Source: Bryobacteraceae bacterium (GTDB taxonomy: Bacteria; Acidobacteriota; Terriglobia; Bryobacterales; Bryobacteraceae). From it: a stretch of 62,633 nt of DNA. The position numbers and the translations under genes are program-made. How positions within the stretch are numbered: position 1 is the first letter of the stretch; each line of letters starts with the position of its first letter. The stretch is taken from NCBI GenBank assembly GCA_025055455.1, contig JANWXD010000022.1:1-62633 (forward strand). The letters run 5' to 3'. The notes beneath the pieces were generated by a model that made no database searches, was not told where the DNA came from, and saw only the letters and a program-made list of their open reading frames with translations. Positions 1 to 62,633 of this stretch are shown piece after piece.

Positions 1-1051
1 GGTGCGGCAGCCAGAATGCATCCCGCACGCATTCTTCGGCGACGGGACAGGGCTGCACCCGACAGCCGCCGCCCTGATAGACCGGGTTCCCGTACAACGG
101 GTGCGGGTAAAACGGGGTACACGGGATGCCGCTCGCTGTGAGCGCCTCACAGAGCTCGTCGCGGTTCATGCCGAACCGCCGCGCATCCACGCGCCCGAGC
201 AGCAAGTAGTAAGAATGGCGCGCCGCCTGCTGCGCCACCTGCTGCCAGGTGATCCCTTCCACGTCCGCCAACAGCGCTTTGAGGCGTTCGGCATTGCTGT
301 GACGAAGCTGGATCTGTTCCGGGAGCCGCTCGAGCTGCGCCAGTAACACCGCGGCCTGCAAAGCGGTCATTCGGTAGTTGGTCCCCAGCGCGTAGTGATG
401 AAACCAGCCCGATCCGGGGCGCCGGCCCTGATTGGCCAGCGAGCGGATACGATCGGCCAGGGCCGCGTCTCCGGTGACCACGATCCCGCCTTCACCGGCA
501 GTCATCACCTTCGAATTCTGGAAGCTGAACGTACCGGCCAAACCGAAGCTCCCCGCTCGCTTGCCGTTCCACTCGGAGCCGTGTGCGTGAGCGGCGTCCT
601 CGAGCAGGGCCAAGCCGTAATCTCTGGCCAGTGCCACGAGCCGATCCATATGTGCCATCGGTCCGCCAAAGTGAACCACAAGGATCGCCCTCGTGCGAGG
701 CGAAATCGCAGCTCGGGCCCGCTCGGGATCGAGGTGGAAGCTGAAGGGCTCGATGTCAACGAAGACGGGAGTCGCTCCGAGACGCGACACCGCCGTGGCC
801 GTGGAGATGAACGAAATGGCGGGTACGATGACTTCATCGCCCGGGCCGATGCCGGCCGCCTGCAGCGTCACCTCGATCGCCACGGTTCCGTTGGCGCAGC
901 TCACCCCGAAGGGACAGTGCTGAAAGCTTGCGAAGGCTTGCTCGAACCGCTCCACGAAGGGATGGAAGCCGCCCCACTGGGAGCTTTCCAAGACCTCGCG
1001 CAACAACTCCCGTTCCCGCTCTCCGGCCACCGGCCACTTCGGGATCCGCAT
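1..1051 (-). CDS. DegT/DnrJ/EryC1/StrS family PLP aminotransferase, 3' end cut by window
   Basis: PLP-dependent aminotransferase of the family that aminates keto-sugar nucleotides for cell-surface or secondary-metabolite sugars. About 350 codons are visible and the C-terminus lies beyond base 1. The reverse-strand frame opens with RIPKWPVAGERERELLREVL, then a substrate-entry stretch SCANGTVAIEVTLQAAGIGPGDEVIVP, a cofactor region LLEDAAHAHGSEWNGKRAGSFG, and the Schiff-base lysine context FSFQNSKVMTAGEGG, all typical of the family. The ATG at 1051 is adopted, but an AAGGAG touches it directly, so a GTG at 1072 is an equally possible start. It is divergent from recA. The actual sugar substrate cannot be told from this gene alone. 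Confidence 0.85.
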   Translation of the reverse strand, partial: MRIPKWPVAGERERELLREVLESSQWGGFHPFVERFEQAFASFQHCPFGVSCANGTVAIEVTLQAAGIGPGDEVIVPAISFISTATAVSRLGATPVFVDIEPFSFHLDPERARAAISPRTRAILVVHFGGPMAHMDRLVALARDYGLALLEDAAHAHGSEWNGKRAGSFGLAGTFSFQNSKVMTAGEGGIVVTGDAALADRIRSLANQGRRPGSGWFHHYALGTNYRMTALQAAVLLAQLERLPEQIQLRHSNAERLKALLADVEGITWQQVAQQAARHSYYLLLGRVDARRFGMNRDELCEALTASGIPCTPFYPHPLYGNPVYQGGGCRVQPCPVAEECVRDAFWLPH

Positions 1052-1138
1052 CTCCTTCAGGATAAACCGCACGTTGCGGTGCCTCGTCGGTCCGCGGTTC
1101 GGGTGAGATTCGGTATGTGTTGGCGCCACTAACCATAC

Positions 1139-2167
1139 GTGGACGACAAGGAACGGCAGCGTCTGATCGATCTGACGCTGGTGCAGATGGAAAAGCAGTT
1201 CGGCAAGGGGGCCGTGCTGCGGCTGGGGTCTCGGCAGGTCATCGCCGTGGAAGTGATCCCCAGCGGATCCCTTGCCGTAGACGCAGCGCTTGGCGTGGGC
1301 GGCTTCCCGCGGGGCCGCGTGGTCGAAATTTTCGGTCCGGAATCTTCGGGCAAGACCACGCTGGCCTTGCAGGTGATTGCCGAGGCCCAGAGACGGGGCG
1401 GCGAAGCGGCCTTCATCGACGCTGAGCATGCGCTGGACGCGGTCTACGCCCGAAAGCTCGGCGTGGACGTGGACAGCCTGCTGGTCGCCCAGCCTGACTA
1501 CGGCGAACAAGCGCTCGAGATCACGGCGGCGTTGGTGGCCTCCGGAGTTGTCGACGTGGTCGTGGTGGACTCGGTGGCGGCGCTGGTCCCCAAGGCCGAG
1601 CTGGACGGCGAGATGGGCGACAGCTACATGGGGCTTCAGGCGCGCCTGATGTCCCAGGCGCTGCGCAAACTCACCGGAGTCGTGGCCCGCAACAACACGT
1701 GCCTGATCTTCATCAATCAGATCCGCGAGAAAATCGGGGTGATGTTCGGCAACCCCGAGACGACGACCGGCGGCCGCGCCCTGAAGTTTTACGCCTCGGT
1801 GCGCGTGGAGGTGCGGCGGGTTTCCTCGATCAAAGACGGCGAGCAGGTCATCGGCAGCCGCACGCGGATCAAAGTGGTCAAGAACAAGGTTGCGGCGCCG
1901 TTTCGCGAGGCCGAGGTGGATCTCATCCACGGCGAGGGGATCTCTGCGGAAGGCGACCTGCTCGATCTCGGCGTCGCGCAGGGCCTGATCGAAAAAACCG
2001 GCTCCTGGTTCAGCTTCCAAGGTGAGCGCATCGGTCAAGGTCGCGACAATGCCCGGCAGTTTCTCAAGGAGAATCCCCAGGTGAAGGCGCGGCTGGATGC
2101 TGAGTTGCGCAAGGCGTTGGGACTGGCGCCGCTGGGCACCGCGTCTTTGGCCGCGGCGGCCCCGTGA
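1139..2167 (+). CDS. recA: Recombinase RecA
   Basis: RecA forms the ATP-dependent filament on single-stranded DNA that drives homologous recombination and LexA self-cleavage. The 342-residue product starts at a GTG ([10 protein letters not shown]) and has the Walker A sequence GPESSGKT at about residues 66-73, the DNA-binding loop region [20 protein letters not shown], and the second loop region [20 protein letters not shown]. The length is normal, but the C-terminus ends [15 protein letters not shown] without the acidic tail seen in Escherichia coli RecA. No Shine-Dalgarno sequence or palindromic LexA box is evident in the 87-base divergent gap to the aminotransferase. It ends 18 bases from the convergent YHS gene. 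Confidence 0.97.
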
Positions 2168-2185
2168 CCGGCGGACGCGCCCGCG

Positions 2186-2332
2186 TTAGTCTTTGACGTA
2201 CTTCTCCGGCTCTTGGTCGAATTTCTCTTTGCAGAGTTTGTGGCAGAAGTAGTACGTCTTGCCTTTGTGCTCGGACGTGGCGGCAGCCTTTTCCTCGTCC
2301 ACCGGCATGCCGCAGACCGGATCCCGGGCCAC
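2186..2332 (-). CDS. 48-residue stand-alone YHS domain protein
   Basis: A tiny protein made of one YHS (TRASH-like) metal-binding domain: MARDPVCGMPVDEEKAAATS followed by a CxxC-like pair in KTYYFCHKLCKEKF. The putative metal ligands are Cys7, Cys30 and Cys34. The GTG start is supported by a strong GAGGAGG five bases upstream. It lies 20 bases downstream of the copper ATPase gene on the same strand, and the ATPase carries a very similar YHS domain at its own N-terminus, so the two are probably co-transcribed. The role is inferred to be cytoplasmic copper or other soft-metal binding or handover to the pump. Confidence 0.8.
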   Translation of the reverse strand: MARDPVCGMPVDEEKAAATSEHKGKTYYFCHKLCKEKFDQEPEKYVKD

Positions 2333-2352
2333 GACGACCTCCTCGATCGAAC

Positions 2353-4662
2353 CTATAACGCCACCCGGCGCAACCGCAAGGCGTTCATAACCACAGAGAC
2401 TGAGCTGAAGCTCATGGCCGCGGCGGCGAAAACGGGGCTCAGCAGCAGCCCGAAAAACGGATAGAGGACCCCCGCCGCCACGGGCACGCCGGCCAGGTTG
2501 TACAGAAACGCGAACGAAAGATTTTGTTCGATGTTTCGCATCGTGGCGGCGCTCAGGCGGCGGGCGCGCACGATTCCGTCGAGATCGCCTTTGACCAGCG
2601 TCACGTCGGCGCTTTCCATCGCCACATCAGCGCCCGTTCCCATGGCGATGCCCACGTCGGCCTGCGCCAACGCCGGGGCGTCGTTGACGCCGTCGCCGGC
2701 CATGGCGACCACGCGGCCCTCCCGCTGCAAGCGCCGCACCACCTCCGCTTTTCCCTCAGGCAGTACGCCAGCGATGACTTCGTCAATGCCCAGGGCGCGC
2801 GCGACAGCTTCGGCGGTCACCTTGTTATCGCCGGTGACCATCACGATGCGGATTCCCTGCTCCCGCAGGCGGCGGATCGCCTCCGCCGCCGTGGGCTTGA
2901 TGGGATCCGCCACGCCCAGGATGCCGGCCAGCTGTCCGTCCACTGCCGCAAGCAACACGGTCTGGCCTTGGGCGCGAAGCCGGGCGGCTTCCGCCGCCAG
3001 CGGCTCCACCGGAATGCCGGACCCGGCGAGCAGGATCTCGTTGCCCACAACCACGTTCCGGCCATTCACACGAGCTGTCACACCTTGGCCCGGAATAGAG
3101 CGAAACTCCTCGATACTCCCCAAAGAAATGCCGCGCGCGGCGGCGCCGGCGGTAATGGCCGCCGCCAGAGGATGTTCGCTCGCCCTCTCGATGCTCGCCA
3201 CGAGCTGGAGCAGCGAGGCTTCGTCGAAGCCCGGTGTGGCGAGGACCGTCACCAGCCGGGGTTTGCCCTCGGTCAACGTGCCGGTCTTGTCCACGACCAG
3301 CGTGTCGACTTTTTCCATGCGCTCGATGGCTTCGGCGTTACGAAAGAGCACGCCGAATCTTGCCCCACGGCCTGCCGCCACCATGATGGACATCGGCGTG
3401 GCCAAGCCCAGCGCGCACGGGCAGGCGATGATCAGTACGGCGACGGCGTTGACGACGGCGTGCGCCATGCGCGGCTCGGGACCCCAAAGGCCCCAAACAA
3501 CGAAGGTGATGGCGGCCACGGCGACCACCGCCGGCACGAAAAAAGCGGCCACGCGATCCGCCAGCCGCTGCACTGGCGCCCGGCTCCGCTGCGTCTCGGC
3601 CACCAGCCGCACGATCTGCGCCAGCAGTGTGTCCCGCCCGACGCGCTCCGCACGAATCACGAGCGTGCCCGTGCCGTTGACCGTGCCTGCCGCCACCCGG
3701 TCCCCGACCCGCTTTTCGACTGGCACCGGCTCGCCCGTGAGCATCGATTCATCCACGCTGGAACCTCCTTCCAACACCACACCGTCCACGGGAATCTTTT
3801 CCCCGGGCCTCACGCGCAGCCGGTCTCCGACTCGGACCGCCTCGAGCGGAACGTCGACTTCCAGGCCGTTTTCTTGAAGCAGGCGCGCACTGGTCGGCGC
3901 GAGCCCGAGCAGAGCCTTGACGGCGGCACTCGTTCGGGCGCGCGCTGTGAGCTCCAGCACCTGGCCGAGCAGCACCAGCGTGACGATGATGGCCGCAGAC
4001 TCGAAGTAGACGCCGACTTGACCGCGCGCATCGCGGAAGGCGGCTGGGAACCTTTCCGGCGCCACCGTCGCAGCCACGCTGAATAGGTACGCCACCGCGA
4101 CGCCGAGGCCGATCAGCGTGAACATGTTGGGACTACGCCGCACGACGGAGCGCCAGGCGCGGAGGAAAAAGGGCCAGCCGGCCCAGAGCACCACCGGGGT
4201 CGCCAGCGCCATTTCAAACCACGTGCGGGCGCTGGAGGATGCCAGCCGCTCGAGCGGTTGTCCCGGCAGATGAGCTCCCATGGCGGAAACGACGATGGGA
4301 GCACTCAGGGCCGCCGCCACCCACAGCCGGCGGCGCATGTGGGTCAGCTCAGGGTTTTCTGCCTCCTCGAGGGCCGGCGCCGACGGTTCCAGGGCCATGC
4401 CGCACAGCGGGCAGTCCCCGGGATTTGGCTGGTGCACCTCGGGGTGCATCGGGCAGGTGTATTCGGTGCCCTCGACCACCGTCGCGGGCGCTCGCGGCCC
4501 GAGGAAGTCCTCCGGCGCAGCCTGAAACCGCTCCAGACACGAAGGATGGCAGAAATAGTAGGTTTGCCCGTTGTAGTGGGCGCTTCCCGCCGCCTCGGCC
4601 GGATCGATCTCCATGCCGCAGACCGGATCGGTGACCAAGGCGGGCTGTGCCGTGGGCTCCAT
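2353..4662 (-). CDS. Heavy-metal (copper/silver) P1B-type ATPase with YHS and HMBD domains
   Basis: Membrane pump that exports Cu+/Ag+ (possibly Cu2+) using ATP. The 769-residue product has a YHS domain (residues 12-55, DPVCGME...YYFCHPSC), a heavy-metal binding segment [20 protein letters not shown] (about 70-89), a TGEP actuator loop (309-312), the transmembrane metal site CPCALG (414-419), the phosphorylation site DKTGT (458-462) and the hinge [10 protein letters not shown]. There is no classical GMTCxxC N-terminal domain. CPC marks a Cu+/Ag+ transporter, as in CopA/SilP. The ATG at 4662 is preceded by TACAAT 11 bases upstream and no Shine-Dalgarno. The 48-residue YHS gene follows it. Confidence 0.95.
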
Positions 4663-4673
4663 AACGCACTTCG

Positions 4674-4679
4674 ATTGTA
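4674..4679 (-). promoter_or_regulatory. -10 element TACAAT for the copper ATPase
   Basis: On the reverse strand, TACAAT is followed by 11 bases and then the ATPase ATG at 4662, with no ribosome-binding sequence between. This suggests a very short leader. It sits in the 37-base gap after the decarboxylase stop, so the pump may have its own promoter as well as read-through. Confidence 0.45.
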
Positions 4680-4699
4680 GCGAGCGAACGGACGCCGAC

Positions 4700-6091
4700 T
4701 CAGGACAAAGCTTGAGCCTTCTCCTGCACCAGCCGCCACACCTCCCGCAGGTCGGCTTCGGTCGTGCCCAGGTTGCCGACGGCGATGCGCAACACGAACC
4801 GCCCATGCAGCACCGTGTGGGACAGGAACGCCTGGCCCGTGGCGTTCACCTGCTCGAGAAGGCGCCGGTTGGCCTCATCCGGCCCCTTGAGCCGGAAACA
4901 CACCACGGAAAACGGGACCGGCGCCACGCGTTCGAATCGTTCGTCCGCGTCGATCCACCGCGCTAGCTCCTGCGCCATCGCGATGTGGGAGCGCAGCACG
5001 CGTTCGATGCCCCGCCGGCCGAAATGGCGCATCACGAACCACAATTTCAACGCCCGGAATCTCCGACCGAGCGGCAGGCCGTAGTCCATGAAATGGATCG
5101 CCCGGGCGTCTTCGGCGGTGCGCAAGTATTCGGGCACCAGCGCAAAGGCCTCGCGCAAAACCTCGGGCCGCCGCGTGTAGAAGGCGCTCAGGTCCAAGGG
5201 CGTCAGCAGCCACTTGTGCGGATTGACCACGATGGAGTCGGCGCGCTCGGCTCCGTCGAGGATGTGGCGGTATTCGGGCAGGATCGCCGCCGCTCCGGCA
5301 TAAGCCGCGTCCACGTGGAGCCAAAGACCGTGGCGCTGCGCCACGTCGACGATGTCTCTCACCGGGTCCACGCTCGTGGTCGAGGTCGTGCCCACCGTGG
5401 CCACGACGCAAAACGGGCGCCGGCCGTTGCGGCGATCGGCCGCCACCGCCTCTTCCAGCAGGTCCGGCCGCATGCGGAATTCTGCGTCGACCGCAATCTT
5501 GCGCACGTTTCGCAACCCGATCCCCAGCGCGATGGCGGCCTTGTCCACCGAGGAGTGGGCGTGTTCGGAACAGTACAGCGTCAGTGCTGCGCCGCCGCCC
5601 TCGGAGCGAACCTCGGGCGCTGCCTGCTGCCGCGCCGCCGCGATGGCGTGGAAGGTGCTGACCGAGGCGGTGTCGAAGATGATGCCGAAAAAATCCTCCG
5701 GCAGGTGGAGCCAGCGGCGCAGCCAGCCCAACGTCACTTGCTCGAGCTCCGTGCCGGCCGGAGAGGTCTGCCACAGCATCCCGTTGGCATTGATCGCCGC
5801 CGCCAGCAGTTCGCCCAGAACGCCCGCCCCGGACGCGGAGATCGCAAAGTAGGCCAGGAAACGCGGATGGTTCCAGTGCGTCACGGCCGGCAGGATCGAG
5901 CGGTGAAAGTCCGCGAGAATCTCCTGGAGCGGTTCCCCCTCCTCGGGGGCGCAGGAGGGAAGCGCCCGCAACAGATCGCCGGGTTCCATGGGCGGAACCA
6001 CCGGGAACCGACGCGGATCTTCGAGATATGCGGCGATCCAGTCCACGGCTTGCCGCGCCGCTTGCCGGAATTCGACAGCGTCGCGGTTCAC
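4700..6091 (-). CDS. PLP-dependent aromatic-L-amino-acid decarboxylase family protein
   Basis: Group II decarboxylase resembling plant/animal aromatic amino acid decarboxylase; it would remove the carboxyl group from an amino acid such as tryptophan, tyrosine or phenylalanine to give the amine. The 463-residue product has the family N-terminus ([19 protein letters not shown]), the stacking histidine region [10 protein letters not shown] (about 177-186), the Asp loop HVDAAYAG (259-266) and the Schiff-base lysine in NPHKWL (Lys293). It starts at a GTG whose GTGA overlaps the stop of the upstream esterase gene, so it is translationally coupled to it. Substrate is not determinable by eye. A second, unrelated decarboxylase subtype lies at 42285-44420. 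Confidence 0.92.
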
Positions 6092-7734
6092 CGGAGTGTG
6101 ACCGCGCCGGAAGCGGCCAGGCGCGCGGCCTCCTCAGGTTTGAGGCGCCAGTTGCTGTCGAAAAATCCCTCGACCACTACGTTGTCGAGCGAGGCTTTGA
6201 ACAGCACGTAGTCGCCAAAACTTGCCAGGACGTGCACCGGCGCCCGCAAGAAAGGCAGTCCGGGGCGGGAGGCGCGCTCGGCGCCCGTCCACCAAGGAAG
6301 ACCCGAATTCACCACCACGGAGCGGCCGTTGGCGGGCGCCACGAAAACCAACCCGTAGTCCGCAGCGCCGGGATTCAGTTCCATGGGGAACCGGTCCCGG
6401 AAACGAGCAATCAGGCGATTGGTCTCCCAGGTTCCGAACAGCACCAGATGGGAGGTGAGCAGATCATTTTCGGTGACTTCCGTATCGGCCGCGACACGGA
6501 ACGCCGTGAGGGCCGGTGCGCCGGCGCTCGACCAGTCGGCGGCCGCCTCCGCCTGCGCGCGCCGGCGTCGCAGTTCCACTTGGTCTTTGGCTCCCACCGT
6601 GCCATACACGTAGATGTGGCGCGCGCTGACGGCCTCGCGGGCGGGGCCCTCCAAGCCCGGTCGCTTGGAGCCAGGCGGAGGAACGTACCGGCCCAAACGC
6701 CAGGAATCCCCCTGCTTCACAAACGACACCGCGGCCTGCGGCTTGACCTTGATGAGGCGCCCGTCAACTTTCACGGCCACGGCTCGCGCGGGATCGAAGC
6801 GCGGGTGGCCCGTTAAGTGCAGCGTGAAGCCTTCGACGCCCCGCGTCTCCGCCTCCAGTCGGTTCCACCCGGCAAACCGCACGTCCAGCGAGGCCAGCTG
6901 CGACGGCGTCAGGCCGTCGATTTCCGCCCAGTAGGCCTTCCGGTACTTATACCACCGCGTGAGAAACCGTACTCGATCCGGATAGCGGTTCCGTCGGAAC
7001 CTATCGAACCAATCGAAAATCCGTCCGTTGGCGTAAGCGTAGTCCCACGAGTTGTGCCGGATCCCAGGGTATTCCACATACTCGACCGTTGTGCCCAGAT
7101 GAAACAGCGTCTTGTGCCATCTTCTCGACACAGCGACGGGCACCACGGGATCCAGATCGCCGTGGAACAGACGAATGGGCAGATTCAAAGCGTTGGGCGC
7201 CAGCTCCTCCGTTCCGGGCGGAACTGCCGGACAGACGGCGGCCACTGCCGCCCAAAGGTCGGGACGCGTCAAGCCCAGCCAGAGCGCGCCGCCGCCGCCC
7301 ATGGAAAGGCCGGTCAAGTAGACGCGGTCTTCATCCACAGGGAAACGCCGCATGACGTCGGCCATGACCGCGTAGACTTCTTCTTCGGCGAGGCCCTGAT
7401 AGCCAATCGTCCCACGCGCCAGCGGGGCGGCCACGATGTAGTTCACCTCGCGCAGCGGGGGGAAATAACGGCTCGCCTCGGCGTCCGACTCACCGGACCG
7501 ATGGCCCACTCCAAAAACTCGCCGCAGATTCAGGCGGTGGTTCGAAAAGGCGCCGTGCAGGCTCACGACCATCGGATACTTGCTCGATGGGTCGAACCGC
7601 GGCGGCAGGTACAAGGCGTACGGCTGCTCGGACCCGTCGGCCTCGGAAACGAAGGTGAGCACCTGCGGTCCGGGCGCGTAATTCTTTGCAGTGAGCATGC
7701 TCACGAGGCTGAAACTGACGAGCGCCTTAAGCAA
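6088..7734 (-). CDS. Secreted alpha/beta hydrolase (prolyl-oligopeptidase/esterase type)
   Basis: Serine hydrolase probably acting outside the cytoplasm on a peptide or ester. The catalytic serine is in GLSMGGGGALW, preceded by the oxyanion-type VVSLHGAF segment; the acid is likely in HGDLDPVVPV and the histidine in GIRHNSWDYAY. The C-terminal third has no obvious signature. The start chosen is a TTG at 7734: GGGAGG lies six bases upstream and it gives a signal-like N-terminus LKALVSFSLVSMLTA. An ATG at 7698 would remove most of that hydrophobic run. The TTG overlaps the stop of the dapA-like gene by 8 bases. It forms an operon with the aldolase upstream and the decarboxylase downstream. Confidence 0.85.
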   Translation of the reverse strand: MLKALVSFSLVSMLTAKNYAPGPQVLTFVSEADGSEQPYALYLPPRFDPSSKYPMVVSLHGAFSNHRLNLRRVFGVGHRSGESDAEASRYFPPLREVNYIVAAPLARGTIGYQGLAEEEVYAVMADVMRRFPVDEDRVYLTGLSMGGGGALWLGLTRPDLWAAVAAVCPAVPPGTEELAPNALNLPIRLFHGDLDPVVPVAVSRRWHKTLFHLGTTVEYVEYPGIRHNSWDYAYANGRIFDWFDRFRRNRYPDRVRFLTRWYKYRKAYWAEIDGLTPSQLASLDVRFAGWNRLEAETRGVEGFTLHLTGHPRFDPARAVAVKVDGRLIKVKPQAAVSFVKQGDSWRLGRYVPPPGSKRPGLEGPAREAVSARHIYVYGTVGAKDQVELRRRRAQAEAAADWSSAGAPALTAFRVAADTEVTENDLLTSHLVLFGTWETNRLIARFRDRFPMELNPGAADYGLVFVAPANGRSVVVNSGLPWWTGAERASRPGLPFLRAPVHVLASFGDYVLFKASLDNVVVEGFFDSNWRLKPEEAARLAASGAVTLR

Positions 7735-8659
7735 GCGCGGCCTCCCGGCGCACCTCGGGCAGCCAGCCGTGGAACCACTCCCGGAACTCCGCCAGCCGTC
7801 GGGAGGCGGTTTTCCCCAACGGCACAGCGTGCGGTCCCGTCTTGACGCCTCGCTCCGCCAAGGCTTCCTTGATGCCGATCGGAACGGGAAACGGCGCAAT
7901 GGCGTGGAGGAACTCTTGCAACCGTGCCTCGAGCCGGGTCTTGCTTTCTTGCCGGCCCGAGACGATGGCGCGGTCCAGGGCCACCAGCAATTCCGGTACG
8001 GCGCAGGCGACGCCGGAAACCACACCGGCGGCGCCGCCTTCCCGTAACGGCACGAAGATCCGGTCGTTGCCTGCCAGAAAGTGCAGCGGGGCGTCTGCCC
8101 GCAAACTCCGCAACTCGCGGTAGTATTCGAAATCGCCGCTCGAATCCTTGATCCCGGCCGCGATCCCACAGCTCATCAACTCGGCCGCCGTCGCCGGCGC
8201 CAACGGATTGGTGAAAAAGGGGACGTTGTAGAGGAGCAACGGCGGGCCGTCGTTGGCCTTGGCCCGAAATTGCCGGTAAAATTCGGCGACTTCCTCCTGT
8301 TCGTACTGAAAGAAGTAGGGCGGCATGAGCAGCAGCGCCGCGGCGCCTCCGGAGGCCGCTTCGCGCGCTAGCGACACGGCCCCGTCGAGGCACGAGTGCG
8401 ATACGTTCACGGCGACCGGCACGCGGCTGCGCTTGAGCGCCAGGCGCAGCAAGTGTCGTCGCTCCTCCAGGCCAAAGTGAACGAACTCGCCCGTCGATCC
8501 GAACAGCGCGATTCCTCGCACCGGCTGCTCGCTGAGAAAATCCAGCAGCTCGAGTGCGGCGGCCAGATCCAGCGCCGCATCGGCCTGCCGCCGGGGCGTG
8601 ATGGCCGCGACATACACCCCGTGCGGCAGCGTCGCTCGATCAGCTGACGGAGGTTTCAT
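7727..8659 (-). CDS. Dihydrodipicolinate synthase/N-acetylneuraminate lyase family aldolase
   Basis: Class I aldolase of the DapA/NAL superfamily. The 310-residue product carries the GSTGEF carboxylate-binding loop, the LLYNVP tyrosine motif and the Schiff-base lysine in AGIKDSSGDF. It is somewhat longer than DapA and sits in an operon with an esterase and an amino acid decarboxylase rather than with lysine genes, so a catabolic keto-acid aldolase (2-keto-3-deoxysugar, 4-hydroxy-2-oxoglutarate or similar) is as likely as dihydrodipicolinate synthase. I therefore give no gene symbol. Confidence 0.9.
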   Translation of the reverse strand: MKPPSADRATLPHGVYVAAITPRRQADAALDLAAALELLDFLSEQPVRGIALFGSTGEFVHFGLEERRHLLRLALKRSRVPVAVNVSHSCLDGAVSLAREAASGGAAALLLMPPYFFQYEQEEVAEFYRQFRAKANDGPPLLLYNVPFFTNPLAPATAAELMSCGIAAGIKDSSGDFEYYRELRSLRADAPLHFLAGNDRIFVPLREGGAAGVVSGVACAVPELLVALDRAIVSGRQESKTRLEARLQEFLHAIAPFPVPIGIKEALAERGVKTGPHAVPLGKTASRRLAEFREWFHGWLPEVRREAALA

Positions 8660-8803
8660 GGAACAATTTCCATTCTCTCCGCCCGCGCCCCCGGGTGCTA
8701 CCGCCGCTCAGCCGGCCGCCCCCGGCGGCGGGGTCTTCCCGGCGGGAGCCGCCAAGGCTCGCGCCTCATCTTGCAACGACAGTCGCAGAAGGCGGGCCGG
8801 CCA

Positions 8804-9619
8804 TCAGCGGCGCGAGGGCGCAAAAGGAGACTCGATACGCTTGGCGTCGCCTGTAGAGAAATCCGCCTCGGAAAAGCTGCGCCGCGTGACCTGCTGCACC
8901 TCGTACCGGGAGGCGGGACGTCCGCCGTCGAACGCCACGTACTCGATCGGGAATCCGTCCACTTGTTTCGCGGCAAGCTTGAGGTTCCGGGCGGGCATCT
9001 GGCCTCCCGGTCCCCTGCTGAACTCCTCGAGAACGCTGCTCAGCTTCTCGAAGACCGTCATGTCGGCGGCCGTCAGCCCCAGCGAGCCGGGGTCCACAGT
9101 GCACAGCTCCGCGATCTTCTGAGCGCCGCGCAGCTCATCGTACTTCTTGCACGCGCGTCCGGAGACGTTGCCGGCGCCCGCTGCCCGGTAGGTCGTAACC
9201 TCTTGCGGTGGCGCTCCGGCGGCCATTCCGCCCAGGTTTTTGCCCATCATCTTCTCCATGAGGGCTCTTTGCTCCGGAGGAAGGTCTTTCAACTGGCGCT
9301 GGAGTTCGGCCATGGCGGCGCCGACCTGCTGTTGCATCTGGCGCAAGGATGCCCGGTCCATGACGTGGTATTCTTTGCGCCGCCGGTCGAGCACGATCAT
9401 GTGAAAGTCCTGTCCCCGCCTGAGGATCATGACCGACATCTCACCGTCGGCTCCCGCAATGTCGGTGCGCATCCTGTCGGCTTCCACGAGCGTCGTCATG
9501 CGGGTGACACGCTGGCTCCTGAGATCCGTGATCTTGGATTCGATCACCACGCCGGCAAGCCCCGGCGCCACCATCGCAGCGAGGCCGCTGAACGCGGAAA
9601 GCGCTGTGGACGTTCTCAT
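8804..9619 (-). CDS. Secreted DUF4412-like protein
   Basis: A 271-residue exported protein of unknown function. An N-terminal signal (RTSTALSAFSGLAAMVAPGLAG) is followed by a beta-rich lipocalin/LolA-like segment with alternating short strands (VVIESKITDL, TTLVEADRMRTDIAG, MSVMILRRG, FHMIVLDRRRKEYHVMD) as in DUF4412 proteins, then a Met/Gln-rich helix (MQQQVGAAMAELQRQLKDLP) and a Cys pair about 18 residues apart (RACKKYDEL, AELCTVDPG). GGGAGAAGA precedes the ATG at a good distance, so the start is firm. A GTGTAAAGT sequence about 60 bases upstream may be its -10. It is divergent from thiD. The 144 bases downstream to the aldolase gene hold only GC-rich inverted repeats. Confidence 0.7.
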   Translation of the reverse strand: MRTSTALSAFSGLAAMVAPGLAGVVIESKITDLRSQRVTRMTTLVEADRMRTDIAGADGEMSVMILRRGQDFHMIVLDRRRKEYHVMDRASLRQMQQQVGAAMAELQRQLKDLPPEQRALMEKMMGKNLGGMAAGAPPQEVTTYRAAGAGNVSGRACKKYDELRGAQKIAELCTVDPGSLGLTAADMTVFEKLSSVLEEFSRGPGGQMPARNLKLAAKQVDGFPIEYVAFDGGRPASRYEVQQVTRRSFSEADFSTGDAKRIESPFAPSRR

Positions 9620-9772
9620 CGGCTCTTCTCCCTGGTTGTGACGCTCAAAGTCGGAATCGTCCCCTGCCTGACTTTACACTCCCGCAGGCCCCCCGTCAAC
9701 CGACCCGAAGCAGACCGTCCCGACTCCCTCAGTCGTCGCCGCGGGCAATCGACGACAATGGTTCGTTGACCT

Positions 9773-10579
9773 ATGGCTCACAACCGGACACCTCCCGTAG
9801 CGCTCACGATCGCCGGATCCGATCCGAGCGGCGGCGCCGGCATCCAGGCTGACCTGAAGACGTTCCATCAGTTCGGTGTCTACGGCGAAGCGGTCATCAC
9901 GCTGCTGACCGTTCAAAATACGGTGCGCGTGGAACAAGTCCAATGCCTTTCGCCCGAGTTCGTCCGCGCGCAGCTCCGCGCCGTGCTCGAGGACATTCCT
10001 GCGCAGGCAGCGAAAACCGGCGCTCTGGGCAGTCGCCCGATCGTGGAAGCGGTGGCCGAGGCGGCCGCGGAGTTCGACTTTCCCTTGGTCGTCGACCCCG
10101 TGATGATCAGCAAGCACGGTGCGCCGCTCATGGCGCCCGAAGCGCAGGAGGCCCTGCGCGACCAGCTTCTTCCACGGGCTTTTCTCGTTACGCCCAACCT
10201 TCACGAAGCCGCGGCCCTGACGGGGCTCGAAGTGCGTGACCTACCCAGCATGCGCCGAGCGGCGCAGCGTCTGTGCGAGATGGGCGCCCGCGCCGCGCTC
10301 GTCAAGGGCGGCCACCTGCCTGAAGGCGCCACGGACGTGCTCTTCAGCGAGGGTCAATGCTACGAATTCCCCGCCCCGCATCTGGATACGCGGCATACGC
10401 ACGGCACGGGCTGCACTTACTCGGCCGCCATCGCCGCAGGCCTGGCGCGCGGATGGCCGCTCGTGGACGCCGTGCAGCGCGCCAAGGCGTACATCACCGA
10501 AGCGATTCGCTCCCACCCGGGCTTGGGAGCGGGCGCCGGTCCGGTCAATCATCATGCGCCGGTGTGGAGGGAGAGATGA
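9773..10579 (+). CDS. thiD: Hydroxymethylpyrimidine/phosphomethylpyrimidine kinase
   Basis: ThiD phosphorylates HMP and HMP-phosphate to HMP pyrophosphate for thiamine synthesis or salvage. The 268-residue product begins VALTIAGSDPSGGAGIQADL, the family's substrate and anion-binding N-terminus, has VVDPVMISKHGAPLM, and ends with the ATP/anion-hole motif HTHGTGCTYSAAIAA. Length is normal. No other thiamine genes are in the window. The stop overlaps the start of a 75-residue unknown gene (ATGA). Confidence 0.96.
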   Translation: MAHNRTPPVALTIAGSDPSGGAGIQADLKTFHQFGVYGEAVITLLTVQNTVRVEQVQCLSPEFVRAQLRAVLEDIPAQAAKTGALGSRPIVEAVAEAAAEFDFPLVVDPVMISKHGAPLMAPEAQEALRDQLLPRAFLVTPNLHEAAALTGLEVRDLPSMRRAAQRLCEMGARAALVKGGHLPEGATDVLFSEGQCYEFPAPHLDTRHTHGTGCTYSAAIAAGLARGWPLVDAVQRAKAYITEAIRSHPGLGAGAGPVNHHAPVWRER

Positions 10580-10803
10580 AATTTTCCGAAGCGCTGATTC
10601 TCTCGATTCGCAGGTCCGAAATTCCGCTCCGCTTCGAACCGGGCGCCGAGGAGGCCGTGGCGCAGCCGGTGACGGAATTCCTCCGACTGTGGTTGCAGGC
10701 CCACGAGCCCGACAATCCGTCGAGCGAATTCGATTACGGCCAGCTCGCTCTGTTGCAGCGGCTCCTCGAGGAGGTGGATGATAAAAGAGAATTGCCTGAA
10801 TAA
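10576..10803 (+). CDS. 75-residue protein of unknown function coupled to thiD
   Basis: Starts at an ATG overlapping the thiD stop by four bases, preceded by GGAGGGAGAG, so it is well placed for translational coupling. The product (MKFSEALILSIRRSEIPLRF...) is acidic, has no signal peptide or membrane segment and no cysteine, and its second half looks helical (TEFLRLWLQA, LLQRLLEEVDD). I recognise no family. It ends 18 bases before the cytochrome c7 gene. Confidence 0.6.
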   Translation: MKFSEALILSIRRSEIPLRFEPGAEEAVAQPVTEFLRLWLQAHEPDNPSSEFDYGQLALLQRLLEEVDDKRELPE

Positions 10804-10821
10804 TTCCGTTATGGAGGCACA

Positions 10822-11169
10822 ATGAAGCAGCTGGTACTCTTGGTCAGCGGATTTTTTCTTTTCTCGGGCCTGGCTCGGCTGGAAGCGCAGCAGAAAAAAG
10901 AGCCTGCTATCCTGGTTTTCCCCTCCAAGCTCTTCGGGGACGTGCCTTTCGACCACGCCAAGCATACCGCGCGCGAAAAGGGAAACTGCAAGGTCTGTCA
11001 CGACGCCCTCTGGCCGCAGGACGCCAAGGCCCCGCTCAATTACAAAGCCAACATGCACAAGACCGCCGAGGCCAAGAAGACCTCCTGCGCCTTTTGCCAC
11101 GTGGCGGGCGGCAAGGCTTTCGCCAGCGCCAACAACTGCAATAAGTGCCATGTGAAGAAGGCCGCCTGA
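10822..11169 (+). CDS. Periplasmic tri-haem class III (c7-type) cytochrome
   Basis: Small electron carrier of 115 residues. After a signal peptide (MKQLVLLVSGFFLFSGLARL) there are exactly three haem c attachment motifs, CKVCH (56-60), CAFCH (89-93) and CNKCH (106-110), and three further histidines placed as distal ligands (His45 and His48 in FDHAKH, His79 in NMHK), giving three bis-His haems as in the c7/c3 family. TGGAGGCA precedes the ATG. c7 cytochromes carry low-potential electrons in the periplasm, as in Geobacter and Desulfuromonas. No multihaem partner or outer-membrane conduit lies nearby, so its electron partners are unknown. Confidence 0.92.
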   Translation: MKQLVLLVSGFFLFSGLARLEAQQKKEPAILVFPSKLFGDVPFDHAKHTAREKGNCKVCHDALWPQDAKAPLNYKANMHKTAEAKKTSCAFCHVAGGKAFASANNCNKCHVKKAA

Positions 11170-11201
11170 ACCTCCCCCGGGCGCGCCCCCACGCCTGTTG
11201 C

Positions 11202-11207
11202 TATACT
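11202..11207 (+). promoter_or_regulatory. Extended -10 TGcTATACT for the APC permease
   Basis: TATACT with an upstream TG (extended -10) ends 8 bases before the GTG start at 11216, and no ribosome-binding sequence intervenes. Transcription would begin at or within one or two bases of the start codon, so the mRNA is predicted to be leaderless. Confidence 0.5.
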
Positions 11208-11215
11208 GCCCCACC

Positions 11216-12538
11216 GTGGCCGCAGCGGAGTTGGCGCGCCGCCTCGGGCTGCTGGATGCCACGGCGCTCGTGGTGGGCGTGGTGGTAGGTGCCGGCATCT
11301 TCCTGACTCCGGGCGTCGTGGCGGGACATTTGGCGGCCCCGGGCTGGATCCTCGCCGTCTGGGCTCTCACCGGCCTTTTCACCCTAGCCGGTGCGCTCGC
11401 CTTCGCCGAGCTCGGCGCCATGCTGCCCGCAACGGGCGGCCAGTACGTCTTCTTGCGGGAAGCTTACGGGCCGCTGGTGGCGTTCCTGTGCGGCTGGGCG
11501 TTCCTGGTCGTGATCTGGACAGGAACGCTGGCGGCGCTGGCGGTGGCCTTCGCCGAACACTTGGTTCACGTTGTCCCGATCAGCCCCGACGGCCGCACGC
11601 TCGTGACGGTGGCCGCGCTGGTGATGTTCACGGCCTTGAACTACTACGGGGTGCGTCCCGGCGCCTGGACCCAAAATCTCCTCACCACGGGGAAGCTGGC
11701 ATTAATCGTCGCCCTCGCCATGGCCGCGTGGTGGGGGCTCCCGGCCGCAGACGGCCCACAAACGGAGGCACCGTGGTCCTGGCGCGGGTTGATGCTGGCT
11801 TTGGTGGCCTGTTCGTGGACGTACGACGGCTGGCAAGCGCTCAGCTTTGTCTCTGGCGAAATCCGCCGCCCGTCGCGGGCGATCCCGCGCGCCTTGCTGC
11901 TGGGTCTCGGGCTGGTTACGGCCCTCTACCTCGCGGTGAACGCCGCTTTCTTGCCGGCGCTGCAACGCCCCTCGGGGAACGGCGCCGAGCGAGCCATACT
12001 TTCCGCCGCTGCTTCGTTTTTAGGACCCGGCGCAGGCGCGTTTGTCAGCGCGGCCATCTTGATTTCCATCGCCGGGGCGCTGAACGGGGGTATCCTGGCC
12101 TGCCCGCGCATCTATTTCGCCCAAGCCCGTGACGGCTTGTTCCTTCGCCGCTTCGGTGAGATTCATCCCCGCTTCCAAACGCCCTCTTTCTCCCTGCTGT
12201 TCCAAGGGGTCTGGGCAGGGGTGCTGGCCGTGAGTGGCACCTTCGAAACTCTGCTCACTTACACCATGTTCGGCAACTGGATCTTTACCGGCCTGGCCGT
12301 CGGCGCCGTCATGGCGTTACGGCGAAAACGGCCTGACCTCGATCGGCCATACCGCACCTGGGGCTACCCTGTAACGCCGCTCATCTACTGCGCGCTGTCC
12401 CTCGGGCTGGTCGCCGGCACGATCGCGGCTCAACCGAAACCATCCCTTGCCGGCGCAGCTCTGATTCTGTCCGGCGTGCCCGTATATTTCCTGTGGCGGC
12501 GCCGGCCTCACGGACCCTCAGCGGAGCGCCGTGCGTAG
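11216..12538 (+). CDS. APC-superfamily amino acid permease
   Basis: Inner-membrane amino acid transporter of 440 residues with about 12 hydrophobic segments. The start of helix 1 reads DATALVVGVVVGAGIFLTPG, containing the GAGIF unwound substrate-binding segment of the APC/LAT family, followed by ALAFAELGAMLPATGGQYVF, the classical TM2-TM3 signature. The end RRKRPDLDRPYRTWGYPVTP is the conserved loop before the last helices. The GTG at 11216 is preferred over a TTG at 11198 because a -10 element (11202-11207) lies between them. Serine/threonine or cationic amino acids are possible substrates; specificity cannot be told. Its TAG stop is part of the trmFO -10 element. Confidence 0.93.
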   Translation: MAAAELARRLGLLDATALVVGVVVGAGIFLTPGVVAGHLAAPGWILAVWALTGLFTLAGALAFAELGAMLPATGGQYVFLREAYGPLVAFLCGWAFLVVIWTGTLAALAVAFAEHLVHVVPISPDGRTLVTVAALVMFTALNYYGVRPGAWTQNLLTTGKLALIVALAMAAWWGLPAADGPQTEAPWSWRGLMLALVACSWTYDGWQALSFVSGEIRRPSRAIPRALLLGLGLVTALYLAVNAAFLPALQRPSGNGAERAILSAAASFLGPGAGAFVSAAILISIAGALNGGILACPRIYFAQARDGLFLRRFGEIHPRFQTPSFSLLFQGVWAGVLAVSGTFETLLTYTMFGNWIFTGLAVGAVMALRRKRPDLDRPYRTWGYPVTPLIYCALSLGLVAGTIAAQPKPSLAGAALILSGVPVYFLWRRRPHGPSAERRA

Positions 12539-12541
12539 AAT
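12536..12541 (+). promoter_or_regulatory. -10 element TAGAAT for trmFO, containing the permease stop codon
   Basis: TAGAAT is followed by 9 bases and then the GTG of trmFO at 12551, with no Shine-Dalgarno. Its first three bases are the TAG stop of the permease gene. A start site 6-8 bases after the hexamer leaves a leader of only one to three bases. Confidence 0.45.
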
Positions 12542-12550
12542 GGTGGCAGA

Positions 12551-13885
12551 GTGTCCGAGCGGATCTACATCCTCGGCGGAGGGCTTGCGGGGACCGAGGC
12601 GGCTTGGCAGATCGCCAAAGCCGGCCTGCGGGCCACTCTGTACGAAATGCGGCCCGTGCGTTCGACGCCGGCCCACAAGACGGCCTGGTTGGCGGAGCTG
12701 GTGTGCAGCAACTCGCTCAAAACAGAACAGGTTAACACCGCACCGTGGCTGCTCAAAGAAGAATTGCGGCGCCTCGACTCGCTGCTGCTGCGCATCGCCG
12801 CCGAGGCGCGCGTGCCCGGAGGGCATGCACTCACGGTGGACCGGGAGCTGTTCGCTCAGCGAGCGACCCAGGCGCTGGAGTCGCTCGCCGGCATCGAGCT
12901 CCGGCGCGAGGAGGTCACGCGAGTCCCCGAGGACGGAATCGTCATCGTCGCGACCGGACCTCTGACCTCAGACGCGTTGGCCGAAGACCTCGTGCGGCTG
13001 ACGGGATCGGACCGGCTGTACTTTTACGACAGCATTAGCCCGATCGTGGATGCCGACACCATCGATTATTCCGTCGCCTTTCGGGCTTCCCGCTATGGGA
13101 AGTCCCTCGACGGTGGCGCCGATTATCTGAACTGCCCGCTCGATGCGAGCCAATACGAACGCTTTGTCGAGGCCTTGCTCGGCGCCGAGCGCCACACGCC
13201 CCACATCCCCGACGACATTCCCTACTTCGAGGCCTGCCTACCCATCGAGGAGCTGGCGCGGCGCGGCCGGGACACGTTGCGCTTCGGTCCGATGAAGCCC
13301 ACCGGGCTCGTGGATCCCCGTACCGGGCGTCGCCCGTACGCCGTCGTCCAGCTGCGCCAGGAAAACCTGCGCGCGGACAGCTACAACCTAGTGGGCTTCC
13401 AGACCTGTTTGAAATACGGCGAGCAGAAGCGGGTGTTTCGCATGATCCCCGGCCTGGAGCAGGCGGAATTTCTCCGCTACGGCCAAGTCCACCGCAACAC
13501 GTACATCAACGCCCCCGCCCTGCTCACAGCCACGCTGCAACTCAAGAAAGAACCTCGGATCTTCTTCGCCGGCCAGATCTGCGGTGTGGAGGGCTACGTG
13601 GAGTCCATCGCCACCGGACTCCTGGCGGGGCGCTTTGCTGCCGCGTTGGCCTGCGGGGAAACTCCGCGGCCGCTGCCGCGGGAGACTGCGGTGGGCGCCC
13701 TTTGCGCCTACGTCTCCGGGGCGGATCCCCGGGATTACCAGCCCGCAAACATCACCTTCGACCTGCTCCCGCCGCTCGGGGACGACCTGAGAGGGCGCCT
13801 TCGCTTCGACAAACGGGCGCGCCACGAAGCGGTTTGCCGACGTGCCCTCGAGAAGCTCGATGAGTACCTCGCCGTCTGCGTCTGA
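12551..13885 (+). CDS. trmFO: Methylenetetrahydrofolate-tRNA-(uracil54-C5)-methyltransferase
   Basis: Folate- and FAD-dependent enzyme that makes ribothymidine at position 54 of tRNA. The 444-residue product opens with the FAD-binding ILGGGLAGTEAAWQIAKAG, then the highly conserved AELVCSNSLKTEQVNTAP with the Cys that takes part in catalysis, and later GRRPYAVVQLRQENL and IFFAGQICGVEGYVESIATGLL. Normal length. The 3' end overlaps the xerC start by 26 bases, an arrangement (trmFO-xerC) known from Firmicutes and other bacteria. Confidence 0.96.
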   Translation: MSERIYILGGGLAGTEAAWQIAKAGLRATLYEMRPVRSTPAHKTAWLAELVCSNSLKTEQVNTAPWLLKEELRRLDSLLLRIAAEARVPGGHALTVDRELFAQRATQALESLAGIELRREEVTRVPEDGIVIVATGPLTSDALAEDLVRLTGSDRLYFYDSISPIVDADTIDYSVAFRASRYGKSLDGGADYLNCPLDASQYERFVEALLGAERHTPHIPDDIPYFEACLPIEELARRGRDTLRFGPMKPTGLVDPRTGRRPYAVVQLRQENLRADSYNLVGFQTCLKYGEQKRVFRMIPGLEQAEFLRYGQVHRNTYINAPALLTATLQLKKEPRIFFAGQICGVEGYVESIATGLLAGRFAAALACGETPRPLPRETAVGALCAYVSGADPRDYQPANITFDLLPPLGDDLRGRLRFDKRARHEAVCRRALEKLDEYLAVCV

Positions 13886-14768
13886 ACTGCACCGCTGCGT
13901 CGCCGACTTTCTGACCGCCCTCGCCCGGGAGGATGCCTCGCCCCACACGCGCCGGGCCTATGCCGGAGACTTGCGTCAGTTCGTGACGTTCGCGGCGGCA
14001 AAGACGGCGCGCGGCCAGCCGCTGCGGTGGGACGCGCTGTTGGTGCGCGAATGGCTCGCCGAGCTGTACCGGCGCAAGCTCCGTCCAGTCACTCTGCGCC
14101 GCAAGCTGGCTGCGTTGCGCTCGTTCTTTCAGTTCTTAGTCCAGCAAGGCACCCTCGAGGTCAACCCAGCTCGCCTCACGGCCACTCCGAAGGCGCCCAA
14201 GACCTTGCCGCGCGTCCTGACCGCCGAGCAGATCAACCGGTTCCTCGACGCGCTGGCCAGCCAGCCCGAGCAACCCCGGCTGGTGCGGGACACGGCCATC
14301 CTCGAGTTGCTTTACGGATGTGGGTTGCGTGTGAGCGAGCTGGTGGGGCTGGACGAAGCCGATCTCGACGCGGCCGAAGGATGGCTCCGCGTCCGGGGCA
14401 AGGGGCGCAAGGAGCGCCAGGTTCCGATTCCAGGACGGGCCGCCGAAACGTTGCGCCGCTACCTAGCGGTGCGCCGGCCAGCTCCGGGAGAGCGCGCCTT
14501 GTTTCTGAACCCACGGGGCCACCGCTTGACCGACCGGAGCGTCCGCAACATCGTCAAAAGGTACGCGCGCGGCCTCGCGGGAGATCCTTCGCTGCACCCT
14601 CACAGCTTCCGCCATGCCTACGCCACCCATCTGTTAGCCGAAGGAGCGGACTTACGCGCCATTCAGGAGCTGTTGGGCCACGCCAGGCTTTCGACGACCC
14701 AGAAGTACACTCAGCTTTCTCTTCAAGACCTGATCGCGATCTACGACCGCACCCATCCCAGGGCATGA
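13860..14768 (+). CDS. xerC: Tyrosine recombinase XerC
   Basis: Site-specific recombinase that resolves chromosome dimers at dif. The 302-residue product (starting MSTSPSASELH at 13860) has an N-terminal SAM-like core-binding domain (THTRRAYAGDLRQFV type) and a catalytic domain with Arg in GCGLRVSELVGL, Lys in RGKGRKERQVP, HSFRHAYATHLL, GHARLSTTQKYTQL with the terminal Tyr nucleophile. An upstream ATG at 13842 is possible but the 13860 start gives the usual length. The trmFO neighbour and absence of any element borders argue for the housekeeping XerC rather than a phage integrase. Confidence 0.93.
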   Translation: MSTSPSASELHRCVADFLTALAREDASPHTRRAYAGDLRQFVTFAAAKTARGQPLRWDALLVREWLAELYRRKLRPVTLRRKLAALRSFFQFLVQQGTLEVNPARLTATPKAPKTLPRVLTAEQINRFLDALASQPEQPRLVRDTAILELLYGCGLRVSELVGLDEADLDAAEGWLRVRGKGRKERQVPIPGRAAETLRRYLAVRRPAPGERALFLNPRGHRLTDRSVRNIVKRYARGLAGDPSLHPHSFRHAYATHLLAEGADLRAIQELLGHARLSTTQKYTQLSLQDLIAIYDRTHPRA

Positions 14769-14937
14769 GACGTCGGTGGGCGGGTTTCCAAGCCGGCGCT
14801 CATCGTCGAGCCCGCAAAACCGTGCCGTGAGGAATGCCCTGCACCGGTACGACCGCGCTGCAACCGTGTCGCATACAGTGAAAGGTGGAGTGAAAGGAAA
14901 GCAGCCAGGGAACATCCCCGGAGGGAGGAGGTGTCCG

Positions 14938-16953
14938 GTGAACCGAATTTCACACGGTGCGGCCGCGCCGCTCGCGCGCGGCCTCGCCGTCGCAACCTGT
15001 TTGCTCGCAGCCGTGCGCGGCGGCGCGGCGGAGCTGCCCGTGCGGCAGGTCATCTTGTACAAGCACGGTGTCGGGTATTTCGAACGCGCGGGCGAGATTC
15101 CGGCGGGCGAGACGGCCCGTCTGGAATTCAAGGTTTCCGAGATGGACGATGTGCTGAAGTCTCTGACCGTGGCCGACGCGGCAGGGCGTCCCGTCGCAGG
15201 GCTGCGCTATGCTTCGAGCGAACCGCTCGAGCGGCAACTCGCGCAGTTTCCGTTCCAGCTGGGCAAGAGCCAGCCGCTAAGCATCCTGCTGGACTCGCTC
15301 AAAGGCGCCCGGATCGAAATCCGTTTCGGCGAGCAGGCGATCAAAGGGGCCGTGGTGGGCGCCCGATCCACGCCGGCCGCGGAGGACCATCCGGAGCGGG
15401 AGTGGCTCACCTTGCTCGACGACGGCGGGGAGTTGCGCACGGTGGAGCTGTCGGGGGCGACGTCGCTGCGCTTCGACGATCCGGGCTTGAGCCGGCTGCT
15501 GCGCCAGTATCTGGAGACGCTCCAGGGCGCGCGTTCGACCGAGCGGCGCAGTCTCTATGTTGGCGCTGCCGACCGCCAGCCTCGCCGTCTGACGGTCAGC
15601 TACGTGATTCCCGTCCCGGTGTGGAAGTCCAGCTACCGTCTGATCTTCGGCGACGGCCGCGAGCCCGTGCTCGAAGGCTGGGCCATCGTCGACAACACGA
15701 CGTCGGAGGATTGGAACGGCGTCCGGCTGTCGCTGGTTTCCGGACGGCCCATCTCCTTCGTCAGCCGCTTGTACGAGCCGAGATACCTGGCTCGGCCCAC
15801 GGTGGAGCTTCCGGAAGAACGGCCGCAGGCTCCGATGTTGCACGCGGGGGCGATCGAAGAGCGCGGCGAGCGGGCCGCACCTATGGCCGCACTCCCGGAG
15901 CAGTTGGCGCTGCGCGCTCCGGCAGCGCAGGTCGCGCCGACGGAGGCCCGGCAGGCCGACATCGCCAGTTCCGTGATCGCAGCCGCTGGCCGGGAGCTGG
16001 GCGAGCTGTTCGAGTACCCCTTTGCGCAACCCGTGACGGTGCGGCGCGGCGAGTCCGCCCTGCTGCCCTTCCTGCAACAGAGGATCGCCGCGCGCAAGTT
16101 GCTGATTTTCACGGGCGCCTCCGGTGTCCATCCCACGCATGCGGTCGAGCTCACCAATAACACCGGCAAAACGCTGGACGGCGGCCCGATCACCGTGTTC
16201 GACGCCGGCGCCTACGCCGGCGAGGCCCTCATGGAAACGCTCAAACGGGACGACCGGCGGCTGATCAGCTATGCCGTGGATCTGGGCACGCGGATAACCA
16301 CGCAGTTCGAGACCGGAAGCGAAGAGGTCCGCGAGGTCCACTTGCGCCGTGGGCTCCTCACGACACGGCACGCGCTGCGGGAAACCCGCACCTACACCAT
16401 TCGCAACCTGGAGCAGAAGGCGAAGACCCTCGTGATCGAGCATCCAGCGCGCCCGGATTTCCGGCTGACGGGCCGCAAGGCGGACGAGACCACAGCCAAC
16501 GCCTACCGCTTCGAGATCAAGCTGGCGCCCGGAGCGCTCGAGAAGTTCCCAGTCGTGGAAGAACGCACCTACGAGACCACCATGGCGGTCACCAACCTCA
16601 CGCCGGACGTGCTGGTGAGTTTTGTCCGGAACCAGGCGCTTCCGGAGGCGGCACGGCAGCAACTCGAGCGCCTCCTCCATCTCAAGCGTTCCATCGCGGA
16701 TCGGGACCGCGAGCTCGAGTTAGTCGGCAAGGAAATCCATGCCCTGGCCGAGGATCAAGAGCGCATCCGGCGCAATTTGGCGAGCCTGAGTGGAGTGAGC
16801 GGCCAGCAGGAACAGGTGCAGAACTACGCCCGGCAGCTCGGGGCGTTGGAAACGCGGATCGGGGCCTTGCGCGAGCGGCAAAAGGAGCTCGGCCAACAGA
16901 AGGCTGCGCTAGAATCGGAACTCAACTCGCTGATCGAGACGATGGAGTTTTGA
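14938..16953 (+). CDS. Secreted DUF4139-family protein with C-terminal coiled coil
   Basis: A 671-residue exported protein. The GTG at 14938 has GGGAGGAGG upstream. The N-terminus has a signal-like stretch (GLAVATCLLAAVRGGAA) followed by LPVRQVILYKHGVGYFERAG, typical of DUF4139/MuiA-like proteins. The middle has the beta-rich region VPVWKSSYRLIFGDGREPVLEGWAIVDNTTSEDW, the hallmark of DUF4139. The last about 100 residues form a charged coiled coil (LKRSIADRDRELELVGKEIH...). Function unknown; surface or periplasmic scaffolding is a guess. TACAGT at about 14876 may be its -10. Its stop overlaps the TTG of the homoserine dehydrogenase gene. Confidence 0.8.
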   Translation: MNRISHGAAAPLARGLAVATCLLAAVRGGAAELPVRQVILYKHGVGYFERAGEIPAGETARLEFKVSEMDDVLKSLTVADAAGRPVAGLRYASSEPLERQLAQFPFQLGKSQPLSILLDSLKGARIEIRFGEQAIKGAVVGARSTPAAEDHPEREWLTLLDDGGELRTVELSGATSLRFDDPGLSRLLRQYLETLQGARSTERRSLYVGAADRQPRRLTVSYVIPVPVWKSSYRLIFGDGREPVLEGWAIVDNTTSEDWNGVRLSLVSGRPISFVSRLYEPRYLARPTVELPEERPQAPMLHAGAIEERGERAAPMAALPEQLALRAPAAQVAPTEARQADIASSVIAAAGRELGELFEYPFAQPVTVRRGESALLPFLQQRIAARKLLIFTGASGVHPTHAVELTNNTGKTLDGGPITVFDAGAYAGEALMETLKRDDRRLISYAVDLGTRITTQFETGSEEVREVHLRRGLLTTRHALRETRTYTIRNLEQKAKTLVIEHPARPDFRLTGRKADETTANAYRFEIKLAPGALEKFPVVEERTYETTMAVTNLTPDVLVSFVRNQALPEAARQQLERLLHLKRSIADRDRELELVGKEIHALAEDQERIRRNLASLSGVSGQQEQVQNYARQLGALETRIGALRERQKELGQQKAALESELNSLIETMEF

Positions 16954-17915
16954 AGCTCGCGCTCATCGGTTACGGCGCGGTCGGGCGGGCGGTGGCGGTT
17001 TTGCTCGAGCGCTACCGGCGGCGCTTTCCCTTCCGCATCGTGGCGATCCACACGGCGCGTCACGGCACCGCATATGATCCCCGAGGCCTGGGACTCGAGC
17101 CTGTGTTCGGTCCCCCGGCCGCTTCGGTGCGGGAATTCCTCGAGCGGGCGCGGGCGCACGTCATGGTCGAGCTGACACCGCTGAATCCGCTGACGGGCGA
17201 GCCCGCGATTTCCCACATCCGCACGGCGTTCGAGCTGGGCTTGCATGTGGTGACCGCCAACAAAGGGCCCCTGGCGCATGCCTATGCGTCGCTGGCCGAT
17301 CAAGCGCGCCGCGCCGGAGTTCAATTTCGCTTCGAGTCCACCGTGCTCGACGGCGCGCCAGTGTTCAATCTCGTGCGCCACACGCTGCCCGGCGTGCGCA
17401 TCCTGGGCTTCACCGGGGTATTGAACTCCACGACGACGGTCGTCATCGAGACGATGCGGCGGGGGCTCACGATGGAGGAGGGCATCGAGGCGGCGCGCAA
17501 CATGGGAATCACCGAAGCCGACCCCGGCTATGACCTCGACGGTTGGGACGCGGCGGCTAAGACCGCCGCTCTGGCCAACGTCCTGATGGAGGCGCGCGTG
17601 ACGCCCCTGGCGGTGGACACCAAGGGCATCCGGCGGCTGACGCCGGAGCGGCTGGCGGAGCTGGCCTCGAAGGGCAAGACCGTGCGGCTCGTGAGCCGAG
17701 CGCGCCGCACGGGATCCGCTGTACGGCTACGGGTGCGGGCCGAGGTGCTGCCGGAAAACCACATGCTGGCAGCGGTGGGCGGCACGTCCAACCTGTTGCT
17801 CTTGCACACGGATCTGATGGGAACCATCGGAACGGTGTGCCTAAAGCCGGGCGTCGAGCAGACCGCTTATGGCATCCTCTCCGACGTGGCGGACCTTGCG
17901 AGAATCGCTTCATGA
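16950..17915 (+). CDS. hom: Homoserine dehydrogenase
   Basis: NAD(P)-dependent reduction of aspartate semialdehyde to homoserine, the branch step to threonine and methionine. The 321-residue product has an N-terminal Rossmann motif GYGAVGRAVAV, the family stretch GLHVVTANKGPLA with the catalytic lysine, GVLNSTTTVVIETM and the substrate-binding ITEADPGYDLDGWDAAAK. It is shorter than most (about 430 residues) because there is no C-terminal ACT domain, so feedback inhibition through that domain is not expected. It starts at a TTG overlapping the preceding stop (TTGA) and is followed by another 4-base overlap. Standing between DUF4139 and FAH genes is unusual; no thrB or thrC is adjacent. Confidence 0.93.
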   Translation: MKLALIGYGAVGRAVAVLLERYRRRFPFRIVAIHTARHGTAYDPRGLGLEPVFGPPAASVREFLERARAHVMVELTPLNPLTGEPAISHIRTAFELGLHVVTANKGPLAHAYASLADQARRAGVQFRFESTVLDGAPVFNLVRHTLPGVRILGFTGVLNSTTTVVIETMRRGLTMEEGIEAARNMGITEADPGYDLDGWDAAAKTAALANVLMEARVTPLAVDTKGIRRLTPERLAELASKGKTVRLVSRARRTGSAVRLRVRAEVLPENHMLAAVGGTSNLLLLHTDLMGTIGTVCLKPGVEQTAYGILSDVADLARIAS

Positions 17916-18769
17916 AGCTCTTGCGATTCTCCTTCCGCGGCCAGACGCACGCCGGACTGCTGTGGGACGCAGGCGTCGCCCCAGTGGCCGAGATGAACGC
18001 GCGCTACGGGCTGGACATTCCGGACGACGTGTTGGAGATCATCCGGACCGGAACGGTGGAGGCATTGAAACAAGCCGGGCCGGTCGAGACCATCCCGCTC
18101 GAAGAGGTGCGATTGCTCCTGCCCTACGAGGCGCCGCCGAAAATCTGGTGTATCGGTCTGAATTACCGCTCCCACGCCGAGGACCTGGGAGTGGAGCCGC
18201 CCGAGGAGCCCGGCAGCTTCATGAAGCCGGCCTCGTGCCTGTTTCCACCGGGAGGCGACATCGTTCTGCCGCCACCGGAGATTTCGAGCGACGTGGACGC
18301 CGAAGGCGAGCTGGGCGTCATCATCGGCCGCCGGTGCCGCTACGTGCCGGCCGAGCATGTCCGCGAGGTAATCTTCGGCTACACCACCACGCTCGACCTG
18401 ACTGCTCTCGACGTGCTCCGTCGCAACCCACGGTATCTGGCGCGGGCCAAGAGCATCGACACCTTCTTCAGCTTCGGACCGGTTATCGTCACGGCCGACG
18501 AGATTGCCGACGTGGGCGCGCTCGAAGTGATGACCGAACACAACGGCGCCGTATGGTCCCGAGACTTCGTGCGCAATATGCGCCATTCGCCCTTCGAGCT
18601 GGTGCGGTTCCACAGCGACTACTTCACGCTGGAACCCGGAGACTTGATCTCCACCGGCTGTCCGAAGGGCGCCCGGATCCGGGCCGGCGACCGGGTGCGG
18701 GCTCGGATCGAGGGCATCGGGGTCCTGGAGGCGGCGGTGGTGCAAGGCCGGCGGGAGCCTCTGTATTGA
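17912..18769 (+). CDS. Fumarylacetoacetate hydrolase (FAH) family protein
   Basis: Metal-dependent hydrolase or decarboxylase of the FAH fold (2-hydroxyhepta-2,4-diene-1,7-dioate isomerase, acylpyruvase and related). The 285-residue product contains the substrate-entry stretch KIWCIGLNYRSHAEDLG, the metal ligands in SSDVDAEGELGVIIGRRCR (two Glu and an Asp-containing turn) and the C-terminal LEPGDLISTGCPKGARI. Coupled to hom by ATGA overlap. The precise substrate is not determinable; the family includes enzymes on aromatic-acid degradation products. Confidence 0.92.
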   Translation: MKLLRFSFRGQTHAGLLWDAGVAPVAEMNARYGLDIPDDVLEIIRTGTVEALKQAGPVETIPLEEVRLLLPYEAPPKIWCIGLNYRSHAEDLGVEPPEEPGSFMKPASCLFPPGGDIVLPPPEISSDVDAEGELGVIIGRRCRYVPAEHVREVIFGYTTTLDLTALDVLRRNPRYLARAKSIDTFFSFGPVIVTADEIADVGALEVMTEHNGAVWSRDFVRNMRHSPFELVRFHSDYFTLEPGDLISTGCPKGARIRAGDRVRARIEGIGVLEAAVVQGRREPLY

Positions 18770-18778
18770 GCCCCATGA

Positions 18779-18784
18779 TACACT
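18779..18784 (+). promoter_or_regulatory. Extended -10 TGaTACACT before the 119-residue unknown
   Basis: TACACT with an upstream TG lies 11 bases before the ATG at 18796. No Shine-Dalgarno is present in the gap. Confidence 0.4.
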
Positions 18785-18795
18785 GAAAGTTTCGA

Positions 18796-19155
18796 ATGGT
18801 CCGGCGGGTGCTGACGGGCATCAAACGCTTCGTGCTGTGGGATTACCCTCGCGCGTGCTGGCAGTATGACCTGATGGTGGCGTTGATTTTAGCGTTCGTT
18901 TTCCTGACGCCGCGCGGTTGGTTCCGCGACCAGCCGCGGGCCGCCAGCGTGGTGATGGTCCACCAGGACGACACCAGCCGAGTCTTCTGGATCGAGGCCC
19001 AGTTCCTGGCAGGTTCGACTCCTTCCCAGCGCGCCGCCACCGCGGCCGAGCTGCTGCGTAAGCGCACCGGCAAGACCTATCAGATCCTCCGGGTGGAGCC
19101 CATCTTCGATGCGGCATCGGAGATCCAGGGCTACCTGGCGGTCGTGCGAAACTGA
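18796..19155 (+). CDS. 119-residue membrane-anchored protein of unknown function
   Basis: Short basic N-terminus (MVRRVLTGIKRFVLWDYPRA) followed by one membrane segment (YDLMVALILAFVFLTPRGWF) and an outer soluble domain of about 70 residues with strands around SVVMVHQDDTSRVFWIEAQF and a helix SQRAATAAELLRKRTG. The topology suggests a single-pass inner-membrane protein with the C-terminus outside. It is followed 34 bases later by the LolA-like gene, which suggests an envelope-related pair. I do not recognise the family. Confidence 0.7.
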   Translation: MVRRVLTGIKRFVLWDYPRACWQYDLMVALILAFVFLTPRGWFRDQPRAASVVMVHQDDTSRVFWIEAQFLAGSTPSQRAATAAELLRKRTGKTYQILRVEPIFDAASEIQGYLAVVRN

Positions 19156-19189
19156 GGGTCCCATTTCTCCGCAGCTTCGAATCGCCACT

Positions 19190-19849
19190 GTGGTGTGGAG
19201 CGCGGCCTGGTTCCTCCGCGCGGGTCCGGAAACGTCGTCCCTCGACGCGGTGTTGGCGGCGATGGACCGCGCGGCCCAATCCTTTCGCGACGTCACCGCC
19301 GCCGTCGAACGTGTGGATTACACGGCCGTGATCCAGGACACGAGCTCGGAAACCGGCGCTATGCGTATGGTGCGACGCGGCCGGGAGGTTCGTCTGCGCT
19401 TGGATTTCGGCGAGCCGGACGTGCGCACCGTGGTGCTGGCTGGCCGCCGGGCCGAGATCTACTACCCCAAGATCCAGACGGTGCAGGTCTATGACTTGAG
19501 CAAGCAACGAGAGTTAGTCGACCAGTTCTTGCTGCTCGGCTTCGGCACTCCCGGCTCGGAGCTCAAGAAACGCTATACCGTGCGCCTGCTGGCTCGGGAA
19601 GCGGTCGGAGGCGCGGCAGCCTGGCGGCTCGAACTGACGCCGAAGTCCGCCAAGGCTCGCGAGCACGTGATCAAGATCGAAATGTGGGTGTCACTGGAAG
19701 GACATCCGGTGCGCCACAAGTTTTTTAAACCATCGGGAGACTATACCGTCATCACCTATTCAAACCTTCGCATTAACACAGGGGTGAGTGAAGCCTCTCT
19801 GCAACTGGCCTTGCCCCCCGGGGTCAAGCGCGAATACCCACAAAAGTAG
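19190..19849 (+). CDS. LolA-like outer-membrane lipoprotein-sorting protein
   Basis: Exported beta-rich protein resembling LolA/LolB carriers: after a short signal it has SLDAVLAAMDRAAQSFRDVTAAVERVDYTA, then strands MRMVRRGREVRLRLDFGEP, VVLAGRRAEIYYPKIQTVQVYDL, AAWRLELTPKSA and IKIEMWVSLEGHPVRHKFFKPSGDYTVITYSNL, the pattern of the unclosed barrel that binds acyl chains. The start is uncertain: GTG at 19190 (or 19193) gives a short signal; an ATG at 19109 overlaps the previous gene by 47 bases; GAGGG lies just before an ATT at 19163. Role in lipoprotein transport is inferred from fold only. Confidence 0.72.
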   Translation: MVWSAAWFLRAGPETSSLDAVLAAMDRAAQSFRDVTAAVERVDYTAVIQDTSSETGAMRMVRRGREVRLRLDFGEPDVRTVVLAGRRAEIYYPKIQTVQVYDLSKQRELVDQFLLLGFGTPGSELKKRYTVRLLAREAVGGAAAWRLELTPKSAKAREHVIKIEMWVSLEGHPVRHKFFKPSGDYTVITYSNLRINTGVSEASLQLALPPGVKREYPQK

Positions 19850-19881
19850 ACCGAGGCTGGTCGTCCCCCAAACGGCAAGAC

Positions 19882-20973
19882 ATGAAAGCGAGACTTGCAT
19901 TCCTGGACTGGGCGCGGGGCCTGGCGGCGGTGATCATGCTGCAAGGCCATGTGTTTCACTCCTTTACACGCCCTGAACTGCGCGGCGAACTGCCGTACGT
20001 GTTCTCGCAGTTCGTCGGCGGCATGCCCCCGGCCATCTTCTTGTTTCTGACGGGGGTGACGCTGGCGTTCCTGATGGAAAGCCGGCAACGGCAGGGCGAG
20101 CCGGTGGGTCGGCGCATGGTTGCAGCGTGGCGGCGGGCTGGCTACCTGCTCGTGCTGGCGTTCGCTTTTCGTCTGCAAATGTGGGCCTTTGCCTGGCCGC
20201 ACAGCCCCTGGACCGACCTGCTGCGGGTGGACATCCTGAATTGCATGGGCGTGACGCTGGCGGTGCTGGCGCCCATGGCCGCGCTGTCGCCGTCGGGCCG
20301 CGCGATGGCAGCGGCAGCGGCCGGTTTTGCCATTGCGGCCGCCTCTCCGCTCGTTTCACACGCGAGCTGGAGCGGGCTGCCGGCGCCGTTACGAGCTTAT
20401 TGGGTTCCTGATCCCCAAAGTTTCAGCTTGTTCCCGTGGGCCGCCTTTGCGGCTTTCGGTTTGAGCGCGGGAACCCTGATCCGGCTGGGGGGTCCTCAGG
20501 CGGCCCGCAGGTGGGCTCCGCACACGGCGGTGACCGGTCTCGCCCTCATCGTCGGGGGGCGCATGCTGGCCGATCTTCCCTTCTCGCCCTACCCGCGTTC
20601 GGATTTCTGGCTGGACAGTCCGCTGCTGGTTGGGATCAAGCTCGGAGTCATCCTGCTCGTGCTTGCAGGCGCGTATTGGTGGACCGAACACCGCGGCGCC
20701 CGCTGGAGCTGGGTCCAACAGCTGGGAACCACTTCGCTGCTGGTGTATTGGGTGCACACCGAACTGGTCTATGGGCGCTGGCTGTACTTCTGGAAAAACG
20801 CCCTCACACTCACCCAAGCGGCGTGCGCGGCCGCGGCGGTGATCGCAGCCATGCTCGTACTTTCCATCTTGAAAACGCAGTGGCGGCAGCTACGAGTTTG
20901 GAGGTTGCGCTCCGGTTCCGCGCCTGCGATGGCGATCGAGACGCTCGGACGCCGGGCCGCGCTCGAGCCCTGA
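19882..20973 (+). CDS. Multi-span membrane protein of the HGSNAT/DUF1624 acyltransferase type
   Basis: A 363-residue protein with about ten membrane segments. The N-terminus RLAFLDWARGLAAVIMLQGHVFHSF has the RxxxLDxxRG...H arrangement of heparan-alpha-glucosaminide N-acetyltransferase-like (DUF1624) and acyltransferase-3 proteins, where the His in the first helix is thought to take part in transmembrane acetyl transfer; FLTGVTLAFLMESR and TSLLVYWVHTELVYG also fit. It may acylate a cell-envelope glycan. No Shine-Dalgarno is clear before the ATG. It converges on the pentapeptide gene with only three bases between stops. Confidence 0.8.
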   Translation: MKARLAFLDWARGLAAVIMLQGHVFHSFTRPELRGELPYVFSQFVGGMPPAIFLFLTGVTLAFLMESRQRQGEPVGRRMVAAWRRAGYLLVLAFAFRLQMWAFAWPHSPWTDLLRVDILNCMGVTLAVLAPMAALSPSGRAMAAAAAGFAIAAASPLVSHASWSGLPAPLRAYWVPDPQSFSLFPWAAFAAFGLSAGTLIRLGGPQAARRWAPHTAVTGLALIVGGRMLADLPFSPYPRSDFWLDSPLLVGIKLGVILLVLAGAYWWTEHRGARWSWVQQLGTTSLLVYWVHTELVYGRWLYFWKNALTLTQAACAAAAVIAAMLVLSILKTQWRQLRVWRLRSGSAPAMAIETLGRRAALEP

Positions 20974-20976
20974 GCG

Positions 20977-21921
20977 TCAGTTTGCGGCCGGCCGCTCCGC
21001 GCCGGAGTTCCGCACGTACGGGCCGCGCTTTCCGTTGGGCAACACCGTTTCAGCCGAGGTGCGGGCGTGCAGAAGCTGGCTGGCGCTGAGGCCGCGGGCG
21101 TTGAACAGGTCGGCCCCACTGAAGTCGGCGGCGAACAGCTCCGCCTCGTCGAAGCGGGCTCCCCGCAACCGGGCTCGGGCAAAGCTAGCGCTCTTCAGCG
21201 TGGCGCCGGTAAAATCGCATCCCTCCAAGTTGGCGCTATAGAACTCCGAGCGCGACAGGTCGGCGCTGTGGAACCGGGCCCGCGGCATCTCCGCGTTTCG
21301 AAAGTTGCACCCCCAAAACGACGCACCGGACAAGGCGGCCCCCTCGAGCTTCGCCCGGACGAACCGGCTGAATCGGACGACAGCACCGTAGAAGACCGCG
21401 GCGCTCAGATCGGCCCCTGAAAAGTCGCACTCGGAGATCTTCGCTTGATGAAAACCGGCGCCGGCCAGCCGCGCCTGGGAGGCCTCGCAGCGGGCCAGGA
21501 CCGCATCGGGGAACCGGGCTTGACGAAGGTCGGCGTCGCGGAAGGTGGTGTCGCTGAGTTTCGCCTCGCACAGCGTGATGCTCGGCGCCGAGCAACCGTC
21601 CAAGTTGACTCTCTCCAGCACGGCGCGGGATAGATCCGCGGCGGCCAGAAGGGCCTCGCGCAGATCGGCCTCGTGCAATTCGGCCTCTTCCAAGTTGGCC
21701 GCGGAAAAATCTGCCTGTCGGAAGCGGCAGCAGCGCAAGACTGCCTTGCGCAGGTTTCGGCGGGCAAGGGGCGCTCCATTGAGGGCCACCCCGGAAAAAT
21801 CCGCGCGCTCCCCTTCCGGGTGGCCACTCAACCACGCCGCATGCAGCGCCAGGACTTCGGCCAACGGGGAGCACAGCGCGGTTTCGGGACTCCGCCCCTC
21901 AGCCGGATCGCCCGAGGTCAT
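20977..21921 (-). CDS. Pentapeptide-repeat protein
   Basis: A 314-residue protein of which most (about residues 40-285) consists of A(D/N)LXX-type pentapeptide repeats (for example ADFSAANLEEAELHEADLRE, ADLSRAVLER, ADLSAAVFYG), which fold into a right-handed quadrilateral beta helix. Unlike the DNA-mimic Qnr/MfpA proteins it has many Arg/Glu substitutions and no clear loop insertions. The ATG at 21921 has no good ribosome-binding site. The role is unknown; no gyrase or toxin gene is adjacent. Confidence 0.88.
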   Translation of the reverse strand: MTSGDPAEGRSPETALCSPLAEVLALHAAWLSGHPEGERADFSGVALNGAPLARRNLRKAVLRCCRFRQADFSAANLEEAELHEADLREALLAAADLSRAVLERVNLDGCSAPSITLCEAKLSDTTFRDADLRQARFPDAVLARCEASQARLAGAGFHQAKISECDFSGADLSAAVFYGAVVRFSRFVRAKLEGAALSGASFWGCNFRNAEMPRARFHSADLSRSEFYSANLEGCDFTGATLKSASFARARLRGARFDEAELFAADFSGADLFNARGLSASQLLHARTSAETVLPNGKRGPYVRNSGAERPAAN

Positions 21922-21986
21922 TCGCTTTGATCCATCGGCCCTTCGGAACGGAAGCTTTACTTCCGCGGCGAAGCCGACCGCTGGGC

Positions 21987-24362
21987 TCAGCGCATGGTCC
22001 CGTCCGGTGAGGTCGGCGCGGTCGCTTGTGCGGAAACGATCTCCAGCCGCAGAGGGGATAGTGGTCCGCTGAGCCGGAGCTGTTCCCGGCCGCGCACCAA
22101 CGCCACCACGAGCCGACCCTCGCGATCTGTCTCCCCCTGACCGAGCCATATTTCCGGAGGCGCCGCCAAACGAAGGCAGGTCAGCTTCAGGTGAGGCTTG
22201 CCGCGCCTCCAGGCGAAGTCGTAACAGCCGGAGGCCGTTCGAAAGTAGGCTTCCGCGGTCAGCTCGAGCTCCTGGGCTTGGAAGGAGCCCGTCGCCACGA
22301 GGTTGGACAACAGCTCTGGTCCAACACCGGAAGTGCGCAGCAGGCCATCCCCTTCCAGGATGGCGCTGTGCCAGCGCACGCCCTGGAATCGCCCACCGAC
22401 TTCCAAGGAGGGCCGGGGAGGGCTCAACCCAGCACGCAGATAGCCCTCGAATTTCCCCTGTTCGACGTGCGCGCTCAAGGATGTGATTTCCACCCGGTCG
22501 CCGTCCCAGAAGGCGCGTGCCCGCACATTCTGGAACTCAGCCCCCGCGAGGCGCAATGAGCCCACTTCGATCTCGGCGGTAGCGCGCCAGGGGCGCAACC
22601 AAGGCGGCAGGCGCTCGCGAGTCAGCCGCAAGGCGCGCGCTAACAGTCCCCGCGGTTGGGGAAACAGAGGCGCTAAGAAGCGCTCGAGTTCGGCTCCGGT
22701 GAGCTCTCCGAAGCGAGCGCGGAAATGGTGGGGGCGGGGGCGGTCGGGCTGAAAACTGTAGCTGCCGTGGATTTCCTGTTCGCCGAGGCGCGCCCGGGCG
22801 CGTTCCAGCCGCACGGCCCCATGGCCAATCACGATCCGTCCCGTCAGTTCTTCAATGGGAGAGGCGAGAGCGGGAAGGCTCATGCGGGCGTCCTTGAGCT
22901 CCATGGTTCCGCTCCAGACGGCGGCGTTACCAGGATCGCGACGTCGATGCAGTGTCCCCGACCACGTCCCTTGCTCGATCCGTGACAGCAAAGGCAATTG
23001 GGCCAGAGCCGCCAACGGGCTGGGTGGCGCCAGCGACTGAGCCACGCTGAGTCCACTGGCGGTGATTCGCAAATCGGTACCGAAGCCGGGCAACATGACC
23101 GTGCCTTGAATCACGGCGGTTTGCCCAGGGCCGGCCCGGAGGGTGGAGGGAAGGATTTGAAATGTCGCCTGGTTCAGGGTGAGCTCGAGCTGCGGAGCCG
23201 TCATTACGAGGCCTCCGTCGCCCGTCCAACGGCCTCCCTCCAGAAGCAAGCGGCCCTGCCATCCGATTTCGGGCGAGTAGCCCACAGCTCCCGCCAGGCG
23301 GCCCTCCACTTTGAGCTCTCCGACGGCGGCGCCGGCGCGCCGGGCGATGGAGATGAGCGGACCGACCTCCAATCCCTCCGCCGAGGCGACCAGGGCCCAG
23401 CGTGGCCGTCGCAGATAGTTGGACAAGCGCCAGCGAACCGAGACCGCGCCGGCAAGTCGAGAGCTTGCCTCGAGCTCCACACGCTGGGTTTCGGTATCGA
23501 GCCGCCCGGTGAGCGTCAGCGGGATCGCCTCCGCGTACGGGGGCATCGCATCCCACCAGTGAAGGTCATCCACGGTCGCCTTGCCGCGGAACTCCAACTG
23601 CGTGAGCGAACCCGACGCCCAGAGGTTCGCCGTAACGTGACCGTGCCATCCGGAGTCGTAGCCGTACAGCAGGAAAGAGATTTCCGCGAGTTCGCTGCGA
23701 TCCACTCGCAGACTGAGCTGCAGCGGAGCGCCCGGGCGACTTAGGGGCCGCCAGACGCTCTCCCCAGTGATGCGGCCAAATCCGTGGCTCGGACGGTCGG
23801 TCCGCGAGGGCACGCCGTCGAACTGCAACCGAAAGGCGTTTGCCGGTCCGAGCGGCTCGAGGGTGACGGCGGCGTCGGAGAAACGATAGACGGATTTCAC
23901 GTCGCCGAACTTGAGATAGATCCTGGCGCGGCCGACGGAGATCTTGGGAAGCTTGGCGGCGACCGCCCGAGCCAGCAGATCCTGAAAATTCCACTGGCCG
24001 GTTCGGGTCTTCACCAGATTGACACTCGGTTCGGTGAGCCGAAGTCCGGCGAGTTGGGGGCGGCGCGCCCACAGCGCGCGCAGACGGATGTCGGCCCGCA
24101 GCGCCGGCACGTAGGCGAGCGGTTCGAGGCCCGCTTCGGGGATGTCGTGAATGACGACGTTCTCGAGGATGAACCCCGGGCCCGGAAAGAGGCGGAAGCG
24201 CGTTTGGCCCACTTCGACCCGTCGTCCGAGCGCGGCCTCGAGGGAGCTGCGAATCCGTTCGCCGTAACGGCCGGCGTCGAAATAGGGCGCAAGCACGAGG
24301 GCCGCAGCGATCAGGAGCGCCGCCGACACGCCCCAAGGCCACAAGCTGCGGCGGACCTTCAT
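21987..24362 (-). CDS. AsmA-like inner-membrane protein
   Basis: A 791-residue protein anchored by one N-terminal helix (LWPWGVSAALLIAAALVLAP) followed by ALGRRVEVGQTRFRLFPGPGFILENVVIHD, the signature of the AsmA N-terminal domain, then long repeating beta strands and an AsmA-like C-terminal region (TAEIEVGSLRLAGAEFQNVR). AsmA-like/TamB proteins are thought to form bridge-like lipid conduits between inner and outer membrane; the role here is inferred from that. Its ATG overlaps the stop of the MocA-like gene (ATGA), making it the last gene of the xdhC-mocA-asmA operon. Confidence 0.87.
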   Translation of the reverse strand: MKVRRSLWPWGVSAALLIAAALVLAPYFDAGRYGERIRSSLEAALGRRVEVGQTRFRLFPGPGFILENVVIHDIPEAGLEPLAYVPALRADIRLRALWARRPQLAGLRLTEPSVNLVKTRTGQWNFQDLLARAVAAKLPKISVGRARIYLKFGDVKSVYRFSDAAVTLEPLGPANAFRLQFDGVPSRTDRPSHGFGRITGESVWRPLSRPGAPLQLSLRVDRSELAEISFLLYGYDSGWHGHVTANLWASGSLTQLEFRGKATVDDLHWWDAMPPYAEAIPLTLTGRLDTETQRVELEASSRLAGAVSVRWRLSNYLRRPRWALVASAEGLEVGPLISIARRAGAAVGELKVEGRLAGAVGYSPEIGWQGRLLLEGGRWTGDGGLVMTAPQLELTLNQATFQILPSTLRAGPGQTAVIQGTVMLPGFGTDLRITASGLSVAQSLAPPSPLAALAQLPLLSRIEQGTWSGTLHRRRDPGNAAVWSGTMELKDARMSLPALASPIEELTGRIVIGHGAVRLERARARLGEQEIHGSYSFQPDRPRPHHFRARFGELTGAELERFLAPLFPQPRGLLARALRLTRERLPPWLRPWRATAEIEVGSLRLAGAEFQNVRARAFWDGDRVEITSLSAHVEQGKFEGYLRAGLSPPRPSLEVGGRFQGVRWHSAILEGDGLLRTSGVGPELLSNLVATGSFQAQELELTAEAYFRTASGCYDFAWRRGKPHLKLTCLRLAAPPEIWLGQGETDREGRLVVALVRGREQLRLSGPLSPLRLEIVSAQATAPTSPDGTMR

Positions 24363-24961
24363 AGCGCCCCGAAACGAAGCTTGAGCCGCTCGTAAGCGGG
24401 CAGATCGTCGGCATCTTCCAAAATGCCTGGGTCCTCGACGTCCACGTAGACCGTTTCCTCGCGATGGCGGCGGATGACCTCGCGGGCCTGAGCCTCCGGC
24501 GGCAGAGAAAGAAACTCCGGAAAGAGTTCTCGCGCACAAGCGACGGGGTGGCCGCGACGGCCCTCACATCGAGGGATGACCAGGAGCTCCCCCAGCCTGC
24601 GCCGCGCGAAGCGCTCCGCCAACCGTGCGATGGTGGCGGGCTGGATGGCGGGATAGTCGACGGGGGTGAACAGCACGCCGTCGCAGTCTGCCGGCACAGC
24701 GCGCAAGCCGCATTGCAGCGAACTGAGCTGCCCCAGGCGGTACTCATGGTTTCGCACGAACCGGGCTTCCGAGGCCCTGCGGCTCTGCGTCTGGATGCGT
24801 TCGGCGTCGTGACCTGTCACGACCACCACCGGGCAGCACCAGGGCTCGAAGGCGGCGATCAAACGATCCAGGAAGGTTTCGCCCGCGAGTGGAAGGAGAG
24901 CCTTGGGCGCACCCATGCGCCGGGATTCGCCCGCGGCGAGGATCAATGCGGCCAGCTTCAC
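24359..24961 (-). CDS. MocA/MobA-like nucleotidyltransferase (molybdenum cofactor cytidylyltransferase type)
   Basis: 200-residue NTP transferase. It has the nucleotide-binding N-terminus AALILAAGESRRMGAPKALL with the LAAGxSxRMGxxK signature, a TPVDYPAIQPATI metal/substrate motif in place of the usual D-x-P, and the RRGHPV motif that distinguishes MocA/CoxC-like enzymes. MocA links CTP to Mo-molybdopterin for xanthine-dehydrogenase-family enzymes. The gene overlaps xdhC by ATGA, which supports the molybdenum role. No molybdoenzyme subunit is in the window. Confidence 0.87.
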   Translation of the reverse strand: MKLAALILAAGESRRMGAPKALLPLAGETFLDRLIAAFEPWCCPVVVVTGHDAERIQTQSRRASEARFVRNHEYRLGQLSSLQCGLRAVPADCDGVLFTPVDYPAIQPATIARLAERFARRRLGELLVIPRCEGRRGHPVACARELFPEFLSLPPEAQAREVIRRHREETVYVDVEDPGILEDADDLPAYERLKLRFGAL

Positions 24962-25794
24962 TCGAGCAGCGCCTTGAGCCGTTCGGAAGCGAAAATCGAT
25001 TTGGACAGCTCGCGCCAGTTGGACTCGGCCTTGCGCCGCACCGCGATCATCTCCGCCACCACCGAAACGGCGATCTCCTCCGGAGACACGGCTCCGATCT
25101 CCAGACCCATTGGGGCGTAGAGGCGCTCGAAGGCGCTTTGCGGAATGCCCTCTTTTTCGAGCTCCTTGACGACGCCGATCACCTTGCGCTTGCTACCGAT
25201 CATGGCGATGTAGCGCGCGGGCGTTCCTACGGCCCAACGCAACACGCGCATGTCGTCGCGGTGTCCGCGCGTGACGATGATGAGGTAGCTGTTGTCGTCC
25301 ACTCGCAGCTGGCCGAAGACGTCTTCGTACTCCTGGGCGTAGATCTCGGTGGCTTCCGGAAACCGCTCACGGTTGGCGAAGGCCTCTCGATTATCCACGA
25401 TGATCGTAGAGAAGCCGACCAGGCTGGCGACTTTGGACAGACTCTTGGAGATGTGCCCGGCACCGAAAATGTACGCGCGGGGCGGCGGGATGACGGGTTC
25501 CACGAAGACGTCGAGGGTACCCCCGCAGATCAGACCGCTGTCGTAGGCCGCGTCCTGGTTCAGGTGAAAGGTCAGATGCTTGGGCTTTTCGGTCTCCATC
25601 GCTTCGCGGGCCGCGGCCCAAACCTCGGCTTCGACGCAGCCCCCGCCGATTGTGCCTACGATCGAGCCGTCCTCGCGCACCAGCATCTTGGCGCTTTCGT
25701 AGCTGGGGATGGAGCCGCGCACTTGGACGATGGTGGCAATCGCGCACTTTTGCCCCAGCTTGCGCAGCCGGACCGCTTCTTCGTAGACGTCCAT
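24958..25794 (-). CDS. xdhC: XdhC/CoxI-family molybdenum cofactor insertion protein
   Basis: XdhC proteins bind the mature cofactor, protect it and deliver it to xanthine-dehydrogenase-type enzymes. The 278-residue product has the N-terminal XdhC/CoxI domain (CAIATIVQVRGSIPSYESAKMLV, GTIGGGCVEAEV) and the C-terminal Rossmann domain (YIFGAGHISKSLSKVASLVG, IVTRGHRDDMRVL, IAMIGSKRKV). It leads a three-gene operon with the MocA-like and AsmA-like genes. TATAAT lies 8 bases before its ATG and no Shine-Dalgarno is present. Confidence 0.92.
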   Translation of the reverse strand: MDVYEEAVRLRKLGQKCAIATIVQVRGSIPSYESAKMLVREDGSIVGTIGGGCVEAEVWAAAREAMETEKPKHLTFHLNQDAAYDSGLICGGTLDVFVEPVIPPPRAYIFGAGHISKSLSKVASLVGFSTIIVDNREAFANRERFPEATEIYAQEYEDVFGQLRVDDNSYLIIVTRGHRDDMRVLRWAVGTPARYIAMIGSKRKVIGVVKELEKEGIPQSAFERLYAPMGLEIGAVSPEEIAVSVVAEMIAVRRKAESNWRELSKSIFASERLKALLE

Positions 25795-25802
25795 CCGCTC
25801 GA

Positions 25803-25808
25803 ATTATA
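25803..25808 (-). promoter_or_regulatory. -10 element TATAAT for the xdhC operon
   Basis: A consensus TATAAT on the reverse strand, followed by TCGAGCGG and the xdhC ATG at 25794. The 8-base gap places the transcription start at or within two bases of the start codon, so a leaderless message is predicted. Confidence 0.55.
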
Positions 25809-25837
25809 CCGTGCGAAGGACGCCGGCCCCGCCCTGC

Positions 25838-27443
25838 TCACCGCTTCAGGATCGCGCCCGGGCGCGCGCCGGTGTGACGGCCCCGGTCGAGCACGACCAC
25901 ACCGTTGACGACGACATACTCGATCCCGACGGCATACTGATGGGGCTGCTCGAACGTGGCCTTGTCCGCCACGCGGGCGGGGTCGAAAACGGTCAGGTCG
26001 GCGGCGAGCCCGGGACGGAGAAGGCCGCGGTCGTAGATCCCGATCTTGGCGGCATTGGCCGAGGTCATCTTGCGGATCGCCTCCTCGAGCGTGAGCAGTT
26101 TTTCCTCGCGGACGTAGCGTCCCAGCACGCGCGGGAACGTGCCGTAAGAGCGAGGATGGGGATGGCCGGACGCCAACGGCCCCTCCACCGCTACGGCGGC
26201 CCCGTCGGAGCCCACCGAGACGAAAGGCTGGCGCAGAGCATAGCGCATGTCGTCTTCGGAGTGGTGGAAGTACACGGTCGGGACGGAACCCTGGTTTTCA
26301 AGGAGCACGCGAAAGAGCACGTCCACGGGATCACCCCCGAGCTCCCGGATGAGCTCGCTCATCCGGCGGCCCTGCCATTTGGCATAGGCAGGATTGGACA
26401 AGGAGACGAGCAGCATCCCTTCCCAAGAGCCCGTGGCGGTGTAGTGGTTGTACCAGTTGGAGCCGGCAATGCCGTGCAGGATTTCCTGGCGGAGGCGCGG
26501 GCGGAGCGCCGGATCGCGAAGCCGCTCGAGCATCTTCTCCCGGCCCCCTTCATGCGCCCAGGGCGGGATGATGCTGGCCGGGTCGTTCTGGCCGGCCCGG
26601 TAGGGGTACACGTTGGCCTCCACGCGCCGGCCCTGCGCGCGAGCCTCCGCGATGCGGCGAATCCGCTCCGGCATACGACCCCAAAGCTTGCGGTCCGCAA
26701 TTTTCAAGTGGATGATGTCCACCGGCGCGCCGGCCCTCCGGCCGATTTCCAGCGCTTCCTCGACGGCTTCGAAGACCCCTCGCCTTCGGTGCGCAGGTGC
26801 GTCGAGTAGATTCCCCCGTACGGAGCCGCCGCCTGGCACATTGCTACGAGCGTGTCGGTATCAATCCAAGCGCCTGGAGGGCCGCTCAGCGAGCTCGACA
26901 CGCCCAGGGCGCCGTCTTCCATGGCTTCGCGGACCAGAGCCTGCATGCGCCGGCGCTCCTCGGGCGTGGGAGGACCCGCCCGTGGACCCCGCACCCGCAG
27001 CCAGATCTGGCTCGAACCCACGTAAGAACCGACGTTGGTGGCGATGCCGCGGCGCAGGAGTTCACGGAAATACGAAGAGAAGCGGGGAAATTCGTCCGTG
27101 GGGGCGGCGGATCCGCCTTCGCCCAAGATCATGCTGGTGACACCTTGGCGGATCATGGATTGGGCGTTGCCGTCGGCCAAGAGCGTCTGATCGGAGTGAT
27201 TGTGGATGTCAATGAAACCCGGAGCGACGACCAAGCCGGAGGCGTCAATCACGCGCCGGGCCGTCTTCCCAGCGAGATGACCCAGGGCGGCGATGCGAGG
27301 GCCCGAGATGGCTACGTCGCCGTAGAACCACGGGGTTGCCCGTGCCGTCCACGATGCGCCCGCCGCGAATGAGGAGCTCGTAGTCCTGTGCGACGGCAAC
27401 ACAGGCCAGCCAGCAGATTGCGCCAATCACTCGGCGTTCCATT
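25838..27443 (-). pseudogene. N-acyl-D-amino-acid deacylase family amidohydrolase, broken by two frameshifts
   Basis: Reads as one secreted D-aminoacylase (amidohydrolase) spread over three frames. Frame 1 from 27443: ERRVIGAICWLACVAVAQ (signal) then DYELLIRGGRIVDGTGNP. Frame 2: WFYGDVAISGPRIAALG, the metal motif GFIDIHNHSD, then IYSTHLRTEGEG. Frame 3: VFEAVEEALEIGRRAGAPVD, down to the usual C-terminus with PGLAADLTVFDPA. The first shift lies in a run of four G (forward 27332-27335), where one base too many is present; the second in a run of four C (26776-26779), where one base is missing. The two shifts compensate in number. Either a recently dead gene or homopolymer sequencing errors; the otherwise intact motifs favour the latter. 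It follows prmA in the same direction. Confidence 0.8.
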
Positions 27444-27588
27444 GGTCTTCTTCCCCGGGAGGCTTCTTGTGTTTCGGCTTTTTCCGTTTCGTCTTGAGCG
27501 GAATCACGGAGGCGGGCGGGGCGGGGCCGACGCGTTCGCGGGCCCTGCGGCGCACCTCGGCGTCGCGGTCGCACTTTTTTCGCGCCAT
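27427..27588 (-). CDS. 53-residue very basic protein of unknown function
   Basis: A short reading frame (MARKKCDRDAEVRRRARERV...) starting four bases after the prmA stop and overlapping the D-aminoacylase start by 17 bases. It is rich in Lys/Arg (a KTKRKKPKHKKPP segment) and looks disordered; an RNA-binding or ribosome-associated role next to a ribosomal-protein methyltransferase is only a guess. AGGA lies two bases upstream of the ATG, a poor spacing. Confidence 0.4.
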   Translation of the reverse strand: MARKKCDRDAEVRRRARERVGPAPPASVIPLKTKRKKPKHKKPPGEEDQWNAE

Positions 27589-27592
27589 ATTC

Positions 27593-28405
27593 CTATCGGG
27601 CTGCCAGCACGAGACAGGCCCAGTCGCCCCGCCGGCTCTGTGGGAACGTGTGCAGTCCTTTCGAAGAAAACAGCCGGCACATTGCAGACGCCTGCTCGGT
27701 GGAGAAGCCGCAGAGAATCGCTCTACCGCCAGAGGCGAGCACGCGGGGGATCTCTCGCGACAACGAGTGCAGCGCCGCCGCATCCAAATTTGCGACGAGC
27801 AAATCCAAAGATCCGGATCGCACGGACCGCACCGAGCCGACAAAGACGGAGACCGCCACGCCGTCTCGAGCGAAATTCTGCTGCGCCGCGCGGGCGGCTT
27901 CGGGATCGATGTCGCAGGCGAACACCGTCCCGGCGCCGAGCCGGGAGGCGGCGGTGGCGAGGATCCCGGAGCCGGTGCCCAAGTCCAGCACCACATCGCC
28001 CGGTCGGAGGACATCCTCGAGCGCTTCCAAAGCGAGCTGAGTGGCGGGATGCCAGCCGCTGCCCGCGGCGAGGCCGGAGCGCATGAGGAGGCGGATGCAT
28101 CCCGGAGGCGTCGGCTCGCACGACCACTCCGGCGCGAGGAAAAAGTGCCGCCCCACCCGCAGCGGGCGCCATTGCTGTTGCGCCACCAGGAGCCAGTTCC
28201 GCTCAGGTTCGGGCGCCAGTACCGCGGCCCAACGCGCCGCCGCAGCCTCGGCCGCGCTTGGCTCGGAAAAATAGGCGATCAGCCGACACTGGCCGGCGGG
28301 CAGGTCTTCTTCGAGCACGCCTTGGGCGCCCGCTTCGGCCACATCGGCGACAATGAAGTCCTTTTCCGAGCGGGGGCACTCCACGGTGAGGCGCCACTGT
28401 GTCAT
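27593..28405 (-). CDS. prmA: Ribosomal protein L11 methyltransferase
   Basis: SAM-dependent methyltransferase that trimethylates lysines and the N-terminus of L11. The 270-residue product has a PrmA N-terminal domain (WRLTVECPRSEKDFIVADVAEAG) and a class I methyltransferase core: GSGWHPATQLALEALEDV (family motif GTGxHxTT), DVVLDLGTGSGILATAASRLGA (SAM loop), ACDIDPEAARAAQQN and LLVANLDAAAL in the place of the usual NI motif. It starts by ATGA overlap with the acyl-CoA ligase stop. Confidence 0.85.
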   Translation of the reverse strand: MTQWRLTVECPRSEKDFIVADVAEAGAQGVLEEDLPAGQCRLIAYFSEPSAAEAAAARWAAVLAPEPERNWLLVAQQQWRPLRVGRHFFLAPEWSCEPTPPGCIRLLMRSGLAAGSGWHPATQLALEALEDVLRPGDVVLDLGTGSGILATAASRLGAGTVFACDIDPEAARAAQQNFARDGVAVSVFVGSVRSVRSGSLDLLVANLDAAALHSLSREIPRVLASGGRAILCGFSTEQASAMCRLFSSKGLHTFPQSRRGDWACLVLAAR

Positions 28406-29991
28406 CCTTGCACCCGTCGCTCTTTGCCGGCCCAGAAGCGCTCGCGCAGCTCCAGCTTGCGGATCTTGCCCGTGCCGGTTTTCGGGAGCGGTTCGCTGGT
28501 GAACTCGATGCGGCGGGGCAGCTTGAAGCGCGCCAGCCGCGTCCCCAAGAATTCGAGCAACGCTTCGGTGGTCAGCTCAGCGCCGGGTTTGCGGTAGACG
28601 ATGGCCGCCGGCACCTCGCCCCAGGTGTCATCGGGACAGGCCACCACCGCACATTCGTAGACGTCCGGATGCGCGCAGATCGCCTTTTCGATCTCGAGCG
28701 AGGAGATGTTTTCGCCGCCGCTGATGATGATTTCCTTTTTGCGGTCCACGATGTGGACATAACCTTCTTCGTCCCACACGGCCATGTCTCCGGTGTGGAA
28801 CCAGCCGTCGGTCATGACGGCGGCGGTGCCTTCCGGGTCTTGGAAATAGCCGGTCATGAGATGGTCGCCGCGGGCGACGATCTCGCCGATGGTCTGCATG
28901 TCGCGCGGCACGTCCCGCATCTGAGAGTCCACCACCCGGATCTCCACCCCGGGCACCGGCCAGCCGGCCATGGCCTGGCGGCGGTAGCGCTCGGCCTCGG
29001 TGGCGGGTTGAATCGTGCTTTTCGGCTTGGCGACGGTCAGCACCGGCGCCGTCTCCGTGAGCCCGTATCCGGCCATCACTTGACAACGGAACGCTTTCTC
29101 CATGCGCTCGATGAGTTCCGGCGAGGAGGCGGCGCCGCCGATCATGATCCGCTTCATGCTGGACAGGTCGTAGCGCTCGCGGTCCGGAGCATTCAGCAGG
29201 GCGTTGGCCATGGTGGGCACCAGCGACATGTCCGTGGCGCGGTGCTCCTGGATCAACTGAAAGACGCTGGAGGGCTCGAACCGCCGCACCATCACCTGGG
29301 TAGCGCCCAGCATGGTGGCGCTGTGGGCGTGCCCCCAACCGTTGGCGTGGAACAGAGGAATGGTGTGCAGGTCCACCGTGCGGTCGCCGTCCTCGTACAG
29401 CAAGGCCACGGACATGGCGTGGAGGTAAAGCGTGCGGTGCGAGAGCACGACGCCTTTCGGCGTCCCCGTGCTGCCGCTCGTGTAAAACAGCTCGGCCGGC
29501 GAGTTTTCGTCCACCCCGGTCCAGTCCACCCGGCCAGGACTGCCGCGCTCGAGGAAGGCCTCATAATGTTCGCCTCCCTCGGCGACGGGCCCGTCGAGGG
29601 GAACGAACTTGCGGATGCTGCTACAACCGCTGCGGAGGTGCTCGACGAGGGGGAGGAAGTCATTCTCGAAAAACAGCAATTTGGCGCCCGAATGATTGAG
29701 AATCTGCGTCAGCTCCACGGCCGAGAGGCGCACATTGAGGGGCATCACCACAGCCCCCGCCATGACCACGCCGTAGTAACCCTCCAGCAAGCGGTGGGTG
29801 TTGAAACTGAGGTACGCCACCCGGTCGCCGGCCTGAAGGCCTTCGTTGCGGAGAGCGGAAGCGAGGCGCTCGCAGCGCGCGCCGAATTCGGCATAGCTGA
29901 AACGGCGGTCGCCGGAGATGACGCCGGTCTTTTTCCCGAATAAATCCACGGCCCGGTACAAGAACCGAATAGGTGTCAGCGGCGTGGGCAC
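28402..29991 (-). CDS. AMP-forming fatty-acid/acyl-CoA ligase
   Basis: ATP-dependent ligase joining a carboxylic acid to CoA through an acyl-AMP. The 529-residue product has the P-loop-like ELFYTSGSTGTPKGVVLSHR, the adenine motif GYGLTETAPVL, the ATP/ribose motif DGWFHTGDMAVWDEEGYVHI and the hinge DRKKEIIISGGENISSLEIE, with the catalytic Lys in the C-terminal RIEFTSEPLPKTGTGKIRKLEL. It is typical of medium/long-chain fatty acyl-CoA ligases. The GTG at 29991 is chosen because GGAGG lies six bases upstream; a TTG at 30018 is closer to the -10 element. First gene of a run with prmA. Confidence 0.93.
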   Translation of the reverse strand: MPTPLTPIRFLYRAVDLFGKKTGVISGDRRFSYAEFGARCERLASALRNEGLQAGDRVAYLSFNTHRLLEGYYGVVMAGAVVMPLNVRLSAVELTQILNHSGAKLLFFENDFLPLVEHLRSGCSSIRKFVPLDGPVAEGGEHYEAFLERGSPGRVDWTGVDENSPAELFYTSGSTGTPKGVVLSHRTLYLHAMSVALLYEDGDRTVDLHTIPLFHANGWGHAHSATMLGATQVMVRRFEPSSVFQLIQEHRATDMSLVPTMANALLNAPDRERYDLSSMKRIMIGGAASSPELIERMEKAFRCQVMAGYGLTETAPVLTVAKPKSTIQPATEAERYRRQAMAGWPVPGVEIRVVDSQMRDVPRDMQTIGEIVARGDHLMTGYFQDPEGTAAVMTDGWFHTGDMAVWDEEGYVHIVDRKKEIIISGGENISSLEIEKAICAHPDVYECAVVACPDDTWGEVPAAIVYRKPGAELTTEALLEFLGTRLARFKLPRRIEFTSEPLPKTGTGKIRKLELRERFWAGKERRVQG

Positions 29992-30022
29992 AGGGCACCT
30001 CCAGGGCAAATTTTTCAAGGCA

Positions 30023-30028
30023 ATTGTA
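30023..30028 (-). promoter_or_regulatory. -10 element TACAAT for the acyl-CoA ligase operon
   Basis: On the reverse strand TACAAT lies 31 bases before the GTG at 29991, leaving a leader of about 25 bases that contains GGAGG. A conventional promoter and leader, useful as contrast with the short-leader cases. Confidence 0.4.
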
Positions 30029-30041
30029 CCCGAGCTGTGGT

Positions 30042-30530
30042 TCAGGCGCGGGCCGACGAGTGCCGGAACTGTTGGCGCAAAGACTGGAGCTGGCGGGCGT
30101 GACGTTCGTCGTGTTCGGCGCAGGTTCGGACAAGATCGAGCAAAGTCAGCCGCCCACGCTCAGGGTGCACGGCCGTGCGGGAAAACGTTTCGGGCGGCAG
30201 CCCGCAGAGCAGTTCGTAGTTTTCCGAGCGCGTCCTCCGGAACGTGTCCAGGGCTTGAGAGATCTTTCGGCGCGTGTAATCGAGCCGTGCGGCCCAGAGG
30301 TCTTGATCGTAGACGGCCAGAGTGGGATGGTCTTCGGCAATGACCATGCGAAAGCGCACGGCCGCCACGAGTTCCGAGTCGGCCAGATGGCAGAGCACCT
30401 GTCGGATGCTCCACTTGCCCGGGCCGGGAGAAAAATCCAACTCCGCGCCGGCGGCGCCGGTGATGGCCACCGCGACCAATTCCGGTCCGCGGCGGAAGCG
30501 CTCGAGCAAAGCGTCCAGGTCCGAGGGCAT
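30042..30530 (-). CDS. DinB-family protein
   Basis: A 162-residue four-helix-bundle protein of the DinB/DUF664-like superfamily, which binds a metal through three His and includes thiol-dependent (bacillithiol, mycothiol) transferases. Visible features: PGKWSIRQVLCHLADSELVAAVRFRMV (first His in CHLADSE), a central helix DYTRRKISQALDTFRRTRSE and LLDLVRTCAEHDERHARQLQSL (two further His in EHDERHARQ), giving the three-His pattern. The MPSDLDALL start is chosen because upstream sequence in the frame looks non-coding; no Shine-Dalgarno. A link to bacillithiol (YpdA is encoded at 35256-36242) is possible but inferred. Confidence 0.8.
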   Translation of the reverse strand: MPSDLDALLERFRRGPELVAVAITGAAGAELDFSPGPGKWSIRQVLCHLADSELVAAVRFRMVIAEDHPTLAVYDQDLWAARLDYTRRKISQALDTFRRTRSENYELLCGLPPETFSRTAVHPERGRLTLLDLVRTCAEHDERHARQLQSLRQQFRHSSARA

Positions 30531-30713
30531 CGGGTTCAACAGTAGTCGGCGCACCTCATCAAATCGCCGCGGCGTCGGCAAAACAGCTTGCAGCCAGATT
30601 CGAGGAGACGCTGGAGGCAGCGAGGACAGTAGAACGAGCTTTTGGCACGCTGCGCCGCAGCGTCGACGGTCTCCGGAGGCCCGTCCGATTCGCAGGGCAC
30701 GGTACGGGTCCAT

Positions 30714-30719
30714 TATAAT
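30714..30719 (+). promoter_or_regulatory. -10 element TATAAT for the gamma-glutamyltransferase-like gene
   Basis: Consensus TATAAT, 10 bases before the ATG at 30730. An earlier in-frame ATG at 30718 overlaps the hexamer itself, so transcription would begin downstream of it and the 30730 start is preferred. No Shine-Dalgarno is present. Confidence 0.5.
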
Positions 30720-30729
30720 GGCGGCACCG

Positions 30730-32562
30730 ATGCGGGGCAGAAGGGTCATGGCGCTGTTGCTCGTTGCCACCGCGGTCTGGGCGCAGCGAAGGGAGCGAGA
30801 AAGCGAACGGCCCGTGCGTCACCCGGTCCGCGGCACACGCGGCGCCGTGGGGGCGGGCAGCGAATATGCGGCGGAAGCGGGCATGCGCCTCTTCCATCAG
30901 GGCGGCAACGCCGTGGACGCCGGCGTGGCGGCGACCCTGGCGGCGGCGGTGGCCGAGTTTTCCCACTTCGGCTTCGGCGGCGAGGCGCCGATTCTCGTCC
31001 GAACCGCCGCGGGGAAAGTTTACGCCATCGCCGGCGTCGGGACTATGCCGAAGAGCGCCACGGCGGAGTTTTTTCGAAACCGGCGGTTGCTGCTGGGCGA
31101 AGTTCTGCGGCTGGATCCGGGCGGGTTGGAGAACATGGTGCCAGCCGCGGGCCTGATGCCAGCCCTGGTGCCTGGGATGGTGGACGCGGTGTTGGTCGCC
31201 CTGCGGGAGTTCGGCACAAAGTCATTCGCCGAGGTGGCCGCGCCTGCCATCGAGCTGGCCGACGGCATGGTGCTGGACGAAACCCGGGCCAACAGCATTC
31301 GCCGGTCACAGGAATTCTTGGAGCTCTGGCCCACCTCGCGCCGGGTCTTTCTGCCCGGCGGCCGCCTCCCGCAAGCAGGGGAAATCTTCCGGCAGCCGGA
31401 TCTGGCTCGCACGCTGCGGGCCATGGTGGCCGCCGAAAAACGCGCCCGGGGGATCCGGGGAACGCGCGTCGCCGGAATCGAAGCGGTCCGGGATTTTTTC
31501 TACCGTGGCGAGATCGCCCGCCGGATCGATGCCTTCAGCCGGGAAAACGGCGGACTGTTGCGCTACGAGGATCTGGCCGCTTTCCGGCTGAGCCCGGAGG
31601 CGCCGGTGTCCGGTACCTTCGGCGCCTGTGAAGTTTTCAAGCCCGGCTTCTGGAGCCAGGGACCCGCCATGATCCAGGCGCTGAACATCCTCGAAGGGTA
31701 TGACCTGAAAGCGATGCGCTGGAACTCGGCCGACTATATCCATACGGTCGTGGAGGCTCTGAAGCTGGCCTATGCGGATCGCGATGCCTATTATGGGGAT
31801 CCGAAGTTTGCCCGCATCCCCGCCGCCGAGCTGCTGTCGAAACCCTATGCCGAGGCGCGGCGCAAGCTCATTCAGGGGCAGGCATCTCTGGAGTTCCAGC
31901 CGGGGGTCGTCGGCGAAGCCAAACCGTTGCATCCCGCCCGCGAGCCAACCTTACGAGCGCGGATCGACGACGAGCTGGCGGGGCGCGACACCACCTGCGT
32001 GGACGTCGTGGACCGCAACGGAGTCATGTTTTCGGCCACGCCGTCCGGGGCGTGGATGCCGTCGGTCATCGCCGGGGACACGGGAATCCCACTGACGCAG
32101 CGTGCGCAAAGTTTCCTTCTGGTGCGCGGACATCCCAACGAACTTGCCGGCGGCAAGCGGCCCCGCGTGACCCTGAGCCCGACGCTGGTGACCCGCGGCG
32201 GACGGCCGTATCTGGCGCTTTCTACTCCCGGCGGCGACAACCAGGACCAGGCGTTGCTGCAAGTTTTCTTCAACATCGAACTGTTTGGCATGAACGCCCA
32301 GGCCGCGGTCGAAGCGCCCCGGTTTCAGACGCGCCATCTCGTATCGAGCTTTGACAACCACGCCATGAATCCCGGGGATTTGATCCTGGACGAGCGCATC
32401 CCGCAAGCCGTGATCCAGCAGCTCCAGCAGCGGGGCCACAAAGTCTCGACCAGGCCCCGGACCGCCAGCGGCGCCGCGCCCGTCGTGGTCCGGATGACGG
32501 CAGACGGCACGCTCGAGGCGGGCGCGGATCCCTATTACTATCGCGTGGCGCACGGTTGGTGA
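30730..32562 (+). CDS. Secreted gamma-glutamyltransferase-family (Ntn) hydrolase
   Basis: Self-processing periplasmic enzyme of 610 residues. Signal peptide (MRGRRVMALLLVATAVWAQ), then AAEAGMRLFHQGGNAVDAGVAATLAAAVAEFSHFG typical of GGT. The nucleophile is Thr421 in GRDTTCVDVVD, the start of the small subunit after cleavage; the usual TTHxSVVD is changed to TTCVDVVD. The motif LSTPGGDNQDQALLQVFFN replaces the GGSRI substrate loop. Family includes glutathione hydrolases and acylases, so whether glutathione is the substrate is open. Leaderless-type promoter. Followed by alaS 54 bases later. Confidence 0.9.
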   Translation: MRGRRVMALLLVATAVWAQRRERESERPVRHPVRGTRGAVGAGSEYAAEAGMRLFHQGGNAVDAGVAATLAAAVAEFSHFGFGGEAPILVRTAAGKVYAIAGVGTMPKSATAEFFRNRRLLLGEVLRLDPGGLENMVPAAGLMPALVPGMVDAVLVALREFGTKSFAEVAAPAIELADGMVLDETRANSIRRSQEFLELWPTSRRVFLPGGRLPQAGEIFRQPDLARTLRAMVAAEKRARGIRGTRVAGIEAVRDFFYRGEIARRIDAFSRENGGLLRYEDLAAFRLSPEAPVSGTFGACEVFKPGFWSQGPAMIQALNILEGYDLKAMRWNSADYIHTVVEALKLAYADRDAYYGDPKFARIPAAELLSKPYAEARRKLIQGQASLEFQPGVVGEAKPLHPAREPTLRARIDDELAGRDTTCVDVVDRNGVMFSATPSGAWMPSVIAGDTGIPLTQRAQSFLLVRGHPNELAGGKRPRVTLSPTLVTRGGRPYLALSTPGGDNQDQALLQVFFNIELFGMNAQAAVEAPRFQTRHLVSSFDNHAMNPGDLILDERIPQAVIQQLQQRGHKVSTRPRTASGAAPVVVRMTADGTLEAGADPYYYRVAHGW

Positions 32563-32616
32563 CGCGGGACGGGCGTCGCGAACCCCCTGTGGGAAAATAG
32601 AAACGGTTAGAAGCGA

Positions 32617-35259
32617 ATGACCGGCCACGAGATCCGCCAGAAGTTTCTCGATTTCTTCGCCGCCCGGGGCCACCGTGTGGTGCGCAGCTCGTCGCTGGTC
32701 CCAGCCAACGACCCGACCCTGCTGTTCACCAACGCCGGCATGAATCAGTTCAAGGACGTGTTTCTCGGCCGCGAAAAGCGCGACTACACGCGCGCGGTTT
32801 CCGCTCAGAAGTGCGTCCGGGCCGGGGGCAAGCACAATGACCTCGACAACGTGGGCTACACGCGCCGGCACCACACGTTCTTCGAGATGCTCGGCAACTT
32901 CTCCTTCGGAGACTACTTCAAGGCGGAAGCCATCGCCTTCGCCTGGGAACTGGTCACCAAGGAGTTCGGGTTGCCCAAGGACCGCATGTACTTTACGGTC
33001 TTCCGCGAAGACGACGAAGCGGAGCTGTTGTGGCAAAAGGTGACAGGGTTTCCCAAGAGCCGGATTTACCGGCTGGATGAAAAAGATAACTTCTGGCAGA
33101 TGGGAGACACCGGGCCGTGCGGTCCCTGTTCGGAGATTCACTTCGACTTGGGTCCGGAGGCGGCCGAGCCCGGCCATGAGCACGAGCAGTTTCCGAGCGA
33201 CTGCGGTGGCCGTTACGTGGAGATCTGGAATTTGGTCTTCATGCAGTACGATCGGGACGCCAGCGGCCGCCTGACGCCCCTGCCGCGGCCTTCCATCGAC
33301 ACCGGCATGGGGTTGGAGCGGGCGGCGGCCGTCATCCAAGGCAAGCTGTCCAACTACGATACGGACTTGCTGCGGCCGCTGGTGGACCGTGCCGCCGAGC
33401 TGTTCGGCATTGCCTACGGCGAGAATCCGAAGGCGGATGTGGCGCTCCGCGTTGCCGCCGACCACAGCCGGGCCGCCGCGTTCCTGATCCACGACGGCGT
33501 TGTGCCCTCCAACGAGGGCCGCGGCTACGTGCTGCGTAAGATCATGCGGCGCGCGATGCGCCTGGCGCGGCGGCAGGGCGTCGCGGAGCCCTTCTTGTAC
33601 AAACTCACCGGAGCGGTGGCGGAATTGATGCGACCCGCCTACCCGGAACTGATGGAGAGCGTCGCACGCGTGGCGCGCATCGTCAAGGACGAGGAACACC
33701 GCTACCAGACGACCTTTCAAGTGGCGGAGCGAGTCTTCCATGACGAGGCGCGCGTGGCCGTTGGCGGAGTGCTCCCCGGCGCGGTGGCCTTCCGGCTTTA
33801 CGACACCTACGGGCTTGCCTTGGACGAACAGGAGGAGATGGCGCGGGAGTACGGCCTGGTCATCGACCGCGAGGGCTTCGAGCGGGAGATGGAGCGGCAG
33901 CGCCAGCGGGCGCGAGCCAGCTGGAAAGGCGCCCAGCTGGCGCAAGCGGCCTCGGTGTACGCCGATCTGGCGGAACGGCGCCGGACGCGGTTCGTGGGGT
34001 ACGAAACGCTCGAGTCGCCGTCGTGCCGTGTGGTGGGTCTGGTCGTGGACCAGAAGCTCGTGGAGGAGGTCGCGGCCGGCTCCCGTGCGGAGCTGGTTCT
34101 CGATGAGACGCCGTTTTACGCCGAGGCCGGCGGCCAGGTGGGCGACACCGGCGCCCTGTACTCGCGGGAGACGGGCCAGTTGGTGGCCCGGGTCGAAACG
34201 GCCTATCCGGCCCTGGCGGGGCTTACGGTGCACCGCATTACGGCGCTTGCGCCCCTGCGCGTCGGAGACTATGTGCGGGCCAAGGTCGACGAGGAATCGC
34301 GCCGGGCTACGATGCGCAACCACACGGCCACGCACCTGCTGCACGCCGCGCTGCGCTCGGTGCTGGGCCCGCACGTCAAACAGGCGGGCAGCGTGGTGGA
34401 GCCGGCGCGCCTGCGGTTCGATTTCACCCACTACGCCGCCACCGATCCGGCGGAACTCGAAGAGATCGAACGGTTGATCAACGAGCAGATTCTGCGCAAT
34501 GTGGAGGTCCGGACCGAGCTCATGGATCTCGATGCGGCTCTGGAGAGCGGGGCCATGGCGCTGTTCGGCGAAAAATACGGTGACGTCGTGCGCGTGGTCA
34601 CGGTTCCGGACTTCAGCAAGGAACTCTGCGGCGGCACGCACGTCGGCCGCACCGGCGACATCGGCCTGTGCAAGATCCTTTACGAGGGCAGCATTTCGGC
34701 CGGGGTGCGGCGCATCGAGGCCGTCACTGGGGCCGCGGCCCTGCGGCGCTTCCAGGAAAGCCACGAAACGCTGCGCCGCCTGGCACAGATTGTGCGGGCC
34801 CCCGAGAGCGAAGTTGCGGAACACATCGAGAAGCTGCTGGCGCAGCAGAAGGCGTCCGAGCGGCAGCTCGCCCAGCTCAAAGAGAAACTTGCGCAGGCGC
34901 AAATTGGGGAGCTGGAAGGTCAGGCGCGGGAGCTCAAGGGCGTCAAAGTGCTGGCCGGGCGCGTGGACGGCCTCGACCGGGAGCAGATGCGGCGCATTGC
35001 GGACACGCTGCGGAACAAGTGGCGCTCGGCGGTGGTGGTGCTGGCCTCCGCGCAAGATTCCTCGATCGCGATCGTCTCCGCGGTGACGAAGGATCTGACC
35101 AGCAAGGTCCACGCCGGCAAACTGGCGGGAGCGGTGGCGCAGAAGGTGGGCGGCCGCGGCGGCGGGCGGCCGGACCTAGCGGAGGCGGGAGGCAAAGACG
35201 TCGCAGCGCTTGCGGAGGCGCTCGCCTCGGTGTATCGCGAGGTGGAGGGGCTGCTGTGA
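32617..35259 (+). CDS. alaS: Alanine-tRNA ligase
   Basis: 880-residue class II synthetase with the motif 1 region TNAGMNQFKDVFLGREKRDYT, HHTFFEMLGNFSFGDYF, the editing domain zinc motif HTATHLLHAALR and CGGTHVGRTGDIG, and the C-terminal DHHA1-type GGRGGGRPDLAEAGG. Length is standard. The 3' end overlaps the ypdA gene (GTGA), so the two are translationally coupled. No good Shine-Dalgarno precedes the ATG. Confidence 0.98.
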   Translation: MTGHEIRQKFLDFFAARGHRVVRSSSLVPANDPTLLFTNAGMNQFKDVFLGREKRDYTRAVSAQKCVRAGGKHNDLDNVGYTRRHHTFFEMLGNFSFGDYFKAEAIAFAWELVTKEFGLPKDRMYFTVFREDDEAELLWQKVTGFPKSRIYRLDEKDNFWQMGDTGPCGPCSEIHFDLGPEAAEPGHEHEQFPSDCGGRYVEIWNLVFMQYDRDASGRLTPLPRPSIDTGMGLERAAAVIQGKLSNYDTDLLRPLVDRAAELFGIAYGENPKADVALRVAADHSRAAAFLIHDGVVPSNEGRGYVLRKIMRRAMRLARRQGVAEPFLYKLTGAVAELMRPAYPELMESVARVARIVKDEEHRYQTTFQVAERVFHDEARVAVGGVLPGAVAFRLYDTYGLALDEQEEMAREYGLVIDREGFEREMERQRQRARASWKGAQLAQAASVYADLAERRRTRFVGYETLESPSCRVVGLVVDQKLVEEVAAGSRAELVLDETPFYAEAGGQVGDTGALYSRETGQLVARVETAYPALAGLTVHRITALAPLRVGDYVRAKVDEESRRATMRNHTATHLLHAALRSVLGPHVKQAGSVVEPARLRFDFTHYAATDPAELEEIERLINEQILRNVEVRTELMDLDAALESGAMALFGEKYGDVVRVVTVPDFSKELCGGTHVGRTGDIGLCKILYEGSISAGVRRIEAVTGAAALRRFQESHETLRRLAQIVRAPESEVAEHIEKLLAQQKASERQLAQLKEKLAQAQIGELEGQARELKGVKVLAGRVDGLDREQMRRIADTLRNKWRSAVVVLASAQDSSIAIVSAVTKDLTSKVHAGKLAGAVAQKVGGRGGGRPDLAEAGGKDVAALAEALASVYREVEGLL

Positions 35260-36242
35260 GCGTCTACGACGCCGTCATCGTCGGCGCCGGCCCCACCGGA
35301 CTCGCCTGCGGCATCGAGCTCAAGCGCCGCGATCTCAAGGCCGTCCTCCTCGAGAAAGGCTGCCTGGTCAATTCGATCTACAACTATCCCACCAACATGG
35401 TGTTCTTTACGACGCCGGAGCTGCTCGAAATCGGCGATATCCCCATGACCTCGATGTACGAGAAGCCGACGCGCACCGAGGCCCTCAAGTACTACCGCCG
35501 CGTGGCGGAATTCTACCGGCTGGATGTTCGCCAGTACGAACGGGTGGAGCGGATCACGGGCCACGACGGCAACTTCGTCGCCCACACGGTGGACCGGTTC
35601 GGTTGTCCGCGCGCCTACGCGTGCCGCAAGGTGATTCTCGCCACGGGCTTCTACGACCGCCCGAACCTGCTCGGCGTGCCGGGCGAGGACCTTCCGAAGG
35701 TGATCCATTACTACAAGGAGCCCCACCCGTACTACGACATGGACGTGGCGGTGATCGGCGGCAAGAACTCGGCGGCGATTGCGGCGCTGGAGCTTCACTG
35801 GACCGGAGCGCGCGTGACGCTCATCCACCGGGGCGAGGGCATCTCGGACAAGGTCAAATACTGGATCAAACCCAACCTCGAGAATCGAATCAAAAACGGC
35901 GAGATCAAAGCGTACTTCCGCTCGCGCGTTCTCGAGATCCGGCCGGATTCGATTCGCGTAGCCACGCCAGAGGGCGAGATCTGGCTCAAGAACGACTTTG
36001 TGTTCGCTATGACCGGCTATCATCCGGACGTGGACTTCATGGCCTCGCTCGGGATTCGGTTCGACCCGGAAACGCAACGGCCGTACACCGACCCGGAGAC
36101 GCTCGAAAGCGAGCGCAAGGGCATCTACCTGGCGGGGGTGATCGTGGCGGGGATGAACACCAACGAAATCTTCATCGAAAACGGCCGCTTCCACGGCAAG
36201 CAGATCGCGGAGGCCATCGCCGCGAGCCTGTGCCGTACGTAG
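35256..36242 (+). CDS. ypdA: YpdA-family FAD-dependent thiol-disulfide reductase (putative bacillithiol disulfide reductase)
   Basis: 328-residue flavoprotein with two Rossmann motifs: YDAVIVGAGPTGLACGIEL at the N-terminus for FAD and MDVAVIGGKNSAAIAALEL for NADPH. It lacks the CxxC of thioredoxin reductase, as YpdA (Bdr) does, and closes with IYLAGVIVAGMNTNEIFIENG, the family's end with a FAD-binding turn. YpdA reduces oxidised bacillithiol (BSSB) in Firmicutes. Its GTG overlaps the alaS stop. Bacillithiol biosynthesis genes are not in the window, so the thiol used here is inferred. Confidence 0.93.
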   Translation: MSVYDAVIVGAGPTGLACGIELKRRDLKAVLLEKGCLVNSIYNYPTNMVFFTTPELLEIGDIPMTSMYEKPTRTEALKYYRRVAEFYRLDVRQYERVERITGHDGNFVAHTVDRFGCPRAYACRKVILATGFYDRPNLLGVPGEDLPKVIHYYKEPHPYYDMDVAVIGGKNSAAIAALELHWTGARVTLIHRGEGISDKVKYWIKPNLENRIKNGEIKAYFRSRVLEIRPDSIRVATPEGEIWLKNDFVFAMTGYHPDVDFMASLGIRFDPETQRPYTDPETLESERKGIYLAGVIVAGMNTNEIFIENGRFHGKQIAEAIAASLCRT

Positions 36243-36329
36243 GCAGCGATCCCTGATCCCGACAAGGGGTGCCCCGCGTCTCGTAATGCCCGCCCAAGCC
36301 GAAGGCGGCCAGTTATGCCGAAAGATTTC

Positions 36330-37253
36330 TTACCGTACGAACCCAAGCCTGCGCAGCGAGGCGGCCAAACCGGGTCCTTCAAAGTGCGTGAACGCTGCGC
36401 GCTGATACCCGTTCTCGATGGCCACCCCGTAAGGGACATCGGTGAACGGGAACGTTCTCCGAAGCAGCTCCGTATCGGTGGTGAGCAGCGCCTTCAAACC
36501 GCTGGATTGGAGGAACTCGCGGCCGAATTGCGCCAGTTGCGTCGGGGCGGCAACCACGCGCGTTTGCCCCCAATTCAGCCGGGCCAGTTCGCGGGCCGCG
36601 CGATCGCAGTGCAGGCACTCCGGATTGAAGAAGAAGATGAAGACGCGACCCTCGGCGAGCGCCAAGGGCCGACCCTCCACCAGGATCGAGTCCGGCGCCT
36701 TGATTCCGGTCTGCCGGGCGAGCGCCACCCCCAGGAAGACCAGCGCAAAGACGGCGACCGCGCCGAAAACCAAGGCGGCCGCGCGCTTGTCTTCCGACGG
36801 TCGCGCTCCCCAGCCGGCCAGCCACGCCATGGCCAGCATGAGAGCATCGGTGAGGAAAAAGGCCGGGCCGACGGCGCGCTGGATCCACGGGAAGCAGTTG
36901 CACTCCTCGCCGCGCAACACGTCGTAGTAGGCGGCGATGTAAATCATGAACGCCGCAAGCAGCAAACCCGTGAGCCAAGCGCCCCAGCGGCGGAGTTTGG
37001 GCACCAGCAGCAGCGTGCCGGCGAACGTCTCGAAAATTCCCAGGGTGACCGCAGCAGGAAGGCTCAGGAAATGAGGCACTTGGGCTTGTTGCAAGCGGAC
37101 GGCGGCGCCGAGGGGATCGGTAATCTTCCAAATGCCGGCCACGATGAACGCCAATCCCAGCAGGAGGCCCGCCGTTCCGCCGAGCCAGGCACGCCAGCGG
37201 GGCAGCTCCCCGATGGAGGCCGCCGCGTCGCCGTGTGCCATACTGTCGTTCAT
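36330..37253 (-). CDS. MauE/DoxX-type membrane protein fused to a thioredoxin-like domain
   Basis: 307 residues. Residues 22-175 contain four to five hydrophobic segments in the DoxX/MauE pattern (LLLGLAFIVAGIWKI, VTLGIFETFAGTLLLVPKLRRWGAW, GLLLAAFMIYIAAYYDVLRG) with a cysteine pair in GEECNCFPW (118, 120). A final membrane helix precedes a C-terminal thioredoxin-like domain with CLHC at 213-216 (FNPECLHCDRAA). MauE-like proteins with a redox tail are thought to pass electrons for periplasmic disulfide or maturation chemistry. The ATG at 37253 is paired with TAGAAT seven bases upstream. ATGs at 37271, 37262 and 37241 are alternatives. Confidence 0.83.
   Translation of the reverse strand: MNDSMAHGDAAASIGELPRWRAWLGGTAGLLLGLAFIVAGIWKITDPLGAAVRLQQAQVPHFLSLPAAVTLGIFETFAGTLLLVPKLRRWGAWLTGLLLAAFMIYIAAYYDVLRGEECNCFPWIQRAVGPAFFLTDALMLAMAWLAGWGARPSEDKRAAALVFGAVAVFALVFLGVALARQTGIKAPDSILVEGRPLALAEGRVFIFFFNPECLHCDRAARELARLNWGQTRVVAAPTQLAQFGREFLQSSGLKALLTTDTELLRRTFPFTDVPYGVAIENGYQRAAFTHFEGPGLAASLRRLGFVR
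37241..37246 (+). promoter_or_regulatory. -10 element TACTGT for the amidohydrolase (forward)
   Basis: TACTGT ends five bases before the ATG at 37252, which would place the start of transcription on or next to the start codon. It lies inside the first codons of the divergent MauE/DoxX gene. Confidence 0.35.
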
Positions 37254-38874
37254 GTTATTCATTCTAGCCATGATTTCGGCTGCGTCGGCTCAGCCGCCCG
37301 CTGACTTGGTCGTGACCAACGCCCGAGGCTACACGGTGGACCCCGAGCGCCCACGGGCCTCCGCCATCGCGGTTCGAGGAAGCCGGATCGTGGCCGTCGG
37401 TGACGACGTCTCGGCGTGGATCGGCCCGAAGACTCGCCTCGTGGACGCCCGGGGGGCGATGCTCATGCCGGGCTTCATCGACTGCCACGTCCACATGCAA
37501 AGCCTGGGAGAGACGCTCGAGTCACTGGATTTCCGCTATACGCGCTCGGTCGAAGAGATCGCCGAGGCCGTCCGACGCCGGGCCGCCCAGTTGAAGCCGG
37601 GCGAGTGGATTCGGGGCAAAAACTGGGACCAGACCCACTGGGGCGGACAGTTCCCCACGAGCGAGCCCCTCTCGCGCGCCGCGCCCGAACATCCCGTCTA
37701 CTTGACCCGGGTGGACGGCCACGCCGCCTGGGTCAACCGCAAGGCGCTAGAGCTGGCGGGCGTGACGGCTTCTACACCGGATCCGCCCGGCGGCAAGATC
37801 CTGCGCCATCGCTCCGGCGAGCCCACGGGCGTGCTGATCGACCGGGCGCAACAGCTCGTCTCCTCTCGAATTCCTCCCCCTAGCGATGAACAGGTCCGCC
37901 GCCGCTTGGAGCTGGCGGCGCGCGAGTGCGCGCGGCTGGGCATCACCACGGTCCACGACGCAGGAGTGGACACCCAGGAACTGGACGCCTATCGCGCCTT
38001 GATTCGCGCGGGAAAGCTTCCGGTGCGTGTATACGCGATGATCGGCGGCGCCGGCAAGCTGTGGCAGCAGTATCTGGAGCGGGGGCCCGAAATCGGCGAG
38101 AGACTCACCGTGCGCAGCATCAAGCTCATGGCCGACGGGGCCATGGGATCGCGGGGCGCCGCCTTCTTCGAGCCGTACTCCGACGACGCTGGCAATACCG
38201 GCTTGCTGCTGCTTTCGCGGGAACAAATCGAAGCCGTGGCCCGGGACGCCTTCCGGCGCGGCTTCCAAGTGAACACGCACGCTATCGGGGACCGCGCCAA
38301 CCGTATGGTGCTCGAAGCCTATGGCGCAGTGCTCGGCGGCAAGAACGACCGCCGCTTCCGCATCGAGCACGCCCAGGCGGTGGCGCCGGGCGATTTCGAA
38401 CTCTTTGCCAAGTTCTCCATCATCGCTTCCATGCAGCCCGCCCACGCCACGAGCGATATGCGGTGGGCGGAGGCGCGCGTGGGACCAGAGCGCGTCAAAG
38501 GGACCTATGCCTGGCGGAAGTTCCTCTCGCTCGGTGTGCCCGTGGCGAGCGGATCGGATTTCCCGGTCGAGGAACCTAACCCGCTGTGGGGCTTCTACGC
38601 CGCGATCACCCGGCAGGACCGGGAAGGAAATCCGCCTGGCGGTTGGTTTCCCGAGCAGCGTATGAGTCGCCAGGAGGCGCTCGAAAGCTGGACAATCGTC
38701 GGCGCGTTTGCGGCCTTCGAAGAAAACGAAAAAGGATCCTTGCGACCGGGAAAGCTCGCAGATTTCATCCTCGTTTCGGAGGATCTCATGCAAGCGGAGC
38801 CGCGACGCATTCTCGGGGCGCGCGTCTTGCTGACGGTGGTGGGAGGCGAGATCGTCCACTCCAATCTCCCATGA
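37252..38874 (+). CDS. Secreted YtcJ-like amidohydrolase (Amidohydro_3 family)
   Basis: 540 residues with a short signal (MLFILAMISAASAQ) then DLVVTNARGYTVDPERPRASAIAVRG and the metal motif GFIDCHVHMQSLGETLESLDF; later QVNTHAIGDRANRMVLEAYG and the closing SGSDFPVEEPNPLWGFYAAITR. This matches the YtcJ-like/amidohydrolase-3 group, which hydrolyses amides of unknown identity. An ATG at 37213 would extend the N-terminus by 13 residues. Start and -10 element overlap the divergent MauE/DoxX gene. Its stop overlaps the following gene by four bases (ATGA). Confidence 0.88.
   Translation: MLFILAMISAASAQPPADLVVTNARGYTVDPERPRASAIAVRGSRIVAVGDDVSAWIGPKTRLVDARGAMLMPGFIDCHVHMQSLGETLESLDFRYTRSVEEIAEAVRRRAAQLKPGEWIRGKNWDQTHWGGQFPTSEPLSRAAPEHPVYLTRVDGHAAWVNRKALELAGVTASTPDPPGGKILRHRSGEPTGVLIDRAQQLVSSRIPPPSDEQVRRRLELAARECARLGITTVHDAGVDTQELDAYRALIRAGKLPVRVYAMIGGAGKLWQQYLERGPEIGERLTVRSIKLMADGAMGSRGAAFFEPYSDDAGNTGLLLLSREQIEAVARDAFRRGFQVNTHAIGDRANRMVLEAYGAVLGGKNDRRFRIEHAQAVAPGDFELFAKFSIIASMQPAHATSDMRWAEARVGPERVKGTYAWRKFLSLGVPVASGSDFPVEEPNPLWGFYAAITRQDREGNPPGGWFPEQRMSRQEALESWTIVGAFAAFEENEKGSLRPGKLADFILVSEDLMQAEPRRILGARVLLTVVGGEIVHSNLP
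37261..37266 (-). promoter_or_regulatory. -10 element TAGAAT for the MauE/DoxX gene (reverse)
   Basis: On the reverse strand TAGAAT ends seven bases before the ATG at 37253. It lies inside the first codons of the forward amidohydrolase gene. No Shine-Dalgarno is present on either strand. Confidence 0.45.
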
Positions 38875-39407
38875 GGGGCTTGCTCGTGTCGCTCGCCATG
38901 GCCGCGAGCGCGCCCTCGGCCGCGCTGCTGGACGAGACCGTCCATGTGCCCCCGGGAGACTGGCGCGCTTTCCAAATCCTGCTGCGGCAGCACCCGGCCG
39001 AAGTGGCGTGTCGGTTCGAGGTCGTGGAGGGGCGCTCGGGCGTGCGAGTGGCGATCCTGGAAGCGGCGGAGTTCCGGCGCCTGCGGGCCGGCCAGCGGGC
39101 GCGACTGGTCGTATCGACGGTCTTCCAGCGCTCGGGCAGCTTTCGCTATCGGCTTTCCGTGCCCGGCGACTACGTGCTGCTCGTGGATAACCGCCGGCAG
39201 ATGCAAGCGTCAGCCACCGTCCGGCTGCGAGTGGTACTCGAGGTTTCGCCGGTACGAGCGGTGCGCACCCTCCCTCCGGAGCGGCGGCGGCGGATTGTGG
39301 TTGCCAGTCTTGCCGGCTTCCTTGCCGTGGTCCTGTGGTCGGGCCGGCGGCTGCTGCGGGCTATGCGGCAGCAAAAAAGTCGCGGATGGCCTTTGCCGTC
39401 CGCCTGA
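38871..39407 (+). CDS. 178-residue C-terminally anchored exported protein of unknown function
   Basis: Signal peptide ([18 protein letters not shown]), a beta-sandwich-like region ([59 protein letters not shown]) that recalls the GOLD/emp24 or carbohydrate-binding folds, and one membrane helix ([17 protein letters not shown]) followed by a basic tail. Expressed with the amidohydrolase through an ATGA overlap. Its last 47 bases overlap the hemL gene on the opposite strand. Family assignment is weak. Confidence 0.7.
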
Positions 39408-40626
39408 CGTCCTCCTCGGTGTGGGCGGCGGAAAGGAAGGCGGCCTCGAACTGCGAGGGCGGAAAGTAGATGCCCCGCTCCAGCAGGAAATGAAAAAAAC
39501 GGGCGAACCGCTCGGTGTCGGCGCGGCGGGCCGAGGCGTAATCGGTGACCGGCTGATCGGTGAAGAAGAAGGTGAACATGGAACCCGCTCGATTCACGGT
39601 CACCCCCGCGGGGGCCGCGGCTGCAAGTTCGGCGGCGCGACGTTCCAAGTCCCCGTAGATCTGCGGGTGCGCCTGCAGATAGCGAAGCGTGGCCAATCCG
39701 GCGGCCACGGCAAGGGGGTTGCCGGCGAGCGTCCCGGCCTGATACACCGGGCCGCAAGGGGCCACCTGGGCCATAATGTCGGCGCGCCCGCCGTAGGCCC
39801 CCACGGGCAGTCCGCCGCCGATCACCTTGCCGAGGGTGGTGAGATCCGGCTGGACGCCGTAGAGCTGCTGGGCGCCGCCATAGCAGAGCCGGAAGCCGGT
39901 CATGACCTCGTCGAAGATCAGCAGCGCGCCGTGTCGGGCGGTGACTGCGCGCAGGCCTTGCAGAAAGCCACGGACCGGCGGGACGCACCCCATGTTACCA
40001 GCCACCGGCTCCACGATGACGGCGGCGATCTGGTCTCCGTGCTTGCGAAAGGCCTGCTCGACCGCCTCGAGCGAGTTGTACGGCGCGGTGATGGTGGTGT
40101 CGGTGAAGCGTCCCGGCACGCCGGCAGTGTCCGGCAGGCCGAGCGTGGCGACTCCCGAGCCGGCTTTTACCAGCAGCGAGTCCACATGGCCGTGGTAGCA
40201 GCCGTCGAACTTCAGGATCAGCTCGCGGCGCGTGTACCCGCGAGCTACCCGGATGGCGCTCATGGTCGCCTCGGTCCCTGAGTTCACCAGCCGCACCATC
40301 TCCATTGAAGGGATGGCTTGGCGAATCGCTTCGGCCAACTCCACCTCCCTTTCTGTCGGCGCACCGAAACTAGTCCCGGATCGGAGGGCGTCTTCGAGCG
40401 CTGCGACGATGGCCGGATGGCGGTGCCCGAGCAGCAGGGGCCCCCAGGAGAGCACATAGTCCAGATAGGCGTTTCCATCGGCGTCGAACAAGCAGGCGCC
40501 GTCGCCTCTCACCATGAAGGGCGGCGTGCCGCCGACGCTGCGGAAAGCGCGGACCGGGGAGTTAACGCCTCCGGGAATCACTCGCTGGGCTCGCTCGAAG
40601 AGCGCTTGCGACCGGGAGAGGTTCAT
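39361..40626 (-). CDS. hemL: Glutamate-1-semialdehyde 2,1-aminomutase
   Basis: PLP enzyme making 5-aminolevulinate in the C5 haem pathway. The 421-residue product begins [32 protein letters not shown], typical of HemL, with [31 protein letters not shown] and the Schiff-base lysine in [18 protein letters not shown]. The ATG at 40626 has GGAGG eight bases upstream. Its TAGAAT -10 element overlaps the stop of the upstream flavoprotein gene. No other haem gene is adjacent. Confidence 0.97.
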
Positions 40627-40642
40627 GATGTGCCTCCGAACG

Positions 40643-40648
40643 ATTCTA
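40643..40648 (-). promoter_or_regulatory. -10 element TAGAAT for hemL, containing the flavoprotein stop codon
   Basis: Reverse-strand TAGAAT whose TAG is the stop codon of the geranylgeranyl-reductase-like gene. It is followed by a 16-base leader with GGAGG and the hemL ATG, a normal leader. Confidence 0.45.
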
Positions 40649-41821
40649 CGCTTGCCCCGGCACAACCCGGCGCAGGAAAAAACTCGCCAGCGTGTCGAAC
40701 AGCGTGCCGTGCAGGTTGCGCAGCAGGCGCGACTTGAGATCCAAGTACGGTTGCGTGCCAGCGAACAGATCCTGCATGATCTCCCGGAATCGGGGGCTGC
40801 GCTCGATGAACTGGATCATGCGCTTGGGCACGCTGGCCATCAAGAATCGCCCTAAGAAGACGCGCCGGGCCAGCGAGGCGGCAAATGCCAGGTCGGCGGC
40901 AAAGTCCCGGTCGAGAAGCCAGCGGTAGGCGGCCGGCTTTTGCTCCGGGCTCAGCTCGGAGGCCAGGGTCACCTGGCTGGCCAGATCGGCCGAGCGGACG
41001 GCGTAGTAGAGTCCTTCGCCCGTGATCGGATCCACCAAGCCGCCCGCGTCCCCCACGGCCAGCCAGCCTGGGCCCGCCACCCGATTGCGAGGCCAGGAGC
41101 TACTGGCTAGCGACGGAATGACATGACTGTAGAAGACGCCGTGGTTCCAACCGATGCCTTTTTCGCGCAGATACTGCTCCAGGCGCGCGCGGAGCGCGTG
41201 CGCCGGCTCGCCTTTGCCGCAGATGCCCACCGAGACGTGCCCGCAACGGGGAAACACCCAGATGTAGCCATGCAAGCCGGGCAGAAACTGGATATCGATG
41301 TGGTCCTGCTCGGCAGGCAGGTAGTAACCGAGTGCGATCATAGTATCGGCGGCGGTCCACCTCGTACCGACCTCCCGCAGCGGATTCCGGGCGCCTGTGG
41401 CCACGATACAAAAGCAGGCCTCAGCGACCCCATGCTTGGTTTCCAAACGCCATCCGGTTGGAGACCACGCCACCCGCAAAACGCGGGCCTTCTCGATGCG
41501 CGCTCCTGCCCGCGCCGCCCTTTCGAGCAACAGGTGGTTGAGGTCGAGCCGAGAGTAGACCAGGAGTGGTTGCCGCAGGGGCATCGGAACCGTGCGTGTG
41601 CCCGGCGCCGAAAGCCGCACTTCGCGAATCAGTTTCTTCGGCTTGTCATTGTCGAGGAGGAAAGGGTAGCGGCGGTAGGCTTTGTACGTCAATCCGCCGC
41701 CGCACGGCTTCTCCCAAGCCAGCCGTTCGTCGAAGAGGATGACCGGCGCCCCGGCGGCCGCTAATCGCTCGGCCGAGTAAGCCCCCGCCGGCCCCCCGCC
41801 CAGCACCGCGATGGGTTTCAT
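40646..41821 (-). CDS. Geranylgeranyl-reductase-family FAD oxidoreductase
   Basis: 391-residue flavoprotein. N-terminal FAD motif [41 protein letters not shown] (the PCGGG signature of the GGR/PHBH-like family), and the second flavin motif [29 protein letters not shown]. Such enzymes saturate isoprenoid chains (menaquinone or other polyprenyls). No conserved menaquinone gene is near. Its ATG overlaps the stop of an upstream lipoprotein gene (ATGA), which couples them. Confidence 0.9.
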
Positions 41822-42210
41822 TTGGGCGTCGCGCCACTCTGACCGCCGATAGGCGGGTGACCAGGGGGAAGCGCCCCGGGCATCTCACCCATCTCGCCAT
41901 GGGGCGTTCCGCCCGCTTCCGAGCGGCTCTTGACGACCCAACGGCTTCCCTGCCTTTCCAGGGTGTAGTTCATGGTCATTCCCGGGCTACTCTGATCGTT
42001 CTTGGCCCGGAAGTGAACGGTCGCATCGGCCTCGTTCTTGCGGAAGGTGACGGAAGTGACCTCCACGTGCATAGCGGCGACGTTGAGATTGGAGCGCGTG
42101 GCCAGATGGTCGATGACCCCCTGGCGCACGGCTTCTTTGGTCTCGATGCCGCGATTGCAGGCGCCAACTGCCAGCACGGCGCACAAGACGGCCCCGCTCC
42201 TGAATCCCAC
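41818..42210 (-). CDS. 130-residue lipoprotein of unknown function
   Basis: The GTG start gives GFRSGAVLCAVLAVGACNRG, a lipoprotein-type signal with a Cys after VGA. The mature part has EVTSVTFRKNEADATVHFRA and YTLERQGSRWVVKSRSEA, resembling the small NTF2/DUF-like outer domain of many lipoproteins, and a Pro/Gly-rich tail. TATAAT sits six bases upstream of the GTG. The stop overlaps the flavoprotein start. Confidence 0.8.
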   Translation of the reverse strand: MGFRSGAVLCAVLAVGACNRGIETKEAVRQGVIDHLATRSNLNVAAMHVEVTSVTFRKNEADATVHFRAKNDQSSPGMTMNYTLERQGSRWVVKSRSEAGGTPHGEMGEMPGALPPGHPPIGGQSGATPK

Positions 42211-42216
42211 ATCCCG

Positions 42217-42222
42217 ATTATA
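42217..42222 (-). promoter_or_regulatory. -10 element TATAAT for the lipoprotein gene
   Basis: Perfect TATAAT on the reverse strand followed by CGGGAT and then GTG at 42210. The six-base gap puts the transcription start on the G of the start codon, the clearest leaderless case in the window. Confidence 0.6.
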
Positions 42223-42284
42223 CTTGGCCCGTGCCGCGGTCCGGTGACAGCGGACCCAGCGAGGCTTTTCGGACCTGCGAATCC

Positions 42285-44420
42285 TCAGTTCGCGGTCAGC
42301 TCCCGAGCCGTGGACTCCGCGATCCGGGCGAGGGATTCGACGAATTCCGCCACCAGGTCCTGTTTGTGGCCGGTTTCCGCCGCCAGCACGATGTAGGGGT
42401 TCATGACGGTGGCGCGCAGCACGAAGACGCCGTGCTGCGGGTAGTCGGCTGGATCCACTCCAGCTCGTTCGAGCAAGTCGGCCACGGAGTGGCAGGAATA
42501 GCGGGGGAGGCGAAAATGCGTGCGGGAGATAAAGAACGGCTGCGCGTAGCTGTACTCGCGCTGGCCGAGCTCCACTTCGATCGTGAAGTGCTTGTAGACG
42601 GTTTCCCCCAGCTGATTCATGCGGGCCAGCGAGCGGTTGCCCTTGATCTGGATGACGAAGCACACGATGTTGGTATCGGGCGGCGGGAGGGTGACAGGCA
42701 CGAACTGGAAAGCGGTCTGCTCGCGGTTGGCGCGCGCGGCTTGCTCCCAGTGGATCAGGCGTTCGAACAGCTCCCGCGCCGCCAGCAAAGAAGCGCGCAT
42801 GATCTCGCCGTAGCCGGCTCGGTTGGGCGGAATCATGCGATGCGACAGCCAGCAGGAGGCCGCAGCCGCTCCCGGCTTGGAGCCCTCCAGGATGAACGGT
42901 CCCACGTTGACCGGGGGAGCGTAGGCGTGCGGCGGCAGATCGCCGGGCTTTGCCGCGGTGATGTAGGGCGCCTCTTGGGCCAGGAAGAGCCGCACCCGGT
43001 CGTTGCGGAAGGCGATCACGCCGCAAGGGTACGGCACGTAGCCCATCTTGTGGGGATCCACAGCGATCGACTCGGCGCGCGGAAACGCCTGGAAGGCCTC
43101 GCACACCTCTTTGTCGCCCCAGTGGAGCCGGAGGGTGCGGGAATAGGCGCGGCGCACGAGTTGCAGTTTGCGGGCGGTGAACTCGCTGATGGCCGCGAGT
43201 TGCTCGTCCGGAGTTTCCGCAGGCGCCCCTTCCGGAGCAACGAACAGGGAACGCAGGTAGCCGGCCCAGGCGGCGTCCACGTGGAGCCAAAAGCTGGTTT
43301 GGGCGTCGCGCTCGAGGCGGCTTCGGAACTCCTCGATCCGATGCAGCGGGTCGACCGCGCCCTCTTCGGTGGTGCCGGCGATGGCGATGACCGCCAGCGG
43401 GAAGCGCCCCTGTCGGAGGGCGTTGCGGACCTTCTCCTCCAGATCCCGTACGTCCATGCGGAAGGAGCGATCCACGTCCACCAGCACGACGTGGTCCCGA
43501 CCGAAGCCGAGCACGTCGGCCGCCTTGAGAATGCTGTAGTGAACGGCGCCGGAGACGAACAGCACGGGCGGTGCGACGCGGAAGCACGAGAGGACGCCGT
43601 CGAAGGCCACACCCAGCCCGGTTTCGCGAAGCAGCGCCCACGCCCGGCGGGGAGCCTCTTCGTCCGCAAGGTCGAAGTAGCGGCGCACGGCCTCCACGAA
43701 ACGAGGCAACAAGAAAACGGCCTCGTTGGGCTTGATGGCTAGGCACTGGTGGTCGTCCAGCTCCCGCAGCGGCCGGGGGACCCGCGTCTCGTCCCCAGGC
43801 AGCTTGACGCCGAGAGGAAGACCGTACTGTTCCACGACGCGTTTCACCGCGAGCGGAAAGTAGCGGACATTGCGCGCCACCCAGAGCGCTTCCAGGTTGG
43901 CGATCGTGCCCCCGCTGGTAATGTGGGCCCAGCCAAACTCCTCGCGCAGGCGGCGATGGTGAGCGTCGGGCGGCGGAGGCGGTCGATAGCCGAGCATCTT
44001 CAGAATGTCGGAGGCGACTTCGAGCTCCCACTCGACCGTGACGGGGGCGGCCTCGGGCGTGACGTTATTGGGGTTGTACAGCATCCCGGCAAAGTAGCCC
44101 AGCACGGAGGGAATGGTCTGATCGGACAGCATGTGGGCGATGTAACGCGGGCTGTAGAAGGGGAAATGGCGGCGCAGGCGGGCGAGCATCTCGCTGATCT
44201 GCTGGAGCAGCGCGTCGGTCCAGTCCAGGAACTCGCGGCGCATCTGTTGGGTGATGATGATTTCATCGGAGGGGAAATAGTTCCGCCGCCAGTAAAAGTA
44301 GTCCCGCAGGATGTGGAGCACCATGTCCTCGACCAAGCCGGCATTCTCCGCCTTCGGACCCAAGAACCAAGCGCCGAGCTGCTTCGTCTTTTCGCGGGCC
44401 GTGGGCTGGTCTTCGGCCAT
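42285..44420 (-). CDS. Group II PLP decarboxylase of the bacterial tyrosine decarboxylase type
   Basis: Removes CO2 from tyrosine (and often phenylalanine or DOPA) to give tyramine-type amines. The 711-residue product closely follows Enterococcus/Lactobacillus TyrDC: FLGPKAENAGLVEDMVLHIL and WRRNYFPSDE at the start, GWAHITSGGTIANLEALWVARN, AGTTEEGAVDPLHRIEEFR, HVDAAWAGY (380-388), the Schiff-base lysine in VDPHKMGYVPYP (Lys458), ILEGSKPGAAAASCWLSHRM and FVLRATVMNPY near the end. It is about 90 residues longer than the lactic acid bacterial enzymes. There is no linked tyrosine/tyramine antiporter. It lies 14 bases after the UPF0173 hydrolase. Confidence 0.88.
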   Translation of the reverse strand: MAEDQPTAREKTKQLGAWFLGPKAENAGLVEDMVLHILRDYFYWRRNYFPSDEIIITQQMRREFLDWTDALLQQISEMLARLRRHFPFYSPRYIAHMLSDQTIPSVLGYFAGMLYNPNNVTPEAAPVTVEWELEVASDILKMLGYRPPPPPDAHHRRLREEFGWAHITSGGTIANLEALWVARNVRYFPLAVKRVVEQYGLPLGVKLPGDETRVPRPLRELDDHQCLAIKPNEAVFLLPRFVEAVRRYFDLADEEAPRRAWALLRETGLGVAFDGVLSCFRVAPPVLFVSGAVHYSILKAADVLGFGRDHVVLVDVDRSFRMDVRDLEEKVRNALRQGRFPLAVIAIAGTTEEGAVDPLHRIEEFRSRLERDAQTSFWLHVDAAWAGYLRSLFVAPEGAPAETPDEQLAAISEFTARKLQLVRRAYSRTLRLHWGDKEVCEAFQAFPRAESIAVDPHKMGYVPYPCGVIAFRNDRVRLFLAQEAPYITAAKPGDLPPHAYAPPVNVGPFILEGSKPGAAAASCWLSHRMIPPNRAGYGEIMRASLLAARELFERLIHWEQAARANREQTAFQFVPVTLPPPDTNIVCFVIQIKGNRSLARMNQLGETVYKHFTIEVELGQREYSYAQPFFISRTHFRLPRYSCHSVADLLERAGVDPADYPQHGVFVLRATVMNPYIVLAAETGHKQDLVAEFVESLARIAESTARELTAN

Positions 44421-44434
44421 GCCGCTTGGGGCCT

Positions 44435-45133
44435 TTACCAAGTGACCGTTTTGCCGGGTTGGAGGGGCCAGACTTCGACGTCCGGCAGCTCCTTGAGTTG
44501 TTCGGCAAGCTGTTCGGGGCGGCCCGTCAGAGGAGGGAACGTGCCGAAATGCATGGGTATGACCTTCTTGGGACGAAGCAAGCGGCAGGCCAGCGCCGCT
44601 TCGCGCGGACTCATGGTGTAGAGGTCGCCGATCGGCAGGAAGGCGAGCTCGGGCGAGTACAACTCGCGAATCCACTGCATGTCCCCGAAGACGTTGGTGT
44701 CGCCCGCAAAGTAGATGCGGCGCCTGTCGGGCAGGGTGAGCACGTAGCCGCATGGCTCGCCGCCGTACAGGATCCGCCCCTCATCCAGGATGCCGCAGCT
44801 ATGCACGGCGTCCGTCATGGTGACCGTGACGGGGCCGACCTGCTGGGAGCCGCCTTTGTTCATCGGCAGGGTGTTCTGCACGCCTTTCGATTCCAGCCAG
44901 TGGCAGGTCTCGTAAATCGCCACCACCTTGGGCGAAAATTCCCGGGCCAGTCGCACCGCGTCGTGGATATGGTCGAAGTGGCCGTGGGTGATGAGGATGG
45001 CGTCAATGCGAGCGAACCGATGGTCCGGCGGGTAGGAGGGGTTCCCCTCCGTCCACGGATCCAACACAAAGACCTCCCCGCCGGCGAGACGCAGCTCGAA
45101 GGTGCCGTGTCCCAACCAGGTGATTTCGAGCAT
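44435..45133 (-). CDS. UPF0173-type metal-dependent hydrolase (metallo-beta-lactamase fold)
   Basis: 232-residue protein with the metallo-beta-lactamase fold: MLEITWLGHGTFELRLAGG, the zinc motif THGHFDHIHDAV (HxHxDH), later YFAGDTNVFGDM and PKKVIPMHFGTFP with further ligand His. This is UPF0173 (YtkL-like) of unknown substrate. GGGAGG at the right distance precedes the ATG, and a TATGAT -10 lies just upstream. It precedes the tyrosine decarboxylase by 14 bases and may be co-transcribed with it. Confidence 0.93.
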   Translation of the reverse strand: MLEITWLGHGTFELRLAGGEVFVLDPWTEGNPSYPPDHRFARIDAILITHGHFDHIHDAVRLAREFSPKVVAIYETCHWLESKGVQNTLPMNKGGSQQVGPVTVTMTDAVHSCGILDEGRILYGGEPCGYVLTLPDRRRIYFAGDTNVFGDMQWIRELYSPELAFLPIGDLYTMSPREAALACRLLRPKKVIPMHFGTFPPLTGRPEQLAEQLKELPDVEVWPLQPGKTVTW

Positions 45134-45148
45134 GGTTCCTCCCCTACG

Positions 45149-45154
45149 ATCATA
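45149..45154 (-). promoter_or_regulatory. -10 element TATGAT for the UPF0173 gene
   Basis: TATGAT on the reverse strand 15 bases before the ATG at 45133, with GGGAGG between. A conventional short leader. Confidence 0.4.
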
Positions 45155-45173
45155 AACCGGGGAGTCTGCCGCC

Positions 45174-45620
45174 TCAGGCGCTTGCGGCGTTGTGTCGGCG
45201 CGCCGGCCCCGGTGCGTGCCGGTCCACCGATTTCTTGGCACGACGCAGGCGCAGCAATCGGTTGACGGCGCGGATCAAGCGCGCGATCTCGTTGCCGTCC
45301 TTGGGCACGATCGCGTCCGCTCCCGTGTCTTGTTCGGTTCTGCCGAGGGCTTCCAGCGCATCGAGTAGCAGGACGATGCCCACTGCCGGGGCCACTTGCC
45401 GCAAGCAGGCCAAGTCCGCCCCCACCCCGCTGTGGTTGACCACCACGATCTCGTAGGCACCGGAGGCCAAAGCCGCCCGGGCTTCCGCCACGTCGGCTGT
45501 GGCCGATACGACATGGCCTTGCGTTTCCAGGATGGCTTTGCGCGCGGCCAGTCCGCCGGGGTGCTCGTCTAACACGAAGATTTTCGCCGGAACGCTCTCC
45601 CGCCAACGCCTGGTCTGCAT
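45174..45620 (-). CDS. Receiver-domain-like protein lacking the phosphoacceptor Asp
   Basis: 148 residues, a lone CheY-like domain with a basic C-terminal tail. The acidic pair at the end of beta-1 is kept (AKIFVLDEH, Asp18-Glu19) and so is the lysine (IVPKDG, Lys107), but the phosphorylation Asp at the end of beta-3 is replaced by Asn62 (EIVVVNHSG). The spacing 19 to 62 matches CheY 13 to 57 closely. It is therefore a pseudo-receiver, perhaps signalling by protein binding. An extended -10 (TGCTAATTT) lies about 17 bases before the ATG with no Shine-Dalgarno. No histidine kinase is adjacent. Confidence 0.8.
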   Translation of the reverse strand: MQTRRWRESVPAKIFVLDEHPGGLAARKAILETQGHVVSATADVAEARAALASGAYEIVVVNHSGVGADLACLRQVAPAVGIVLLLDALEALGRTEQDTGADAIVPKDGNEIARLIRAVNRLLRLRRAKKSVDRHAPGPARRHNAASA

Positions 45621-45731
45621 CTTGAACTCAGGAGAAAATTAGCAGCAAGCTGCGCGCATCGTCAAGAGTTTCGCAACAATCTGAGTCGAAATGAGATCTA
45701 GTGCTTGACTTTTTTCGGAAATTGTGCCTTT

Positions 45732-46844
45732 TTATTCGACTTCGCGTGGGGCGGTATAGCCGGATTTCGCAATGATCGTGTATTTGATGGGTTTCCCCTT
45801 TTCGTCCACGATGCGCAAGGGCTGGTTGGTGGCGGGATCTATGAGTTCTACTTTGATCCTGCGAAACTTCCCATCCCGGGCCTGATTGGTGGGGTGGTAC
45901 GTGATGAAGTACTGATTGCGGAGGGCTTCCGAAATGGCGCGGAAAATGCCCGGGAATTCTCCATAAAACCTGGGGAAAAATGCCTGTCCGCCCGTCTCTT
46001 TTGCAAACGTGCGGAGCTGATTATCGGCTTGCAGGAAGTCCAGCCGTTCGATCGGTCCCAGGTACCCGCGGGCGTCGTACCATTCCCGGAGCGCCTGCAT
46101 GAGACCGATGGCATAGATGGGGACGCCGGCGTTCTGCAGGATGCGGCGGGTCTTGTCGAAGGTGAGTTTGCTGAAGGTGTCGATGCCCGACGAGATGAGC
46201 ACGATGGCTTTGCGGCCTTCGATCTGGGACATGCGGTCCGCGGTGTCGGCAATGGCGTCGAAGAGGTTGGCTTCCGAGTAGGCGGCGATGCGCAGCCGGG
46301 ACATCGCCTCATAGGCTTTGCGCTTGTCGGTGGAAAAGTCCGAGAGAATTTCCGGGCGGATATCGTAGGCCACCACGGCCACGTAGTCTTCCGGTTTGAG
46401 AGTCTCGAGAAAGCCGTACGCAGCCGTCAGCGTCTGATACCAGGTCTCGCTCCAGTAGTACTGGAAGAGGTTGCTGAACTCGATGACCAGGCACACGGTC
46501 ATCGGCGCTTCGCCCACCTCGAAGGTGGCGATCTGTTGGGGGACGTTGTCTTCGAGGATGCGGAAGCGATCTTTCGTGAGGTTCGGGATGAAGCGGCCCT
46601 GATTGGTGAGCACGGACACTTCCAGGCTCACGGTGAAGACGTCGGCGCGAAACGTCGGCAGCCCCACCGGCAGATCCGGCTTGTCCTTTTTCTCGAACTT
46701 GGACGGAAGTTTCGCCGGCTCGGCTTCCGCTTCCGTTTTGCGCGGCCGGGCCACCGTCTCGGAACGCTGCTGTCGGGGTCCCTCCTGAGCGACCAACAAG
46801 GCCGCCAAGACGCCTGTCAGCGTGAGACTCCAAGGTCGCTTCAT
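45732..46844 (-). CDS. Secreted VWFA-related protein of acidobacterial type (TIGR03436-like)
   Basis: 370 residues: signal (KRPWSLTLTGVLAALLVAQ), an acidic/basic linker, then FTVSLEVSVLTNQGRFIPNLTKDRFRILEDNVPQQIATFEV and a von Willebrand A domain. The usual metal motif DxSxS at its start reads IEFSNLF, so MIDAS metal binding looks degenerate; LISSGIDTFS near the second site is present. This family is strongly expanded in Acidobacteria, which is the best single taxonomic hint in the window. Function unknown, probably extracellular adhesion or protein binding. Extended -10 and GAGGGGG leader precede it. Confidence 0.88.
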   Translation of the reverse strand: MKRPWSLTLTGVLAALLVAQEGPRQQRSETVARPRKTEAEAEPAKLPSKFEKKDKPDLPVGLPTFRADVFTVSLEVSVLTNQGRFIPNLTKDRFRILEDNVPQQIATFEVGEAPMTVCLVIEFSNLFQYYWSETWYQTLTAAYGFLETLKPEDYVAVVAYDIRPEILSDFSTDKRKAYEAMSRLRIAAYSEANLFDAIADTADRMSQIEGRKAIVLISSGIDTFSKLTFDKTRRILQNAGVPIYAIGLMQALREWYDARGYLGPIERLDFLQADNQLRTFAKETGGQAFFPRFYGEFPGIFRAISEALRNQYFITYHPTNQARDGKFRRIKVELIDPATNQPLRIVDEKGKPIKYTIIAKSGYTAPREVE

Positions 46845-46862
46845 ATCGCCCCCTCGCCTCCG

Positions 46863-46871
46863 ATCATATCA
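46863..46871 (-). promoter_or_regulatory. Extended -10 TGaTATGAT for the VWFA gene
   Basis: TG then TATGAT on the reverse strand, with 18 bases to the ATG at 46844; GAGGCGAGGGGG lies in that leader. A conventional promoter with a Shine-Dalgarno. Confidence 0.45.
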
Positions 46872-46888
46872 GGCAGCCCGGCGCCGGC

Positions 46889-47638
46889 TCAATGCATTTG
46901 GCGGCGCCGCGATTCCTGCTCCCGGAGGTAAACCTCGAATTTGCGCCGCGCGCGGCGAATCTTCCAAGCTTGGTAGTGCCGGTTCAAGGCGCCAACGAGA
47001 TCGAAGCGAACCCGCAGCCGCCTTCGGCGCAAGGAAACGTAGCCGAAGATCATGCCGCCCAAGTGCGCCACGTGGCTAACGCCGCTGCCGCTGGCCCCGA
47101 AAGAACTCATGAACGCAATCGCGCCAATGATCATGACGAAGTACTTGGCTTTGATCGGGAACAAGAAACTGAACAGGACAATGCGGTCCGGGTAGAGCAG
47201 CCCGAAAGCCAGCAGTATGCCGTAAACCGCTCCGGAGGAGCCGATGGTGGGGAACCCCGGCCCGTGGAACAACGCGTCCGCCGCCACCACACACAGACCC
47301 GCGCCCACCCCGCACAGGAAGTAGTACTTGAGGAAAAAGGGCGTGCCCCAGTCGCGTTCCAGATCCGTGCCGAACATCCACAGGGCCAGCATGTTGAAAA
47401 GAATGTGCCAGAAGTCGCCGTGCAGAAACAGATAGGTGAAGGGCTGCCAGAAGCTGAGCAACGGTTCCTGCCAGACGGCCCGCGGCCACAGCATGAAATC
47501 GCGGAAGAATGCTGCCCCGCCAAACACCCCGGCGAAATAGCGGACCACGAAAACGGCGGTGTTCACGATGAGCAACCACTTGACGCCGGGAGGGAGTTCG
47601 GGCGTGTAGGCGTACACAGTGGAGCGCTGGTAGCGCAT
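46889..47638 (-). CDS. Rhomboid-family intramembrane serine protease
   Basis: 249 residues with six membrane spans. Signature elements: FLHGDFWHILFNMLALWMFG (the loop-1 region), the nucleophile in TIGSSGAVYGILLAF and the catalytic His in SHVAHLGGMIFGYVS. It has a basic C-terminal tail. Cleaves membrane protein helices; substrates are not known. Start at 47638; an ATG at 47659 lies only three bases after a TATTCT -10, so translation from it would need a start upstream of the transcript. Confidence 0.93.
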   Translation of the reverse strand: MRYQRSTVYAYTPELPPGVKWLLIVNTAVFVVRYFAGVFGGAAFFRDFMLWPRAVWQEPLLSFWQPFTYLFLHGDFWHILFNMLALWMFGTDLERDWGTPFFLKYYFLCGVGAGLCVVAADALFHGPGFPTIGSSGAVYGILLAFGLLYPDRIVLFSFLFPIKAKYFVMIIGAIAFMSSFGASGSGVSHVAHLGGMIFGYVSLRRRRLRVRFDLVGALNRHYQAWKIRRARRKFEVYLREQESRRRQMH

Positions 47639-47691
47639 GAGGATTCCCGCTCTTCTCATGCCAGAATAACAGAGGCGGGGTCGGTGAAGCG

Positions 47692-48336
47692 ATGCGAAGG
47701 ACGGGCGGGCCCGCAGTGCAACTGCCCGGGCTGTTCCGGCGGCTTCTGGAGCGCATCCGCGGCCGCGAACAGCGGTTGGTGCGGGCCGCCGAGCACATGC
47801 CGTTGCTGCTGCTGAGCTATCCGCGCGGGCGCGGCGATGTGGCCGCGGAGGTGGAGGCGGCATGGGCGCGCACGTTCCGCAGCTTAGGCAGCGCGGTGCG
47901 GGAACCGTACGAGAAATTGTTTCGGGCCTTGCCGCCCGTGGTCGTGGTGTTGTTGCGGCCGCGAAATCTGTGCGGTTGCCTGGGACACCACCACCCTCGG
48001 GGCACGGAGTCGAAGATCACGCGGCGCTTGGCGGCTGACTTAGGATCGGCAATCGGGGAGATCGATCTGGCGTACGAAAGCATCCGGGAATGGCAGCCCC
48101 AGCCGCTGTCCTCCATGGCCGCCGGCCAGCTAGGAGCGCGGTTGAACGAGCTGCATTTCCAAGCGGCGCTTCTGGCCGTGCTGCTGCACGAGCTGGAGCA
48201 CCTGGGGCGGCCGGAGGAGCGGGAACGGCACGTACGTTCGCGGAGCGACCGCTTCTATGCCGCCGTGATGGAAGAGCTCGTGTCGGGGGAAACGGGAGGC
48301 AGCTATGGCATGGCACGGCCGTCGCCGCTGCCGTGA
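47692..48336 (+). CDS. 214-residue protein of unknown function with an HExxH motif
   Basis: Soluble basic protein, no signal peptide. Near its end LLHELEHLGRPEERERHVRS contains HELEH (166-170), the zinc-binding HExxH pattern of many metalloproteases, with downstream acidic residues that could be a third ligand. There is also a CGCLGHHHP cluster at 94-102. The N-terminal half has no recognisable domain. It is divergent from the rhomboid gene across a 53-base gap and overlaps the next, reverse gene by 34 bases. Metalloprotease function is only a possibility. Confidence 0.6.
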   Translation: MRRTGGPAVQLPGLFRRLLERIRGREQRLVRAAEHMPLLLLSYPRGRGDVAAEVEAAWARTFRSLGSAVREPYEKLFRALPPVVVVLLRPRNLCGCLGHHHPRGTESKITRRLAADLGSAIGEIDLAYESIREWQPQPLSSMAAGQLGARLNELHFQAALLAVLLHELEHLGRPEERERHVRSRSDRFYAAVMEELVSGETGGSYGMARPSPLP

Positions 48337-48560
48337 CCGCCCCATCGCGAGGCCAGAAGCTGCGCCGCCACGGCGGCGCCCAACCAGACTTGCCAGCGCA
48401 GCCAGACTGGGGGCTCGGCCGGAGCGCCCCGGCGTAAGTCGTCGGACAGGCGCCAGCCGGCCACGAGCAGCGCCACCCCGGCCGTAAGCTGGAGCCAGCG
48501 TCGAAGGCGCCCTCCGCGCGGGCGGGACCGGCGCCACACGATACGCACGCGCACCCGCAT
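48303..48560 (-). CDS. 85-residue small membrane protein
   Basis: Very basic N-terminus (MRVRVRIVWRRSRPRGGRLR) followed by two hydrophobic segments (LQLTAGVALLVAGWRL and WQVWLGAAVAAQLLASRWG), positive-inside for an N-in topology with a short Pro-rich linker between. No Shine-Dalgarno. Convergent overlap of 34 bases with the HExxH gene. Real but unrecognised; a chance frame cannot be excluded. Confidence 0.45.
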   Translation of the reverse strand: MRVRVRIVWRRSRPRGGRLRRWLQLTAGVALLVAGWRLSDDLRRGAPAEPPVWLRWQVWLGAAVAAQLLASRWGGHGSGDGRAMP

Positions 48561-48657
48561 CGCCGCAGCGGCTAGTTTTCACCTTAGCAACAGGTGCGAT
48601 AGATTGTGAGGGTGCCATCCTACGGCGATTCTTGGGGAAAGGAGTTTCAATAGCGAG

Positions 48658-49803
48658 ATGCTGCGGAAAGTCAAGACGGCGGTGATTGGCGCGGGCTTTA
48701 TGGGGCGCACCCACGCGGAGGCTATCCGGCGCCTCGGTCACGTGGAGATCGCGGCGGTGGCCGGCGTGGACGAGGCCGAAGCCCGCCGTTTCGGGGACGC
48801 CATCGGCGTCGAGCACGCGACAGGCGATTACCGTACGATCCTCGAGGACGCCTCGATCGAGGCGATTCACATCTGTACGCCCAATGCCTTGCACTATCCG
48901 ATCGCAAAGGCGGCGCTCGAGCGGGGCAAGCATGTTCTGTGCGAAAAACCGCTGACCATCACGGCGGCGGAAGCGGCGGAGCTGGTGGAGCTGGCCGGCC
49001 GCAACGGCCGCGTCAACTGCGTCAACCACAACCTGAGGTACTACCCCGTCGTGCAGCAGATCCGACGGATGATCGAGAGCGGGGAGCTGGGGGAGATACT
49101 GATCGTGCAAGGCACGTATTCGCAGGACTGGTTGCTGTACGACACCGACTTCAATTGGCGCATCGAATCCAAGGAGGGCGGTCCGCTGCGCGCCATGGGG
49201 GACATCGGCTCCCATTGGATGGACTTGGTCCAGCACCTGACGGGGCTGTCCATCACGGCCCTGTGCGCGGATCTGGCCACCTTCCACAAGACGCGAAAAA
49301 AGCCGAAAGCGGCGATCGAGACGTTCGCAGGGAAGACCTTGCGGCCCGAGGATTATACGGAAGTGCCGATCGACACGGATGACTACGGGGCAGTGCTACT
49401 GCGGTTGGGCGACCGCGCCCGGGGCGCCTTCACCGTGAGCCAGGTGTCGGCCGGATGCAAGAACCGGTTCCAGATCGAGATCTACGGCACCAAAGCTGGC
49501 GTGCAGTGGAATCAGGAAAAGCCCGACGAGCTGTGGATCGGCCAGCGGAACACGCCGAACCAGCTCATCGTCAAGGACCCGTCGCTGCTTCATCCGAAGG
49601 CGGCCACGTTTGCCGATCTCCCCGGCGGTCACAGCGAAGGCTACGACGACACGCACAAGCAGGTGTTCCGGCGGTTCTACCGAAAGATTGTCGATCCGGC
49701 GGCGGAGATCGATTTCCCCACGTTCGCCGACGGATTGCGCGGCATGCGGCTGCTCGAGAAGGTGCTCGAGAGCGCCCGCAGCGGCGCCTGGGTGACGGTG
49801 TAG
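48658..49803 (+). CDS. Gfo/Idh/MocA-family NAD(P)-dependent oxidoreductase
   Basis: 381 residues with the N-terminal Rossmann motif VIGAGFMGRTHAEAIRRLG, AIHICTPNALHYPIAKAALERGKHVLCEKPLTI with the catalytic-region lysine, and DIGSHWMDLVQHLTG. Similar to sugar dehydrogenases and myo-inositol 2-dehydrogenases; the family often acts on hexoses or sugar amides. AAAGGAG is about 15 bases before the ATG. It stands alone in its direction. Confidence 0.93.
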   Translation: MLRKVKTAVIGAGFMGRTHAEAIRRLGHVEIAAVAGVDEAEARRFGDAIGVEHATGDYRTILEDASIEAIHICTPNALHYPIAKAALERGKHVLCEKPLTITAAEAAELVELAGRNGRVNCVNHNLRYYPVVQQIRRMIESGELGEILIVQGTYSQDWLLYDTDFNWRIESKEGGPLRAMGDIGSHWMDLVQHLTGLSITALCADLATFHKTRKKPKAAIETFAGKTLRPEDYTEVPIDTDDYGAVLLRLGDRARGAFTVSQVSAGCKNRFQIEIYGTKAGVQWNQEKPDELWIGQRNTPNQLIVKDPSLLHPKAATFADLPGGHSEGYDDTHKQVFRRFYRKIVDPAAEIDFPTFADGLRGMRLLEKVLESARSGAWVTV

Positions 49804-49962
49804 TGGCATTGGCGAATCGCCGACCGGAGGGCGAAGCCGAAAGCCATCGTGCGCCGACCGTACGCTTGGAGCCAGGTGAGAGCCCTGCGCGCACGCTTGG
49901 CCTAGCGCCCTGCCGAGCAGCAGAGACCAACCGCCTGTTCGATTGGAGCGCCCTAGGCTGAC

Positions 49963-49982
49963 GCTCGGGGCCTGATCCGAGC
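49963..49982 (+). terminator. Possible terminator hairpin after the Gfo/Idh/MocA gene
   Basis: Inverted repeat GCTCGG and CCGAGC (six pairs, loop of eight) followed by ATTCCATTTCTCT, a weak T-rich tail. A second GC-rich inverted repeat (GCGGGC/GCCCGC) lies at 50001-50024. They fill the 243-base gap between the oxidoreductase and the convergent cyclase gene; nothing else is recognisable there. Confidence 0.25.
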
Positions 49983-50046
49983 ATTCCATTTCTCTGGAGA
50001 GCGGGCGCCGCGAAGCAAGCCCGCCGCAGGCTTAGTTTTCGTCCAG

Positions 50047-51051
50047 CTAGCGGATCGCCAGCGGGCGTAAGGCGAAGCCGGCGGTGGTGCCGCGCAACCG
50101 GTTGGTCACCGCGATGTAGGTGAAGCGATAAGCGCGGTCCCGAGCCAGCTCCTCCAGGTAGTGAAACTCGCCGATGTGCACGCCTTGCTCGATCAACAGG
50201 TACTCGTGCACGGGGATGACCGCCCCGGGCAGGTCGGGATCCTGGCCCACTTCCAAGCCGCTCGTGTCCGAGCCGATCATGACCGCGCCTTTCTGCTCGA
50301 CCAGCCACTTGGCGCCGGTCAGGGTCAAGCCCGCCGAGTCATGTTGCGCAATCTTGGCGTGATCCGCACCCGCTTCGCCCCAGTAGCGCAGCGTGCCGGT
50401 GCGGATCAGCACCACGTCGCCGGGTTCCACGTCCACCTTCTGCGCCGCCAGAGCGGCCTGCAATTCCTTCGGACCGATGGGGAAGTTGGCCGGCAAGGCC
50501 TCGACGCCCTTCCAGCCGGCGACGTCTATCAGAACGCCCCGGGCAATGATGGGTGGAATCGAATCGGCATCGGCGCGGAGAATGCCGAAGTCGGTTCCGT
50601 AGTCCTGCTCGCGAAACCCGTTGTACCAGTGGTTGTCCACGCCGCGGGTGATGTGCCCCAGCCCGTCGATTTGCGTGCCCACGTTGTCGTTGATGAACAG
50701 CGCGCAACTGTGAAAGCCGAGCTGTTTCGGGTTGGCGGCAAAAGCGGCCAGATCCTTGCCGCGCTTCAAGCCTTCGGGACTGCGAAAGGACATAATTTCG
50801 GTCGGGGAGTGTCCGGGCCACTTGTAGGAGCGGCGGTCAACGGGCACGCCTAAGTCGTAAACACGCCCCGTCCGAACCTCGCGCAACGCGCGCAACACGC
50901 GCGTGGGCTCGGTGATCGCGTTGAGCGCGCCGACCTGGTCGTCTTTGCCGTAGACCCAGCCGTAGCCTTTGCCTTTCTGCCAGCCTTTCGGCGTTTGGGC
51001 GCTGAGGAGCGGGGTAACGGACAACACAATTACCAGGATCCGGTGCAGCAT
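50047..51051 (-). CDS. Secreted cyclase-family protein (kynurenine-formamidase-like)
   Basis: 334 residues, zinc-dependent cyclase/amidase fold. Signal MLHRILVIVLSVTPLLSAQ, then GYGWVYGKDDQVGALNAITEP and INDNVGTQIDGLGHITRGVDNHWY, matching the cyclase-family HxGTHxDxxxH motif with Asn/Gln replacements at two positions (NVGTQIDGLGH), and later VPVHEYLLIEQGVHIGEFHYLEEL. The family includes arylformamidase and metal-dependent cyclases in antibiotic clusters. The ATG at 51051 is preferred over one at 51060 because TACAAT overlaps the latter and sits seven bases before the former. Immediately downstream of nuoN. Confidence 0.88.
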   Translation of the reverse strand: MLHRILVIVLSVTPLLSAQTPKGWQKGKGYGWVYGKDDQVGALNAITEPTRVLRALREVRTGRVYDLGVPVDRRSYKWPGHSPTEIMSFRSPEGLKRGKDLAAFAANPKQLGFHSCALFINDNVGTQIDGLGHITRGVDNHWYNGFREQDYGTDFGILRADADSIPPIIARGVLIDVAGWKGVEALPANFPIGPKELQAALAAQKVDVEPGDVVLIRTGTLRYWGEAGADHAKIAQHDSAGLTLTGAKWLVEQKGAVMIGSDTSGLEVGQDPDLPGAVIPVHEYLLIEQGVHIGEFHYLEELARDRAYRFTYIAVTNRLRGTTAGFALRPLAIR

Positions 51052-51058
51052 GCGAAGC

Positions 51059-51064
51059 ATTGTA
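51059..51064 (-). promoter_or_regulatory. -10 element TACAAT for the cyclase gene
   Basis: Reverse-strand TACAAT ends seven bases before ATG 51051, suggesting a leaderless transcript, and overlaps the first of two candidate ATG codons. Confidence 0.5.
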
Positions 51065-51075
51065 AACCGGCGCGG

Positions 51076-52542
51076 CTAGCGCACGAAGGCGGCGGCACGC
51101 TCGGCGGAGCCCAGGATGAGCGAGGGCCAAACTCCCAGCAGCAGCGTGCCAAAGGCGCAGATCCACAGGGCGACTCGGGTGGCGGACGTGGGCGCAGGCG
51201 CCGAAGCGGCTGCTTCGCCCGGCTCGCGCATGTACATCACCACCAGAATGCGCAAGTAATAATAAGCGCCCACCGCGCTGTTGAGAAGGCCCAAGACCGT
51301 CAGGCCGACCAAGTCGGCATCGAGCGCCGCTTTGAAAACGTAAAACTTCCCGAAGAAGCCCGCCGTAGGAGGCACGCCGATCAGCGAGAGCAGAAAGATG
51401 GCGAATAGCGCGGCGGCCCCGGGCTGCGTGACGGCCAGCCCGGCAAAGTCCTCCACCTCCACGTAACGCTCGCCCTTCCGCGCCAGGTGCGCCACCACAG
51501 CGAAGGCGCCAACGTTCATCAGAGCGTAGGCCGCCAGATAAAACATCGCGGCCGCGGCGCCCGCCTCGGAGTGGGCGGTCACCGCCACCAGAACGTAGCC
51601 GGCATGCGCGATGGAGCTGTACGCCAGGAGGCGCTTGATGTCGGACTGCACGAGGGCGGCGAAATTGCCCAGCGTCATGGAAATCAGCGCCGACCACCAC
51701 ACGAAGGCCGCCCAACGTTCGGCCGCGGGTTCGAACGCTGTGAGGAAGATCCGCAAGAAAACGGCGAAGGCGGCCGCCTTCGGACCGGCGGACAAAAAGC
51801 CCGCCACCGGCGAGGGAGCTCCCTGGTAGACGTCCGGCGCCCAGACTTGAAACGGCCAGACGGAAACCTTGAACGCCAGCCCGGCGAACATCATGGCGGC
51901 GGCGACGGCCACCAGCAACTCCGAAGGGGGCGGCGCCGCCACGGTGAGGGCAGCCTGGATTTCACCCAGATGGGTGGAGCCCGTCATTCCGTAGATCCAA
52001 GCCACCCCGTAAAGCAGGAAGGCGGTGGCGAAAGAGCCCAGCAGGAAGTACTTCAGGGCGGCTTCCGTCGCGCGGCGGTCCTCGCGCAGGTAGCCAGCCA
52101 GGATGTAGCTGGCGATCGAGGAGATCTCCAGCCCAATGAAGATCATGATGAGCTCGTTGGCCGCCGCCATCAGCGACTGGCCTGCAACCGAAAACAGCAG
52201 CAAGGCATGGTACTCGCCCGGTTCGGCTTGCTCGCGGCGCAGGTAGGGCAGGGACAGCAAGGCCGTGAGCCCGCCGACGCCGATCACCAGCAGGCGAAAG
52301 AACGTGGCGAAGCCGTCCACCTCCAGCATTTGTTGGAAGGCGGGCCCGCGGTGGACATGTGCCGCCACCGTGGCCACCAAGGCGGCGGCCAGCGCCCCAA
52401 GAGACAGGACGCCGAAACGGCCGTCACCCTGCCGGCGCCACAACGGCGTCAGCACCATAATGAGCGTGCCGGCCAGCACCAGCACGAGCTCGGGAAGGAT
52501 CCGCAGGATCTCCTGCGGCGAGGGGACGAAGCTATCGGGCAC
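51076..52542 (-). CDS. nuoN: NADH-quinone oxidoreductase subunit N
   Basis: Membrane antiporter-like subunit of complex I, 488 residues, about 14 membrane segments. Its region AGLAFKVSVWPFQVWAPDVYQGAPSPVAGFLSAGPKAAAF is the family stretch with the conserved lysines that move protons. Starts at a GTG with an 11-base overlap with nuoM. Last gene of the cluster in transcription order; followed by the cyclase gene with its own promoter. Confidence 0.96.
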   Translation of the reverse strand: MPDSFVPSPQEILRILPELVLVLAGTLIMVLTPLWRRQGDGRFGVLSLGALAAALVATVAAHVHRGPAFQQMLEVDGFATFFRLLVIGVGGLTALLSLPYLRREQAEPGEYHALLLFSVAGQSLMAAANELIMIFIGLEISSIASYILAGYLREDRRATEAALKYFLLGSFATAFLLYGVAWIYGMTGSTHLGEIQAALTVAAPPPSELLVAVAAAMMFAGLAFKVSVWPFQVWAPDVYQGAPSPVAGFLSAGPKAAAFAVFLRIFLTAFEPAAERWAAFVWWSALISMTLGNFAALVQSDIKRLLAYSSIAHAGYVLVAVTAHSEAGAAAAMFYLAAYALMNVGAFAVVAHLARKGERYVEVEDFAGLAVTQPGAAALFAIFLLSLIGVPPTAGFFGKFYVFKAALDADLVGLTVLGLLNSAVGAYYYLRILVVMYMREPGEAAASAPAPTSATRVALWICAFGTLLLGVWPSLILGSAERAAAFVR

Positions 52543-54073
52543 GAGCGACCTCCGCCGAGGCCGCGCCCGGCGGCCGCTGCTTTACATGGAACTCGACGTT
52601 TTGCCGGGTGTGTTCGAGGATGCGCGCGTTGGCGGCGCCAATCGGCGGAAGAAACGTTTGCGTGGCAGTGCCCATCCACACCATCAGCACGACCAGGGGG
52701 AGGATTGCGGACCACTCGCGCGGGCTCAAGTCGTGCACGTGGGCGCGTACGGGCTCCGGCGCCGCGCCGAAGAATGCCCGCTGATAAAGCCACAGCATGT
52801 AGCAGGCCGAGAGAATGATGCCGATGGCGGCGAAGACCGTCCAGCGGAAATTGACCTGAGCGGTTCCTTGCAGCACCAGGTATTCGCCCACAAAGTTGTT
52901 GAGGACGGGCAGGCCGATGCTCGCCAGCGTGGTGATCATGAAGACGACGGCGAGATTCGGCGCCGGCGTGGCGACACCGCCGTAATCGGCGATCTCCAGC
53001 GAGTGCCGCCGCTCGTAGAGGAACCCCACCAGGACGAACAACGCGCCGGTCGAGATGCCGTGGTTGAGCATCTGGTAGACTGCGCCGTCGAGGCCTAGTT
53101 GCGTGAACGAGAAAATACCGAGCACGACGAAGCCCAAGTGGCTCACCGAGGAGTAAGCCACGAGCTTCTTCATGTTGGGCTGCACCATGGCCACCAGCGC
53201 CCCGTAGATGATGCCGATGATGGCCAGCACCGCGATCCACGGCGCATGTTCCCGCGAGGCCGACGGAAACAGCGGCAGCGAGAAGCGCAGCAGTCCGTAG
53301 GTCCCCATCTTGAGCATGACCGAGGCGAGGATGACCGAGCCGGCCGTGGGCGCCTCGACGTGAGCGTCGGGAAGCCAGGTGTGCAAAGGGAACAGGGGCA
53401 CCTTAATGGCAAAAGCGAGGAAGAATCCGAGAAAGAGCAGCGTCTCTTCGAGCGGACTGAAGCGCAACCTTCCTTCCGCCACGAGCGACAGGATCGCCGG
53501 GTAGTCGAACGTGGCCGCCTGCGTGTACAGGTAAATGATCGCCGCCAGCATGAGCACGGAGCCCGCCATCGTGAACAGGAAAAACTTCACCGCCGCGTAG
53601 ATGCGCCGCTCGTGGCCCCAGACGCCGATCAGGAAGTACATGGGGATGAGCGAGACTTCCCAGAAGACGTAGAACAGGAACAGATCCAGCGCGACAAAGA
53701 CGCCGATCAGGCCCGATTCCATCAGGATCAGCAGGGCGTAGAACTCCTTGACGCGCCGGTCGATATAGCGCCACGAGACCAGGACGCCGACGGGGGTGAG
53801 CAGCGTCGAAAGGATCACCAGCCACAGGCTCAGGCCGTCGATGCCCACGTGGTAACGGATGGCAGGGGAGGCGATCCAGGGGACGTTGGTGACGAACTGG
53901 TAGGCGGGCAGGGACGTGTCGAAGCGAACCGCGAGACCGAGAGACAGCCCGAAGACCAGCAGGGAAACGGCAAGCGCGGCGGTGCGGATGGCGCGATGAT
54001 TTTCCTTGGGAATCGCCAGAATCAGCAGAAAGCCCGCCACCGGGAGCGCCAGACACAGGTTCAACAATGTCAT
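52532..54073 (-). CDS. nuoM: NADH-quinone oxidoreductase subunit M
   Basis: Antiporter-like proton-pumping subunit, 513 residues, 14 membrane helices. Characteristic stretch GFFLAFAIKVPLFPLHTWLPDAHVEAPTAGSVILASVMLKMGTYGLLRF with the conserved Lys and Pro residues. Coupled to nuoL by ATGA overlap and to nuoN by 11-base overlap. Confidence 0.97.
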   Translation of the reverse strand: MTLLNLCLALPVAGFLLILAIPKENHRAIRTAALAVSLLVFGLSLGLAVRFDTSLPAYQFVTNVPWIASPAIRYHVGIDGLSLWLVILSTLLTPVGVLVSWRYIDRRVKEFYALLILMESGLIGVFVALDLFLFYVFWEVSLIPMYFLIGVWGHERRIYAAVKFFLFTMAGSVLMLAAIIYLYTQAATFDYPAILSLVAEGRLRFSPLEETLLFLGFFLAFAIKVPLFPLHTWLPDAHVEAPTAGSVILASVMLKMGTYGLLRFSLPLFPSASREHAPWIAVLAIIGIIYGALVAMVQPNMKKLVAYSSVSHLGFVVLGIFSFTQLGLDGAVYQMLNHGISTGALFVLVGFLYERRHSLEIADYGGVATPAPNLAVVFMITTLASIGLPVLNNFVGEYLVLQGTAQVNFRWTVFAAIGIILSACYMLWLYQRAFFGAAPEPVRAHVHDLSPREWSAILPLVVLMVWMGTATQTFLPPIGAANARILEHTRQNVEFHVKQRPPGAASAEVARAR

Positions 54074-55926
54074 TGCCAGCCTCCCCAGAACCCGAACGCG
54101 ACGACCACCAGCACTGCGCCGAACAGGACCCAGGCGGCGTAGCTGCGCACGTTTCCGGACTGAATCCGGCGGAGCACGTCCCCCAGGCTCTGAGCGCGAG
54201 CGCCCAAGCCGTTCACCATGCCGTCAATAACGCTCACGTCGAGGGTGCGCCAGGCGAGTTTCTCGGAACCCTCGACGACCGGCCGCACCACCGCTGCACC
54301 GTAGATCTCGTCCACGAAGTACTTGTTGTAGACGAGCTGATACAGCCCCCCGAGCTGTGCTGCGACTCGATCTGCCAGACCTGGCCGCGCGACGTAGAAC
54401 CACCAAGCCGTGGCGATGCCGGCCAAGCCGGCGATTACCGAAACGACCACCAGCGCGACGTCATGGGCCGGTTCGGAAACGGGAAACATCGGCTCGAGCC
54501 AGGCGGGCACACCAAAGTAACCTCCGGCGAGGGAGAGCGCCGCCAACGCCATCAGCGGCACGGTCATCACGGGCGGGGACTCATGGGGGTGATGGTGCGG
54601 ATCGCCACGGTAGTCGCCGAAAAACGCAAGAAAGAGGGCGCGGAAGACGTAGAAGGCCGTGAGCGCCGCGGTGACGACGCCGATCCAGTAAAGCGCCGGG
54701 GAGTGGTGGTGAGCCGCAAGTAAGATGGCGTCCTTGCTATGGAAGCCGGAAAAGGGAGGCACGCCCGCGATCGCCACGGCGGCGCACAGCAACGTCCAAA
54801 AGGTCACTGGCGCCTGCTTTCGGAGACCGCCCATCCGCCGCAAGTCCTGCTCGCCGCCGAGCGCGTGGATCACGCTGCCGGCGCCCAAAAACAGCAGCGC
54901 CTTGAAGAAGGCGTGCGTGACCAAATGGTAGATGCCCGCCGAAAACGCTCCCACGCCCGCTCCCAGGAACATGTAGCCGAGCTGGGAGATGGTCGAGTAA
55001 GCGAACACTTTCTTGATGTCGTGCTGGGCCAGGCCGATGGTGGCGGCAAAAAAGGCGGTGAAGGCGCCCACCCAGGCCACGGCCTCCAGAGCGATGGGCG
55101 CCTGGAGGTAGATGGGGGCGCAGCGGGCGGTCATGTATACTCCCGCGGTGACCATAGTGGCCGCGTGGATCAGAGCGGAAACGGGAGTGGGGCCTTCCAT
55201 GGCGTCGGGCAGCCAGACATACAGAGGCACCTGCGCGGACTTGCCCGTGGCGCCGACCAGCAGCAGAAGCGCGACGAGGGTCAGCAGACCCGCGTCGGTT
55301 TCGAGGGGCCGTTCGCGCACGGCGGCGAAAACCGGGTCGAAGTCGAGCGTGCCGAAGTGGGCGACGATCAGGTAAATCGCCAGCGAAAAGCCGAAGTCCC
55401 CAATGCGGTTGACAATGAAGGCTTTCTTTCCGGCGTCGGCCGCGCTTTTTTTCAGGAACCAGAAGCCGATCAGTAAGTAGCTGCACAAACCCACGCCCTC
55501 CCAGCCGACGAACAGCAGCAAAAAATTTCCCGCCATCACCAGCAGCAGCATGAAGAACATGAACAGGTTCAGGTAGGCGAAGAAACGGTAGTAGCCGCTT
55601 TCGTGGGCCATGTAGCCGATCGAATAGACGTGAATCAGCAGGCCCACGCCGGTGACGACGAGCATCATGACGGCGCTCAGGCGGTCGGCGACGAGGTCGA
55701 AGCCGATGCGCAATTCCCCACTCTGGATCCAGGTGAAATACCGCTCGATGTGAGGCGTCTCGAGCGGCCCGAGCGCGGCCAGCGTGTTCAACACCCAGAG
55801 GAAGGAAAGCGCCACCGACCCGACGCCGACGAGGTTCACGAACAGCTTCGGCGCGCGGCGCCCGAAGAGCCCGTTCAGCAGGAAGCCGGCCAGGGGAAAG
55901 GCGGGGATCAGCCAGAGGTGCAACAT
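54070..55926 (-). CDS. nuoL: NADH-quinone oxidoreductase subunit L
   Basis: Largest antiporter-like subunit, 618 residues, with the core GKSAQVPLYVWLPDAMEGPTPVSALIHAATMVTAGVYMTAR and the long lateral C-terminal helix region (VEGSEKLAWRTLDVSVIDGMVNGLG) that couples proton channels along the membrane arm. Four bases upstream of the nuoK stop region; ATGA overlap with nuoM. Confidence 0.97.
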   Translation of the reverse strand: MLHLWLIPAFPLAGFLLNGLFGRRAPKLFVNLVGVGSVALSFLWVLNTLAALGPLETPHIERYFTWIQSGELRIGFDLVADRLSAVMMLVVTGVGLLIHVYSIGYMAHESGYYRFFAYLNLFMFFMLLLVMAGNFLLLFVGWEGVGLCSYLLIGFWFLKKSAADAGKKAFIVNRIGDFGFSLAIYLIVAHFGTLDFDPVFAAVRERPLETDAGLLTLVALLLLVGATGKSAQVPLYVWLPDAMEGPTPVSALIHAATMVTAGVYMTARCAPIYLQAPIALEAVAWVGAFTAFFAATIGLAQHDIKKVFAYSTISQLGYMFLGAGVGAFSAGIYHLVTHAFFKALLFLGAGSVIHALGGEQDLRRMGGLRKQAPVTFWTLLCAAVAIAGVPPFSGFHSKDAILLAAHHHSPALYWIGVVTAALTAFYVFRALFLAFFGDYRGDPHHHPHESPPVMTVPLMALAALSLAGGYFGVPAWLEPMFPVSEPAHDVALVVVSVIAGLAGIATAWWFYVARPGLADRVAAQLGGLYQLVYNKYFVDEIYGAAVVRPVVEGSEKLAWRTLDVSVIDGMVNGLGARAQSLGDVLRRIQSGNVRSYAAWVLFGAVLVVVAFGFWGGWQ

Positions 55927-55929
55927 CGC

Positions 55930-56238
55930 TCAGAACTTCAACAGGTTGACTTCGTCCACCTCGAGGGTGCGGCGCGTGCGGACGAGCGCCAGGATAATGG
56001 CCAGCCCGACCGCTGCCTCCGCGGCCGCCACGACCATGACGAAGAATGTGAAGATGTGACCGTCCGCCTGCTTGAACTGGTAAGAGAAGGTCACGAAGCT
56101 CAGGTTGACAGCGTTCAGCATCAGCTCGATGGACATGAAGACGGTGATGATGTTGCGGCGCACGAGGAAGCCGGCCACGCCGAGAGAAAACAGCACGGCG
56201 CTGAGAATCAGATACCAGGACAGCGGCACGGCGTTCAT
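55930..56238 (-). CDS. nuoK: NADH-quinone oxidoreductase subunit K
   Basis: 102 residues, three membrane helices. Conserved pieces [21 protein letters not shown] with the membrane Glu and [19 protein letters not shown] with the second Glu, both part of the proton path. Start is four bases downstream of the nuoJ stop. Confidence 0.96.
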
Positions 56239-56242
56239 GGGG

Positions 56243-56740
56243 TCACAGCTCCTTCCGGCCGAGGACCACCGCTCCCAGAATGGCCACCAGGATCAGCACC
56301 GAAGTCACCTCGAACGGCAGCAGGTACCGGGTGAACAGCAAACGGCCAACCTCCGCCGGAGCGCCACCGTCGAACCCGCCAAACCGCACCGCTTCGGAGG
56401 CCGGTAGCATGGACTGGATCACGTAGCTCAAGAGGCCCAGGAAGATGACGAGTACGGGCACGCCCAGGTAGCGGGCCACGACGGAGCGTCCCACGGGCCG
56501 CTCGGCGCCGGCGTTGAGCAGCATGATGACGAAGACGAACAGGACCATGATGGCCCCCGCGTACACGATGACCTGCACCGCCGCGATGAATTCGCCGCCC
56601 AGCAAAAGGTAGAGCACGGCCAGCGAACCCATGACGCCGATCAGCGACAGGGCGCCGGCGATCGGGTGGGTCTGGACGACGAGGTTGGCCGCGCAGGCGA
56701 CGGCGATTACGGCAAAGACGAAAAACAGGATCGCATCCAT
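56243..56740 (-). CDS. nuoJ: NADH-quinone oxidoreductase subunit J
   Basis: 165 residues, five membrane segments. Characteristic [26 protein letters not shown] motif with the pi-bulge helix, plus [18 protein letters not shown] at the end. Starts two bases after the nuoH stop, the place where nuoI would normally lie. Confidence 0.95.
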
Positions 56741-56742
56741 AC

Positions 56743-57942
56743 TCAGCTCACATCGGGAAAGAGAGCCACGACGAGACCCGTGGCCATCAGGTTAGCCATT
56801 GCCACGGGGAAAAGAAATTTCCAGGTAAAACGCATCAACTGGTCGTAGCGGAAGCGCGGTAGCGTGCCGCGAACCCAGATGAAGCAGAACAGCAGGAGTC
56901 CGGTCTTGGCGGCGAACCAGAACAGGGGGGCCAGAGCGGCCCGCACTTCGGGGAGCAGGAACAGAACGGCCAGCATCCAGAAAACCACGGCGACGATGGG
57001 CAGTGTCCGGCGGTCTCGCGGGCGGGCCGGATGGGCGCCATGGTAGAACGCGATGGCGCCCGCGAGGAAAAACACGGCGGCCGGAACGAGGTGGGCGCCC
57101 CATTCCGCCGGCCAGAGCGGATGCCAGCCCCCGAGGAAGAGGATCGTGGCAAGAGCGCATCCCGTGATCATGTTGGCGTACTCGGCCATGAAAAAGGCCG
57201 CGAACTTCATGCTGCTGTATTCGGTGTGGAAGCCGGCCACCAGCTCGTTTTCCGCCTCTGGCAGGTCGAAGGGCAGACGGTTGGTTTCGGCGAAAGCGCA
57301 GATCAAGAAGACAACAAAGCTCAGGATCTGAGGAAATGGGAGGCGGAAAATGTTCCACTTGGGGATCACGCCGAGGTAATACCCTTGCTGGGTGTCCACG
57401 ATCTCCCGGAGGCTCAACGTGTTCGACAGCAGCAGCGCAGAGGCCAGCGCGACGGCCATCGGCAGCTCGTAGCTGATCATCTGCGCGGAGCTGCGCAAAC
57501 CGCCGAGCAAGCTGTACTTGCTATTGGAGGCCCAACCGGCCAAGGCCACGCCGTAGACGCTCACCGAAGAGATGGCCAGCAGGAACAACAGGCCGATGTT
57601 GAGGTCGGTGAGCTGCACCGGGGTCCGCACGCCGAAGATTTCGATTTCGGGGCCGAACGGCACGACCGCAAAGGACATGAGCGCCAAGGTAACGGCAAGG
57701 AACGGGGCCAGGATGTAGAGGAACCTGTTGACATGCGGCGGGATCAAGTCTTCCTTAGTGAGGAGCTTGATGACGTCGGCCAGAGGCTGGAGCAGGCCGT
57801 GCGGGCCGACGCGGGAGGGTCCCATGCGCAACTGAATGTGTGCGATGACCTTCCGCTCCACCCACTGGAGATACGCGAGGGTGGTCATGAGAACGGCCGC
57901 GAGAATGACGGCCTTGACGACGCTCAATGTTATGAAATCCAT
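56743..57942 (-). CDS. nuoH: NADH-quinone oxidoreductase subunit H
   Basis: 399 residues, eight membrane helices; forms the quinone chamber and links to the hydrophilic arm. Key stretches: VERKVIAHIQLRMGPSRVGPHGLLQPLADVIKLLTKED and NRLPFDLPEAENELVAGFHTEYSSMKFAAFFMAEYANM, containing the acidic loop. Somewhat longer than the common 330-350 residues. 57 bases after the nuoG stop; the gap holds nothing recognisable. Confidence 0.97.
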   Translation of the reverse strand: MDFITLSVVKAVILAAVLMTTLAYLQWVERKVIAHIQLRMGPSRVGPHGLLQPLADVIKLLTKEDLIPPHVNRFLYILAPFLAVTLALMSFAVVPFGPEIEIFGVRTPVQLTDLNIGLLFLLAISSVSVYGVALAGWASNSKYSLLGGLRSSAQMISYELPMAVALASALLLSNTLSLREIVDTQQGYYLGVIPKWNIFRLPFPQILSFVVFLICAFAETNRLPFDLPEAENELVAGFHTEYSSMKFAAFFMAEYANMITGCALATILFLGGWHPLWPAEWGAHLVPAAVFFLAGAIAFYHGAHPARPRDRRTLPIVAVVFWMLAVLFLLPEVRAALAPLFWFAAKTGLLLFCFIWVRGTLPRFRYDQLMRFTWKFLFPVAMANLMATGLVVALFPDVS

Positions 57943-57999
57943 CCTCGTGTTGCAAAGCGCGCCGTGCCGGACCGCGATGTGTCCGGGCGGGCTCCCCCT

Positions 58000-60093
58000 T
58001 CAGGAGCGGTATAGAGTGCCGGGCGCCTCCCGGACGGAGCTCAACGTCTTGCAATAACGCCCGAGCGTGCCGGAAGTGAACAGCGTGTCGCCGGCGGATC
58101 GGATCAGTTCAGGCTTGGGGCGGACGCTGTGCAACCCACTTGCCGGAAACGTGGGAAATGCGCCTCCCGCCGCCAAAAGAGCCGAAGGCACATTATACCC
58201 GCTCACGTTGGCGCGGATTTCTTCCCAAACCTCTTCCGGACGCCAGGGGCCGAACGGCAGGCCCATCCGGCGGGCCAGCAGTCCGAAAATCTCCAAGTCG
58301 GATTTCGTTCCCGGGATTTCCACGGCCTTGCGCAGCCGCTGCACTTCTCCGCAGGTGTTGGTCACGGTGCCGGTCTTTTCATAGGCGGAGGCGGCGGGCA
58401 AGATGACGTCGGCGCGAGCCGCCGTCTCGGTGAGGAACAGATCCTGCACGACCACGAACGCTTCCTTGGAGGTGAGGGCGCGGCGCGCCAGCGGGTTGGC
58501 GCCGATGACCCACAACACATCCAAGTCGGGGGCGTCGAGCATTTCCGGAAGCGTCAGGCCCGGCGGAGCGCCGGAGGCCTCCACGGGAGCGTATCCCGGC
58601 AACAGATCGGGCAGCACGCCCATGTCCGCCGCGCCGCGCGAGTTGGAGTAGTCCAGCAGACAGACGTACTGCACCGAAATGCCGAGGGAGTCACCGAACT
58701 CCACGAGACGCCGGACCCGCTCGCCCTTCACCGAATCACCGAACAGGATGACCAGTTCCGGCTCGGCGGCCAGGGCATCGCGCAGCGACTCGACCGCAGC
58801 CAGTTCCTCTCCGGACGGAGCACGGACGCTCCGCACGGCGTAGGAGTCCTCGCGCACCGGCCCGGGAGTAACGACGTAGACGCGAGCCTGATGGTGGCGC
58901 CAGTTGGCGCGCAGCAGGAAGGCCAGCAGGGGATGCTGCTGGGCCAGATCGGCCGCCACGATGAGCGCCGCTTTGCGCTGGTACAGATCGGCGCTCGCCG
59001 CCAGCGCGCCCTGGCGGCCGGCCAGCGCCGCCACCAGCGAAACCACGTCGCCGGTACGGTGGTGGTCCAGGTTGTTCGTCCCCAAACCCTGTCGCACGAA
59101 CGTTTGCAAAACGTAGTTTTCCTCGTTCGTCGTTCGGTTGGAGCCGATGACGCCGAACTTGCGGCCCCGGGCCTTAACCTCGGAGAACTTGCGGGCCACG
59201 AGGTCGAGCGCCTCCGCCCAACTGGTTTCCACCAGTTGTCCGTTCCTGCGCACGAGCGGCGTGCGAAGGCGATCCGGGTGGTGCACGAAATCGAAAGCGT
59301 ACCGCCCCTTGATGCAAAGAAACTCGTCGTTGATGCCTGAGCGGTCGCGGTTGTTGCCGCGGATGATCTGCCCGCCGTAGACCCCCAGGGTGGTCTTGCA
59401 ACCGTCGCCACAGTGGGTGCAGATGGTGCCGACATGCTTCATCTCCCAGGGGCGGGTCTTGTAACGGTAGATGCCGCTGGTCAGCGCGCCCACCGGGCAG
59501 ATGTCGATGCACATGCCGCATTCGTCGCACTCGAGATGATCGCCGCGGTTCGGAGCGATCTCGGTCGTGGCGCCGCGGTTGACGACGCCCAGGGCCCGGA
59601 CCCCCAAACCTTCGTCGCAGATCCGCACGCAGCGATAGCAAAGGATGCAGCGTGGGGCGTCGTAGTACACCACCGGCGACCACTGGGCCTCGGGCACGTG
59701 CAGTTTCTCTTCGGTGAAACGGCTCTCGCCGGCTCCGTAGCGGAAGACCGCGTCTTGAAGCTCGCACTCACCGCCTTTGTCGCAGACGGGGCAGTCCAGC
59801 GGATGGTTGGTGAGGAGGAACTCCAGCATGGCCTTGCGGGCCTCTCGGACCTGCGCCGTCTCGGTGCGCACCACCATACCGTCGGTGACCGGCAGCGTGC
59901 ACGCGGCCAGGAGTTTGGGCGCCTTTTCGACTTCCACCAGACACATCCGGCAGGCGGCCTGAAGCGCCAGGCCGTCGTAGTAGCAAAACGCCGGAATGTC
60001 GATGCCGGCCTGTCGCGCGACGTTGATCAGTAGGGCGCCCGCCGGCGCCTCCACGGTCTTGCCGTCAATCTGGAGTTTGACCCGATCCGCCAT
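58000..60093 (-). CDS. nuoG: NADH-quinone oxidoreductase subunit G
   Basis: 697-residue iron-sulfur subunit of the peripheral arm. N-terminal 2Fe-2S domain (DIPAFCYYDGLALQAACRMCLVEVE, later LAACT), the His-Cys 4Fe-4S motif HPLDCPVCDKGGECELQD, two CxxCxxC sets in PRCILCYRCVRICDEG and CDECGMCIDICPVGAL, then a molybdopterin-dehydrogenase-like domain with CTHCGDGC...EFLCIKGRYAFDF. The start at 60093 overlaps the nuoF stop (TGATG); a GTG at 60096 is one codon longer. Confidence 0.96.
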   Translation of the reverse strand: MADRVKLQIDGKTVEAPAGALLINVARQAGIDIPAFCYYDGLALQAACRMCLVEVEKAPKLLAACTLPVTDGMVVRTETAQVREARKAMLEFLLTNHPLDCPVCDKGGECELQDAVFRYGAGESRFTEEKLHVPEAQWSPVVYYDAPRCILCYRCVRICDEGLGVRALGVVNRGATTEIAPNRGDHLECDECGMCIDICPVGALTSGIYRYKTRPWEMKHVGTICTHCGDGCKTTLGVYGGQIIRGNNRDRSGINDEFLCIKGRYAFDFVHHPDRLRTPLVRRNGQLVETSWAEALDLVARKFSEVKARGRKFGVIGSNRTTNEENYVLQTFVRQGLGTNNLDHHRTGDVVSLVAALAGRQGALAASADLYQRKAALIVAADLAQQHPLLAFLLRANWRHHQARVYVVTPGPVREDSYAVRSVRAPSGEELAAVESLRDALAAEPELVILFGDSVKGERVRRLVEFGDSLGISVQYVCLLDYSNSRGAADMGVLPDLLPGYAPVEASGAPPGLTLPEMLDAPDLDVLWVIGANPLARRALTSKEAFVVVQDLFLTETAARADVILPAASAYEKTGTVTNTCGEVQRLRKAVEIPGTKSDLEIFGLLARRMGLPFGPWRPEEVWEEIRANVSGYNVPSALLAAGGAFPTFPASGLHSVRPKPELIRSAGDTLFTSGTLGRYCKTLSSVREAPGTLYRS

Positions 60094-61400
60094 CACACCC
60101 GCACCGCCGTCTTGATCTCATATGGGCACGGTTTGCCGTCCAAGTGGGCTTCGAACTCCTCGTAAAACTTCTCGACCAACGAGATCGTCGGCATCGCAGC
60201 CGCGTCGCCCAAAGGACAGAAGGTGCGTCCGAGCATGTTGCGCGCCAGCCCGCCGATCAAGTCGATTTCGCTCCGGCGCCCCTGTCCCTCGTGAAAGCGC
60301 GTGAGCAATTTCTTGAGCCACAAGGTGCCCTCCCGGCACGGCACGCACCAGCCGCAGCTTTCATGCGCGTAGAATTTCATGATCCGCAGGGCCACCTTGA
60401 CCATGCAAGTGTCTTCGTCCATGACAATGACGCCGCCCGATCCCAGCATGCTCTTGGCACGGGCCAGCGAATCGAAGTCCATGGGGATGTCGCATTCCTC
60501 GGCTTTGAGCACCGGACAGGACGTTCCGCCGGGAATCACCGCCTTCAGCTTCTTACCGTTGCGGATGCCGCCCGCCACTTCGTGGATCATGCGCAACAGG
60601 TTGAATCCCATCGGCAGCTCGTAGACCCCTGGCCGATTGACATGGCCGGAAATGGCAAACAGCCGCGTGCCGCCGTTCTTGGGTGTTCCTAAGGCAGCAA
60701 AGGCCGCCCCCCCGTCGCGAATGATGGCCGGGATGGCGCAGAAGGTCTCCACGTTGTTGAGCACGGTGGGGCACTGGAAGGCGCCGACCACGGCCGGAAA
60801 CGGTGGACGGATGCGGGGAATGCCCCGTTTGCCTTCGAGCGATTCCAGCAGCGCCGACTCTTCGCCGCATTCGTAGGAGCCGGCGCCCGTGTGCGTGTAG
60901 ACGTCAAAATCGAATCCGCTGCCGAGGATGTTCTTTCCCAGATACCCGTGCTGGTAGGCCTCTTCGATGGCCCGGTCCATGATCTCGATCAGATACCGGT
61001 ACTCGCCGCGGATGTAGATGTAGCCGGTGTGCGCGCCCACGGCCAAGCCGGCGATCAGCATCCCTTCGAGCAGCTGGTGCGGGTCGTTTTCCATCAGCAC
61101 GCGGTCCTTGCACGTTCCCGGCTCGCCCTCGTCCGCGTTCACCACGACGAACTTGGGCTTGGGAGACTGGCGCGGGACGAAGCTCCACTTCAAGCCGGTA
61201 GGGAATCCGGCGCCGCCGCGGCCGCGCAAGTTGGAAATTTTCACCTCTTCGATAATTTGCTCCGGGCTCATCTGGAGCGCTTTGCGGAAGGCGACGTAAC
61301 CTTCCGTCGCCAGGTAGGTCTCGATGGAGGCCGAGTTCGGCAAGCCGAAGCGCCGGGTGAGCAGCCTGACTTCGAGCGGGCTGGGTTCGTTGTAAAGCAT
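60093..61400 (-). CDS. nuoF: NADH-quinone oxidoreductase subunit F
   Basis: 435-residue NADH-oxidising subunit with FMN and the N3 cluster. RGRGGAGFPTGLKW is the NADH/FMN motif, VVVNADEGEPGTCKDRVLME binds FMN, and SCGWCVPCREGTLWLKKLL supplies the cysteines of the 4Fe-4S cluster with a further Cys at GRTFCPLGD. The ATG at 61400 is two bases after the nuoE stop. Confidence 0.97.
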   Translation of the reverse strand: MLYNEPSPLEVRLLTRRFGLPNSASIETYLATEGYVAFRKALQMSPEQIIEEVKISNLRGRGGAGFPTGLKWSFVPRQSPKPKFVVVNADEGEPGTCKDRVLMENDPHQLLEGMLIAGLAVGAHTGYIYIRGEYRYLIEIMDRAIEEAYQHGYLGKNILGSGFDFDVYTHTGAGSYECGEESALLESLEGKRGIPRIRPPFPAVVGAFQCPTVLNNVETFCAIPAIIRDGGAAFAALGTPKNGGTRLFAISGHVNRPGVYELPMGFNLLRMIHEVAGGIRNGKKLKAVIPGGTSCPVLKAEECDIPMDFDSLARAKSMLGSGGVIVMDEDTCMVKVALRIMKFYAHESCGWCVPCREGTLWLKKLLTRFHEGQGRRSEIDLIGGLARNMLGRTFCPLGDAAAMPTISLVEKFYEEFEAHLDGKPCPYEIKTAVRV

Positions 61401-61402
61401 CG

Positions 61403-61885
61403 CTACTGGGGCTTGCGCAAGCTCTCGATCAGCCGGTCGAGCTTCTCCGGCGTCATGTGGTGGTGATAGTCGTAGTTCACCAGCAACGCCGGCGCCCACG
61501 AGCAAGCGCCGATACATTCCACTTCTTCCAAGGAAAACTGGCCGTCCGGCGTCACCTCACGATGGCCGATGCCCAGGCGGCGGCAGGCGTGTTCCCAAAG
61601 CTCCTCGGCGCCGAGCAGCATGCAGCTGATATTGGTGCAGATCTGGATGTGATGCTTGCCCGCCGGCGTGCGCCGCAGCATGGAGTAGTAACTAATCACT
61701 TCCTCGATCTCGAGAGTGGAAACCCCCAGACGCCGGCCGATTTCCTCGACGACCTCCGGCGTGACGGCGCCGACCTCGTCCTGCGCGTACAGCAGCATGG
61801 GCACGAGCGCCGCCCGTTGCCGACCGGGCGGGTAGCTGCGGAGGAGTTTTTCGAACCGGGCCTCGAGTTGCGGAGAGAACGTCAT
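61403..61885 (-). CDS. nuoE: NADH-quinone oxidoreductase subunit E
   Basis: 160-residue thioredoxin-fold subunit with the N1a 2Fe-2S cluster. Cysteines in IQICTNISCMLLGAEE and in VECIGACSWAPALLVN are the four ligands. Starts seven bases after the nuoD stop. Confidence 0.96.
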   Translation of the reverse strand: MTFSPQLEARFEKLLRSYPPGRQRAALVPMLLYAQDEVGAVTPEVVEEIGRRLGVSTLEIEEVISYYSMLRRTPAGKHHIQICTNISCMLLGAEELWEHACRRLGIGHREVTPDGQFSLEEVECIGACSWAPALLVNYDYHHHMTPEKLDRLIESLRKPQ

Positions 61886-61892
61886 CCGAGTT

Positions 61893-62633
61893 TCACCGGT
61901 CCACGTCGCCCAGTACGAAATCCATGCTCCCGAGGGCGGCGATCACGTCCGCCACCAGCGCCCCTTCGATCATTTTCGGCGTGGCCTGTAAGTTGCCGAA
62001 GCTCGGGCCGCGGATGTGCACGCGATAGGGTTTGGCCGAGCCATCGCTGACCACGTAGTAGCCGAGCTCCCCTCGCGGCGACTCGATCACCTGGTAGACC
62101 TCGCCCGGCGGCACGCGGAAACCCTCGGTGACGATCTTGAAGTGATAGATGAGGGCTTCCATCTCCGTCTTCATCTTTTCCCGGTCGGGCAGGACGACGT
62201 GTGGAGCATCGGCCACCCAGGGTCCGGAGGGCATGCCTTCGAGGGCTTGCCGGGCGATCCGCGCGCTCTGGCGCATTTCTTCCACGCGGACCTGGTAGCG
62301 AGCATAGACGTCGCTTTCGGTGCGCGTGGGGATGTCGAAGTCGAACTTCTCGTAGCTCGAATACGGCTCCGCCTTTCGGATGTCCCACGCCAACCCGGCG
62401 GCGCGCAGCATGGGCCCGGTAACCCCCAAATCCAGCATGTCTTCGAGCGAGAGGTAGGCCACGCCCTTGGTGCGCCGCAGCCAGATCGGATTGTTCGTCA
62501 GCAAATCTTCGTACTGGTCCACTTTGCCCGGGAAGCTGTCCAGGAATTTCTTGACCGGACGGTGCCAGCCCCGGGGCGGCTCCAGGGCGAGACCGCCGAT
62601 GCGGAAGTAGCTGGTCATCATGCGCTGGCCGGA
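61893..62633 (-). CDS. nuoD: NADH-quinone oxidoreductase subunit D, 5' end beyond window
   Basis: C-terminal about 246 residues of the 49-kDa-type subunit that helps form the quinone site. Visible: MTSYFRIGGLALEPPRGW, GVAYLSLEDMLDLGVTGPMLRAAG, DIRKAEPYSSYEKFDFDIPT, then ESPRGELGYYVVSDGSAKPYRVHIRGPSFGNLQ and the end ALGSMDFVLGDVDR. The gene runs off the right edge with nuoA-C expected beyond. The frame stays open to the last base. Confidence 0.95.
   Translation of the reverse strand, partial: SGQRMMTSYFRIGGLALEPPRGWHRPVKKFLDSFPGKVDQYEDLLTNNPIWLRRTKGVAYLSLEDMLDLGVTGPMLRAAGLAWDIRKAEPYSSYEKFDFDIPTRTESDVYARYQVRVEEMRQSARIARQALEGMPSGPWVADAPHVVLPDREKMKTEMEALIYHFKIVTEGFRVPPGEVYQVIESPRGELGYYVVSDGSAKPYRVHIRGPSFGNLQATPKMIEGALVADVIAALGSMDFVLGDVDR

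Follow-up and report, generated by a model that had tools for sequence, protein, structure and literature searches.

The window, i.e., the whole stretch of 62,633 nucleotides analysed here, derives from a genome with a completeness of 98.75%. On its minus strand an intact frame runs from 44420 down to 42285, which starts with ATG and comprises 711 codons without an internal stop. The encoded protein contains the PF00282 domain (99.7 bits, cut-off 27) as well as K458 as the PLP lysine, which places it among the group-II PLP-dependent decarboxylases. Furthermore, the C-terminal domain of tyrosine decarboxylases (TyrDC), PF21391, is present above its cut-off (57.3 bits). The features of the locus are as follows.

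42285–44420, minus strand: 711-residue group-II PLP-dependent decarboxylase, TyrDC/ncAAAD-like (open reading frame, PF00282, PF21391)
42963–42965, minus strand: Y486, which aligns with Tyr471 in the catalytic loop of PcncAAAD; invariant across the 15 sequences of its clade
43047–43049, minus strand: K458, predicted PLP-binding lysine in DPHKMGYVPY, equivalent to K392 of the Lactobacillus brevis enzyme LbTDC (alignment with TyrDCs of lactic acid bacteria, LAB); likewise invariant in 15 of 15
43551–43832, minus strand: residues 197–290, a stretch exceeding that of the LAB-type enzyme 7cwx by about 40 residues (alignment ends)
43950–43982, minus strand: insert PPPPPDAHHRR, residues 147–157, typical of the clade and variable in length (alignments)
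44435–45133, minus strand: metallo-beta-lactamase-fold hydrolase (PF12706), assigned to UPF0173 in the preliminary description
45174–45620, minus strand: degenerate receiver
45732–46844, minus strand: VWA-domain protein (PF00092/PF13519)
46889–47638, minus strand, with the open frame continuing to 47863: rhomboid-family protein (PF01694)
4700–6091, minus strand: second group-II decarboxylase of 463 residues (PF00282, 348 bits)

All motifs that had been quoted for the 711-residue product were located in its translation, namely FLGPKAEN (residues 19–26), TTEEGAVDP (350–358), DPHKMGYVPY (455–464) and LEGSKPGAAAAS (511–522). In comparison to 14 relatives, the divergence amounts to 0.14–0.25 at the second and 0.46–0.57 at the third codon position. 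Since the differences sit mostly at third positions, the gene appears to encode a protein under selection, as judged from per-codon-position differences. The gene has a GC content of 65.9% and a GC3 of 84.8%. Considered with regard to a recent transfer, both values look native to the window.

The resemblance to TyrDC over the whole length, noted before, is confirmed: plasmid-borne LAB TyrDCs align over 93–99% of the query at 31–33% identity, and the architecture of PF00282 followed by PF21391 is common to both. The best solved relatives are the bacterial TyrDC structures 7cwx (E 7e-86), 5hsi (E 5e-85) and 7cwz, followed by the fungal ncAAAD 6ebn (E 5e-75), and the remaining group-II enzymes reach E 8e-29 and weaker. 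Nevertheless, the window protein scores 350.9 bits against the TyrDC model TIGR03811 and stays below the cut-off of 905.3, whereas the positive controls from Enterococcus faecalis and Tetragenococcus score 1278.3 and 1211.5 bits. L080, a LAB-like protein from another acidobacterium, obtains 755.6 bits. Since the best E-value within the clade of the window protein is its own, all 15 members lie below this cut-off. The models of PanP and diaminobutyrate decarboxylase also match, at 123 and 99 bits, and cover the shared core.

The window protein is about 90 residues longer than the LAB enzymes of the TIGR03811 type (L. brevis 5hsi/5hsj and the 7cwx series). Extra residues had been described at about 145–160, and a gap of 15 columns in the 7cwx row bears this out. 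The second surplus, placed near 390–430, is present between residues 392 and 447; it amounts to only about 12 residues, however, with 56 residues versus 44 in three LAB-type enzymes. The largest surplus had gone unmentioned and lies between residues 197 and 290, where the alignment with 7cwx counts 94 residues versus 54. Within the same clade, L070, L071 and L073 have open frames of 849–876 residues and carry a much longer insert of about 100–130 extra residues in the 395–440 region. An AlphaFold model computed from three rows (the window protein, L003 and L004) had a mean pLDDT of 39 and was discarded.

The active-site columns were placed via the E. faecalis row, which has the same numbering as L. 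brevis in that stretch. Here, 15 of the 24 tabulated positions equal those of L. brevis TyrDC, in its numbering H98, M99, S101, H241, A295, G296, T298, E299, H391, K392, Y395, V396, P397, Y398 and M588. Thus K392, H241, G296, Y398 and M588 all have equivalents, and H96, M97, H294, G349, E352, H457, K458, Y461, P463, Y464 and M673 are the kept residues in the numbering of the window protein. L. brevis TyrDC has the same DPHKMGYVPY loop without any substitution. According to excerpts of the LbTDC study, changing several of the residues kept here strongly cuts activity (PMC4904194). The nine altered positions are N100>L, E102>D, T103>Q, K240>V, V294>I, S297>T, Y331>W, M505>I and S586>T. For LbTDC, the same excerpts report almost no activity with alanine at 100, 103 or 331 and more than 10% remaining activity with tyrosine for S586T (PMC4904194). 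The residue at 586 is T671 in the window protein, and positions 100, 103 and 331 are occupied by L98, Q101 and W385, so that the substrate preference of LbTDC is not transferable.

Some of these changes are shared with the fungal enzyme PcncAAAD. By eye, the alignment places S-V-D-Q at LbTDC positions 100–103 of 6ebn, W at 331 and V at 586, and thus D100, Q101 and W385 of the window protein (positions 102, 103 and 331) are the same residues as in the fungus. A catalytic-loop tyrosine is common to both, and the catalytic domain of PcncAAAD has 717 residues, compared to the 711 of the window protein. The N-terminal stretch of the window protein scores higher with PcncAAAD than with 7cwx (128.7 versus 97.2 bits), whereas the rest and the overall score are lower (256 versus 292 bits for 7cwx). 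In contrast to PcncAAAD, the window protein ends at residue 711 and lacks the C-terminal domain 718–1013 with its calcium sites. From the excerpts available, PcncAAAD depends on this domain for activity, accepts substrates such as Phe, Tyr, Trp and kynurenine, and has Tyr471 as its catalytic-loop tyrosine (PMC13062060).

The phylogeny of TyrDC-type enzymes likewise speaks against an Enterococcus-type assignment. The main tree comprised 32 rows after removal of P0002, which had formed a very long outgroup branch in a first tree, of L088 and L095, and of eight redundant rows; the fragments L069, L072, L085 and L004 were excluded from all trees. Here, the 15 rows of the window protein's clade are united with a support of 100/100. 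The LAB-type clade of Tetragenococcus, Staphylococcus, Enterococcus, Photobacterium and the acidobacterial L080 is supported at 100/100 as well, excludes the window protein and is not the sister of its clade. Forcing the two clades together costs 8.96 log units, which is borderline (p-AU 0.047). Next to the window clade stand fungal and alphaproteobacterial enzymes (89/87). In a further tree without the fungal pieces this join is not drawn, and a wider split, which now includes the L079 group, obtains 52/84. Since its clade is not sister to the LAB-type clade and the fungal join is weak, we regard it as a deep lineage of its own. The window protein thus appears, from sequence comparison, to represent a subfamily centred on the Acidobacteriota, nested among the long group-II decarboxylases of the TyrDC/ncAAAD assemblage. 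It is a subfamily of an enzyme kind already known, and a distant cousin of the gut-bacterial TyrDC, not that enzyme itself. With its TIGR03811 score, its own clade and the changes in the active site, the label "Enterococcus-type TyrDC" is too narrow.

The decarboxylase is not a one-off, as the order contributes matches at E <= 1e-20 from 17 of its 249 other genomes (18 of 250 with the window's own), all of which carry the family code f1. In the set of relatives, 3 of 41 genomes match, the window genome included, and a draw across the phylum yielded 19 of 396 (18 of 395 others), the matched segments being 33–56% identical. Matches in G328 and G624 cover only about 110 residues within frames of 469 and 507 residues, and these proteins are probably ordinary decarboxylases. 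One of the named relatives is a protein of a Bryobacteraceae MAG (L003, 60% identity). Since L003 and L064 have the same protein sequence and L064 belongs to G086, a genome coded f1, this code corresponds to Bryobacteraceae in the naming of the L003 record; it is also the code of the window's own family, in agreement with the acidobacterial host proposed earlier. The other is a fragment (L004, 56% identity) of about 200 residues, located at the end of a contig in a MAG labelled Bacteroidales (RUG14617). SadA, a different decarboxylase, is shorter than TyrDC. Its homologues have been reported in phyla including Acidobacteria by a 2025 review (excerpts of PMC12607914).

Between the stop codon of the hydrolase gene and the ATG of the decarboxylase lie 14 bases, and the two genes may therefore be cotranscribed. 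The row of rhomboid, VWA, receiver, UPF0173 and decarboxylase genes was seen only in the window and in L055 among the loci compared. The window receiver has no Response_reg match at E <= 0.01 and its L055 homologue has one, so that the term pseudo-receiver was a fair one. It had further been argued that the UPF0173 and pseudo-receiver neighbours imply another job for the decarboxylase. This context was rejected as evidence of function: because UPF0173 occurs in 54 of 61 genomes of the family, that of the window included, and adjoins the decarboxylase in 2 of 30 loci (the window included; contig ends break at least 5 of the 30), the local context says little on function. Seven genomes of the 61-genome sample carry the decarboxylase; UPF0173 adjoins it in two (G000, G226) and lies on a separate contig in five (G010, G017, G043, G086, G129). 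A third adjacency, L058 of G179, comes from outside this sample, and L131 of G072 shows a receiver-VWA-UPF0173 group with the decarboxylase absent from the flanks available.

The decarboxylase may serve amine synthesis for a secondary metabolite, as suggested earlier; no conserved partner of it was seen among 40 annotated neighbour proteins at the window and 17 other loci, with neighbour genes called by a home-made codon-usage heuristic. At the sister loci, the neighbours encode, among others, sulfatases (three loci), a GFO/IDH oxidoreductase, an MFS transporter, a carboxylesterase, a carboxyltransferase, a D-serine dehydratase-like protein, a xylose-isomerase-like protein and a sigma factor. 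In L070 and L071, two genomes of one genus, the gene immediately upstream encodes a GNAT acetyltransferase, which would suit acetylation of an amine and is absent at the window locus. Directly upstream of the L073 decarboxylase a redoxin-family gene is found. For the second decarboxylase of the window (6091–4700), membership in group II holds, whereas the description as AADC-type is unproven, since its best curated model, diaminobutyrate decarboxylase, gives 185 bits against a cut-off of 900.

LAB TDCs have about 620 residues and are encoded in an operon tyrS-tdc-tyrP-nhaC (excerpts of PMC12607914). In the annotated tdc copies of Staphylococcus epidermidis and on E. faecalis plasmids, tyrP and nhaC adjoin the decarboxylase gene. 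For the neighbours scanned, the earlier statement that tyrP is missing beside the window decarboxylase was borne out, and among these neighbours and the PF13520 permeases scanned a tdc-tyrP(-nhaC) operon is not present. Eight permeases of the genome exceed the PF13520 cut-off, one of them in the window at 11243–12433, and a ninth match lies below it. The TyrP model was scanned against the matched stretches of these PF13520 proteins, not whole genes, and no TyrP equivalog was found among the eight: six score 26–53 bits (cut-off 630), and two give no match at E <= 1e-5.

We favour, as the probable explanation, a stand-alone intact PLP decarboxylase of its own subfamily, which would act most likely on aromatic L-amino acids and probably produce an amine rather than serve acid resistance. 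As the PLP lysine, the histidine of the pocket and the tyrosine of the catalytic loop are retained, an active decarboxylase, likeliest on aromatic amino acids, is the best reading. Here, the substrate would be Tyr, Phe, Trp or a related non-proteinogenic aromatic L-amino acid, which would form the external aldimine; K458 would hold PLP, H294 would stack on the ring, Y486 would act as the catalytic-loop tyrosine, and an arylalkylamine and CO2 would be released. An amine product is suggested by the missing tdc-tyrP-nhaC operon together with the lack of a TyrP-like permease among the PF13520 proteins. A true TyrDC, which together with an unlinked permease exchanging tyrosine and tyramine confers acid resistance or proton-motive force, would fit the full-length family membership, the eight PF13520 permeases including the one in the window, and the acid soil in which many acidobacteria live. 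The low TyrP scores of the PF13520 permeases, the lack of adjoining tyrP and nhaC genes, and the clade and active site differing from the LAB enzymes make this quite improbable.

A non-aromatic substrate, i.e., an acidic, sulfinic, diamino or unusual amino acid, is unlikely as well, though less so. In its favour stand W385, the residues altered at LbTDC 100, 103 and 505, and the matches of the PanP and diaminobutyrate decarboxylase models in the shared core. However, these two models stay far below the 351 bits of the TyrDC model, the fungal aromatic enzyme has W at position 331 as well, and the PLP loop is that of L. brevis TyrDC. Aldehyde synthases arise within the group-II decarboxylase fold, and a 4-hydroxyphenylacetaldehyde synthase (6eeq) is among the weaker structure matches. 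A role as arylacetaldehyde synthase or as inactive regulator is nevertheless highly improbable, as Y486 and K458 are invariant throughout the clade, and the invariant Y486 favours decarboxylation over aldehyde synthesis. Going further than the favoured amine-producing decarboxylase, the clade might constitute an enzyme class apart, whose own substrate could be, for example, tryptophan, kynurenine or an aromatic amino acid outside the proteinogenic set, yielding an amine signal or metabolite new to these bacteria. T613 of the lid loop is invariant in the clade, and by eye an acidic residue near E617 occurs in many rows; the loop might thus retain one half of calcium site A of the fungal enzyme and depend on a separate partner. 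We consider this extension rather unlikely.

Among the matches listed for the literature on decarboxylases of Acidobacteria, Bryobacter and Solibacter and on the family accessions, titles and abstract openings contained no study of this subfamily. A homology search would readily label the window protein as TyrDC, and it would then be included in surveys of tyramine or levodopa metabolism; the data argue for measuring its substrate first. If it is active on aromatic amino acids, a poorly cultured phylum would make trace amines with a lineage apart from the gut-bacterial and mushroom decarboxylases.

Other acidobacterial TyrDC-like proteins (G317, G279, G292) share phylum and superfamily with the window protein, yet cluster with the enzymes of LAB and Photobacterium. 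Unlike the window protein, they carry N, T, Y and M at positions 100, 103, 331 and 505 of LbTDC. The L080 gene is followed by one for an S9 prolyl-oligopeptidase, and clustered homologues follow in L081, L082 and L093, the last being an alphaproteobacterial plasmid on which the homologue is annotated as S9 peptidase; this hints at peptide use. In the related acidobacterial proteins L078 and L083 (family f35), the C-terminal 160 or so residues of the TyrDC-like protein form an extension that looks receiver-like by eye and has no Pfam match at E <= 0.1. Finally, unannotated contigs named as Listeria or Enterococcus phages (H31–H36) encode TyrDC-like proteins and are possibly bacterial DNA under phage labels.
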